Source: Candidatus Acidiferrales bacterium (GTDB lineage: Bacteria > Bacteroidota > Ignavibacteria > Kryptoniales > JAKASW01). Taken from it: a stretch of DNA of 47,104 bases. Below are positions 1-47,104 of the stretch, in pieces. Positions within the stretch are counted from its first letter, which is position 1, and the number at the start of each line of letters is the position of its first letter. A program made the position numbers and the translations under genes. The notes below the pieces were generated by a model, which was not told where the DNA came from, searched no databases, and was given only the letters and a program-made list of their open reading frames with translations. The stretch lies in the NCBI GenBank assembly GCA_035515795.1, contig DATJAY010000022.1, positions 1 to 47,104 of the forward strand, in the 5' to 3' direction.

Positions 1-1
1 C

Positions 2-556
2 TGTGGCTTGGTCAGCATGGGCTCCTGTTTAGTGCCGGGTGCGGTGGGCGCCGCGGCAAGTTCGTTTCAGAATAGTGCCCCGGTGACTCCATGTGAAGAG
101 AAGGAGAGATTCTCTCAGAAATGGGTGAAGAGATTCTTCGACGTATTTGACAAAGATCTTGACGATGGGAAGAAAAAAGAAATTATGAAGAGCTGCGGCA
201 AGATGTGTTTTCAGGGCTCACTGGGAGATAAGAAAGTGAATCCCGTTGACATTGACGCTTTGATCGAAGGGATCAACAAGGGGACGGGCGAGATTGCCGC
301 CAAGAGAGACGGAAACGTCGTGGATTTTCATTACGTCTCTAACCCGAGAGGTTTGAGAGTAGCGGATGGGTATTGTCTTTGTCCGCTCGTAGAGTCCGGG
401 CCGGAAGGGCTGTCCGGAACGTACTGCGAATGTTCGGTCGGGTATGTCAAGGAGATGTTTCAGACATATACCGGCGGAACGGTGAACGTCGAGCTTCTTG
501 AATCTTTGAAGCGCGGCGGGAAAAGTTGTCGATTTAGAATTACATTTACATCTTAA
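2..556 (+). CDS. Cysteine-rich, probably exported protein of unknown function (5' end outside window)
   Basis: The reading frame is open to the left edge, so the true start lies upstream; the TTG at position 8 is only the first possible start inside the window. The first visible residues (CGLVSMGSCLVPGAVGAAAS) look like the hydrophobic part and cleavage region of a signal peptide. They resemble the tail of a Tat signal, but a twin arginine would be outside the window. The mature part is soluble and rich in cysteine: a pair in SCGKMC, then CLC and CEC, and a last Cys in the C-terminal KRGGKSCRF. The end (YCECSVGYVKEMF, then VELLESLKRGGKSCRF) resembles small domains of the L-2-amino-thiazoline-4-carboxylate hydrolase/DUF6144 kind, but I recall this only loosely. 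The cysteines could bind a metal or form disulfides. Function unknown. Confidence 0.7.
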   Translation, partial: CGLVSMGSCLVPGAVGAAASSFQNSAPVTPCEEKERFSQKWVKRFFDVFDKDLDDGKKKEIMKSCGKMCFQGSLGDKKVNPVDIDALIEGINKGTGEIAAKRDGNVVDFHYVSNPRGLRVADGYCLCPLVESGPEGLSGTYCECSVGYVKEMFQTYTGGTVNVELLESLKRGGKSCRFRITFTS

Positions 557-725
557 TTCATTAGTTCTGATCCAAGACCGAAGCAGGACACAAACTGCGG
601 GGGATATGCGCAGATAAAGATCGGTGCCGGGGAATTAGTCTGCGAGAATCTGTTTTATCTATTTAATCCTTGTGCTATCTTTTCACTATAAGTCGTACAA
701 ATTGTGGCGATGAAAGGATAACATC

Positions 726-1961
726 ATGGCTGAAACGGTTCTCGACAGATTCCTCCGTTATGTTGTAATTGACACGCAATCCAAAGAAGATTCCGAAACC
801 TATCCAAGCTCGGCAAAGCAGCTTGATCTGTTGAAACTTCTGGCGGTCGAATTGAAATCGCTCGGAGCATCCGACGTCGGTATCGACGAGCACGGTTATG
901 TGACGGCGCGGATTCCTTCGAATGTCAAGAAGAATGTGCCGGCGATAGGATTTATCTCGCACGTTGACACTTCGCCCGAAGTGACCGGTATGAACGTGAA
1001 ACCGCAGGTGATCAAGAACTATAAAAGCGGCGATATCGCTTTGCCGGGGGACAAGAACATCATCATTCGGGAATCGGAAAATCCGTCGTTGAAGCTTGCG
1101 ATCGGGAAAGCGATCGTGACGAGTGATGGTACAACGTTATTGGGTGCTGACGACAAGGCCGGAGTCGCTGCGATCATGACCGCAGTCCAGGAATTGCTGC
1201 GCGATCGGGAAATTCCTCACGGCGAAATAAAAATCGGATTCACTCCCGACGAAGAAGTCGGGGCAGGCACAAAATATTTCGATATAAAGAAATTCGGCGC
1301 CAAATTTGCGTACACGGTCGACGGTGATACGCCGGGCGAATTGAACAAGGAAACTTTCAGTGCGAACTCGTGCGTCATTACCGTCCACGGTCGCGATATT
1401 CACCCGGGAACGGCGAAAGGCATCATGGTTAATTCGGTCCGTGTCATTGCAGAAATTATTTCCCGCCTTCCGAAAAACATTTCGCCGGAAATGACGGAGG
1501 GTTACGAGCCGTATATTCATCCTTACATTCTCGAAGGCGGCGTGGGGAAATCTTCCGTGAAAATTCTCTTCCGCGATTTTAAGACCGAGGGTTTGACTGA
1601 ATTGAAAAAGGTCGTCGATAAAGTGGTCTCTGAAGTGCATCCGATGTTTCCGAAAGCGAAGATCGAAGTACGGATCACGGAACAATACCGCAACATGCGC
1701 GAAGGGGTCGAGAAGGACACTCGCGTTGCAGATTATCTCTTCGAAGCGACGGAACGCGCAGGTATCAAGACCGAATGGAAACCGATTCGCGGCGGAACAG
1801 ATGGTTCAAAGTTGACCGAGGCCGGTCTTCCGACTCCGAATATTTTCACCGGCGGCGCAAATTTTCACAGCCGCACCGAATGGGTGAACGTCTGGGGAAT
1901 GGAGAAGGCCGTTGAGACAATTCTTAACGTTGCAAGGATTTGGGCGGAGAAAAGCGAATGA
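726..1961 (+). CDS. pepT: Peptidase T (tripeptide aminopeptidase, M20 family)
   Basis: A cytoplasmic di-zinc aminopeptidase that removes the N-terminal residue from tripeptides. At 411 residues it has the normal PepT length. The M20 metal ligands are readable: HVDTSPE (H79, D81), LLGADDKAG (D142), TPDEEVGAG (E176/E177, catalytic base and metal ligand), DGDTPGEL and the late FHSRTEW histidine. The HPGTAKG loop of the dimerisation domain is also present. The ATG at 726 follows GAAAGGA with suitable spacing. The next gene, 66 bases on, is an OPT peptide transporter, so the pair probably imports and digests small peptides. Confidence 0.95.
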   Translation: MAETVLDRFLRYVVIDTQSKEDSETYPSSAKQLDLLKLLAVELKSLGASDVGIDEHGYVTARIPSNVKKNVPAIGFISHVDTSPEVTGMNVKPQVIKNYKSGDIALPGDKNIIIRESENPSLKLAIGKAIVTSDGTTLLGADDKAGVAAIMTAVQELLRDREIPHGEIKIGFTPDEEVGAGTKYFDIKKFGAKFAYTVDGDTPGELNKETFSANSCVITVHGRDIHPGTAKGIMVNSVRVIAEIISRLPKNISPEMTEGYEPYIHPYILEGGVGKSSVKILFRDFKTEGLTELKKVVDKVVSEVHPMFPKAKIEVRITEQYRNMREGVEKDTRVADYLFEATERAGIKTEWKPIRGGTDGSKLTEAGLPTPNIFTGGANFHSRTEWVNVWGMEKAVETILNVARIWAEKSE

Positions 1962-2014
1962 TGGCAAAGGGGTAAGAAACAAAAGTCATTAGCAAACTGT
2001 AATCTCATTTTTTC

Positions 2015-2022
2015 AAAAGGAG
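2015..2022 (+). promoter_or_regulatory. Strong Shine-Dalgarno of the OPT transporter gene
   Basis: AAAAGGAGGTCTT lies directly before the ATG at 2028 and is almost a full match to the anti-SD sequence. This fixes the start and implies efficient translation. Confidence 0.7.
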
Positions 2023-2027
2023 GTCTT

Positions 2028-4049
2028 ATGTCAGCGGGGCGAACGGAAATACAAGACGTAGAGACACAAAATCATATTTCTCTTCCTGATAATGCATTCA
2101 AAGAATTAGAAGACGGCGAAGAATACCGGCCGATAATGTGTCCGACAAAAACTTTTCCCGAAGTGACACCATGGTCTGTCGGATGGGGGCTCGTGATGGC
2201 CGTGCTGTTCTCGGCGGCTGCCGCGTATTCGGGATTGAAGATCGGCCAGGTGTTCGAAGCTGCAATCCCGATTGCGATACTTGCCGTCGGCGTCACCGGA
2301 CTTGCGCGCAAACCGGGCGGTCTCGGACAAAACGTTATTATCCAATCTATCGGCTCGTGTTCAGGGAGCGTCGTGGCGGGAGCGATTTTCACAATTCCAG
2401 CATTATACATCCTCGCATTGCCTGCAAATTATTTCCGGATGTTCATGGCATCGGCACTTGGAGGCTTTGTCGGTATTCTGTTCCTGATTCCATTCCGCAA
2501 ATATTTTGTCAAGGACATGCATGGCAAGTTTCCGTTTCCGGAGGGAACCGCGACGACAGAGATTCTAGTCGCCGGAGAAAAGGGCGGGAAGGAAGCCATG
2601 GTGCTCGTTATCAGCGGAGTGATCGGCGGCGCATTCGATTTCATGTTCAGCGCATTCGGCTGGTGGTCGGAAGTAATAACGTCAAGAATGATCCCGTGGG
2701 GACAGGCGTTGTCGGACAAGTTCAAGATGGTTTTAAAGATCGATGTCTCTGCCATGGTACTCGGACTCGGATATATCATTGGATTGGAATACTCGGCGAT
2801 CATCGTCGCAGGATCGTTCTTATCATGGTTCGTTCTGGTCCCGCTTGTTCATGAAATCGGTCAATATCTGACAACTCCTGTCGGGACCACCGCGGCGAAG
2901 CTGATCTCTCAAATGAGTCCGGAGGAAATTTTCAGGAGTTATGTGAGACAGATCGGCATCGGCGGAATAGCGATGGCCGGGATCGTCGGAATTATTAGAT
3001 CATCTAAAATAATTGCGGGCGCATTCAAGCTCGCGTACAGAGAAATAGTTCACCGTAAGTCAGCAGAAGATGCGGCAGCCTCGCGCACCCAGACCGACGT
3101 CAGAATGCTCTGGGTGGTCACTCTAATTCTCTTAGCCGGGATAGCAATTTTTTCTTTCTTCGTCGTTGGCGTCGTGCCGACTGCCGGGCAGGCGCTCGTG
3201 GCTCTGCTGGTAGTGATGATCATATCGTTTCTGTTCACGACAGTTGCGGCAAATGCAATTGCCATCGTCGGAACAAATCCTGTTTCAGGCATGACGTTAA
3301 TGACGCTGATCCTTTCTTCGGTTGTCCTCGTGCAGATCGGGCTGACCGGACAACCCGGGATGCTGAGTGCGATGATAATTGGCGGAGTTGTGTGCACGGC
3401 CCTTTCCGTCGCAGGATCATTTATAACCGATCTCAAGATCGGTTATTGGCTTGGCTCGACTCCGAAGAAACAGGAGACGTGGAAATTTCTCGGCGTGCTT
3501 GTATCCGCTGCGACGGTCGGCGGAGTAATAGTAATTCTGAACAAAGCTTATGGTTTCACAGGCGACAACGCACTCGTTGCCCCGCAGGCCAATGCCATGG
3601 CGGCGGTTATCAAACCGCTGATGTCGAATGCTCAAACACCCTGGGTTCTGTACATCGTGGGTGCGATGATAGCTCTGCTACTTGTGATCCTTAAAGTCCC
3701 GCCGCTCGCGTTTGCACTCGGCATGTATATCCCGCAGGAACTGAATACTCCGCTGCTCATCGGCGGCATTATTGCATGGTTCGTTTCTACGCGCAGCAAA
3801 AACGAGAAGTTGAATACGGCTCGTCTGCATCGTGGCACACTTATCGCCTCAGGTTTTATTGCCGGCGGAGCGCTCCTGGGTGTTCTGAATGCCTTCCTGA
3901 AATTTATCGATCAGCAGTGGGCTTTCGGCTACAATAATTGGTACAATGCGCGCTGGGCAGGATCGACAAGCGGCGAGATCGTCGGGCTGGTAATGTTTCT
4001 CGTCCTTTGCGGCTACGCGCTCTGGGATTCGATGAGAGGGAAGGAATGA
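2028..4049 (+). CDS. OPT family oligopeptide transporter
   Basis: An inner-membrane, proton-coupled importer of the OPT/YSL superfamily (small peptides, or metal-chelate substrates in some members). The 673-residue protein is a string of hydrophobic helices after a 45-residue cytosolic N-terminus. Family marks are AAAAYSGLKIGQVFEAAIPIAIL near residue 64 (residues split by the first two helices), the GGLGQNVIIQSIGS segment, FPEGTATTEIL after helix 5, and NPVSGMTLMTLI in the second half. It follows pepT in the same direction, which supports a peptide substrate. The translation start is set by the strong ribosome site just upstream. No break or odd composition was seen. Confidence 0.92.
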   Translation: MSAGRTEIQDVETQNHISLPDNAFKELEDGEEYRPIMCPTKTFPEVTPWSVGWGLVMAVLFSAAAAYSGLKIGQVFEAAIPIAILAVGVTGLARKPGGLGQNVIIQSIGSCSGSVVAGAIFTIPALYILALPANYFRMFMASALGGFVGILFLIPFRKYFVKDMHGKFPFPEGTATTEILVAGEKGGKEAMVLVISGVIGGAFDFMFSAFGWWSEVITSRMIPWGQALSDKFKMVLKIDVSAMVLGLGYIIGLEYSAIIVAGSFLSWFVLVPLVHEIGQYLTTPVGTTAAKLISQMSPEEIFRSYVRQIGIGGIAMAGIVGIIRSSKIIAGAFKLAYREIVHRKSAEDAAASRTQTDVRMLWVVTLILLAGIAIFSFFVVGVVPTAGQALVALLVVMIISFLFTTVAANAIAIVGTNPVSGMTLMTLILSSVVLVQIGLTGQPGMLSAMIIGGVVCTALSVAGSFITDLKIGYWLGSTPKKQETWKFLGVLVSAATVGGVIVILNKAYGFTGDNALVAPQANAMAAVIKPLMSNAQTPWVLYIVGAMIALLLVILKVPPLAFALGMYIPQELNTPLLIGGIIAWFVSTRSKNEKLNTARLHRGTLIASGFIAGGALLGVLNAFLKFIDQQWAFGYNNWYNARWAGSTSGEIVGLVMFLVLCGYALWDSMRGKE

Positions 4050-4209
4050 TCAATATCCTGCATAATGGCCCATAAGATGTCTGGCAACGTAAGTTTTTTT
4101 CTCAATAATTTTTATGATAGATGATTTTATGGATTAGTCCTTTTGCAAGAAAGTCTTGTATTACTACCACTGCCGAATCAATAAATTTCGTTCTGCAGAT
4201 TTCCGGTTT

Positions 4210-4631
4210 TCATCTATTCCTTTTCTCTATCCACTCGTCTATCTCGAATGGAGCTTTTGGTCTTTCCCACAAGAATAATTCGTTGCAATACCTTTGGACT
4301 TCTTTGTCGGAAAAGGAAGTTTCTACATGGCTGTGCGCGAAACAATTTCTGATGTAACCAATGAGTCTAATGTCGTTATAGAACTGGAGGTTTATAACAT
4401 CTAACACGTAAAGTAAATCATTCTTGGAAGCGTATGTGCGATCCAATAGTTTACTTTTTACAAATTCCTTTTTTTGCGAAATGTACGCAGCAGGGCATTA
4501 TTAAGACATCTTTCGACAAGCGCTCCAGCCACAACCACGCATAGAGTATCATTTTCTTTCCCGATTACATCGTAAAATTTATAAAAGTCATTTACTAATT
4601 TAGAATCAGGAATAGACTTGGTCTTCTTCAT
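4210..4631 (-). pseudogene. MltR/DUF4145-like protein gene, split by a frameshift in an A7 run
   Basis: Two minus-strand frames together make one recognisable protein. The first half starts with ATG at 4631 and reads MKKTKSIPDSKLVNDFY..., KEND, VAGALVERCLNNALLRTF, then stops at 4458. The second half continues in another frame as KEFVKSKLLDRTYASKNDLLYVLDVI... and ends at 4210 after LIGYIRNCFAHSHVETSF. The pattern (N-terminal acidic helix, ALVE..LL, then IRN.FAH..SF) is that of mannitol-repressor MltR and related DUF4145 proteins. The frames meet at a run of seven A on the coding strand, about 4468-4474; one more A would restore a single frame of about 140 residues. The zero-frame codons there (AAA AAA AGG) are not a classic -1 slippery heptamer, so a real mutation or a sequencing error is more likely than programmed shifting. 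There is no mannitol operon nearby. Confidence 0.6.
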
Positions 4632-4673
4632 ATTCCGGTGCCTTTTGGCGTATTGTTCGTGAATTGTCTTCGG

Positions 4674-5549
4674 TTATGCTTTCTTCTCAAGCATCTTACG
4701 TATCGATTCCAATTCTTTCTTTCGCTTCTCCGGTGTCTTCGGATATGAAAGCTTCAGCGACTTCAGCGTATCCACGACAACCTGCGAAACGATAATCCGC
4801 GCATTTTCCTTATCGTCGGCGGGAATGACATACCATGGCGCATCCTCGGTGCTTGTCGCGGCGATGCAGTCTTCATAAGCTTTCATGTAGTCATTCCAGA
4901 ATTTCCTCTCTCTGATGTCCGCCTCGCTGAACTTCCAGTTCTTCTCCGGGTCATCGATACGTTCGAGGAAACGCTTCCTCTGTTCTTCTTTTGACAGATG
5001 AAGGAAGAACTTGACGATGCGCGTCCCGTTTCGATGAAGGTGTTTTTCAAATTGCACGATCGATTTGTAGCGAGCTTCCCAGAACTTCTTGTCGGAGGCT
5101 GCCTGCTCAGTGACGCCTTCCGCGCGGAGGAGTTCCGGATGCACGCGCAATATCAGGACTTCTTCATAGTAAGATCGGTTGAATATCCCGATCCGTCCTT
5201 TCTCCGGAAGGCATTTTGTCGTGCGCCAGAGAAAATCATGCTGCAACTCTTCGGCGCTTGGCTGTTTGAAGCTGAAGACCTCGCACCCTTGCGGATTGAC
5301 GCCGGACATGACATGTCTTATCGTGCCATCTTTGCCGGCGGCGTCCATAGCCTGAAAAATCAGAAGTATCGCGCATCGATTGGAGGCGTAGTGAATATTC
5401 TGCAGCGTACTCAACCGCCGGACATGATCTTCGAGGACTTCCTGGTATTCCTTTTTCGTTTGGTAAACAGGCTTGACCTTCGTAGGCCAATGTTTCAGGT
5501 CGATCCTTTTGCCTTCACCGACACGAAAATCCTTTGAATTAATTTTCAT
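4674..5549 (-). CDS. Polyphosphate kinase 2 family protein (polyP:nucleotide phosphotransferase)
   Basis: A cytoplasmic PPK2-family enzyme that uses inorganic polyphosphate to phosphorylate a nucleotide (AMP, ADP or GDP, depending on class; class not decided here). Family residues are clear: the Walker-A-like [10 protein letters not shown] near residues 68-76, [11 protein letters not shown], the [13 protein letters not shown] loop, and the Walker-B-like [10 protein letters not shown] near 124-132, then the lid-region [16 protein letters not shown]. About 291 residues is the usual one-domain length. GTG (5552) and ATG (5549) are both possible; AGGAT before them fits the ATG better. It is a single gene, with a GH3 gene ending 66 bases upstream of it on the same strand. 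Confidence 0.93.
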
Positions 5550-5618
5550 CACGATCCTTCATAGAACAAAATCCCGCGAATATTCCAAAATATTCACAGG
5601 ATTTAGACTCAATGTTGC

Positions 5619-8135
5619 CTATTCTATTTTTATTTTGGTCTCTAGCTTTATATCTCTGCTCGAACTTCCGACCAGTATGTCATATGTCCCGGGGTGAGTT
5701 TCCCATGCCTCCTTGTCCGCGTTGTAATGGGCGAAATCGATTTTCTTCAGAGAGAACTTCACCTCTGTGGTCTCGCCCGGTTGAAGTGAAATTCTATCGA
5801 ATCGCTTGAGCTCTTTCACCGGTGAGATTATCGCCTTATCGGGATCATGGATATAAAGCTGGGGGATCTCCACTCCCTCGACATTTCCGACATTTTTGAC
5901 TTCGAAGGTAACTTCGTACGAATCTCCGACAGCCTTACCGTTTATCTCACTGTAAGAAAAAGTTGTGTACGATAAACCGTATCCAAATGGGAAGAGAGGC
6001 CTTATGTCATGCTCATCGAACCAGCGATAACCCACGAAGATCCCGTCACTATAAACTGACACACTGTCTTGTTTTTTGTAGGAGTTGTAAGCCGAACAGT
6101 CTTCCCATCGGATAGGAAAGGTCATCGGGAGTTTTCCTGACGGATTATGTTTTCCCAGCAGGACATCCACGATCGCATTCCCTGCTTCGTCACCGCCGAA
6201 CCATGCCTGGACGAGTCCTTCGACGTTATCAATCCAATCATTCATGAGAACCGGTGACCCGGTAATCATCACGACGATAGTATTTTTGTTTGCCTTTGCC
6301 ACTTCATTTATGAGCGCATCCTGGTCGTTCGGAAGTCCGAGATTGTCTCGATCCTTTCCTTCGGTTTCAAATTGAGCGGAAGTGCCTGCGAATACTATGG
6401 CGACATCGGAATTTCTTGCTGCATCGATTGCCGTTGCGAAAAGCTTGTCGCCTGTTTGTCTTATCCCGAGCTTCACGCTCGATCCGCCGGTATCCTGGAA
6501 ATATTCCAATTTGATGTCGTAAAATTTCCCCTTCTCCAAATGAATGCGGTACGAGTTCATCGCCGGGCCGTGGCTGCTCCAATCGTTTATCACTATCTTT
6601 CCGTCGACATAGAGTCTGGCACCATCGTCGCTGACTACGTCGAGGGAGTAATCGCCGGTTTCATCGGCCAGAATCCTCATTGTCCATCTTGCGGAGAAAT
6701 GTTGGCCGGGAATTCCTGGAAGCGGAGGCTGTCCGTGCCAATTGAAATTTATTTGATCGTCGGTCTCGGCGACTTTCGGTTGGCCGCTCAGATCCTGGTT
6801 ATCAAAATACTCGGCAGCGATTCCATGTTCGGGTCTGTCGGGAAGATAGAAATACCTGCTGTCTATGGCGGAGATATCTCCGCTGAGGGTGGCTCCTTCT
6901 GCGTAGTTTATCTTTACTCTTGCGCCAAGTTTATTCTGCAGCGCTTCCAGCGGACTTACTGAGTAAACGGGCGATACCATGGCACTCCCGCCGCCGGTGG
7001 TTCGGGCGACTGCGGCGTTTGGCCCGATGACCGCGATTGATTTTATTTTGTCAAGATTTAGCGGGAGGATGCTGGTTTCATTTTTTAAAAGCACGATTCC
7101 TTCGAGGGCTGCCTGATACGCGATTTGCCTGTGCGGGGGAGTATTAACCAAAGCTGTGTCAGGCACTTCGTTTTTTTCAAACAGGCCGAGGTTAAACATG
7201 ACGGTTAAGATGCGGCGAACTTTGTCGTTGATGGTTTCCTCTTTGACGACTCCTGCCTTCACCGAATCCAGCAAGGTTTTCTCGTTCAAGAATTCTCCCG
7301 TCGGCATTTCGAGATCGAGGCTGCCTTTTGCCGTTGGAATCGTACTGTGCACGGCCCCCCAATCCGACATGACAAGCCCGTCGAACTTCCAATCGTCTTT
7401 CAGCTTTGTCTTCAGCAAATAATCATTCTCACTGCAATATTGTCCGTTGATCTTGTTGTAAGCGGACATCACACAAAGAACTTTAGCCTCTTCGACCGCT
7501 GCCTTGAACGCCGGGAAATATATTTCGTTCAACGTGCGGTGATCTATCTTCTCGTCGACGAACATTCTCTCGTACTCCTGATTGTTCGCGGCGAAGTGTT
7601 TTACGGTTGCGGCAACTCCTTCACTCTGCACACCTTCGATGTAACTCACTGCCATTCGCGAAGCCAGATACGGGTCTTCGCCATAAGCCTCGAAGGTCCG
7701 TCCTCCTAACGGCAGTCTTGCAATGTTCACACACGGTCCAAGGATCACATTTCTTCCTTTGCCCTTCAATTCTTCAGCAATGGATTTTCCGACTTTGTTG
7801 ATTAACGAAGTGTCCCATGATGCTGCCATGCATGTTGCCGCGGGAAATGCCGTCGATTTGTCCCATCTGACTCCGAGCGGTCCGTCGGACATTTTCAGCA
7901 GCGGAATGCGTAGGCGTTCGATGGGTTTTGTGCCGAATCCCGTTCCGCCGAGTAAGTTGATCTTCTCTTCGAGAGTCATTCTGTTCAAAAGGTCATTGAC
8001 TCTTTGGCTGATGGAATCATCTTTATCCATATATGTTGGGACCTCGTTCTGTGGTTGCCGCATACTTCCTCCAAATATCATAATGGAAAGAAACACGGCG
8101 AGACCGGCTGAATAGTTTGCAAATTTTTTCCTCAT
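5619..8135 (-). CDS. Secreted glycoside hydrolase family 3 (beta-glucosidase-like) with PA14 insert
   Basis: An exported exo-acting glycosidase that removes sugars from beta-glucosides or xylo/gluco-oligomers; the exact substrate is not readable. The frame is open to 8261, but the ATG at 8135 is preferred because it begins MRKK followed by a hydrophobic segment (GLAVFLSIMIFGG), a normal signal peptide. Order of domains in the 838-residue product: GH3 barrel (about 45-320) with KHFAANNQE and the nucleophile Asp258 in VMSDWGA; GH3 C-terminal domain, interrupted by a PA14 domain (about 438-570, HFSARWTMRILADETGDY, SDDGARLYVDG); the ETEGKDRDNLGLP segment expected to carry the acid/base Glu; and a fibronectin-III-like end. 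No type IX sorting domain is present, so it may stay periplasmic. Confidence 0.93.
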   Translation of the reverse strand: MRKKFANYSAGLAVFLSIMIFGGSMRQPQNEVPTYMDKDDSISQRVNDLLNRMTLEEKINLLGGTGFGTKPIERLRIPLLKMSDGPLGVRWDKSTAFPAATCMAASWDTSLINKVGKSIAEELKGKGRNVILGPCVNIARLPLGGRTFEAYGEDPYLASRMAVSYIEGVQSEGVAATVKHFAANNQEYERMFVDEKIDHRTLNEIYFPAFKAAVEEAKVLCVMSAYNKINGQYCSENDYLLKTKLKDDWKFDGLVMSDWGAVHSTIPTAKGSLDLEMPTGEFLNEKTLLDSVKAGVVKEETINDKVRRILTVMFNLGLFEKNEVPDTALVNTPPHRQIAYQAALEGIVLLKNETSILPLNLDKIKSIAVIGPNAAVARTTGGGSAMVSPVYSVSPLEALQNKLGARVKINYAEGATLSGDISAIDSRYFYLPDRPEHGIAAEYFDNQDLSGQPKVAETDDQINFNWHGQPPLPGIPGQHFSARWTMRILADETGDYSLDVVSDDGARLYVDGKIVINDWSSHGPAMNSYRIHLEKGKFYDIKLEYFQDTGGSSVKLGIRQTGDKLFATAIDAARNSDVAIVFAGTSAQFETEGKDRDNLGLPNDQDALINEVAKANKNTIVVMITGSPVLMNDWIDNVEGLVQAWFGGDEAGNAIVDVLLGKHNPSGKLPMTFPIRWEDCSAYNSYKKQDSVSVYSDGIFVGYRWFDEHDIRPLFPFGYGLSYTTFSYSEINGKAVGDSYEVTFEVKNVGNVEGVEIPQLYIHDPDKAIISPVKELKRFDRISLQPGETTEVKFSLKKIDFAHYNADKEAWETHPGTYDILVGSSSRDIKLETKIKIE

Positions 8136-8528
8136 GGAGATTTTCTTCCATTTAGTTCGTGGTTGAAAACTTTTTCTCTGCGATGTAGAATATAGTTTGT
8201 GAATAGGAAAGTTAAAAAGGAACACTTGAGTTTGTCGCGCATCTGAACCATCCTCCTCCAATCTGAGTTTTGCCCGACGCTATTCACGATGATCCGATTT
8301 GACACGCGAGTGTCTTGTCGGCGACTTCTCAGAACCTGCAAAGCCCTGTGTGCATTCAAAAAGCAAATGTGGAATGTCTAAGAAGAATTGAACGTGCTGT
8401 TGCATTACCTTACCCGGTAGCGTGTCCGTTTGTCGGAGACAGGCTCAAAAATAATTTTTGCTTTCGGAATTGTCTTCTCAATCGATGAAGCGCTATTCAA
8501 GAATATTTAAGAATCGTTTAGATATCTA
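8136..8528. other. Intergenic stretch between the GH3 gene and the IS1595 element
   Basis: These 393 bases hold no convincing gene. They should carry the promoter of the minus-strand GH3 gene, but I could not fix one. A weak imperfect hairpin (GTGTCCG/CGGAGAC, about 8422-8440) is followed by an AT-rich stretch and might end transcription; this is not secure. The last eight bases (8521-8528) are the left copy of the IS target duplication. Confidence 0.5.
8521..8528. repeat. Target site duplication, left copy (GATATCTA)
   Basis: Identical to 10423-10430 and directly outside the left inverted repeat. The 8-bp length fits the IS1595 family. Confidence 0.95.
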
Positions 8529-8549
8529 CATGCTTATCGGGTTTGGTCA
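8529..8549 (+). repeat. IS1595-type left terminal inverted repeat (21 bp)
   Basis: Begins CATGCTTATCGGG and ends TTTGGTCA. It is the exact reverse complement of 10402-10422. The stop codon and last codons of the left passenger gene lie inside it. Confidence 0.95.
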
Positions 8550-9034
8550 CTTATTTTCAAAATTTGTTCACAGGGAAGGAGTTTTGGGTGTTTATTCAGA
8601 TAGGGTATAACCCAAGATTCAAAATCAAACCAATACTCTATCGGTTGTCCAAACTCCGGATCGATTGGAGATATTCTTTTTATAATTCCGAGCTTGCTAA
8701 ATTCAATAGCCTCCCTATCTCTTTCGCTTGCTTTAAATGGATGAACATTCCAGTAAAGCCGATAACACAACTGAGCTTTGCCGGTCGCCGAAAGCCTCTT
8801 CGTGAAAATCTTTTTCACGGATTGTCTATACAGGAGATACCCCAATGATACGAATATTAATAGGAATGATATGCGTATTGGTATTAGATAAATTTGCGAG
8901 AGGTGAAATACTTCCGCGATTTCCGAGCTTACCAATTCAGCCACACTTAGCAGAAGGACTATTGGAACTTCTTTCAGGAGTTCTTTTCGTGTTGCTATTA
9001 TCATTGATACTACGTTCTTGGTTTTCATTTCCAT
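8534..9034 (-). CDS. Passenger membrane protein of the IS1595 element, unknown function
   Basis: Not recognised. The frame opens at a GTG (9043); ATGs at 9034 and 9028 are also possible, and the one at 9028 has AAGG at good spacing, so the start is uncertain. The product is about 165 residues: a short basic N-terminus, two hydrophobic helices (VPIVLLLSVAELVSSEIAEVF and IYLIPIRISFLLIFVSLGYLLY), then a soluble C-terminal half of about 100 residues (TGKAQLCYRLYWNVHPF, EAIEFSKLGIIKRISP) that could be a small winged-helix-like fold. The layout of two helices plus a cytosolic domain loosely recalls superinfection-exclusion SieB-like proteins; this is a guess. Its last codons and stop fall in the left inverted repeat, so it has evolved as part of the element. 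It starts only about 11-26 bases from the divergent transposase. Confidence 0.65.
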   Translation of the reverse strand: MEMKTKNVVSMIIATRKELLKEVPIVLLLSVAELVSSEIAEVFHLSQIYLIPIRISFLLIFVSLGYLLYRQSVKKIFTKRLSATGKAQLCYRLYWNVHPFKASERDREAIEFSKLGIIKRISPIDPEFGQPIEYWFDFESWVIPYLNKHPKLLPCEQILKISDQTR

Positions 9035-9054
9035 TGCCTTCACTATATTAAGAC

Positions 9055-10065
9055 ATGCCTGACTTTCCTAAGTCCATATTTGACTTTACGAAACGCTTTT
9101 CCGATGAGCGGAAGTGCTTCGAGTATTTGCAGCAAATTAGATTTCCTGATGGAGTGCATGATATACGAGACGGGAAAACAAAACCTTCAAGTTTCATTTC
9201 TACCCGCAATTTATGGGTTTTCCCTGACGGATACCAACAAAGCATAACTGTCGGAACCGTCATGGAACAAACACACATGGAACTATCTATTTGGTTTCTC
9301 GGGGCCTATTTGATGGCAACGCTAACCCCTGGAGTTTCCGCCCGTCAATTCGCAAGGCAAGCTGGACTTCACTACGAAACAGCGTACATGCTTTTGATGA
9401 AACTAAGAGCGGGTTTGATTAACCCTTTCCGAACAAAACTCAAGGGCGTTATCGAAATCGACGAGTCTTATATTGGCGGGAAAGTGGAAGGCAAACACGG
9501 CCGTGGTGCTGAATCCAAGGCGGTTGTTCTCGGGGCCGTCGAAGTTATAGATACTTCCAAAAAGAAAATCGGAGGCCGTCTCAGATTGCGAAAAGTTTCA
9601 TCTCCATCGGGCGAAAACATTCTCAAGTTCATTGAAGATAACATCGAAAAGGGATCTGTTCTTGTAACGGACGGCTGGAAGGGATATAACGCAGTAACAC
9701 GCCATGGATATGAAAGGAGAATCGTTGAAGGGGAAGATACAATCGAAGTGGCAGCTCAATTGGTTCACATTCACCGAGCGTTTTCCAATTTGAAAACATG
9801 GATCAACGGAACTCACCACGGAGTTTCAAGGAAACATCTTCAAGCATACCTAAACGAATTTGTTTTCAGATATAATCGGAGGCGTGTTCCATTTGAAGCG
9901 TTTAACGCAATACTTGGAATTGGAAGTATTAGAGAAGCACCAACTTATCGTGGACTATACAAAGCAGGAGAAATATATGGCTGGATACATCCGAACCCGA
10001 AAAGGCCCCGAAGCCGTTCTACGGTCAATCCGAGTGATGCTTCGGGTAATGCTAAAATTCACTAA
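9055..10065 (+). CDS. IS1595 (ISXO2-like) family transposase
   Basis: A DDE-type enzyme that moves the surrounding element. The ISXO2-like catalytic domain is complete: IEIDESYIGGK (first Asp), a second Asp in VLVTDGWKGY, and the family end HIHRAFSNLKTWINGTHHGVS and FRYNRR, which carries the last acidic/Asn-type position. Before it, TVGTVMEQTHMELSIWFLGAYLM and the RQFARQAGLHYETAY helix-turn-helix are normal. The N-terminal zinc-ribbon region aligns in spacing, but all four cysteines are missing: the first pair reads D-I-R-D-G and the second V-F-P-D-G. The 336-residue frame is intact. No good ribosome site precedes the ATG, which lies close to the divergent passenger gene; expression is probably low. 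Confidence 0.93.
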   Translation: MPDFPKSIFDFTKRFSDERKCFEYLQQIRFPDGVHDIRDGKTKPSSFISTRNLWVFPDGYQQSITVGTVMEQTHMELSIWFLGAYLMATLTPGVSARQFARQAGLHYETAYMLLMKLRAGLINPFRTKLKGVIEIDESYIGGKVEGKHGRGAESKAVVLGAVEVIDTSKKKIGGRLRLRKVSSPSGENILKFIEDNIEKGSVLVTDGWKGYNAVTRHGYERRIVEGEDTIEVAAQLVHIHRAFSNLKTWINGTHHGVSRKHLQAYLNEFVFRYNRRRVPFEAFNAILGIGSIREAPTYRGLYKAGEIYGWIHPNPKRPRSRSTVNPSDASGNAKIH

Positions 10066-10082
10066 CCGTGAGATAAAAAACC

Positions 10083-10373
10083 TTAGCCGTTCCAGTAATC
10101 AAAAAAAGTACTCGCCAAAATCGTATCGCATCCGTAATCCCCATCATGCGCTTCTAAATGGCAACGTTCGGGGGGATTCAAACATAAACAGGCGCAGTTA
10201 GCAAGCCTATGATCCTTACTATCTCCATTTACATGATGAGGCTGCCAAGCTCCTTTAAGGCTGGGTTTTCGATGCGATTTGACAAGCGTTTTGCCACACA
10301 TCGCACACAATCCGTGCTGTCTTTTAAAGGCTTTTTGCGCTATATATTCAGGAAAACGTTCACGTTTGCTCAT
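10083..10373 (-). CDS. HNH endonuclease, passenger of the IS1595 element
   Basis: A 96-residue single-domain HNH nuclease. It has a zinc-knuckle CAMCG near residue 22, the HHVNGDSKDHR segment with the catalytic His, and a closing CLCLNPPERCHLEAH with the Asn and His of the HNH motif and the second cysteine pair. It lies tail to tail with the transposase, 17 bases apart, and its start is 28 bases inside the right inverted repeat, so it belongs to the element. As I recall, HNH genes have been reported as passengers in some IS1595-group elements; what they do for the element is unknown. It could help insertion or nick a target. The family call is secure, the role is not. Confidence 0.85.
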   Translation of the reverse strand: MSKRERFPEYIAQKAFKRQHGLCAMCGKTLVKSHRKPSLKGAWQPHHVNGDSKDHRLANCACLCLNPPERCHLEAHDGDYGCDTILASTFFDYWNG

Positions 10374-10401
10374 TTTATCAATCTAATCTTCCTTTATTTA
10401 A

Positions 10402-10422
10402 TGACCAAACCCGATAAGCATG
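10402..10422 (-). repeat. IS1595-type right terminal inverted repeat (21 bp)
   Basis: Exact reverse complement of 8529-8549; on the plus strand it begins TGACCAAACCCG. Confidence 0.95.
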
Positions 10423-10430
10423 GATATCTA
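10423..10430. repeat. Target site duplication, right copy (GATATCTA)
   Basis: Identical to 8521-8528. The next six bases (10431-10436) are TTGACA, a consensus -35 hexamer. Confidence 0.95.
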
Positions 10431-10535
10431 TTGACAATAGCTGAAAAATTGTTAGATTACTTAAGAACTTTTAATTTAAAATGATTTAACTTTATTAAGT
10501 AAGAGAGGGGTTCGACATGTTGCTTAAGAATTTTG

Positions 10536-10564
10536 TTGACGATTTCAATGAATTTACTTATATA
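10536..10564 (+). promoter_or_regulatory. Candidate promoter of gltBD
   Basis: TTGACG (10536-10541), a 17-base spacer, then TATATA (10559-10564; an overlapping TATAAT is at 10561-10566 with 19-base spacing). It lies 73 bases before the gltB start. A second, weaker candidate begins with TTGACA at 10431, directly beside the IS. These are sigma-70-type readings by eye only. Confidence 0.45.
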
Positions 10565-10636
10565 ATGTATAGCTGTCTCGAAAGTCCTGTGGTTTTCGGA
10601 GAACGCTTTTGGGACCGATAAAGGAGATTTTTTAAG

Positions 10637-13600
10637 ATGGAAGATAAAGGACATCGACGAGTGGATTTGTACCATGGTGATGTGAAGAATCAGGGAATGT
10701 ACGACCCGGCGTATGAACATGATGCATGCGGGATGGGGTTCGTCGCCGACATCAAGGGAAGAAAGTCGCGATCCATCATAGACAAGGGGCTCGACATTCT
10801 GAAGAACCTCGAACATCGTGGAGCGGTCGGGGCCGACCCTGAAACCGGTGACGGATCGGGAATCTTGATTCAGATGCCGGATGAATTCATTCGCAAAGTC
10901 GCTGCTGAAAAGAAAATCAAACTCCCCTCCGAAGGCAAGTACGGCGTCGGCGTGATGTTTCTTCCTCAGGACCCCACTTTAAGAAAAGCCGTCGAGAACA
11001 TCGTCGAGAAAATTGTCATAGATGAGAACCAGAAATTTCTGGGTTGGAGAGACGCTCCAGTCGATCCGAGTGCTCCGGGAAAAGGAGCGCAAAAGACTCA
11101 GCCATTTATTCGGCAGTGCTTCATCGGCGCGAACAAGAGTATCGAGTCTCAGGAGGAGTTCGAGAGGAAATTGTACCTTATTAGAAGAATCATTGATCAC
11201 AGAGTTCGTGCGGAGCTCGATCTGGACCGGAGCGAGTATTACGTGCCGTCATTTTCAAGCAAGATTCTGGTGTACAAAGGGATGCTCCTTGCGCCTCAGC
11301 TCACCGCGTTTTACAAGGATCTCAGCGACAAAGACATGAAATCCGCAATGACAATGCTGCATCTCAGGTTCTCGACCAACACATTTCCGACATGGGATCT
11401 GGCCCATCCGTTCAGGATGATAGCTCACAATGGCGAGATCAATACTCTCCGGGGTAACAAGAATTGGATGAGGGCGAGAGAAGCGGTAATGGAATCTCCC
11501 TATTTCGGCAAGGACCTAAAGCGAATGCTCCCGGTAATCATGGAGGGGCAAAGCGATTCCGCAACATTTGATTCAGTGCTTGAGCTTCTCGTCATGACCG
11601 GCAGAAGCTTACCGCATGCCATGATGATGATGATTCCGGAAGCGTGGTCGAAAAATGATCTGATGGACCCGGATCGAAAAGCATTCTACGAATACCATGC
11701 GACCATGATGGAACCATGGGACGGTCCGGCTGCAATGGTTTTTACAGACGGGAATATAATCGGAGCGACTCTCGACCGAAACGGCTTACGTCCGTCAAGA
11801 TACGTTGTCACAAAAGATGGACTGGTTGTCCTTACCTCCGAAGCGGGCACGTTCAGCGTCGACGCGGAGAATGTTGCAAAGAAGGGGAAGCTTCAACCGG
11901 GAAGGATGTTTATTCTCGATCTGAAGCAGGGAAGAATAGTCGAAGACGAAGAAGTGAAAAAGGAAATTGCAACCCGGAAGCCCTATCGCAAGTGGGTGAA
12001 CGACAACATGATAAATCTGTCTCATCTTCCGACTCCCGATGCGATTTATAACGCTGACTTCGAGACTCTTCACATGCGCCAGAGGATTTTCGGATATACG
12101 AAAGAAGACTTGTCCGAAGTGATCCTTCCGATGGCGGCAAAGGGAGAGGAAGCAGTTGGTTCGATGGGAAGCGATGCATCATTGGCCGTCCTTTCCGAGA
12201 TACCGCAGATGCTGTTCCGATATTTCAAGCAGCTATTCGCACAGGTGACCAATCCGCCTATCGATGCAATCCGGGAAGAACTTGTCATGGAGCTGACCAC
12301 TTACGTCGGCCCCGAACAAAATCTGCTTTCTGAAACACCGCTTCATGCTCACAGGCTCGAGCTTGAGCATCCGCTTCTTTCCAATTCTCAAATGGAAAAA
12401 ATTCGGAACATTGCGAAAGGACATTTCAAATCCGTCACCATTCCGCTTCTGTTCAATCCTAGCGTTCGTCACAATATGCGCGAGCGCATGGATCAGATTT
12501 GCAATGAAGCGGTCGAGGCAGTCAAGTCCGGGATCTCCCTGATAATTCTTTCCGACAAAGGAGTTGACAGGAACTGTGCCGCAATTCCGAGTTTGCTCGC
12601 AACGGCCGGAGTGCACCATGCTTTGCTGCGCGCCGGACTGAGGACCCGGACGGGAATCATCGTCGAAAGCGGCGAGCCGAGAGAAGTGCATCACTTCGCA
12701 TTGCTGTGCGGCTACGGAGCAAACGCGATCAACCCGTATGTCGCTTACGAGACTCTCGCATACCTGACGGAAAAGGGTTTTCTGACAGACATAAAGGATT
12801 ATGGCCAGGCAAAAAAGAATTATGTTAAAGCCGTCAGCAAAGGTCTGTTTAAGATTTTCAGCAAGATGGGCATCAGTACGCTGCAATCGTACTGCGGCGC
12901 TCAAATTTTCGAAGCGGTCGGGCTGGACAGCGAAATCGTCGAAAATTACTTTACCGGCACACCAACCCGCGTCGAGGGATTGAGTCTCGAGATGCTAGAA
13001 CAGGAAACGGTGAAGAGACACGTTCATGCCCTCGATCCGCAGATTGACCAGAGTACGCTTGATGTCGGCGGCCTGTACCATTATAGAAAAGACGGTGAAC
13101 ATCATCTCTGGAACCCGCTGACAATTTCAAAGCTCCAGCTCAGCACATGGCGAAGCGACTACAAGACTTTTAAAGAATATACCGAGCTGATCAACAATCA
13201 AGACAAGAAACGCGTGACTCTTCGGAGCTTTTATGATCTTGATACGGGCGGGAGGCAAGTTCCAATTGAAGAAGTAGAACCCGCAAAAGAAATCGTAAAA
13301 AGATTTGCAACAGGAGCGATGAGCTTCGGCTCTATCTCGCGTGAAGTCCATACTTCGCTTGCGCTCGCGATGAACAGGATCGGCGGGAAATCGAACACGG
13401 GCGAAGGTGGAGAAGAACAGGAACGGTTCAAGCGACTCTCTAACGGTGACAGTATGAGGTCTGCCATCAAGCAGGTTGCATCTGCACGATTTGGCGTAAC
13501 GACAGAATACCTTGTCAATGCCGATGAGCTTCAGATCAAGATGGCGCAGGGAGCCAAGCCGGGCGAAGGCGGTCAGCTCCCCGGGCACAAAGTCAGCAAA

Positions 13601-15229
13601 GACATTGCGAAAGTTCGACACAGTATTCCGGGCGTTACGTTGATAAGTCCGCCGCCGCACCATGATATCTATTCCATCGAAGATTTGAAGCAGTTGATCT
13701 TTGACCTGAAGAATGCAAATCCGAATGCCCGGATCAGCGTCAAGCTGGTTTCCGAAACCGGTGTTGGTACCGTTGCTGCGGGTGTTGCTAAGGCACATGC
13801 CGATCACATTTTAATTTCGGGCCACGATGGCGGAACAGGTGCGAGCCCGATTTCGTCGATCCAGTATGCCGGGACGCCGTGGGAATTGGGGCTGAGTGAA
13901 ACTCATCAGACTCTTGTTCTTAACGGTCTGAGAGACCGCGTCTATCTTGCCGTGGACGGTCAGATGAAGACGGGCAGAGACGTTGTTATTGCCGCATTGC
14001 TCGGCGGCGAGGAATTTGGATTTTCAACCGCACCGCTCGTCACGCAAGGATGCATAATGATGAGGAAGTGCCACCTTAATACATGTCCTGTCGGGGTCGC
14101 TACTCAGGACCCGGAGCTGCGGAAGAAATTCCACGGCAGGCCCGAGTACGTCGTCAATTTCATGTTCTACATTGCGGAAGAAGTCCGTGAACTGATGGCG
14201 GCTTTGGGCTTCAGAACATTCAACGAAATGATAGGACAAACCGACAAAATAATTCCTGTGAGGCTGAACGACCATTGGAAAGCGCGCGGACTGGATCTCT
14301 CGAAGCCATTGTTCAAGGCGACCCCGCTCCATGAGACGAATCTTTACAGGACGCGCAGCCAGAATCACGGACTCGAAAACCAGCTCGATCACGAATTTAT
14401 AAAACTTGCGGAGCCCGCGCTGGAAAACGGCACACCTGTTCAAATAAAGAGAAGAATCAGAAACATCAACCGCACCGTCGGAACGATGCTGTCCAGTGAA
14501 ATCGCAAAGCGGTACGGCGACGAAGGCCTGCCGGAAGGAACGATCAAGATCGAATTAAGAGGAACTGCCGGACAGAGTTTCGGTGCGTTCCTGGCACGCG
14601 GCATCGAGTTAGACCTTACCGGCGAGTCGAATGATTACACCGGAAAAGGGCTCTCAGGAGGACGATTGATCGTGAAGGTACCGCCAGAAGTGACTTTCGA
14701 GCCGTCGGAAAATATCATCATAGGCAACACATGCCTGTACGGAGCGACGAGCGGCGAGGCATATATTAACGGCGTCGCGGGCGAAAGATTCGCCGTGCGA
14801 AATTCCGGAGCTTATGCCGTGATAGAAGGCGTCGGCGATCATGGATGCGAATACATGACCGGTGGGAGAGTCGCCGTACTTGGAAAGATAGGACGTAACT
14901 TTGCCGCTGGCATGTCCGGCGGAATCGCCTACGTCTGGGATCCGAACAAAGTTGCGGAGAAATACATCAATCACGGCATGGTGGATGTCGAATATTTAAT
15001 TTACGACGAGGACATTGCCGAAGTTCATAACATGGTACAGAAGCATTTTGATTACACCGGTTCGAAGCGAGCCGAACATATCTTACAGAACTGGAGCACC
15101 GAAAAAGATAATTTCTGGAAAATAATTCCTGATGAGTACAGAAAGGCTCTTGCCAAACTGGCAAAAGAAAAAGAGACAGTCACAGTGCTTACGAAAGAAC
15201 CGGTTGAAGGAGCGATCGTCAATGGGTAA
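10637..15229 (+). CDS. gltB: Glutamate synthase, large (alpha) subunit
   Basis: The large subunit of NADPH-type GOGAT. It takes ammonia from glutamine, passes it through a tunnel and makes glutamate from 2-oxoglutarate. At 1530 residues it has the full length. The N-terminal nucleophile is Cys31 in HDACGMGF, so a 30-residue propeptide must be removed. The glutaminase domain shows the [17 protein letters not shown] and [11 protein letters not shown] segments. The FMN/synthase domain (about 830-1210) contains [20 protein letters not shown], and the 3Fe-4S ligands C1139, C1145 and C1150 in [12 protein letters not shown]. The C-terminal GXGXG beta-helix follows ([21 protein letters not shown]). 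AAGGAG lies 10 bases before the ATG. The gene overlaps gltD by eight bases. Confidence 0.97.
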
Positions 15230-16682
15230 ACCGACCGGATTTAAGGAATATAAAAGAGCAGCGTTGGAACACGAGCCGGTCGAGGTGCGCCTCAGGAATT
15301 TCAAGGAATTTGAGAAGAGATTTCACCGGGAAGATGCGAAAATACAAGCCGCGCGGTGCATGGACTGCGGCATCCCGTTCTGTCACGGCGACACGGGCTG
15401 TCCCGTGCAGAATTACATTCCCGAGTGGAATGATTTGGTCTACAGAGGTCTCTGGAAAGATGCGCTCGAAAACCTTTTGTCGACAAATAATTTCCCCGAG
15501 TTTACCGGCAGGCTTTGCCCGGCGCCTTGCGAAACGGCCTGCACGTTAGGAATAACCGAAGAGCCGGTTTCGATAAAGGCAATTGAGCGTACCATCATAG
15601 ACAAAGGCTGGGAAGAAGGCTGGGTCAAGCCGAGAATGCCTTATGTCCTTTCAGGGAAAAAGGTCGCCGTAGTCGGCTCCGGTCCATCCGGTCTTGCCGC
15701 TGCGCAGCAGCTTTGTCGTGGCGGACATTTCGTCACAGTTTATGAAAAGAACGACCGCCTCGGCGGCTTGCTGAGATATGGAATTCCCGATTTCAAAATG
15801 GAAAAACATGTCATCGACCGGCGCATCGAGCAGATGACGATTGAAGGCGTGGAGTTTCGAACGGGCGTGAACGTCGGCGTGGATATTTCTGCGAAGGAAT
15901 TGATCGGACAATATGATGCGGTAATTCTCGCCGGCGGTGCGGAGAAGCCGAGAGACCTCTCGATTCCCGGAAGAGAGCTGAAGGGAATTTACTTCGCGAT
16001 GGAGTTTCTGCCGCAGCAGAATAAAGTAAATGCCGGAGACAAGGTGAAAAACCAGATCACGGCGAGAGGAAAAGACGTGGTGATCATCGGCGGCGGCGAC
16101 ACTGGCTCTGACTGTGTCGGCACGAGCAATCGGCAGGGAGCTAAGTCGATCACCCAGCTTGAGGTTCTTCCGATGCCGCCGGAAGAGAGGCCGGCGGGTA
16201 CGCCATGGCCTTATTGGCCGATGATTCTGAGAACTTCTTCGAGTCACGAAGAAGGCGTCACGAGGAAGTGGAGCGTGAACACAAAGGAATTCAAAGGAAA
16301 CAGCAAAGGTGAGGTTGTGAAACTCCTGTGCAACGAAGTCAAATTTGAAAATGGAAAACTCGTCGATGTGCCGGGAACCGACTTTGAGTTGACAGCAGAC
16401 CTCGTCCTTATCGCCGCCGGTTTCGTTCATCCGGTCCACGATGGATTAATCAATGAACTGAAAGTAATCGGACTCGAACTCGACCAGCGTGGGAATGTGA
16501 AAGCGCAGTTCGGTGATTCTGAAGGCGCACACGCGACGACAGTGAAAAAAATCTTCGCCTGCGGCGACATGCGGCGCGGGCAGTCGCTTGTGGTCTGGGC
16601 AATTTCCGAAGGAAGGAAATGCGCCGCCGCAGTGCACAACTTCCTCACGAGTGGAAACGGTGTAGAAGAGAACGCAGCGTAA
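15222..16682 (+). CDS. gltD: Glutamate synthase, small (beta) subunit
   Basis: The NADPH-oxidising flavoprotein partner of GltB. The frame is open further upstream, but the ATG at 15222, preceded by GAAGGAG, begins [12 protein letters not shown], the standard GltD N-terminus; this gives 486 residues, the normal length. The 4Fe-4S cysteines are in [16 protein letters not shown] and in [12 protein letters not shown]. The FAD-binding [12 protein letters not shown] and NADPH-binding [11 protein letters not shown] motifs and the late [19 protein letters not shown] complete the family pattern. The start overlaps the last eight bases of gltB, so the two are translationally coupled. Confidence 0.97.
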
Positions 16683-16968
16683 AGAATAGTCCCCGGCTCG
16701 ATGCTCTAGGCAAGACTGTCGGGCCGCATGGCTATAGTAAACGGGGCTGCCTTCAGCATTATCAAATGATGCTTGTTGTTACATTGGTTAGCTAGGACTT
16801 TTGACGGATGTTGACAGCACAATTAAGGGGAAAAATTCGAGAAGTTTTATAGCCGGAAGCTTACTGCGATCATGAAGATCAAATCATGGATCGCGGGAAG
16901 AAATTTTGGCCTTTAATTGTTAACTTATTAAGGATGGTTGGTAAACGTTGTTTTATGGGAGATAGAAA
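16683..16968. other. Gap between gltD and nadA
   Basis: No gene was found in these 286 bases. A short hairpin with AGCAT/ATGCT arms (about 16757-16776) lies near the start and a TTGACA at 16811-16816 has no good -10 partner. A nadA promoter must lie here or the operon is read from gltBD. Confidence 0.4.
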
Positions 16969-18153
16969 ATGATTGAAGTTCCCGTAAATACGAGGGAATT
17001 GGGACTTAAGTGGCACGGACTTTTTTCATTGTATGCCGAGGATCTATACCCGGGTCGGTATACTCTAAATAAATGCCTCGAATTGGCCGAGCAGGCGGAT
17101 GAAATTCAAAGGCTTGCCGAAGAGAAAAAATCGACGATAGTTGCGCATAATTATCTTTATCCTGAGTTCCACGAGATAGCTGAGAAAGTCGGCGACTCGC
17201 TTGGACTCAGTTTTTACGTCCAGAAGAAGAGATCGCCACGGGTGGACTTCGAAAGTGTCTTCTTCATGGGCGCGACCGCGAAAATAATTACCGGCGATGC
17301 GACGAGCGTTTTCGTTTCAGATGACCCGCAGGTCCTCGGGTGTTCGCTCGTCTTCGGAATCGATTACGATTGGCTGGATGAATGGAAGCGAAAGAATCCC
17401 GACGGCGTACTCGTGACTTATGTGAACAGCGATGCGTATACGAAATCCATCAGCGATTTTATTTCAACTTCACGGAACACCGACAGGATAATTGTCCACG
17501 CCATGAAGATGTTCCCAGGAAAGAAAATTCTGGTGCTGCCGGACAAATTTCTCGGCTACGTGATGAAGGCGAGAGCGCTTGAGCTGCTTGGAAAAGAAAA
17601 CATAGAAATCGATCCTGATCTCATTGAAATCTACAATCATAAAAAAGGCGAGTACTGGGCGGCGTGTCACGTACACCAGCAAATCGGGCCGGATGCCGCG
17701 GAGATAGCTCTCCTGCAGAATTCCGATGCCGAACTCATGATTCATCCGGAATGCGGATGTGCATCGTCATGTCTCTACAAAGTTCAGAGCGGCGAGATTC
17801 CGCACGAGAAGGCATACTTTCTCTCCACCGAACAGATGATCGAACGCGCGAAGATTTCACCTGCAAAGAAATTTGTCGTGGCGACCGAAAAAGGAATGGT
17901 CTATCGCCTGCGGAAAGAGTTGCCGGAGAAAGAATTTATTCCTATTTCGCAGAATGCCGTGTGCCAGTATATGAAGGCAAACACATTCGATAAATTGCTG
18001 GATTCTTTGAAAAGAGATCGGCTCGAGATTGTATTCTGCGAGAATCACTGCGACCCGAAGTCGCCGTACCAGGATGATAACGTGGTACACATACCGAAAT
18101 CTGCAGCCGAAGCGGCGAGGAAGGGGATTGAGAGGATGCTCTCCATAGGATGA
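16969..18153 (+). CDS. nadA: Quinolinate synthase (divergent NadA)
   Basis: Condenses iminoaspartate with dihydroxyacetone phosphate to quinolinate in NAD synthesis, using a 4Fe-4S cluster with one open iron site. The likely ligands are Cys125 (LGCSL), Cys262 in HPECGC and Cys332 (NAVCQYMK), at NadA spacing. Other marks are AHNYLYPEFHEIAEKVGDSL near residue 59 and HPEC. The sequence is less typical than most: the usual MAETAK motif reads MGATAK, and ACPMA reads GCSLV. At 394 residues it is a little longer than common 300-370-residue forms. GGGAGA precedes the ATG. It is first in a gap-free nadA-nadB-nadC set, which confirms the role. The 286 bases before it hold no gene. Confidence 0.92.
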   Translation: MIEVPVNTRELGLKWHGLFSLYAEDLYPGRYTLNKCLELAEQADEIQRLAEEKKSTIVAHNYLYPEFHEIAEKVGDSLGLSFYVQKKRSPRVDFESVFFMGATAKIITGDATSVFVSDDPQVLGCSLVFGIDYDWLDEWKRKNPDGVLVTYVNSDAYTKSISDFISTSRNTDRIIVHAMKMFPGKKILVLPDKFLGYVMKARALELLGKENIEIDPDLIEIYNHKKGEYWAACHVHQQIGPDAAEIALLQNSDAELMIHPECGCASSCLYKVQSGEIPHEKAYFLSTEQMIERAKISPAKKFVVATEKGMVYRLRKELPEKEFIPISQNAVCQYMKANTFDKLLDSLKRDRLEIVFCENHCDPKSPYQDDNVVHIPKSAAEAARKGIERMLSIG

Positions 18154-19757
18154 ATGCTGACCGAACTTCTTGCGACATTCTCATTATCGGTGCCGGCATC
18201 GCCGGACTGACTGCTGCGATCCAGCTTGCCGACCGCGGAAAGAACGTCATCGTCATAAATCGCGCCTTTGATCCTGACGAGTCGAACACTCGATATGCAC
18301 AGGGCGGAATTGTCTGGTGGGGCGAGGATGATTCATACGAACTGATAGAGTCTGACATCGATGAAGCCGGCGACGAAGTTGGCGGCACTACCGCCATACG
18401 CATCATCGCGGAAGAAGGTCCTGTCCTCGTCGATTCACTTTTGATAAAACGTCTCGCGGTGAATTTCGACAGGGATGCCGCAGGAAATTTGCACCGCACT
18501 CTCGAGGGCGGCCATTCACGACGGAGGATAATTCACGTCGGCGATCAAACGGGCGCGGCCATCGAGGCGGCACTGAGCAGGGAAGTGAGATCGCATCCGA
18601 ACATCCATATCCTGGCGGGCCATACCGCCGTCGATCTGATCAGCACGACGCACCATTCTCGCAAGCGCGGCTCGGTATACCAGCCGACCCGGATACTCGG
18701 CGCTTATGTTCTCGACAGAAAATCGAGAGAGGTGAGAGCAATACTTGCTTCGTATACGATCATTGCGACGGGCGGCGTCGGCGGATTATATGAGTATACC
18801 ACCAATCCTGAAGGTGCGCGCGGCGACGGCATCGCAATGTCGGGGCGGGCCGGTTCGCACGTTATAAACATGGAGTATGTTCAGTTTCATCCAACTGCTT
18901 TTCGAAAAGAGGGTTGTCCGTCCTTTCTGATCTCGGAGGCGGTGCGCGGCGAAGGAGCCGTTCTTCTCAATGGCAAAGGAGAACGATTCATATCGAGATA
19001 TTGCCCGGAAGCGATGGAGCTTGCACCGCGCGACGAAGTGGCAAGAGGAATTTTCTGGGAAATACAGTCCACAAAATCGATGAATGTGTGGCTGGATTGC
19101 AGCCCAATAATGAAAAAGGGAATCGACCTTGAAAAAAGATTTCCGCAAATCTTTGCAAATTGCGCGAACTACGGAGTCGACATACGAAAGGAACTAATCC
19201 CGATCGCCCCGGCTGCACATTTTCTCTGCGGCGGAATACGAGTTGACGAATGGGGAAGGACTAACCTTCTCAGACTCTACGCCGTAGGCGAAGCATCATG
19301 CACAGGACTTCACGGTGCGAACAGACTCGCGTCCACTTCGTTATTGGAAGGTCTCGTCTGGGGAATGAGATCTGCGGAAAACATAATCGGAAGTTACGAG
19401 CAGGAACATTTTGACGAGTGGATGATACCGGATTGGGACGAAAGTTACGTCGTGGATTCTCTCGTACCGAAAGAGACACTCGGGAAATATTTGAACGATT
19501 TGAAGAGGGTCATGTGGGAAGATGTCGGCATTGTGAGATCCGAAGAAAGTCTTTCAAAAGCATGGCGGCTTCTCTCATCCATCAATATCGAGGTTGAAGA
19601 GCTGTACAGGCGCGCGAAACTCTCAGATGATCTCGTCGGTCTCCGCAACGGCATAGAGGCGGCACTCGAAATCACAACCCACGCCAGAAGAAACAGAGTG
19701 AGCAGAGGAGTACATTTCAGGGAGGATTCCGTAAAAACAAGCGGGGCTTTAGTTTAG
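18150..19757 (+). CDS. nadB: L-aspartate oxidase
   Basis: The FAD enzyme that oxidises aspartate to iminoaspartate, the substrate of NadA. FAD binding is seen at ILIIGAGIAGLTAAIQLAD near residue 10. The succinate dehydrogenase/NadB family motifs are NTRYAQGGIVWW, FHPTAF, EAVRGEGAVL, and GEASCTGLHGANRLASTSLLEGLVWG. The helical C-terminal domain is present, ending near ITTHARRNRVSRGVHFR. 535 residues is normal. ATG overlaps the nadA stop in an ATGA arrangement, so translation is coupled. Confidence 0.97.
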   Translation: MNADRTSCDILIIGAGIAGLTAAIQLADRGKNVIVINRAFDPDESNTRYAQGGIVWWGEDDSYELIESDIDEAGDEVGGTTAIRIIAEEGPVLVDSLLIKRLAVNFDRDAAGNLHRTLEGGHSRRRIIHVGDQTGAAIEAALSREVRSHPNIHILAGHTAVDLISTTHHSRKRGSVYQPTRILGAYVLDRKSREVRAILASYTIIATGGVGGLYEYTTNPEGARGDGIAMSGRAGSHVINMEYVQFHPTAFRKEGCPSFLISEAVRGEGAVLLNGKGERFISRYCPEAMELAPRDEVARGIFWEIQSTKSMNVWLDCSPIMKKGIDLEKRFPQIFANCANYGVDIRKELIPIAPAAHFLCGGIRVDEWGRTNLLRLYAVGEASCTGLHGANRLASTSLLEGLVWGMRSAENIIGSYEQEHFDEWMIPDWDESYVVDSLVPKETLGKYLNDLKRVMWEDVGIVRSEESLSKAWRLLSSINIEVEELYRRAKLSDDLVGLRNGIEAALEITTHARRNRVSRGVHFREDSVKTSGALV

Positions 19758-19771
19758 GAGCGAAGTAGCAA

Positions 19772-20638
19772 ATGATTTTTAAAGATATTTTGAAAGAACG
19801 CATCCATCACGATCTCGGGTTCGATTTCTTCGTGAAGGATGGCGCACCGCATTCGCGGTTCAATGTGATATTCAAGGAGAATGGAATAGTTTGTGGAATG
19901 ATTTTCGTTCCGACGATTGTGAAACTCGTAGATGAAGAATTCTTCTTAGAGCCTGTCGACCCGCAGTCAAAGCCGCAGGTAAAGATCATGAAAAAAGACG
20001 GCGACAGAATCAAAGCAGGAGATATCGGTGCGGAAATTGCGGGCAACGCCGAAGTTTTGTTGAAGGCGGAAAGGACGATATGCAATGTGCTGTCTGAGCT
20101 GTCCGGCATCGCGACGCATGTCAATTGCATTATCGATGCTCATTATGCCAATGGAAGGATAAACCGGAATGTCTTCTTGCTCGACACACGAAAAGGCGAT
20201 CCTCTGATGAGACCCGGGCACAAATACGCAGTGAGAGTAGGCGGTGCAAAGAATCACCGCGCAGGTTTCTTCGATGGGATTTTGGTCAAAGACAACGACA
20301 TTTCCGTTTATGGCGGAGTTCGTGAGGCGATCGACAGGAGAATTCGCGAAGAAAAGCTTCTTACTCGCGTTGAGATAGAGGTCGGAAATTTAAAAGATCT
20401 TCAGACGGTTTTGAATGACGGGCGTGTCGATGCTGTTTTGCTCGACAACATGCCGGTCGACACGCTGAAGAAGGCCGTAGACATGATAGGTAATTCGGGG
20501 AAACAATATTTGATAGAAGCTTCCGGCGTCAGGGAAGAAGAGATCGGCAAAGTTTCAGAGACTGGCGTGAACTTCATTTCACTCTCCTCTCTCGTGCGGA
20601 GAGCACCATACCTCGATGTGTCGATGAAGACTGTCTAG
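19772..20638 (+). CDS. nadC: Nicotinate-nucleotide pyrophosphorylase (quinolinate phosphoribosyltransferase)
   Basis: Converts quinolinate and PRPP to nicotinate mononucleotide, the third step from aspartate to NAD. Motifs of type II phosphoribosyltransferases are present: ERTICNVLSELSGIAT, LLDTRKGDPLMRPGHKYAVRVGGAKNHR, ILVKDNDIS, VEIEVGNLKDL, AVLLDNM and IEASGV. The usual KTTPG core reads KGDPL, a modest variation. 288 residues is the normal length. It follows nadB after 14 bases that include a weak GGAG, and closes the operon. Confidence 0.95.
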   Translation: MIFKDILKERIHHDLGFDFFVKDGAPHSRFNVIFKENGIVCGMIFVPTIVKLVDEEFFLEPVDPQSKPQVKIMKKDGDRIKAGDIGAEIAGNAEVLLKAERTICNVLSELSGIATHVNCIIDAHYANGRINRNVFLLDTRKGDPLMRPGHKYAVRVGGAKNHRAGFFDGILVKDNDISVYGGVREAIDRRIREEKLLTRVEIEVGNLKDLQTVLNDGRVDAVLLDNMPVDTLKKAVDMIGNSGKQYLIEASGVREEEIGKVSETGVNFISLSSLVRRAPYLDVSMKTV

Positions 20639-20686
20639 CGACAACGCATTTCAAAGTCTAAGAAACCGGTGGGGCAAACCTTATGA

Positions 20687-21094
20687 TCAAACCACGCCTC
20701 TCACAATCAGAAATGTCGAATATTTTTTGTCGGAGGTGAGAATGTGATTGTTGAGCCAGCTTTTAAGGAAGCCCAACATCTCAATGGATATCGTAGTATT
20801 CCCTTTCTCGTATTGGGCTTTTATGATTGAGACTTGCCTCGCCAGATCGTCATGTTCCTTTTTGTGGCTCGCGTACTCGGGGTAATCGTACTTCTGGAGA
20901 AGCTTTTCTTCAGTTTCGAAGTGATGCACAGTATTGTCGGCTAGGTCGTTCAGAATTTTCCCCAGTTCATCCTTTCCTTTCCCTTCCTTCATCGAATCGT
21001 ACAGAAGGTTAATCAGATCCACCAGCTTCCTGTGTTGATCATCGATTTCATCGATGTTGACGCTCAAGTCTTGAGACCATTCAATAAATGGCAT
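20687..21094 (-). CDS. Bacteriohemerythrin
   Basis: A small cytoplasmic oxygen-binding four-helix protein with a di-iron site. All seven ligands can be placed: H21 (DDQH), H58 and E62, H77 and H81 (SHKKEH), H117 and D122 in a 135-residue product. It may store or sense oxygen, or carry it to oxygenases; there is no fused signalling domain. A very strong ribosome site (AGGAGGT, 21101-21107 on the minus strand) precedes the ATG by six bases, so high expression is likely. It lies tail to tail with nadC, 48 bases apart. Confidence 0.95.
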   Translation of the reverse strand: MPFIEWSQDLSVNIDEIDDQHRKLVDLINLLYDSMKEGKGKDELGKILNDLADNTVHHFETEEKLLQKYDYPEYASHKKEHDDLARQVSIIKAQYEKGNTTISIEMLGFLKSWLNNHILTSDKKYSTFLIVRGVV

Positions 21095-21363
21095 TGGAAC
21101 ACCTCCTTATCGTTTTGTTAGTCCTAGGCAAACACTATTACGGGCTTTCTGAGTTATATTAAAATGCTGACCTTATTATCGCAAATTGCGCTGTAATTCT
21201 CAAGCTCAAGAGTTAGGAGATCCGATGCATTGTGTTCAATTGGGACAGGATATTATTTTTTGCCGATCACATGGCGTTTTGCGGCATTGTCATCTTGAAA
21301 AACCGGGAGCGCATTACTCCTCGCTCCTCTTTTATGCGAAGAGCAATTTGTGTTGGTGTGTCG

Positions 21364-22983
21364 ATGAAATCCGTTTTACAAAGGAATAGCGGATCAGAGA
21401 GTTTGGTGGACTCTATTAGAGTAAAATCAATCATACTGTCGATCCTGCTGATTTGCCTTAGAACAAACTTTATTCATGCGCAGCAGAACTATGTCAGGGT
21501 TGAAGGGACGCATTTTACTCTCGACGGCAGGCAGTACTATTTTGTTGGGACTAATTTTTGGTACGGGTGCTACATCGGTTCTACCGGGGCAACCGGAGAT
21601 ACGTCGAGACTCGTCCGCGAACTTAATCGGATGGAGGACGCCGGGATAAATAATCTGAGAATACTCGGCGCGTCGGAGCTCTCCAATGCCGCAATGTCTC
21701 TCAAGCCTGCGATCCAGATATCGCCCGGAATCTATGACGATTCGCTTTTAGCAGGACTCGATTTCCTTCTCTCGGAGATGGGAAAACGAAATATGCATGC
21801 GGTCATTTTCCTGAACAATTATTGGACCTGGTCTGGGGGAATGTACCAGTATAACAGTTGGTTCGGCGGAAGCGCGAACCAGTATGACACTTCGCCGTTT
21901 TATCGCAACGCGATTGCAAACGATACTTTCAAAACTTACATCAGCTTCTTGATTAATCGTCAGAACACAATTACAGGCCTGCATTATTATGAAGATCCCA
22001 CCATTATGGCATGGGAGCTTGCCAATGAGCCTCGTCCGGGATCCGGCTCAACAAATTCTTTTTATCAGTGGATAGATTCAACCGCAAAATATATTCACTC
22101 GCTTGATCCGAATCATCTTGTCACCACCGGGAACGAAGGGACGATGGGATGCAACAGCTCCGGAAGTATTTTTTTAACCGCACATCAAAATCAGTACATA
22201 GACTACGCGACTATCCACGTATGGGCGCTCAATTGGGGATGGATCGATACCGCTAAGATGGCACAGACTTATCCGGGTGCTCTTTCAAGCGCTGAGAGCT
22301 ACGTTCAGCAGCATATTTCATATGCGCGAATGCTGGGCAAGCCGCTGGTCATGGAAGAGTTCGGTCTGCCGCGTGACGGCGGCAAGTACAGTCCCGGCTC
22401 GACTACGACTTTTCGCGACGAATACGACGCTGCACTGTTGCAGACCATTTATGACAGCGCCTGTGCAGGGGCGCCGATTGCGGGCTCGAATTTCTGGGGC
22501 TGGGGCGGCGAAGGCCGCTCGCCGAACAGCGATTATGTATGGCGAGTTGGTGACCCTTTTGTCTGCGACCCGCCGATGGAGGCACAAGGACTTAACTCGG
22601 TTTTCGATACGGATTCCTCGACAATAAAAGTGATCCTTGAGTACGCGGATTCAATGTCGAGATTAAGAACGCTGGTCGCGGTTAAGGAGCGCGGCGACAT
22701 TGCCCGCGGCTTCAAGTTGTACCAGAATTATCCGAACCCGTTTAACCCGACAACCGCCATCAGCTATCAGTTGCCAGATATCAGCCATGTTACCTTAGAA
22801 ATATATGATGTCCTCGGCAGGGAAGTGAGGACGCTGGTAAATGAAGTTGAGAAGGCCGGGAGATATGATGTCATGTTCGACGCGGACAACTTGTCGAGCG
22901 GAGTATATTTCTGCAAACTTGTGGTCACTTCAAATGAAGAGCGGAGATTTATGGCAGTCGATAAACTTTTGCTCTTCAAATGA
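21364..22983 (+). CDS. Secreted GH5-type endo-beta-mannanase-like enzyme with type IX sorting domain
   Basis: An exported glycoside hydrolase of clan A, closest by motif to GH5 mannanases (GH5_7-like). The catalytic acid/base is E222 in WELANEPRPG and the nucleophile E332 in VMEEFGLP; the substrate-site WGWGGEGR follows. A signal peptide (VKSIILSILLICLRTNFIHAQ) lies at about residues 20-41. From about Y453 the protein carries a Por/T9SS type A sorting domain (YQNYPNPFNPTT, IYDVLGREVRTLV, SGVYFCKL), which directs secretion across the outer membrane and cell-surface attachment. The start is unsure: the frame opens at 21232, an ATG is at 21364 and a TTG at 21403 would also give a good signal peptide; none has a good ribosome site. 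The substrate is inferred. Confidence 0.85.
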   Translation: MKSVLQRNSGSESLVDSIRVKSIILSILLICLRTNFIHAQQNYVRVEGTHFTLDGRQYYFVGTNFWYGCYIGSTGATGDTSRLVRELNRMEDAGINNLRILGASELSNAAMSLKPAIQISPGIYDDSLLAGLDFLLSEMGKRNMHAVIFLNNYWTWSGGMYQYNSWFGGSANQYDTSPFYRNAIANDTFKTYISFLINRQNTITGLHYYEDPTIMAWELANEPRPGSGSTNSFYQWIDSTAKYIHSLDPNHLVTTGNEGTMGCNSSGSIFLTAHQNQYIDYATIHVWALNWGWIDTAKMAQTYPGALSSAESYVQQHISYARMLGKPLVMEEFGLPRDGGKYSPGSTTTFRDEYDAALLQTIYDSACAGAPIAGSNFWGWGGEGRSPNSDYVWRVGDPFVCDPPMEAQGLNSVFDTDSSTIKVILEYADSMSRLRTLVAVKERGDIARGFKLYQNYPNPFNPTTAISYQLPDISHVTLEIYDVLGREVRTLVNEVEKAGRYDVMFDADNLSSGVYFCKLVVTSNEERRFMAVDKLLLFK

Positions 22984-23219
22984 ATCGAGGAACTATTGTT
23001 TCCTGGCGACTCAAGCTGCAATGGAGCTTTGACCTATTTCCTGGTTATGAGGGGATTCCTCGTCGCCGTTGGCTTTCACGCTCTCGATGAATTTTTCATT
23101 TGTTGAAACTCATCTTCCAAAAGAGTAGCTTGCGTCATGGTCGCAGTGAGATCAGATGCTACCCCAAATACAAACCCCGCCAGATGGAGTCAGCCCTAAA
23201 CAATATCGGAGGATCTATG

Positions 23220-25400
23220 ATGAAGCACTTTTCACCAGTTCTTGGAACTTTAACATTAGTTTTATCGATTTATTTACTAACTGGAGTTAATTCCGTGAGT
23301 TCAGCATCGTACCCGCAAAGCGTGTCCGGCCAGGATACTGCCGTCCAGAAGTTTTCTGTCACGAATCCCTTTGCAGCCCCGAGCCCGCTTCTTTATCAGG
23401 CTCCGCCGTTCGACAAGATCCATAATTCCGATTATATGCCCGCCATCGAAGAAGGAATGCGGCAGCAGTTGTTAGAGATCGACAGCATCGCGTCCAATCC
23501 GGCACCCGCGACGTTTGATAACACCATCGTGTCCATGGAACGATCGGGCGAGCTCCTGACTCGAGTTGCCAAAATCTTCTTTGCCGTAGTCCAATCTAAC
23601 ACTGACGACGAACTTCAGGGGGTGCAATCCGAGGAGGCGCCGAAACTCGCTGCTCACAACGACGCGATTTACCTCAACGATAAATTATTCCAGCGAGTAA
23701 AAACCATATATGACAACAGGGAAAGTCTTCATCTAGGCCCCGTGCAGGAATTTTTGGTCAGGCGTTATTATATAGACTTTGTACGCTCCGGAGCACTTCT
23801 ATCGGAGCCGGACAAAGAACAACTTCGCTCCCTCAATCAAGAAGAAGCGAAGCTCGTAACAGATTTTCAGAACAGACTTCTCGGGGCGACAAAGGCCGGC
23901 GTTCTTGTCATCGATGACAAGAGCCAGCTCGCGGGACTCAGCGACGCTGATATTGCTGCAGCGGCACAGGCTGCTCATGACCGAGGACTTGACGGCAAAT
24001 GGGTTCTGCCGCTCCAGAACACAACACAACAGCCGGCACAGGTTTCTCTCTCTGATCGGTCCGTCCGGGAGCGGCTGTTTCAATCATCCACGATGCGAGC
24101 CGAGCGCGGCGATACGGACGACACTCGTGACATCATCGCACGCCTCGCCGAAATTCGTGAGGAGCACGCTAAGCTCCTCAGCTTTCCAAACTACGCCGCC
24201 TATGTGCTGGAAGACCAGATGGCAAAAACGCCCGAGGCTGCGATCAAACTTCTTACCGATCTCGTTCCAGCCGCAACGGCAAAAGCGCAGGGAGAATCGA
24301 AGAAAATGCAGGAGATGATTGACCGTCAGAACGGAGGTTTCCAGCTTCAGCCGTGGGATTGGCAGTACTATGCAGAAAAAGTTCGCAAGGCCGAATATGA
24401 CCTCGACGAGTCGCAAATCAAGCCGTACTTCGAATTGAATCACGTGCTGGAAAATGGCGTCTTCTTTGCTGCGAACAAACTGTACGGTTTGACATTCAAG
24501 GAACGAAAAGACATTCCCGTCTATCAACAGGATGTTCGGGTGTTTGAGGTTTTTGACTCGGCGGGAAAATCGATTGCGCTCTGGTATTGCGATTACTTCA
24601 AACGCGACAACAAGAGCGGCGGCGCATGGGAAGACACTTTCGTAGACGGTTCGGGGCTACTCGGCACGAGGCCGGTTGTTTTCAATGTCGCCAACTTCAC
24701 AAAACCTGCTCCGGGTGACCATGCACTGCTTACCTATGACGAGGTGACGACCATGTTCCACGAATTTGGACACGCGCTGCACTCGATGCTGACGACCGTA
24801 GAATACCCGCGGCTGGCGGGAACGAACGTGCCGCGAGACTTCGTCGAATTCCCGTCGCAGTTCAACGAGCATTGGGCGATATACCCCGAGGTGCTGGCTC
24901 ACTACGCGAAACACTATAAGACGGGGAAGCCGATGCCGAAAAGCCTCGTCGAAAAGATAAGGAATGCCCGGACGTTTAATCAAGGTTTCGCGACCATGGA
25001 GTACCTTGAAGCGTCTTTGCTGGATATGGCATGGCACACATTGCCTTATGGAACGGCAGTGACGAATGTCGATTCGTTTGAAACTGCTTCGCTAAATAAT
25101 TATCACGTTTACGTGCCTCTCATTCCGCCGCGCTACCGTTCAACGTATTTCGCGCACATCTGGAGTACTGGCTACGCTGCAGGCTACTATTCATACCTGT
25201 GGAGCGAAGTCCTCGATGATGACGCCTTCGCGTGGTTCAACGACCACGGCGGACTGACGCGCGCAAATGGTGAACGATTTGAGAAAATGATCCTCTCGCG
25301 AGGCGGATCAGAAGATGTCGGTGGTCTTTACCGTGCATTTCGCGGACGCAACCCGGATGTGAAGGCTCTACTGGAGGACCGCGGATTGATACAGAAGTGA
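23220..25400 (+). CDS. M3 family zinc metallopeptidase (peptidyl-dipeptidase Dcp-like)
   Basis: A thimet-oligopeptidase-type enzyme that cleaves short peptides, in Dcp-like members by removing C-terminal dipeptides. The zinc site is HEFGH (residues 514-518) in TMFHEFGHALHSML, with the third ligand expected in the EFPSQFNEHW helix after it. Other M3A marks are WYCDYFKRDNKSGGAWEDTF, GTRPVVFNVANF, and the substrate loop RYRSTYFAHIWSTGYAAGYYSYLWSEV. The frame is open to 23100, but GGAGG at 23208-23212 selects the ATGs at 23217/23220. The product (726 residues) starts MKHFSPVLGTLTLVLSIYLL, a signal peptide, so it acts in the periplasm. The oddity is minor: many Dcp proteins are cytosolic. Confidence 0.95.
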   Translation: MKHFSPVLGTLTLVLSIYLLTGVNSVSSASYPQSVSGQDTAVQKFSVTNPFAAPSPLLYQAPPFDKIHNSDYMPAIEEGMRQQLLEIDSIASNPAPATFDNTIVSMERSGELLTRVAKIFFAVVQSNTDDELQGVQSEEAPKLAAHNDAIYLNDKLFQRVKTIYDNRESLHLGPVQEFLVRRYYIDFVRSGALLSEPDKEQLRSLNQEEAKLVTDFQNRLLGATKAGVLVIDDKSQLAGLSDADIAAAAQAAHDRGLDGKWVLPLQNTTQQPAQVSLSDRSVRERLFQSSTMRAERGDTDDTRDIIARLAEIREEHAKLLSFPNYAAYVLEDQMAKTPEAAIKLLTDLVPAATAKAQGESKKMQEMIDRQNGGFQLQPWDWQYYAEKVRKAEYDLDESQIKPYFELNHVLENGVFFAANKLYGLTFKERKDIPVYQQDVRVFEVFDSAGKSIALWYCDYFKRDNKSGGAWEDTFVDGSGLLGTRPVVFNVANFTKPAPGDHALLTYDEVTTMFHEFGHALHSMLTTVEYPRLAGTNVPRDFVEFPSQFNEHWAIYPEVLAHYAKHYKTGKPMPKSLVEKIRNARTFNQGFATMEYLEASLLDMAWHTLPYGTAVTNVDSFETASLNNYHVYVPLIPPRYRSTYFAHIWSTGYAAGYYSYLWSEVLDDDAFAWFNDHGGLTRANGERFEKMILSRGGSEDVGGLYRAFRGRNPDVKALLEDRGLIQK

Positions 25401-25467
25401 CGGAGCTTTGCTTCTTAGGTTTTGCGGTTGGGAAGAAGAATTATTGATTTGCGGCGAATGGATCGTC

Positions 25468-26625
25468 TTAGAAATATGATTCGAGCTTTATGTAGTACGC
25501 CTGCGGATAGTACCAGTATTCAGTGGAGGGCTTTCCGTAAGTGTAGAGCGTGCCGAGGGTGATAGAGGTGTTGTCGCTCGCTGAGTAGGCGAATGTCCCT
25601 GCAAGGTAGCCGCTCCCGTCGTTGAAGTTTGAGTTGGATGACAGCGAAACGGTGGTAAGCGGAGACAGCTGATAGGATCCGGTCACAACGAGATAATCCT
25701 TTGCGACATTGAGAATCCTTCCTTCATATAGATCGATCAAGTCATAATTGATTCGATCGAGTGCACCCTGGCCGTTGTGGTAATACTCGAGAAGGCCGTA
25801 GAGTTTATCTGTGAATTGGTAATCCGCACCGAGAATCCATTTTATGAAATACCCGGTGTGCTTAAGAATGTCAGAAGACACGAGCGCCTCGCCTCTGACT
25901 CCAGCTCCGCCGATATCACCGGCAAAATCTCCACCATCTACCAGGCGTTTATCTACATATCCGGTCATCAGTGAAAAATCGTAGTCAAAGATGTTGGTGT
26001 GGAACCTAGCAGCATAATCTGAATATTTAAAATGATACTCGGCGTTATAGACAAGCTGAAGATTCGTAAGCTGACCGAGATCGAATTTCAAAGATGCAGC
26101 GTCTGAGCCATCCTTCTCGATCTTGCCGAAGTTTGCGGGATTGATCGGGTTGAATATGTCGGTTGGATTCCAGACTCGACCCGTTCCCCAGCTGATGCGC
26201 TGTCTCCCGATCACGAGCGATCCGAATGAGAAGTCTTGATCGAAATACAGACGGTCGATGTAATGAGATGCCGCCAAATGATTTTTGGCAATTGGCTGCC
26301 AGTGAAGACTGATCACCTGTCTCATCGGAGTCGTCGAAGCCAGGACGAAGGATGAGTTCTGTGAGTAATACAGCCCGTCAATTTCATATTCGGCTCCAAT
26401 TTTCGTGTTGTTGCCAATGTGGAGTATCGGGCGGAGGCGAAGCCTGGCGAGGTCGGCAAATTCTGAATTTGACGAAGCATGCAGGTTCTGGTAGATCGGC
26501 ATATCCACGACATAACCTGAGAAATCGAAAGCGGTAGACGATGTGTCAGAACTCTGTGCTTTTGTTTCAGAATAAAATATCGCCGAGAAAATTGCACAGT
26601 ATTTGATTGCACACCGGAAAGACAT
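25468..26625 (-). CDS. Outer-membrane beta-barrel protein of the TetR-controlled envelope operon
   Basis: Not assigned to a named family with certainty. A signal peptide (AIKYCAIFSAIFYSETKAQ) is followed by about 360 residues with alternating amphipathic strands and many aromatic residues: IGNNTKIGAEYEIDG, SFGSLVIGRQRISWGTGRVWNPTDIFNPINP, and LTTVSLSSNSNFNDG. It ends with LESYF, a C-terminal aromatic residue as in barrel proteins. The GRQRISWGTG..NP.D.FNP segment recalls DUF1302/alginate-export-like barrels, which often sit beside LolA-like proteins and RND or ABC pumps. It is the last gene of the operon, five bases after the ATPase. It probably forms the outer-membrane part of that transport system; this is inferred from position. 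Confidence 0.75.
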   Translation of the reverse strand: MSFRCAIKYCAIFSAIFYSETKAQSSDTSSTAFDFSGYVVDMPIYQNLHASSNSEFADLARLRLRPILHIGNNTKIGAEYEIDGLYYSQNSSFVLASTTPMRQVISLHWQPIAKNHLAASHYIDRLYFDQDFSFGSLVIGRQRISWGTGRVWNPTDIFNPINPANFGKIEKDGSDAASLKFDLGQLTNLQLVYNAEYHFKYSDYAARFHTNIFDYDFSLMTGYVDKRLVDGGDFAGDIGGAGVRGEALVSSDILKHTGYFIKWILGADYQFTDKLYGLLEYYHNGQGALDRINYDLIDLYEGRILNVAKDYLVVTGSYQLSPLTTVSLSSNSNFNDGSGYLAGTFAYSASDNTSITLGTLYTYGKPSTEYWYYPQAYYIKLESYF

Positions 26626-26630
26626 GCAGG

Positions 26631-27359
26631 CTAATTTCTTTTGTCGCCTGCGATCCGGCCGTCTTTCAGAATGAGCAGCCGATGCGCGCGCTCGATGACC
26701 TGCGGGTCATGAGATGAAAAGACAAATGTAATTCCGTCTTCACGATTCAAGTTTTCCATGAGCTCAAGAAGTTTCACTGCGGTTTCCGAGTCAAGATTCG
26801 CGGTGGGTTCGTCTGCCAGAACAAGTCTCGGTTCATTGGAGATCGCCCTTGCAACTGCGACCCTTTGCTGCTGACCGCCGCTCATTTCGTTCGGGCGTTT
26901 ACGGGCGAGCTCCGCAATTCCAAGCTGTTCCAGCAGGGCGAGACTCCTCCTTTTCCGTTCACGGGGATCGATTCCGCGGAGCATCATGGTGAACTCGACA
27001 TTTTCAAGTGCGCTGAGGACGGGATTGAGATTATACGCCTGAAAAACGAAACCGATTTTCCTCAGCCTTATATCGGCGAGCTCTCGCCGCGATTTCGAGC
27101 CGATATCCTCACTGTCGAGAAAGACTCTGCCTTCGGTCGGCTTGTCGAGCGTTCCGATGATATTGAGGAGCGTCGTTTTCCCCGAACCCGACGGTCCGGC
27201 AATGACCGAGAAGTCTCCCGACGAAACCGCGAGGTTTATTCCCCGCAGTGCTTCGACAGGCACGCCATTGTCCTGGTAGACTTTTTTAACACCTTCAACA
27301 CGAATTATCTCTGAACTGCTTTCTCCTGTATCCATAATTACATTACTCCCGAATTCCAT
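26631..27359 (-). CDS. LolD/MacB-type ABC transporter ATP-binding protein
   Basis: The cytosolic ATPase of a FtsX-type (mechanotransmission) ABC system. Walker A is GPSGSGKTTLL, the Q-loop VFQAYNLNPVLSALENVEF, the signature MSGGQQQRVAVARAI, Walker B LVLADEPTANLD and the H-loop SSHD. The insert MMLRGIDPRERKRR and the pattern are of the LolD/MacB/FtsE group. About 240 residues is the normal size. Start codons at 27359 and 27335 (MDTGESS) are both possible. It is placed nine bases after the second permease and just before the beta-barrel gene, so all act together. Confidence 0.93.
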   Translation of the reverse strand: MEFGSNVIMDTGESSSEIIRVEGVKKVYQDNGVPVEALRGINLAVSSGDFSVIAGPSGSGKTTLLNIIGTLDKPTEGRVFLDSEDIGSKSRRELADIRLRKIGFVFQAYNLNPVLSALENVEFTMMLRGIDPRERKRRSLALLEQLGIAELARKRPNEMSGGQQQRVAVARAISNEPRLVLADEPTANLDSETAVKLLELMENLNREDGITFVFSSHDPQVIERAHRLLILKDGRIAGDKRN

Positions 27360-27368
27360 GATCCCATT

Positions 27369-28601
27369 TTAGATTGACCTTATTGCCTCGACAGGATGAA
27401 GACGGATGGCCTTGACCGCGGGATAAACGGCTCCGATTACGGTCACAAGCGGTATTATGACGACAGCCTTGATGAAGTCGGATGTCTCAAGGGCAGGAAA
27501 AATTTTCGAACCGGATCCCCATGATCTTAAACTCTCCGCGAATATCGAAAGATCCCAACCGTTTCGAGAAAGATCGATGCAGATGAAGTAAGCAATTGCC
27601 AGCCCTACAATGGTTCCTGCAATTCCGAGAAAGAACGCCTCAACCAGAATCATCCTGAATATTTTCCTGTTAGACATTCCGACAGCCATCGCCACACCGA
27701 ACTCATGTGTCCGCTCTAAGACCGCCATGAGCATGACGTCGATGATCCCGAAGATCAATGCGACCGCGATGATTCCGTAGATGATATAGAATATTTGATC
27801 ATAAAATCCCAGCTGCATGACAAACAGGGGAAGCATCTCCTCGTAGCTCATGGTTTCAAATTTGTCGGATGAACCAGGTATTGCCTGGATCTCCCTTCGG
27901 AGACCGCTTAGCACGGATGGAATCTGGTCCCGGCGGATCGGATTGATCACAAATTCAGAGACCATGTCGTGGACATTTAACATTTGCTGCATTGTTGCAA
28001 TTGTGACGTAAACGTGCGACTGGTCGAAACCGGAATTCGAAGTCTCGTAAATACCGCTGATGCGACATCCTTCCGAACCGACATTGCCGTCCAATTGTGA
28101 AGCCATGATGACGATCTTATCGCCGATCCCGGCTTTCAGTTTTTCTGCAATTGCGGTGCTGATAATTATTTGATTGGGCTCGTTGTTCAGATACCGTCCT
28201 TTGACCATGTATTGGGAGATCGTCGTCACTTTCATTTCTTCGTTCGGGATAATCCCAACTATCGCGACTCCGGCGGAATTATATGCGCTGCAGGCGAGTC
28301 CATAAGTTCGCAGACGCTCCGAGTACTTGACCATTGTCGAGTCGTGATCGAGAATATTTCTTATGAGGCGGGGCGAGCGTATCGAATTGTCGATGCTGGG
28401 GTCGGCTTGGTAGCCTGCCTTATGAACTTGCATGTAGCCGACGTCGGCTCCGATCTGGTTCGTTAGCATCTGTTCCATGAAACCGCGGACAAAGCCGCGT
28501 GTCAGAACCAGGGCAAAGACTCCGACCATGATCGAAACGGTCAGTATCAACGATCTTCGTTTATTCCGCAAAATATTTCGCCAGGCGATCTTGCTTATCA
28601 T
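27369..28601 (-). CDS. FtsX/LolE-like ABC transporter permease (second of two)
   Basis: The membrane subunit of the same ABC system. The ATG at 28601 begins MISKIAWRNILRNKRRSLIL, the usual LolC/E and MacB N-terminus; the frame opens 18 bases earlier. One helix follows directly, then a large periplasmic domain (about 45-280; SQLDGNVGSEGCRISGIYETSNSGFDQSHVYV), then three C-terminal helices of the FtsX domain (IYGIIAVALIFGIIDVMLMAV, ERTHEFGVAMAVGMSNRKI, and the end VYPAVKAIRLHPVEAIRSI). About 410 residues. It is similar in layout to the permease upstream, so the transporter is probably a heterodimer. Confidence 0.92.
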   Translation of the reverse strand: MISKIAWRNILRNKRRSLILTVSIMVGVFALVLTRGFVRGFMEQMLTNQIGADVGYMQVHKAGYQADPSIDNSIRSPRLIRNILDHDSTMVKYSERLRTYGLACSAYNSAGVAIVGIIPNEEMKVTTISQYMVKGRYLNNEPNQIIISTAIAEKLKAGIGDKIVIMASQLDGNVGSEGCRISGIYETSNSGFDQSHVYVTIATMQQMLNVHDMVSEFVINPIRRDQIPSVLSGLRREIQAIPGSSDKFETMSYEEMLPLFVMQLGFYDQIFYIIYGIIAVALIFGIIDVMLMAVLERTHEFGVAMAVGMSNRKIFRMILVEAFFLGIAGTIVGLAIAYFICIDLSRNGWDLSIFAESLRSWGSGSKIFPALETSDFIKAVVIIPLVTVIGAVYPAVKAIRLHPVEAIRSI

Positions 28602-28650
28602 CGGTGCGTCCCAGGACATAAGTGTTCGACCGGACCGGAAGATTTTAAGT

Positions 28651-28736
28651 ACGAAGTTCTAAATTCAAATACACCACAAACTTCCGATTGAGATTTTGAA
28701 ATCATAAATTGTCTTGTATTTAGAGTTTTGGATCGT
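28651..28736. repeat. Possible degenerate palindromic repeat between the two permease genes
   Basis: This AT-rich stretch lies in the only long gap (about 130 bases) of an otherwise tight operon. Its arms TTCTAAATTCAA (28657-28668) and TTGTATTTAGAG (28714-28725) match as inverted repeats at 10 of 12 positions; the outer ends also pair as ACGA/TCGT, and the middle holds GATTTTGAAATC. It resembles non-coding palindromic repeat units common in some environmental genomes. With one copy visible, this is tentative. Confidence 0.35.
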
Positions 28737-28746
28737 GAATTCCACA

Positions 28747-29991
28747 TCAAGTGTATCTTATTCCTTTGAGCGGCTCGAGTCGCAGCACTCTCCATAAAGG
28801 ATAAAATGTTGAGAAGAATGAAATAATGAGAATTGTCGACGAAGCGAGAATGGAAGTTGCCGCCGATACGGTCGAGGTAATTACCGGGACATTGAAACCA
28901 TATTGTTCGTAGATTTTTGCCAGATTTCCACCGACAACTATCGGGTGGACGAGAATATAGTAGCTGATTCCTATCCCGACCAAGTTGCCAGCCAGGATGC
29001 CGATTACAATCATGAAGAATATTTCGACGGCGACTGTTACTGCCAATTTCTCCTGCCGCATTCCCAGAGATAGAACGACTCCATATTCTCTGAACCTTTC
29101 AGTGACAGACATCAGAACCGCGTTCAGAATTCCGAAGCCGACTACGACGAGGAGAATGATCATGAAGACGATGTCTCCGCTGTGCTTAAATTTCATCGTC
29201 TGGTCCATTTGAGGCATGAGAATCTGCCACGGGACTGCCACGAGGCCCGAAGATTTCAAACCGGAATTGAGCTCGGCGGTAACTTCGGGCGCATCGTCCA
29301 TGTTGCCGACGGAGATGGCAACTGCATTTACCCGGTAATTCATTGAAAGAAAAGGCTGCAGATCAGTTACCGTCATGAATGCACCCATTCGGTCGAACTC
29401 GTCTGATCCGGTTTTGTACGTGCCGGCAATCCGTGCAAACATATTCCCGAGAACGCCGTCAAATCCCTGGCAGAGCACCACCACAGAATCTCCTATCCTT
29501 GCCTTCAGATTTTGAAGCAGCCTGTACCCTAAAACGATTTCGGGAACTCCGTTGCCTTGATCAGCATTCGACGCGAGGAAATGTCCTTCCGATATTTTGT
29601 TTTCGAAATCGGTTATTGTCTTTTCTGAGCCGGGTGAGATTCCCATGATCATTACACCCATGGAGTGGTCCTTGTAACTCAAGAGTCCATCCGCCTGGAT
29701 TCGCGCAGAACTGCCTTTGATGAGAAAGTTCCTATCTATCAGTCGTTTTAATTCCGGGGAAAATACGAAGCTCTTCTGTAAGGTGGGATTATCCACATAT
29801 CCCGGCTTCTGGATTTGTATAAATCCGGTGGAGAGCCGGGCGGCTTCTCCTATCGCTTCCGAGATAGTTCCGTTGTCGACGTTCATTTTTATCATAGTGA
29901 GAGAGGCAGCAAAAGTGATTGCCGCGATGACGAGGAATGATCGCCTGCGGTTTCGCCAGAGACTTCGCCATGCAATGCTGATGAGCAACAT
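28747..29991 (-). CDS. FtsX/LolE-like ABC transporter permease (first of two)
   Basis: A 414-residue membrane subunit with one N-terminal helix after LISIAWRSLWRNRRRSFLVIAAI, a periplasmic MacB/Lol-type domain (about 45-270; LLQNLKARIGDSVVVLCQGFDGVLGNMFARIAGTY), and three C-terminal helices (FMIILLVVVGFGILNAVLM, MIVIGILAGNLVGIGISYY, and TSILASSTILIISFFSTFYP). It ends in PLWRVLRLEPLKGIRYT, the coupling tail of the family. The start is seven bases from the end of the LolA-like gene. Partner of the permease at 27369-28601. It should pull a hydrophobic substrate (lipid or lipoprotein) from the inner membrane rather than transport it through a channel; that follows from the family. Confidence 0.92.
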   Translation of the reverse strand: MLLISIAWRSLWRNRRRSFLVIAAITFAASLTMIKMNVDNGTISEAIGEAARLSTGFIQIQKPGYVDNPTLQKSFVFSPELKRLIDRNFLIKGSSARIQADGLLSYKDHSMGVMIMGISPGSEKTITDFENKISEGHFLASNADQGNGVPEIVLGYRLLQNLKARIGDSVVVLCQGFDGVLGNMFARIAGTYKTGSDEFDRMGAFMTVTDLQPFLSMNYRVNAVAISVGNMDDAPEVTAELNSGLKSSGLVAVPWQILMPQMDQTMKFKHSGDIVFMIILLVVVGFGILNAVLMSVTERFREYGVVLSLGMRQEKLAVTVAVEIFFMIVIGILAGNLVGIGISYYILVHPIVVGGNLAKIYEQYGFNVPVITSTVSAATSILASSTILIISFFSTFYPLWRVLRLEPLKGIRYT

Positions 29992-29997
29992 TGTCGA

Positions 29998-30741
29998 CTA
30001 TTTCTCCAGCTCTTTTAATGAGAAGATGCCGTTGGGGATCTTCGTGTCGAAGGAGGCTTCGTCCATCTTGATTTCAGTCGAGTGGCTCTTGTCGGAGTTG
30101 TACATTGTCCAGACTGAAGGCACCGTTCGTCCTCCCATGGTTTTGAAATCGCTCATCACCATGGTTCGCATCAATTTTCCCTTTTCATCGAAATATTCTA
30201 CCAGCGAAGGCAGATTGTCTTTTTTTCTTACCCAGTAGAACATTTTTCCCCATACTACGGGGGCATCTGGTTTCGGAATCAATTGCAGCTTCCAGCAATC
30301 TATATCTTCCACTTTCTCGGTCCCGTCTATTGTGATATCGTAATCTTCCGTGAGAGTCTCTCCGCGAACCATATCGTCGTAAGTGTAGTCCGAGCCGTTC
30401 CACGACTGGAGCATCATGGACGGAGGAATCCTGATTGTAGTTTCGGTTGCCCTGAGGTACATCCAGATTTCGTTCCCCAATTTGAGAGTACGGTTGTCGG
30501 CCTCGCGCGCGGGTGCGAGTATTTTCACGAGAGCCTTCGAATCGCCGATTGACCAGCTCTCCATCTTCATGGTCCTTGTGTAATCCGGAGTGGTAATCGT
30601 CATCTCCATTATGGAATGGCTTGAGGATTTACCCTTTATTGCGTCTTCGGCTTTCTGAATAATTTGTTTGGCATCTTGCGAGTACACTTTGCCCGCCATT
30701 GCGATGATTGCTAAAACGACTACCGATGAAGCGTACTTCAT
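29998..30741 (-). CDS. LolA-like periplasmic (outer-membrane lipoprotein-sorting) protein
   Basis: A periplasmic carrier of the LolA/LolB fold, from the group often annotated outer membrane lipoprotein-sorting protein. The ATG at 30741 is chosen because AGGAG stands seven bases before it and it begins a clean signal peptide (MKYASSVVVLAIIAMAGKVYSQ). The 247-residue product shows typical segments: DYTRTMKMESW, LKLGNEIWMYLRATETTIRIPPSMMLQSWNGSDYTYDDMV, IDCWKLQLIPKPDAPVVWGKMFYWVRKKDNLPSLVEYFD and GGRTVPSVWTM. This subfamily usually accompanies RND/MMPL pumps and DUF1302 barrels; here it stands between a TetR gene and FtsX permeases. It probably shuttles a lipid-like cargo from the ABC pump to the outer membrane. 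Confidence 0.88.
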   Translation of the reverse strand: MKYASSVVVLAIIAMAGKVYSQDAKQIIQKAEDAIKGKSSSHSIMEMTITTPDYTRTMKMESWSIGDSKALVKILAPAREADNRTLKLGNEIWMYLRATETTIRIPPSMMLQSWNGSDYTYDDMVRGETLTEDYDITIDGTEKVEDIDCWKLQLIPKPDAPVVWGKMFYWVRKKDNLPSLVEYFDEKGKLMRTMVMSDFKTMGGRTVPSVWTMYNSDKSHSTEIKMDEASFDTKIPNGIFSLKELEK

Positions 30742-30760
30742 GTTGCAACTCCTTGACATC

Positions 30761-31366
30761 TTATTTATGAGTCTTGATTCCATCCATTATCAATTTGATT
30801 CCTCCGCGGACCTGTTTTTCGAAATCCATTTCTATCCCGAGTGTCCAGAAAAGTGCCGCCCCTTCGATGATTTGATATATTGTGATGGTGACTATGCTCG
30901 GATCGACGCGACGGAACTCTCGCTTGTGAATTCCGTCCTCGATTATATTCTGCAAAAGAATCACACCCGCACGGAAATCCCGCCTCATCATCTTCTTGAT
31001 TTTTTGATCTCTAGATGCAATGACGAACAATTCTTGAATAACCGGTCTGAATCGTTGCATTTTCTTCATCTCTTCAATCATATACTCAATAAATCTATCC
31101 ATCCGCTCTACTGCTGTACCTCGTGCCAGCAACTTCTCCATTCTGTTGATTTCCTCTGGATTAAAAAATTCCTCAATCAACTCCGATATTATTTCATCTT
31201 TGCTTTTGTAATACCAGTAGATCGCTCCTTTACTTAATCCCGATTCGCGGACTATATCGTCCATGCTCGTTTCCTTGAGGCCGGTTCGAGCGATCGCCGA
31301 GATGGCGGCCCTCACGATCTGCTCTTTTCTCTTGGCGATATTTTCTAAGCTTGCCTTTCTCGTCAT
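30761..31366 (-). CDS. TetR family transcriptional regulator of the envelope operon
   Basis: A 201-residue repressor. The N-terminal helix-turn-helix (about 18-63) is typical: AAISAIARTGLKETSMDDIVRESGLSKGAIYWYYKSKDEI. The rest is a helical ligand-binding and dimer domain with a hydrophobic region (IVTITIYQIIEGAALFWTLGI). Its ATG touches a 32-bp perfect palindrome, and it has almost no leader, with no good ribosome site. It is first in the operon, 19 bases before the LolA-like gene, so it very probably represses itself and the five following transport genes until a lipophilic ligand binds. Confidence 0.93.
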   Translation of the reverse strand: MTRKASLENIAKRKEQIVRAAISAIARTGLKETSMDDIVRESGLSKGAIYWYYKSKDEIISELIEEFFNPEEINRMEKLLARGTAVERMDRFIEYMIEEMKKMQRFRPVIQELFVIASRDQKIKKMMRRDFRAGVILLQNIIEDGIHKREFRRVDPSIVTITIYQIIEGAALFWTLGIEMDFEKQVRGGIKLIMDGIKTHK

Positions 31367-31397
31367 ATAAATAAACCGACTAGTCGGTTTATTTATA
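31366..31397. promoter_or_regulatory. TetR operator: 32-bp perfect palindrome
   Basis: Sixteen bases on each side pair exactly around the core ACCGACTAGTCGGT, centred between 31381 and 31382. It runs from the last -10 base to the start codon of the TetR gene, so a bound dimer would cover the transcription start. Confidence 0.88.
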
Positions 31398-31425
31398 ATA
31401 TAAATCGGGCCACTTGATTTGTCAA
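31397..31425 (-). promoter_or_regulatory. Promoter of the TetR-led envelope operon
   Basis: On the minus strand TTGACA (31420-31425) stands 17 bases before TATATT (31397-31402). Transcription should start near 31390, inside the operator palindrome. The -35 is a full consensus match. Confidence 0.75.
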
Positions 31426-31541
31426 GGCAAATCAGGGGGAATAATATAGACTTCGGTCAGGGAGTTGATCCTTGTGGACCCGGTTTGCTTGGTGGAATTT
31501 AAACCTGCATCTGCTATCTTTTAAAAACCGAGAATGCTGCG

Positions 31542-32108
31542 TTGAACAAGCTCGTCATAGTACTCGATATAGTCTTGGTCGCGATGGTTGGATATTTCAC
31601 ATGGTTCATGTCCACCGACTATCAAACCTTTCACGGGCGGTACCACATGCCGTTTGTGTTATGGATAATCGACACTGTCGACTTGTTCATACATGAAGGA
31701 GGACATTTCTTCTTCGGCTTCATGGGTCAAATGATTTATTTCATGGGCGGTTCTTTGATGCAGATAGTTCTTCCGTCGCTCGCGATTTATGTTTTTCTTA
31801 GGTCGAGTCTGCGTAGTCTGATCGGGACTCTCTACTGGCTCGGTCATAATTTGATAAACGTTTCCGTCTATATCGGAGACGCGCCGTACAGGAGACTTCC
31901 TCTGATTTCCGACAGCGCCATCCATGATTGGAATTGGATTTTCAACCGGGCAGGAATGATGGATTCCGCTGAGATGATTTCGAGCGTGGTTCTTGCTCTC
32001 GGTATAATTTCATGCTGCGGAGCAACAGCGACCGCAGTTTATTTTTTAGCCCATGATTTTAGAGAAGTGGTCGTTTCATCGAACGAAATCCCCGGCCGTC
32101 CTGAGTGA
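31542..32108 (+). CDS. Membrane protein with HEXXH motif (M50-like), unknown function
   Basis: A 188-residue protein with about four hydrophobic segments. The second helix carries HEGGH at residues 51-55 (LFIHEGGHFFFGFMG), a zinc-protease HEXXH in a membrane setting, and a later segment reads WLGHNLINVSVYIGDA. This resembles small M50/site-2-protease-like or M50B membrane proteins, but no second family motif such as NPDG was found, so activity is unproven. The start is a TTG with no good ribosome site; the next usable Met (M15) would remove part of the first helix. It is divergent from the TetR gene and stands alone before the next ABC set. Confidence 0.7.
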   Translation: MNKLVIVLDIVLVAMVGYFTWFMSTDYQTFHGRYHMPFVLWIIDTVDLFIHEGGHFFFGFMGQMIYFMGGSLMQIVLPSLAIYVFLRSSLRSLIGTLYWLGHNLINVSVYIGDAPYRRLPLISDSAIHDWNWIFNRAGMMDSAEMISSVVLALGIISCCGATATAVYFLAHDFREVVVSSNEIPGRPE

Positions 32109-32240
32109 AAGACGGAGAGGTTCTTTATGATGTGAAACAAATGTTACACGGAATCAGTAATATTACAAACGATACATCTTATCGGCGATAGTCGATTTTT
32201 CATCCAAAGTATCTCACAACGCTGAACAAACGATAAAAAA

Positions 32241-33155
32241 ATGCCGGAAACTATCTTAGCGACATATGGACTCAGTAAGAAATTCGGTGACCGCTGGGCC
32301 GTGAAGGATATAAACCTTGAGGTACATTCCGGGGACGTATTCGGGTTCCTCGGGCCGAACGGCGCAGGCAAGAGTACGACGATCAGGATGATCCTCACTC
32401 TCCTCTCGCCCACTGCCGGGAACGTAAAAATTTTCGGAAAGGAGGTCAAAGAAAACCGAAGGTTCGTCCTCTCCAAAGTGTGCGGCATTGTCGAGAAACC
32501 CGACTTTTATCTTTACCTTTCGGCTCACAAGAACCTCGAAGTCCTCGGCTCGCTCACGCACAGAGTAACAAGAGACGAAATCTTCAATGCGTTGGAAATA
32601 GTCGGATTGAGGACGAGAGCATTCGACAAGGTCAAGAGCTTCTCACACGGGATGAAGCAACGTCTTGGAATTGCTCAGGCTATTTTAACAAAACCCGATC
32701 TCATTATCCTGGACGAACCCACTTCCGGCCTCGATCCGCAGGGAATGAAGGAGGTACGCGAGCTTGTCATGAAGCTTTCCAGAGAGCATGGTACCACGAT
32801 TTTTCTCTCATCCCATCTGCTTACCGAAGTTGAAGCAGTGGCAAACAGAATGGCAGTGCTCAATCACGGCGAACTTATAGCTCAAGGAGACGTATCCGAT
32901 CTCTTGAACGGAGATTCATCCTACTATTCTCTGGAGGCGTCTCCGCAGGACAAGGCGGTCGCGCTATTGAAGAAAACTGACTGGGTCGAAATAATCTCGG
33001 TCGCAAATGGAATTGACATCCATGTGGAATCACGAAGGGCCGCTGAGCTGAATAGACTCCTTGTCATGAATGGAATTGATGTTTCATCCTTCGCGGCGAA
33101 ACGGACACTCGAGGATTACTTCTTGAAAATCACGGAAGGAGCGTCGGAGGTATGA
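32241..33155 (+). CDS. ABC-2 type transporter ATP-binding protein
   Basis: The ATPase of an ABC exporter of the DrrA/CcmA-like group. Walker A is GPNGAGKSTTIRMIL, the signature SHGMKQRLGIAQAIL, Walker B LIILDEPTSGLDPQG, and the H-loop SSHLL. A C-terminal extension of about 80 residues (SYYSLEASPQDKAVALLKK...) is typical of exporters of this group. 304 residues. It starts an operon in which each following gene overlaps the last: permease by ATGA, then a LolA-like protein by TTGA. Leading bases (ACGATAAAAAA) give only a weak ribosome site. Confidence 0.93.
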   Translation: MPETILATYGLSKKFGDRWAVKDINLEVHSGDVFGFLGPNGAGKSTTIRMILTLLSPTAGNVKIFGKEVKENRRFVLSKVCGIVEKPDFYLYLSAHKNLEVLGSLTHRVTRDEIFNALEIVGLRTRAFDKVKSFSHGMKQRLGIAQAILTKPDLIILDEPTSGLDPQGMKEVRELVMKLSREHGTTIFLSSHLLTEVEAVANRMAVLNHGELIAQGDVSDLLNGDSSYYSLEASPQDKAVALLKKTDWVEIISVANGIDIHVESRRAAELNRLLVMNGIDVSSFAAKRTLEDYFLKITEGASEV

Positions 33156-33994
33156 GACTATTCGCCCTTGAAGCGCAGAAAACTTTCCGGCGCTGGAGAA
33201 CCTACATCGGCTTTGCTGCAGTTGCAGGTGCGGTGATTCTCCTCGAAATCATCATAAAGATGAACGAAGCCACCATGGCGAAAGGTTTTGCAGGAAATCT
33301 AAATACGGATTTTCTCGTTTCGGGAAATATTTTAAATGTATGGACCATAACCACTTTCGTGATGAATTCTTTATACATTCACGTCCCGTTCCTGATCACT
33401 CTTGTCGCAGGCGACATGGTTTCCTCTGAAGGCATGTCTGGAACCATCAGGTTTCTTCTGATCAGACCTCCTTCTCGTGCAAGAATTATTTTTTCCAAAT
33501 ACATCATGATGCTTTTTTACACTGCAGCCTTGATAGTTTTCCTTGCCGTGCTTTGTATCGGAATCGGGCTCGCATTTTTCGGGAGCGGAGATGTGATTCA
33601 CGTTCAGCCGGGAATTCCGCACATTGTCATATTACCGGAGCATATCGCCGCCTCGAGGACTCTTCTCGCCTTCCTCGCGGCAATTCTCTCGATGTCGGTA
33701 GTCGGGTCGCTCGCGTTCTTGTTCTCGACGCTTGTCGATAATTCAATCGGCCCGATCATCGGGTCGATGGCCGTCGTGATAATTTTCTTGATCGTTGGAA
33801 ATCTACCGTTCGAATCACTTGAGGCCGTTCGGCCGTATTTGTTCACAACCTATATGAATATCTGGCAGCTATTTCTTGACGATCCTATTAATTGGGGTGA
33901 GGTAGGCAAATATTCGCTTGCGCTTCTCGGGCATGACGCGTTGTTCTTTGCTGTTTCATATTTCGTATTTTTGAGAAAGGATATAAAAAGTTGA
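33152..33994 (+). CDS. ABC-2 type transporter permease
   Basis: A 280-residue inner-membrane subunit with six predicted helices, the first after LEAQKTFRRWRTYIGFAAVAGAVILLE. The cytosolic EGMSGTIRFLLIRPPSRARIIFSKY segment is typical of ABC-2 permeases and contacts the ATPase. The ATG overlaps the ATPase stop. It works with the ATPase before it; substrate unknown. The next gene codes for a LolA-like exported protein, which hints at an envelope lipid or lipoprotein substrate. Confidence 0.9.
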   Translation: MRLFALEAQKTFRRWRTYIGFAAVAGAVILLEIIIKMNEATMAKGFAGNLNTDFLVSGNILNVWTITTFVMNSLYIHVPFLITLVAGDMVSSEGMSGTIRFLLIRPPSRARIIFSKYIMMLFYTAALIVFLAVLCIGIGLAFFGSGDVIHVQPGIPHIVILPEHIAASRTLLAFLAAILSMSVVGSLAFLFSTLVDNSIGPIIGSMAVVIIFLIVGNLPFESLEAVRPYLFTTYMNIWQLFLDDPINWGEVGKYSLALLGHDALFFAVSYFVFLRKDIKS

Positions 33995-34665
33995 TAACCT
34001 TACTGCAGATTTTGATTGTATTCGTCCTTTTGTCCCCGGCCCAGGGAAATGATAATGGCGCGAAATATCTTCAGAATGTCTCGGATAAGTTTTCGAAAAT
34101 TATGGACTACACGGTCGATCTCAGGGTTCATCTGGATCTTGAAAGTGTCAAGGCTCAGGATATGATGGCAACATTATATTATAAGAGCCCGGACAAGGTG
34201 AAGCTCGATTCGAAAGGCACTTTTCTCCTGCCGAAAGAGGTAGGAGTGTTCAATCCGCGGATGTTCAGCGGCGAGAATTTTGACGTGAGCGTCGAAGAAA
34301 ACCTGCAATACGATGGAAAACCTGCCGTCAAGCTCTCACTCTCGTCAAAAAAAGATTCATACAGAGATCGAAGGATAATTTTGACCGTAGATAAATCGGA
34401 ATGGTTGATAAGAGAGATTTCGACTGAGCCGGCGCCCGGCAGTATAATGGACGCCAAAATTAATTATGGGACCTTCGACGGTTTCGAACTTCCGACCGAA
34501 ATAGACGTGAATATCAATTTGCCTAAGGCCGATTCATCTCAAGCCAATTCGAGCCCGCGCCGCCGGTTTGGCGGAGTAAATGGGAACGTTGTGGTATACT
34601 ACTCAAACTACAAGGTGAATTCGGGACTGAGCGACAGTTTATTTGAAAAAAAAGAGGAACACTGA
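33991..34665 (+). CDS. LolA-like exported protein of the ABC-2 operon
   Basis: A 224-residue protein with a signal peptide (ITLLQILIVFVLLSPAQG) and a LolA/LolB-like beta-rich mature part: KYLQNVSDKFSKIMDYTVDLRVHLDLESV, ATLYYKSPDKVKLDSKGTFLLPK, IILTVDKSEWLIREI and GFELPTEIDVNI. The weak family match is by pattern only; DUF-type outer-membrane lipoprotein-sorting relatives are the closest I can name. It starts with TTG overlapping the permease stop, so translation is coupled. A basic run SSPRRRFGG in the last third is unusual. It probably receives cargo from the ABC-2 exporter in the periplasm. Confidence 0.75.
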   Translation: MITLLQILIVFVLLSPAQGNDNGAKYLQNVSDKFSKIMDYTVDLRVHLDLESVKAQDMMATLYYKSPDKVKLDSKGTFLLPKEVGVFNPRMFSGENFDVSVEENLQYDGKPAVKLSLSSKKDSYRDRRIILTVDKSEWLIREISTEPAPGSIMDAKINYGTFDGFELPTEIDVNINLPKADSSQANSSPRRRFGGVNGNVVVYYSNYKVNSGLSDSLFEKKEEH

Positions 34666-34714
34666 CAACCCTGACGCAAGCCGGGGAATAATTAATCCAT
34701 CTATGGAGCGTTCC

Positions 34715-35173
34715 ATGAGGCGTTCAAATTTATTCCTCTCTATCGCCATTTTCGTCACGGCGCTTCATATCAGTGCTTGTTCGGCTTCAAAGAGCGCAGC
34801 CGATGCAGTGAGATTGAAGGGGGCCCTGCAGCGTTACCAGGATCTGATTCTCCACATGGACAATGACGGAATCGCAGACCTGTTTGCCGAGCAAGGTGAG
34901 CTGGACAATCCGGGAGAGTCGCCGATTCAAGGTCGCGAGTCGATTCGAAAATTCCTGAAGTCTTTCACCGAATACAAAGTCGTTGAGGAATCTTTGGATG
35001 CCGATTCTACCGCGGTCGCGGGTGCTAGTGCTACACAAATAGTGCGCTATCATCAGAAGGTCACGGTCCCGAGCGGCAAGACGGTGGAAGTCTCGGGACG
35101 CATGAAGATCAATTGGATTGAAAAGGGCGGCAGGTGGCTCATTCTGCGCGAGGAATCCTTGCCGAAAAACTGA
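34715..35173 (+). CDS. NTF2/SnoaL-like lipoprotein
   Basis: A small exported protein. The ATG at 34715 is six bases after GGAG and gives MRRSNLFLSIAIFVTALHISAC, a lipoprotein signal peptide with the lipid-anchored Cys. The mature part is a NTF2-like cone fold: LKGALQRYQDLILHMDNDGIADLFAEQGELDNPGE, a GRESIRKFLKSF middle and strands ending VSGRMKINWIEKGGRWLILREE. Such domains bind small hydrophobic molecules or act in isomerase-like enzymes. It is the last gene of the ABC-2 operon, 49 bases after the LolA-like gene. Function not known. Confidence 0.78.
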   Translation: MRRSNLFLSIAIFVTALHISACSASKSAADAVRLKGALQRYQDLILHMDNDGIADLFAEQGELDNPGESPIQGRESIRKFLKSFTEYKVVEESLDADSTAVAGASATQIVRYHQKVTVPSGKTVEVSGRMKINWIEKGGRWLILREESLPKN

Positions 35174-35288
35174 AAACTTGGTTATGTCGGATACTAGCTC
35201 CCGGTAACATGGAACAGATGGAGCAGGAAACACACCAGCCAAAATCTGTTTCATTCAAAAAAAATCTGTAGAACATGAGGAAAAGAAA

Positions 35289-35531
35289 ATGCTGCAACTG
35301 CGTCCGAATTGTGAGTGCTGCGATAAAGATTTGCCGCCTGAATCTACCGAGGCGAGGATTTGTTCGTTCGAGTGCACCTTCTGCGTCAGGTGTGCCGAAA
35401 CGATACTGAGCAATGTGTGTCCTAATTGCGGAGGTGAACTCGTCGTTCGACCGCGTCGTCCTGCGGATCAACTGATCATGTATCCCGCTTCTCTTGATAG
35501 AGTTTACAAACCGGGAAGCTGTATAGAGTAG
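35289..35531 (+). CDS. DUF1272 domain protein (cysteine-rich, probable zinc binding)
   Basis: An 80-residue cytosolic protein that matches DUF1272 closely as I remember it: LRPNCECCDKDLPPES, EARICSFECTFCVRCAE, and VCPNCGGELVVRPRRP. Nine cysteines in four pairs suggest a double zinc ribbon. Function is unknown in the family. AGGAAAAG stands before the ATG. It is a lone gene between two operons. The 228 bases after it, before mutS, hold no gene I can support. Confidence 0.9.
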   Translation: MLQLRPNCECCDKDLPPESTEARICSFECTFCVRCAETILSNVCPNCGGELVVRPRRPADQLIMYPASLDRVYKPGSCIE

Positions 35532-35759
35532 TTTAATGTAAGCAGCAGAAGGTTTGCACGAGGGCAGAACCGACATGATCCATTAATCTTGATAAACTTT
35601 CCTTCCTCAAGTATATTTTGATGAAGGCGCCACGTAGAACAAGAGGAAGAGGTGTCCATAGTTTCCATGGGAGAGTCCATTGCTCAACTAGATCACGCTC
35701 GGGAGAGCGAAAGGAAAGTTTGAGATTCAATTTTCTAAAAACCGTTTGTCGGGGATTCG

Positions 35760-38435
35760 GTGAGTAAGACCGTTTCGATCACGCCTCTAATGTCACAATA
35801 TCGAAAAGTGAAGGATCGCTATCCTGATGCGATCGTCCTTTTCAGGATGGGTGATTTTTATGAGACCTTCGAAGAGGACGCGAAGATCGCGAGTTCGGTT
35901 CTCTCGATTACTCTGACGAGACGTGCAAACGGCGCGGCAGCGGAAGTCCCGCTTGCAGGTTTTCCTCACCATGCGATAAACCAGTATCTCCCTAAACTTG
36001 TGAAAGCCGGATATCGCGTCGCGGTCTGTGAGCAGCTCGAGGATCCGAAACTCGCCAAAGGAATTGTCAAGCGCGACATAGTTGATGTGGTCACGCCTGG
36101 TGTAAATTTTTCTGCCGAGTCGTCAAAAGTGAATAACTATTTTGCAGCTGTGGTCTCAGATGAACGGGAGTTCGGGATGGCTTTCTGTGACGCGACAACG
36201 GGAGAGTTTAACTTCGCGCAAGCCGGTCTCGATGAATTGGAGACATATCTCGCGAGAGTGGAGCCGCTCGAAATCGTTTTGCCGCGCAATACTTCGGAGA
36301 AGATCGAGCCGACAATCAACGCCACTTTAAAGAAATCGATCGTGACCCGCCGGGACGATTATATTTTTAATTTCGATTATACCTATGATAAACTGGTACA
36401 CCACTTTAATGTTCAGAATCTGAAGGGGTTTGGAGCAGAATCAAAAATCCTCGCGATCCAGGCTGCGGGGGCTGCCCTCGATTACCTGGCGGAGACTCAA
36501 AACGGCAATCTTGCCCACATTGTGGGGATGTCTGAATTCAGCCTTTCCGGTTTTCTGGAAATCAATAGGACAAGCCGCAAGCATCTCGAAATTGTTGACG
36601 GCGCCTCCGACGAGAATAGAACGCTTCTTTCCGTACTGGATTCTACGCAAACGCCTATGGGCGCGAGGCTCCTCAGAAGAATTTTGCTCCAGCCCCTGAA
36701 AGACATCGAGCAAATTGATTCGCGGCTTGATGCGGTCGAAGAGTTGATCAAAGAAACGGAGACCCGCGGCGAGTTGGTCAAATCTTTGTCGGGCTTTGGA
36801 GATCTCGAGAGATTAGTGGCGAGGATTTCGACTAAACGGGCCTCCCCTCGCGAACTTGGCGCACTGCGCACCATGTTGAAGAGACTTCCGGAAATAAAGT
36901 CGATGATCCATGACCTGGCCCGCGATCTAAATCGTGGACTCTGGCATGAGATGGAGGATGGGATCGATCTCGAAGCATCATTGTTAAAACGGCTCGACGA
37001 TTCGCTTGCGGATGATCTTCCGGCCCAAGTCGTCGACGGCGGCGTAATCAAAAAGGGTTTCAACACAGAGCTGGATGAGCTTCGAGGCCTTGCTTTTAAT
37101 GCTAAGGATTGGATCGCACGTATGCAATCAACGGAAAGACAGCGAACCGGCATCCAGTCTCTGAAAGTAGATTATAACTCCGTATTCGGATATTATATTG
37201 AGATTACAAGATCAAATCTCTCGCGAGTCCCTCCTGATTATATTCGCAAGCAAACGCTTGTAAATGCGGAGCGATTTATTACGCAGGAGCTAAAAGAGTA
37301 TGAAGAAAAAGTTCTTCATGCCGAGGAAAAAATCCAAAAGCTGGAGGCGCAGCTATTCGAGGAGTTGAGAAGCGAGGTCGCTTTGCAGTCGCCGTCGCTT
37401 CTGGCAACATCGAGGGTTCTCGCTCTCGCTGACGCTCTAATTTCATTTGCGAATGCAGCGGTTGCAAATAGCTACGTGCGTCCCGTAATTGATGAGTCGT
37501 TCGATATCGAGATCGAAGCCGGAAGACACCCGGTGGTGGAAAAAGTCTTGCCGAGCAGTGAAAGTTTCGTCCCGAACGACCTGCGTTTGACTGAAGGAAA
37601 GGAGCAGATCGCGCTCATTACGGGACCGAACATGGCGGGGAAATCTGTCTTCGTCAGACAAGTTGCCCTCATAGTCTTGATGGCACAGGCCGGTTCTTTC
37701 GTACCTGCAAAACGTACACGGATCGGAATTGTGGACAAAATTTTTACCCGCGTCGGCGCCTCGGATAACATCAGCGCAGGCGAGAGTACTTTCATGATCG
37801 AGATGCAGGAGGCGGCGAATATTCTGAATAATGCAACTCCGAGAAGTTTAATCCTCCTGGACGAAATCGGGAGAGGGACAAGCACCTTCGATGGCGTCTC
37901 GATAGCATGGTCAATCGTCGAATACCTACATCAGAACCCCGCGCGGAATGCCCGAACTCTGTTCGCCACACATTATCACGAGCTCAACGAGCTCTCCGAT
38001 CTTTATCCGCGTGTAAAAAATTTCAAGGCGGACGTGCGTGAATACGGCGGTAAAGTAATCTTTCTCCACAGAGTCGTTGAAGGAAGCGCAGATCACAGTT
38101 ACGGAATTCATGTCGCTGAGATGGCGGGCCTACCGAGGAGCGTGACATCGCGCGCAAAAGAAATCTTGACAAACTTAGAATCGTTCGAGCTTTCTGCGAC
38201 GGAGACTGCTTCAGGGTCTCAATCCAAGTTGGACTCGCTTCGCACTCAGAAGATGCCGAGACCGCACAGGGTTATATCGAAAAACAAGGAAGGCGATTTG
38301 CAGATCGATATGTTCCAGCTCGGCGATGAGGAACTTCGTGATAAGATAAAGAGCGTTGACGTGAACAACCTCACTCCGGTTGAAGCTCTCAACAAAATTG
38401 CCGAAATTAAGAAAATAATTGAAAGGGAAAAGTAA
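35760..38435 (+). CDS. mutS: DNA mismatch repair protein MutS
   Basis: Recognises mismatches and small loops and starts mismatch repair. All MutS1 parts are present in 891 residues: domain I with RMGDFYETFEEDA (the mismatch-reading Phe and Glu), connector, core and clamp, and an ATPase with Walker A GPNMAGKS (622-629), STFMIEMQEAANIL, Walker B LILLDEIGRGTSTFDG and the THYHEL loop. A short C-terminal tail ends in a NNLTPVEALNKI helix, as in tetramer-forming MutS. The start is probably the GTG at 35760; an ATG at 35790 would cut the conserved ITPLMSQY region. No mutL is in the window. Confidence 0.96.
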   Translation: MSKTVSITPLMSQYRKVKDRYPDAIVLFRMGDFYETFEEDAKIASSVLSITLTRRANGAAAEVPLAGFPHHAINQYLPKLVKAGYRVAVCEQLEDPKLAKGIVKRDIVDVVTPGVNFSAESSKVNNYFAAVVSDEREFGMAFCDATTGEFNFAQAGLDELETYLARVEPLEIVLPRNTSEKIEPTINATLKKSIVTRRDDYIFNFDYTYDKLVHHFNVQNLKGFGAESKILAIQAAGAALDYLAETQNGNLAHIVGMSEFSLSGFLEINRTSRKHLEIVDGASDENRTLLSVLDSTQTPMGARLLRRILLQPLKDIEQIDSRLDAVEELIKETETRGELVKSLSGFGDLERLVARISTKRASPRELGALRTMLKRLPEIKSMIHDLARDLNRGLWHEMEDGIDLEASLLKRLDDSLADDLPAQVVDGGVIKKGFNTELDELRGLAFNAKDWIARMQSTERQRTGIQSLKVDYNSVFGYYIEITRSNLSRVPPDYIRKQTLVNAERFITQELKEYEEKVLHAEEKIQKLEAQLFEELRSEVALQSPSLLATSRVLALADALISFANAAVANSYVRPVIDESFDIEIEAGRHPVVEKVLPSSESFVPNDLRLTEGKEQIALITGPNMAGKSVFVRQVALIVLMAQAGSFVPAKRTRIGIVDKIFTRVGASDNISAGESTFMIEMQEAANILNNATPRSLILLDEIGRGTSTFDGVSIAWSIVEYLHQNPARNARTLFATHYHELNELSDLYPRVKNFKADVREYGGKVIFLHRVVEGSADHSYGIHVAEMAGLPRSVTSRAKEILTNLESFELSATETASGSQSKLDSLRTQKMPRPHRVISKNKEGDLQIDMFQLGDEELRDKIKSVDVNNLTPVEALNKIAEIKKIIEREK

Positions 38436-39956
38436 ATGCAGGAAACGGGTCGTGTGGTGTCGGTCCGCGGTTCAACCATAGTCGGCGAAACGGCGGCGGC
38501 CGAAAACTTCAGTGTAGGAGCGTATATTTCAATTGCAGTACATGATACAAAGATACTTGGCGTAGTCACCTCTGTCGAGCTGGCGCCCAATGCAGTGGTC
38601 AGGTTCGTCGCCAACCTCTTCGGGAAATCGGTCGCCGGAAAATTCGAGAGAGGAACAGAAGACCTCCCATGGCCTGGCTCGATAATCGAGATACCGTCGG
38701 AGTCCGAGCTTGATATCATCTTCAATACTTACCGAAAGCATGATTTTGCTCTCGGAGAAATTTCTCTTCTTAGCGGCAAGAAAAACTATATTGACCCCGA
38801 CAAGTTTTTCAGCAGGCACATTGCGATCGTCGGCGCGACGGGATCGGGAAAATCCTGCACGGTCGCTTCCATACTTCAAAAAGTTGCCAAACTTCCCGGG
38901 GCGAGAATAATCATGATCGACCTTCACGACGAATACGGCGAAGCGTTCGGCGACCTCGCCGAGCGCGTCAACATCGGTGAATTCGAATTGCCGTATTGGG
39001 GGATGAACTTTGAAGAGCTGGTAGAAACTTTTGTCGACCCCGACGATCCTTTCGCGCGAACTGAAACTGTGGCAATGTCTGAAATCGTATTGAGCAGCAA
39101 AAGGCTGAAAAATCTCGCTTATAAAGATTCTCTCTCCGTCGATTCCCCCGTCTATTTCGATCTCTCCGACATAAAGGTAAGAATGCAGGCGCTCGATACA
39201 GAACGGCTCCCGAACGGAAAGGAAGGCCCGTTCTTCGGCAATTTCACTCGATTCGTCTTTAAATTTGATACCAAGTTTAATGACAAACGGTACGAATTTC
39301 TCTTCAAGCCGAAACGTTTCAAAACCACCGAAACTTTTTCTCAATTTTTGGATTCATTGTTCGGATTGAAATCCGGGAAATCTGTCGTGGTCCTCAACCT
39401 GAGCAACGTGCCGCAGGAAGTGACGAACGCCCTGGTCTCACTCCTCTCCCGATTGGTTTTTGACTTCAACATGTGGAATCCTGTCCGGGCAAATCTTCCG
39501 ATACTTCTCGTCCTCGAAGAGGCACATAATTATCTAAACCCGCGCGGTCAATCGCAGACGGCCCGTCGAACGATCGAGCGAGTCGTCAAAGAAGGGAGAA
39601 AGTACGGGGTGAGCTGCATGGTGGTGAGCCAGCGTCCAACCGATGTAGCGGAATCCATTCTTTCGCAATGCAGCAACTTCGTGACTCTTCGTCTTTCGAA
39701 CCCGGATGATCAGGCATTCATAAGGAAACTGATTCCGGAGTCGATGGGAGACCTCCTTGACATAGTTCCGGTGTTGAGACAGGGAGAAGGCCTTCTTCTA
39801 GGGGATGCCTGCATTATTCCGCTTCGAACGAAAATTGATGCGCCTGATCCGTTCCCGCGGAGCAGGGATGTGGAGTTCTACACGAAGTGGAGCATCCTCC
39901 CGCCCGCGGTGGACGTCGCGGGCGTCGTGGAACGATGGCGCAGAGTGAATTACTGA
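38436..39956 (+). CDS. HerA-like hexameric ATPase (DUF87)
   Basis: A 506-residue FtsK-HerA superfamily ATPase and likely DNA translocase. The N-terminal HAS barrel (TGRVVSVRGSTIVGETAAAE, IAVHDTKILGVVTSV) is followed by Walker A GATGSGKSCT near 130, IMIDLHDEYGEAF, Walker B LPILLVLEEAHNYLNPRG and the sensor region RRTIERVVKEGRKYGVSCMVVSQRP. The start is immediately after the mutS stop, with AAAGGGAAAAG as ribosome site, so the two are one transcript. HerA often works with the nuclease NurA in DNA end resection; no NurA gene is nearby, so the partner here is unknown. Confidence 0.9.
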   Translation: MQETGRVVSVRGSTIVGETAAAENFSVGAYISIAVHDTKILGVVTSVELAPNAVVRFVANLFGKSVAGKFERGTEDLPWPGSIIEIPSESELDIIFNTYRKHDFALGEISLLSGKKNYIDPDKFFSRHIAIVGATGSGKSCTVASILQKVAKLPGARIIMIDLHDEYGEAFGDLAERVNIGEFELPYWGMNFEELVETFVDPDDPFARTETVAMSEIVLSSKRLKNLAYKDSLSVDSPVYFDLSDIKVRMQALDTERLPNGKEGPFFGNFTRFVFKFDTKFNDKRYEFLFKPKRFKTTETFSQFLDSLFGLKSGKSVVVLNLSNVPQEVTNALVSLLSRLVFDFNMWNPVRANLPILLVLEEAHNYLNPRGQSQTARRTIERVVKEGRKYGVSCMVVSQRPTDVAESILSQCSNFVTLRLSNPDDQAFIRKLIPESMGDLLDIVPVLRQGEGLLLGDACIIPLRTKIDAPDPFPRSRDVEFYTKWSILPPAVDVAGVVERWRRVNY

Positions 39957-39990
39957 CGGCGACGAAATCGGGAACTGAGAATTTGAACAA

Positions 39991-41223
39991 GTGAATCAGC
40001 GACAGCTTTTCCACACGATAGAAAAAACTGCATCGAAGGATTATCGCAACGATGAGGAATTGCTTCTGAGCGTCGTGCGCGAAATAATCGGCTCAGACGA
40101 AATGCGAATAAAAGGGGGAAGAATATGGAAGCTCGTTCCGAGAAAGAACGCCTATGTTCTCGTCAAGCAGATCGCCAAAGTCAAAGCTTTGCCCGACGAC
40201 TTCATGCTGAAGGTCTCGGATTACGCTGATTTCGTCAAGATCGGGATTCAGAAAACTCTTCTAAATACTGAACAGAACCAGGACCTTCGTAGCAGAGGCA
40301 TCGAGAAATATTCGGCGACAGGAGTCGGCGAGAAAGTCAAAGTCAAGGGCGTGCCGCTTTACCAGTATGTCCTGGCGTTCAACACGAACGGTGAAAACCC
40401 GGAGCTTTTCGACGCGCTCAACGTCATTGGAAGCGCAGTCACTGCGGTTCTGCGCGAGCGAAATGCTCTCGCGCGAACAAAACAGCTTGAGCAGGATATC
40501 GACAAGGCGCGCGAGATCCAGAGGAGCATTCTTCCCGAGCACGAACAAAAGTACGGTTCGTTTGAGATGTTTGGGGTCTCGGTCCCGGAACGAGTAGTTG
40601 GCGGCGACTTTTTCGACTACCTGCCGTCAGGTGAAGAAGGCGAACGGCTCGGCGTCGCCGTTGGCGATGCTGCGAGCAAAGGATTGAGCGCGGCAGTCGA
40701 GGCGCTGTATGTATCCGGCGCATTGAAAATGGGAGTCGAGCTTCAGACTAACATGGCTTCACTTGTCAAAAAAATAAACAATCTTGTCAACTGGACTTTT
40801 TCGGATTCTCGTTTCGTGACGTTGTTTTACGGCGAGTTCACCGACGGTAAAAGCGGGCTGTTTCTATACGTAAATGCCGGTCATAATCCGCCGATATTCT
40901 ATAAGAGAAATAAGGGGGAGTTTTCCCAGCTCGATCCTACCGGTCCGGCTCTCGGAGTTGCGCCGAATGCGCGTTACCGTATCGGAAACGTGAACTTTGA
41001 AAAGGACGACCTGCTCATACTCTACACCGATGGAATTACAGAGGCTACCGATATTAATTTTTCCCTGTATGGCGAAGAGAGACTGAAGCGAAAAATAAGC
41101 GAGCTCGTGGATAGTGAGCCGCAAAAAATTTGTTACGGAATAATGGAAGATGTACAACGGTTCTCCGCATCGTCGGCGTATGCTGACGATAAGACCTTGG
41201 TAGTGATCAGAAGGATCGCATAA
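39991..41223 (+). CDS. RsbU/SpoIIE-type PP2C serine phosphatase with N-terminal sensor region
   Basis: A cytosolic signalling protein of 410 residues. An N-terminal domain (1-155) of GAF-like length precedes a short coiled coil (RTKQLEQDIDKAREIQRSILPEHEQ), the usual linker in RsbU/P proteins. The PP2C domain then shows VVGGDFFDY, VGDAASKGLSAA, YVNAGHNPP, LYTDGITEATD and ADDKTLVVIR, with all metal-binding Asp residues. Such enzymes dephosphorylate anti-sigma-factor antagonists (STAS proteins); none is seen in the window. The start is a GTG at 39991 without a strong ribosome site, 34 bases after the HerA-like gene. Confidence 0.92.
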   Translation: MNQRQLFHTIEKTASKDYRNDEELLLSVVREIIGSDEMRIKGGRIWKLVPRKNAYVLVKQIAKVKALPDDFMLKVSDYADFVKIGIQKTLLNTEQNQDLRSRGIEKYSATGVGEKVKVKGVPLYQYVLAFNTNGENPELFDALNVIGSAVTAVLRERNALARTKQLEQDIDKAREIQRSILPEHEQKYGSFEMFGVSVPERVVGGDFFDYLPSGEEGERLGVAVGDAASKGLSAAVEALYVSGALKMGVELQTNMASLVKKINNLVNWTFSDSRFVTLFYGEFTDGKSGLFLYVNAGHNPPIFYKRNKGEFSQLDPTGPALGVAPNARYRIGNVNFEKDDLLILYTDGITEATDINFSLYGEERLKRKISELVDSEPQKICYGIMEDVQRFSASSAYADDKTLVVIRRIA

Positions 41224-41323
41224 TGTACGAAAATGAGAAATTATCCGGTCTCAACGGGCTCCTCTCGATGAGGAATTACTTCACAGGAATATTGTAACGA
41301 TGGAATAACGGAACGGCAGATCG

Positions 41324-42895
41324 ATGGAACAATTAAATGATGTGATGGCGCTGGTTCATTCACCGCAGACAAAGCTTCCTCAAGTAAAACTTGTAAAGGC
41401 TTTTGCGAATTCCTTCAAGAATGTCATCGCGACGGCGCGGACGTGTTATTCCTCGAAGGGAATCATCGAGGATGACTCGGTCGATCTCGATAAATACCGG
41501 GACCTCGCCTTGAGTATCTACGAAGCCGGGCACCACACCACGTTCCAGCATGCGACTTTCCAATTCCAGCTTTCGAATATTTCCCGGCAGTTCATCTGGT
41601 CTTTTCTTCATTCGCATCCGTTTTATAATTCCGAGCAGGTAAGCCAGCGGTACGTTGAGGTGAAAGACGGAAATTATTTTCTTCCTCCACTGCGCGGCGA
41701 GGCGCTCGAGCTTTTCACCAAGACCGCTTCTGCTCAGGTGGAATCCTACCGGAAGCTGGTCGAGCTTTTGATGAAACCTGCCGCCGGCGAGTATTATGAA
41801 ATATTTCCGAACCGTAGAAATGACAGACGGTTTGCAAGCGAGGTGAAGAAGAAGGCCCAAGAAATTGCGAGATATGCGCTCCCGGTTGCGACTTTTTCCT
41901 ATCTTTATCACACCATAAGCGGGATTACACTGCTCAGGTACGCGAAAATGTGTAATGCCGGGGACACGCCTTATGAACAGCGGCTCGTCGTCGGTATGAT
42001 GGTACAGGAGCTTCTGAATTTCGATGAGAATTATAAAACGGTTTTGGAAGATCCCCTCCCTGAAAATTATTTCACGGAGAATGTTTCCAGCATCCGCGGG
42101 ACTATGGGGGCGGATACCGGCGAGTTTATCGCGGAATTCGACCGCGAGATCGGGAATCACACTTCCAAGCTGGTCGATTACAAAGCAAATTCGGAGAAAA
42201 CTATTGCCGATTCGGTTCGCGAAGTTCTCGGCAGAAGTCGGGCGGAACTTCCGGACAATGAAGCTATCTCTCTTGCGATCGATCCTGCAAAGAATAAAAT
42301 CCTGGGCAACTCGCTTGTCCTGACGACTCACGATAAAGTGTCCCGTGCTTTGTACCATGCCTCATACACATTCAAGAAGAAGTTGAGCCACACGGCGGAT
42401 TCGCAGGACCAGCGTCATAGGATGACCCCGGCATCCCGACCGGTCATAACCGAGCACATGAGTGATGAGCCGGACTACATTCTTCCAAAACTGGTGCAGA
42501 TGGAAGAAGCCGCCGAAAAACTCTACCGCCGGACGATGGATATGACCTGGGAAGCTATTAATAAACTTCTGTCTATGAATGTCGGCAAAGAATACGCAGC
42601 TTATCTTCTCCCCAACTCCTTTCCGATTCGTTTCACGGAGTCGGCAGATCTGCTGAACCTCCATCACAAAGTAGAAATGCGGCTGTGCTACAACGCGCAG
42701 GAAGAAATCTGGAAGGCGTCTCTCGACGAAGTGGAACAGATAAAAGCTGTTCATCCGACTCTTGGAAAATTTCTGCTCCCGCCTTGCACGGTGCGCATGA
42801 TGGCCGGAACAAAACCGTATTGTCCCGAAGGAAGACGTTATTGCGGCGTTCCGGTCTGGAAGCTCGATACATCGGAGTATTCGAGAACGATTTAG
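41324..42895 (+). CDS. Double-length ThyX-type (FAD-dependent) thymidylate synthase
   Basis: Two ThyX-like halves in one 523-residue chain, against about 220-250 for normal ThyX, which makes dTMP using FAD and methylene-folate. The first half has YEAGHHTTFQHATFQFQL, ISRQF and the end of the signature SEQVSQRY (103-110), but the RHR before it is replaced by WSFLHSHPF. The second half has RALYHASYTFKKK and QRHRMTPASRP with RHR at 364-366, but lacks SxRY, and its end LLNLHHKVEMRLCYNAQEEIW is like the ThyX C-terminus. The signature is therefore split between halves, and a combined site between them is likely. Long ThyX forms exist in databases, as I recall, but activity should not be assumed. No thyA is in the window. 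Confidence 0.85.
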   Translation: MEQLNDVMALVHSPQTKLPQVKLVKAFANSFKNVIATARTCYSSKGIIEDDSVDLDKYRDLALSIYEAGHHTTFQHATFQFQLSNISRQFIWSFLHSHPFYNSEQVSQRYVEVKDGNYFLPPLRGEALELFTKTASAQVESYRKLVELLMKPAAGEYYEIFPNRRNDRRFASEVKKKAQEIARYALPVATFSYLYHTISGITLLRYAKMCNAGDTPYEQRLVVGMMVQELLNFDENYKTVLEDPLPENYFTENVSSIRGTMGADTGEFIAEFDREIGNHTSKLVDYKANSEKTIADSVREVLGRSRAELPDNEAISLAIDPAKNKILGNSLVLTTHDKVSRALYHASYTFKKKLSHTADSQDQRHRMTPASRPVITEHMSDEPDYILPKLVQMEEAAEKLYRRTMDMTWEAINKLLSMNVGKEYAAYLLPNSFPIRFTESADLLNLHHKVEMRLCYNAQEEIWKASLDEVEQIKAVHPTLGKFLLPPCTVRMMAGTKPYCPEGRRYCGVPVWKLDTSEYSRTI

Positions 42896-42899
42896 TCAG

Positions 42900-44516
42900 A
42901 TGGTCTTCACGATTTATCAAGTCGCTGTCTTTTTTGTCATGGCGGCGATCACCTCATTCACGGTTTATCAGGGAAAGCACGGCGGGTATGATACCCTCGT
43001 CGGCTGGAAGTATCTTCCCATCGGTTTGTCTATGATAACTTTTGGAATGGTGATGGGCAACTTGAAACCCATTGTCCCCCACCGCTTCACCACCTTTTAT
43101 AACATTGTTCAGTATTTCGGCCTGTACCTCCCCGGAATTTCTTTGATTGGCTACGCTATGGTGAAGCTGATACCCGGTATAACGGAATACATGGGTATAC
43201 TCGCTGAAAAAAAATACCTGGAACAAAGCAAAGCATTTACGAAGCATCTTCTCAAACTCCAGGAGAGCGGCATCGTGCTCGCTTCGCCCGGAAGTCTCGG
43301 AGACGTTTTACAGCGAGTAGTCTCGATTGCTCAAGGAGTGACAGGAGCATATTTTTCCGCGATCTTTCTTTTTAACTCTCGCTCCAACATGATAAACGCA
43401 AGTTATTATTCCGGAAGGGGCGGGGAAACTATTGAGAAACTTGTCGAAACAAGTAACATCGATCTGCGCAATGTCGAACTTCCAGCGGACAAATTGGAGT
43501 TCCTTAAGCGACTCGCCGCGGGCCGGAAACCATACATAAGCTCGGACTGCCGCGAATTCCTCGACTTTTATATGGGAGACAAACCTGTCCCCGATGCTGG
43601 CTTACTGGACCAATGGAAGGTGAGAGAATTTGTTTTGGTTCCGCTGAGTATCGACAACATATCGGAAGGGATTCTCTGCTATCTTTTTCCCAACGGAGAT
43701 TATTCCCAGGTGCTTCTCGAGCTTTTTGCGAATCAATGCTCGCTCGCAATGCGGAACGCAAAGCTGTTCGACGACATGCAGCAAAACACGATTGCACTCG
43801 AAGTCCAGCGGCGCAAGGCTGAGAATGCAAATCGCTCAAAGACCGAATTCCTTGCGAACATGAGTCACGAATTGAGAACTCCGCTCAACGCCATCATAGG
43901 TTTCAGCGAAGTTTTGAATACGGATCTGCATGAAATGCCTCCCGAAATGACTCACCAGTTCATCGGCCACATCAATCACAGCGGGAGACATCTACTGGAA
44001 CTCGTCAACGATCTTCTGGATCTGTCGCGGCTCGAAATCGGAAGACTCAAGCTGGAGAAGTCGAGGTTCAAGTTGTACGACGAGCTGGCGCAAGCTGTCG
44101 AGATCGTGCAGCCGATGGCCGCCGAGAAAAAAATTACTATCCATATGGAGATAGAAGAATCGCTCGGCGAAATTTTTGCCGACCCGCAAAAACTCAGGCA
44201 GATAGTCATAAATTTGTTGTCCAATGCCGTGAAGTTCAGCCATATGAACAGTGAAATAGACCTGACCGTTCGAAAGAATGAGGAGTCGATTCACTTCTGC
44301 GTCGAGGATTTTGGGATGGGAATAAAAGCGGAAGACATTGAACGGCTCTTCAAGCCGTTCGAGCAGTTGACGCAGAATCCTTATGCAAAAAAGTACCGCG
44401 GCGTCGGATTGGGCCTTGCGCTTACGAGACGCCTAGTCGAATTGCACGGTGGAAGAGTCTGGGCCGAAAGCGAAATCAGCCGGGGTTCTAAATTTTTCTT
44501 TACTATACCGCAATGA
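42900..44516 (+). CDS. Membrane sensor histidine kinase with GAF domain
   Basis: A 538-residue two-component kinase. Three hydrophobic segments in the first 100 residues (IYQVAVFFVMAAITSFTVY, YLPIGLSMITFGMVMGNL, and FGLYLPGISLIGYAMVKLI) anchor it. A GAF domain (about 120-300, SIAQGVTGAYFSAIFLFN... EFVLVPLSIDN) follows, then a short coiled coil and HisKA with the phospho-acceptor H323 in NMSHELRTPLNAIIGF. The ATPase domain has the N box NLLSNAVKFS, GMGIKAED and GVGLGLALTRRLVELHGG. The signal and partner regulator are unknown; no response regulator gene is adjacent. It starts four bases after the ThyX stop. Confidence 0.93.
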   Translation: MVFTIYQVAVFFVMAAITSFTVYQGKHGGYDTLVGWKYLPIGLSMITFGMVMGNLKPIVPHRFTTFYNIVQYFGLYLPGISLIGYAMVKLIPGITEYMGILAEKKYLEQSKAFTKHLLKLQESGIVLASPGSLGDVLQRVVSIAQGVTGAYFSAIFLFNSRSNMINASYYSGRGGETIEKLVETSNIDLRNVELPADKLEFLKRLAAGRKPYISSDCREFLDFYMGDKPVPDAGLLDQWKVREFVLVPLSIDNISEGILCYLFPNGDYSQVLLELFANQCSLAMRNAKLFDDMQQNTIALEVQRRKAENANRSKTEFLANMSHELRTPLNAIIGFSEVLNTDLHEMPPEMTHQFIGHINHSGRHLLELVNDLLDLSRLEIGRLKLEKSRFKLYDELAQAVEIVQPMAAEKKITIHMEIEESLGEIFADPQKLRQIVINLLSNAVKFSHMNSEIDLTVRKNEESIHFCVEDFGMGIKAEDIERLFKPFEQLTQNPYAKKYRGVGLGLALTRRLVELHGGRVWAESEISRGSKFFFTIPQ

Positions 44517-44598
44517 GGAGTCAGAAGTCGAAGGCAAGACGTCAGCCGTTTTGACTCCCTGCATCTTGCTTTCGTACGATGATTTTTATTTCTAAAAG

Positions 44599-46569
44599 AT
44601 GAAATACACAATCAAGAAGAGCACGGTTGGCGAGGCTCAGCGGCAGGTTTTCAAAATTGATTACGAACGAGACCTCAATCCCGACCAGCTCGATGTCGTC
44701 CGAACTGTAGACAGCCCCGTGCTTGTCATCGCGGGCGCTGGAACAGGAAAGACAAAGACGCTGACATATCGTGTCGCGTATCTCGTCGAGCTCGGGGGCA
44801 ATCCACAATCTATTTTACTTCTCACCTTCACGCGCAAAGCCGCCGGCGAGATGCTGAAGCGCGCCGCTTCTCTGCTGAAGTCGACTTCGGCGGAGCAGGC
44901 GTCCGGCGGGACTTTCCATTCGTTTGCAAATTCTACTTTAAGGCGCTATGCGAAGACGCTTGGCTACGGCGAGCAGTTTACAATTCTCGACGATTCCGAT
45001 GCGGCGGATGTCGTGAACCTCCTGCGAACCAAAATCAGCCCCGAAAAGAAAGGCCAGCGGTTTCCTAAGAAGGAAACACTCGTCGATATTTACAGCAAGT
45101 CCGAGAACACTCTGGCTCCGATAGAGGAAATCGTATTCAAGAATTATCCGCGGTTCATTGAACAGCTCGACGATGTTCTGAAATTGAAGAGACAGTTCGA
45201 CGAATATAAGCGGAAATATAATTTGATGGACTACGACGATCTTCTGAAAAATCTACGCGAGCTCCTGGGGCAGAATGAATCCGTTAGGAAGTCCATCGCA
45301 GGCAAATTCAGCTTCATCATGGTCGATGAATTCCAGGATACGAATAAAGTCCAGGGAGACATCGTGAGGCTTCTTGGGGCCGACAAGCAGAACGTCATGG
45401 TCGTAGGAGACGATGCCCAAAGCATTTATTCTTTCCGTGGCGCGAATTTCAAAAATATTTTCGACTTTCCTTCGTATTTTCCTGATTGTAAAATCATTAA
45501 GCTTACGGAGAACTACCGCTCGACGCAGGGAATACTCAACTTCACCAACAAAGTCATCGATGCAGCAAAAGAAAAGTATGATAAGGAGCTCTATTCGAGG
45601 AAGAAAGTAGGGGGAAAACCCGCGGTCATCGCGACGGAAAACGAGAATGTCCAATCGAAATTCGTCGTGCAGAGAATACTCGAGCTTCGCGAGGCCGGGA
45701 TCTCTCTAAACAACATCGCCGTTCTTTTCAGATCGTCTTATCTATCGTTCGACCTCGAAATAGAGCTTACCAGGGCGAATATACCGTACACAAAATTCGG
45801 CGGGATGAAGCTGGTGGAGTCCGCCCACATAAAAGATGTAATTGCCTTTCTGAGGGTCATCGAAAATCCTCAGGATGCGGTTGGCTGGCATCGAATACTT
45901 CTGCTTCATCCGGGGGTCGGGCCGAGAGTCGCGGAAAAAGTTCTCGACCGGATTGCAGGCGGCGGACCTGCAAGTACCGTTGAAGAACCCGGACTAAAAA
46001 TCCCTACGAGCACTGCTGAACTCATCGAATTCATCAATGAAGAAGGCGGAAGAAAGAATCAGCCGTCGGAAAAGGTTGAGTCAGTGCTGAAATATTACGA
46101 GCCTTTGATGCGGTCGAAGTACGATGATTATGCCAAGCGAGAAAAGGACCTTGTTATGTTTGCTTCAATTGCAGAACGTTACCGTTCGCTTCAAAATTTT
46201 CTCGCCGACCTCGCGTTGGAACCGCCCACGCAAAGTGAAGTCGACATGGGAGAAATAGATCAGGAGCAGGAGCAGCTCGCGCTCTCGACAATCCATTCGG
46301 CCAAAGGACTCGAATGGAATAGCGTTTTCATTATCTGGGCTCTCGACGGGAAATTCCCATCTTTGCATGCAGGCGAGGACGACGACGAGCTTGAAGAAGA
46401 AAGACGTCTGATGTACGTTGCGTGTACGAGGGCAAAAGAAAATCTTTATGTCACGTATCCGATGAACATCTACGACAGGGAAAGCGGAAGGATCTTCACG
46501 AAGCCGAGCAGGTTTATCGATGTGGTTCCGGAAGATTACTACGAAAAGTGGGAATTGAATTTCGAGTAG
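44599..46569 (+). CDS. UvrD/Rep/PcrA-type ATP-dependent DNA helicase
   Basis: A superfamily 1A 3'-5' helicase of 656 residues. All motifs are readable: Walker A VIAGAGTGKTKTL, Ia LLTFTRKAAGEML, II MVDEFQDTNKVQ, III VMVVGDDAQSIYSFRGAN, IV LTENYRSTQGILN, V STIHSAKGLEW and VI ERRLMYVACTRAKENL. Loss of many usual 2B-domain residues is not evident. It is a little shorter than UvrD (720). Which family member it is (repair UvrD, replication Rep, or another) cannot be told. It stands alone, 82 bases after the kinase and tail to tail with a transporter gene. Confidence 0.93.
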   Translation: MKYTIKKSTVGEAQRQVFKIDYERDLNPDQLDVVRTVDSPVLVIAGAGTGKTKTLTYRVAYLVELGGNPQSILLLTFTRKAAGEMLKRAASLLKSTSAEQASGGTFHSFANSTLRRYAKTLGYGEQFTILDDSDAADVVNLLRTKISPEKKGQRFPKKETLVDIYSKSENTLAPIEEIVFKNYPRFIEQLDDVLKLKRQFDEYKRKYNLMDYDDLLKNLRELLGQNESVRKSIAGKFSFIMVDEFQDTNKVQGDIVRLLGADKQNVMVVGDDAQSIYSFRGANFKNIFDFPSYFPDCKIIKLTENYRSTQGILNFTNKVIDAAKEKYDKELYSRKKVGGKPAVIATENENVQSKFVVQRILELREAGISLNNIAVLFRSSYLSFDLEIELTRANIPYTKFGGMKLVESAHIKDVIAFLRVIENPQDAVGWHRILLLHPGVGPRVAEKVLDRIAGGGPASTVEEPGLKIPTSTAELIEFINEEGGRKNQPSEKVESVLKYYEPLMRSKYDDYAKREKDLVMFASIAERYRSLQNFLADLALEPPTQSEVDMGEIDQEQEQLALSTIHSAKGLEWNSVFIIWALDGKFPSLHAGEDDDELEEERRLMYVACTRAKENLYVTYPMNIYDRESGRIFTKPSRFIDVVPEDYYEKWELNFE

Positions 46570-46601
46570 TTGAAGTTTTCCAGCTTCGCTATCTTGTTAT
46601 C

Positions 46602-47104
46602 CTACAACAGTTCCGAGGTAAGCAGCCCCGCCACGATGAGAACCCCTCCGATCGCCCCGACATTTCCGACGAATTCTCCGAAGGCGAAAAACGCGATGAT
46701 ATTCGCGAGAACCGGCTCCATGGAAAAAATTATCGCGGCTTTTACCGGTGTGGTCTCGCGCTGATATTTTGTCTGCAGGTAAGTTGAAAAAACAGTTGCG
46801 AGTATCGAAGTATAAAGGAGTGCCCAGATCAGTCCCGTTGTAAGATGTACTTCCACCCTTTCGAAGAACGGAGCCGCCGCAATGGAGAGAAGACAGGTAA
46901 CCGCGAGCTGGAGAAGAGTGAGTTTCGATACGTCATGTTTTTTAGAGAAAATGTCCAAATAGACAATGTATATCGCGTAGGAAATGGCACAAAAAAGGGT
47001 GAGCAGGTCTCCAATATTAAAGCCTTGCCCGCTCGGCGACGTCAGCAGGTAAAGTCCGACCGCGACCAGAATTACTCCGATCAAATTTCCTCTTGAAGGA
47101 ATTT
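46602..47104 (-). CDS. EamA (DMT) family transporter, C-terminal half (gene cut by window end)
   Basis: The frame is open to the right edge; reading back from the TTG at 47084, the last bases give IPSRGN before LIGVILVAVGLYLLT, so the real start is outside. What is seen is the second EamA repeat with five helices: LIGVILVAVGLYLL, NIGDLLTLFCAISYAIYIVYLDIF, LQLAVTCLLSIAAAPFF, GLIWALLYTSILATVFSTYLQTKYQRETTPVKAAIIFSMEPVLANIIAFFAFGE and AIGGVLIVAGLLTSELL. Inner-membrane metabolite or drug exporter; substrate unknown. Confidence 0.88.
   Translation of the reverse strand, partial: IPSRGNLIGVILVAVGLYLLTSPSGQGFNIGDLLTLFCAISYAIYIVYLDIFSKKHDVSKLTLLQLAVTCLLSIAAAPFFERVEVHLTTGLIWALLYTSILATVFSTYLQTKYQRETTPVKAAIIFSMEPVLANIIAFFAFGEFVGNVGAIGGVLIVAGLLTSELL

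Follow-up and report, generated by a model that had tools for sequence, protein, structure and literature searches.

The element at 8529-10422 of the window (the whole stretch of 47,104 nucleotides that was analysed) is very probably a complete transporter insertion sequence (tIS) of the IS1595 family, which belongs to a distinct zinc-ribbon-less lineage and carries two genes as hitchhiking cargo. The element is new but of a type already described, the cargo-carrying IS1595-type tIS, and does not amount to an entirely new system. A DDE domain, terminal inverted repeats and an A/T-rich 8-bp duplication place it in the IS1595 family, and two passenger genes within IS-type ends place it among the tIS. 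The element and its surroundings comprise the following features; the element and its ends were located by direct reading and a repeat search, and the duplications by direct reading and duplication pairing.

8521-8528, no strand: left 8-bp target-site duplication, GATATCTA
8529-10422, plus strand: whole element, 1894 bp
8529-8549, plus strand: left terminal inverted repeat (IRL), 21 bp, CATGCTTATCGGGTTTGGTCA
8534-9034, minus strand: left passenger, 166 aa from ATG at 9034 or 169 aa from GTG at 9043; predicted membrane protein with two helices
9055-10065, plus strand: transposase, 336 aa, with the DDE_Tnp_IS1595 domain at residues 128-274
10083-10373, minus strand: right passenger, HNH-nuclease-like protein, 96 aa, with C23-x2-C26, H46-H47, N59 and C64-x6-C71-H72
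10402-10422, minus strand: right terminal inverted repeat (IRR), 21 bp, identical to the left
10423-10430, no strand: right 8-bp target-site duplication, GATATCTA
10431-10458, plus strand: promoter-like TTGACA-16-TAGATT in the flank outside the element, upstream of the glutamate synthase gene and directly abutting the duplication

The earlier note had described a complete IS1595-family element with exact ends, and the boundaries hold to the base: the terminal repeats are identical at 21 of 21 positions, and the same 8 bp stand on both sides of the 1894-bp unit. By rough arithmetic that leaves the abutting exact 8-bp repeat aside, a perfect 21-bp inverted pair would be expected by chance within 2 kb with a probability of about 1e-6 or less. 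The open transposase frame of that description was recovered intact, its product covering the IS1595 models, as were the two genes on the opposite strand, whose predicted products are the HNH-nuclease-like protein and the two-helix membrane protein. The host genome contains one copy of the element, together with one distant IS1595-like transposase (27% identity). The 21-bp end had no match in the viral contigs searched.

Residues 73-276 of the transposase span the entire NCBIfam IS1595 model NF033547 (E=4e-53), and the protein matches the catalytic domain PF12762 (DDE_Tnp_IS1595) of Pfam with E=7e-36. Its putative catalytic residues are D136, D206 and a third site that probably lies near H240/N245-K247. 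The N-terminal region of the window transposase lacks the zinc-ribbon cysteines, and none of the four is present in any of the five lineage transposases with an available N-terminus, whereas the ribbon (two C-x2-C pairs) is kept in ISAcr1-type, Rhodococcus and most phylum sequences, the nearest outgroups included. All IS1595 groups except IS1016 have an N-terminal zinc finger (PMC8101967). Because IS1016 also lacks it, the missing ribbon is compatible with membership of IS1595, which stands; we claim no zinc-bearing subgroup for the element. The lineage transposase gene is longer than that of the IS1016-type ISApl4, which measures 654 bp (PMC12561309).

In a maximum-likelihood tree of 43 sequences, none of them from IS1016, the lineage transposases formed one clade (support 100/100), which shares a branch with the zinc-bearing ISAcr1-type proteins. 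Absence of the ribbon requires four changes on this tree, or three if L027 is left out; this sequence, recovered without its N-terminus, and that of G396 C38, which is partial, are labelled ribbon-less only through incompleteness. Loss of the ribbon is therefore recurrent, and the idea that it is unique to this lineage is ruled out. Two more IS1595-like clades of the phylum (L004, L005 and L012; L014, L016, L018 and L029) are missing the zinc-ribbon cysteines in whole or in part, apparently through independent losses. Close relatives of the transposase are scarce: a scan of 84,980 species, which relies on exact short peptides and misses many relatives, found three, the best 77% identical. Within the host genus (13 genomes), G396, G397 and G400 encode transposases with 57-77% identity to that of the window, and broken copies are present in G400 and G403.

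The left passenger is the sole open frame across its stretch and has the best codon-usage score among the six frames; an open frame as long as its 166 codons arose in none of 2000 shuffles of the left arm. Its stop codon TAA (8536-8534, minus strand) falls inside the left inverted repeat, which encodes the C-terminus ...DQTR. A homologue in G404 is 27% identical over 150 residues, near full length (E=1.3e-6). This distant relative, the only one found elsewhere in the host genus, has a chromosomal setting with no recognisable ends. On G404 C86 (L110 1483-2254), a gene for an 89-aa one-helix protein immediately precedes it in the same orientation; no inverted ends or transposase were found nearby, and the relative had no match in plasmids and one insignificant match in phages. 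The window protein had no match in Pfam up to E=10, no family in PHROGs, no match in plasmids and one weak partial match in the phylum sample. A likeness to SieB-like superinfection-exclusion proteins was not borne out by the Pfam search or by a viral fold search, which returned nothing at E<=0.001 with a poor query model (mean pLDDT 53).

The right passenger matches the phage HNH endonuclease profiles of PHROGs (best E=2e-5) and, weakly, the HNH family of Pfam (E=0.2). Zinc cysteines and H-N-H catalytic residues are present (C23/C26, H46-H47, N59, C64/C71 and H72), and residues common to two other HNH proteins are retained. Its codon score does not set it apart from the opposite strand, and its structure model is poor. 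One viral relative is 40% identical over 53 residues; searches of plasmids and phages gave no match, and the phylum sample two weak partial matches. A weak match to ZorE among the PADLOC defence profiles (E=1.8e-4) probably reflects the shared HNH motif.

The insertion leaves the promoter-like TTGACA at 10431 intact, with zero spacing, and displaces everything upstream. The call of a putative promoter at 10431-10458 leans mainly on conservation, because a promoter scan of the site found promoter-like sequences to be no commoner than in shuffled sequence; two relatives, G396 and G399, share upstream sequence with the window only over the 77 bp of 10431-10507. As the left flank is not conserved in relatives, the genus genomes aligned only to the right of the insertion, and none offered an alignable empty site. 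Because the element is also single-copy, it is the ends and the duplication that suggest that the window copy has moved.

The 21-bp end was sought, allowing no more than two mismatches, in 294 genomes of the class. Such ends turned up in 5 of the 13 genus genomes (the host, G396, G397, G400 and G403), with a single match, at two mismatches, outside the genus; in the genomes searched, the lineage was found in this one genus only. Ends were paired by requiring exact 8-bp duplications on both outer sides. Nine such duplications surround elements of the lineage, several across contig breaks, where the duplication suggests that the two ends belong together. By direct count the nine are about 85% A+T; IS1595 members usually have 8-bp duplications (PMC8101967), and an A/T-rich 8-bp target-site duplication is the norm of the family (PMC8101967, PMC12561309). 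The elements other than that of the window are as follows.

G397 C143/C176, across contigs: duplication TAGAATAA; a 227-aa two-helix protein at one end, the start of a different gene at the other
G400 C4/C66 and C5/C70, across contigs: duplications TTATAAAA and TTCATGAA
G400 C18, 1643 bp: duplication TTCCACTA; a 110-aa two-helix protein
G400 C39, 1379 bp: duplication AAAATTAA; 88-aa and 51-aa one-helix proteins
G400 C40: a 142-aa two-helix protein, its stop inside the inverted repeat
G396 C3/C14, across contigs: duplication TTTGAAAA; a 39-aa one-helix protein and a 91-aa protein
G396 C19 (L092 2344-2980), 637 bp: duplication TTTTATTA; no transposase, but both ends and a membrane protein of 199 aa with two helices
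G396 C21/C29, across contigs: duplication TTCTGTAA; on C21, a 147-aa protein with no predicted helices
G396 C38, with the closest transposase: 66-aa and 50-aa one-helix proteins

Immediately within each end, the C4/C66 and C5/C70 copies of G400 agree in sequence, and each of the four contigs breaks off 125 bp into the element, as expected of a recent repeat that broke the assembly. The 637-bp element of G396 may have been moved in trans by a related transposase. Some relatives show decay, with only the passenger tail left on G403 C66 and the transposase broken on G403 C8 and G400 C73. Inside the G400 C40 element, beside its 142-aa passenger, a frame like the start of an IS200/IS605-type transposase was noticed by eye (L073 3926-4108), which suggests a nested insertion. 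Homology between that passenger and the membrane protein of the window was not established (BLASTP E=0.29, shuffle Z about 2). Judged by predicted helices, the lineage passengers are mostly small membrane proteins; an enrichment of membrane proteins among them is no more than suggestive, given that 13 of the 33 large frames of the window are also marked by this hydropathy test. In three related elements (L032 671-823, L091 about 2935-3090 and L090 about 3681-3801), a gene for a 39-51-aa one-helix protein starts at or just after the transposase stop, with a TAATG overlap in two of the three, which suggests translational coupling. The 50-aa and 51-aa proteins, both starting in this way, are homologous (shuffle Z about 10).

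These comparisons change what is to be regarded as the unit of interest. The earlier note had proposed that the pair of passengers around the transposase may be a new arrangement. The pair is indeed seen only here, but it is a one-off and not a conserved unit, since sister ends enclose other passengers and a search of the other 12 genomes of the genus did not find the HNH gene. That note had also named, as evidence against its reading, a finding that every other copy has these ends but lacks the two passengers; this is what the four other genus genomes with such ends present as regards the pair, and not as regards the element. Cargo next to both ends is probably not peculiar to the window element either, to judge from G397 C143/C176, whose halves are joined through their duplication. 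What deserves description is a transposon lineage with changing cargo, rather than the pair.

Cargo-carrying members of the family were already known, as the earlier note had said: according to PMC11891212 (citing Siguier et al. 2009), the tIS with passenger genes include ISNha5 of the IS1595 family. The window element resembles ISNha5-type tIS in its IS1595 DDE domain, inverted ends, A/T-rich 8-bp duplication and passengers unrelated to transposition. It differs in its missing zinc ribbon and in its cargo: ISNha5 carries a transcription regulator, whereas here a membrane protein with two helices and an HNH-like nuclease flank the transposase. The closest transposases in the plasmid collection, 41-42% identical and on the neighbouring tree branch, are those of ISAcr1-type IS1595 elements of Acidiphilium (NC_015178 and NC_015181), which keep a CPxC...CxxC zinc ribbon, in contrast to the window lineage. 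Mobile insertion cassettes are passenger-only elements; the 637-bp element of G396, with both ends, an 8-bp duplication, a membrane-protein gene and no transposase, is like them, whereas the window element encodes its own transposase. The term itself appears in passages of PMC3129680 and PMC6542083.

From family knowledge and the nine exact duplications, we suggest that the transposase would recognise the 21-bp ends of the 1894-bp unit and insert it at an A/T-rich target through an 8-bp staggered cut. Because the lineage transposases have no N-terminal zinc ribbon, DNA binding would have to use other parts of the protein, probably the helix-turn-helix region. The two minus-strand genes would travel as hitchhiking cargo, the ends and the transposase persisting as the interior genes vary between elements. 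As the passengers are replaced in relatives, they probably take no part in transposition. It is distinctly unlikely that they instead serve it, with the HNH or the membrane protein regulating or assisting the transposase: their tight packing against the transposase gene and the small one-helix genes that begin right at the transposase stop, or a few bases from it, in three relatives, two of them homologous, would fit such a role, but passengers vary among elements with near-identical ends, and a needed helper should be conserved, whereas the HNH gene did not turn up in the other 12 genomes of the genus. Highly improbable is the view that the minus-strand frames have no coding function or are decaying remnants, which would make the element an ordinary IS1595 insertion sequence with no functional cargo, a reading that agrees with the codon scores of both passengers (below that of the transposase), the absence of a Pfam family for the membrane protein and the visible decay in relatives, but that conflicts with the shuffled left arms, the near full-length G404 homologue, the profile matches and retained residues of the HNH protein, and the other open passenger frames in the same slots of relatives.

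For the hitchhiking genes themselves, we propose with low confidence that they are accessory genes for the survival of the host or the element, one encoding an HNH enzyme that cuts DNA and the other a small protein anchored in the membrane; a role in phage exclusion is speculative. It is unlikely that this genus-restricted, zinc-ribbon-less IS1595 lineage as a whole consists of exchangeable carriers of small membrane proteins and nucleases, that these products would shield the host or the element from phages and competing elements, and that their genes would travel as minimal defence cassettes of one or two genes, in some cases lacking a transposase.

In summary, the lineage offers a compact case of insertion sequences that keep their ends and transposase while the cargo changes, a passenger-only form included, and the cargo families are largely undescribed. 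It lets one ask how very small transposons gain and swap genes. In addition, some lineages of IS1595-type transposases seem able to do without the zinc ribbon as a DNA-binding module, to judge from its repeated loss.
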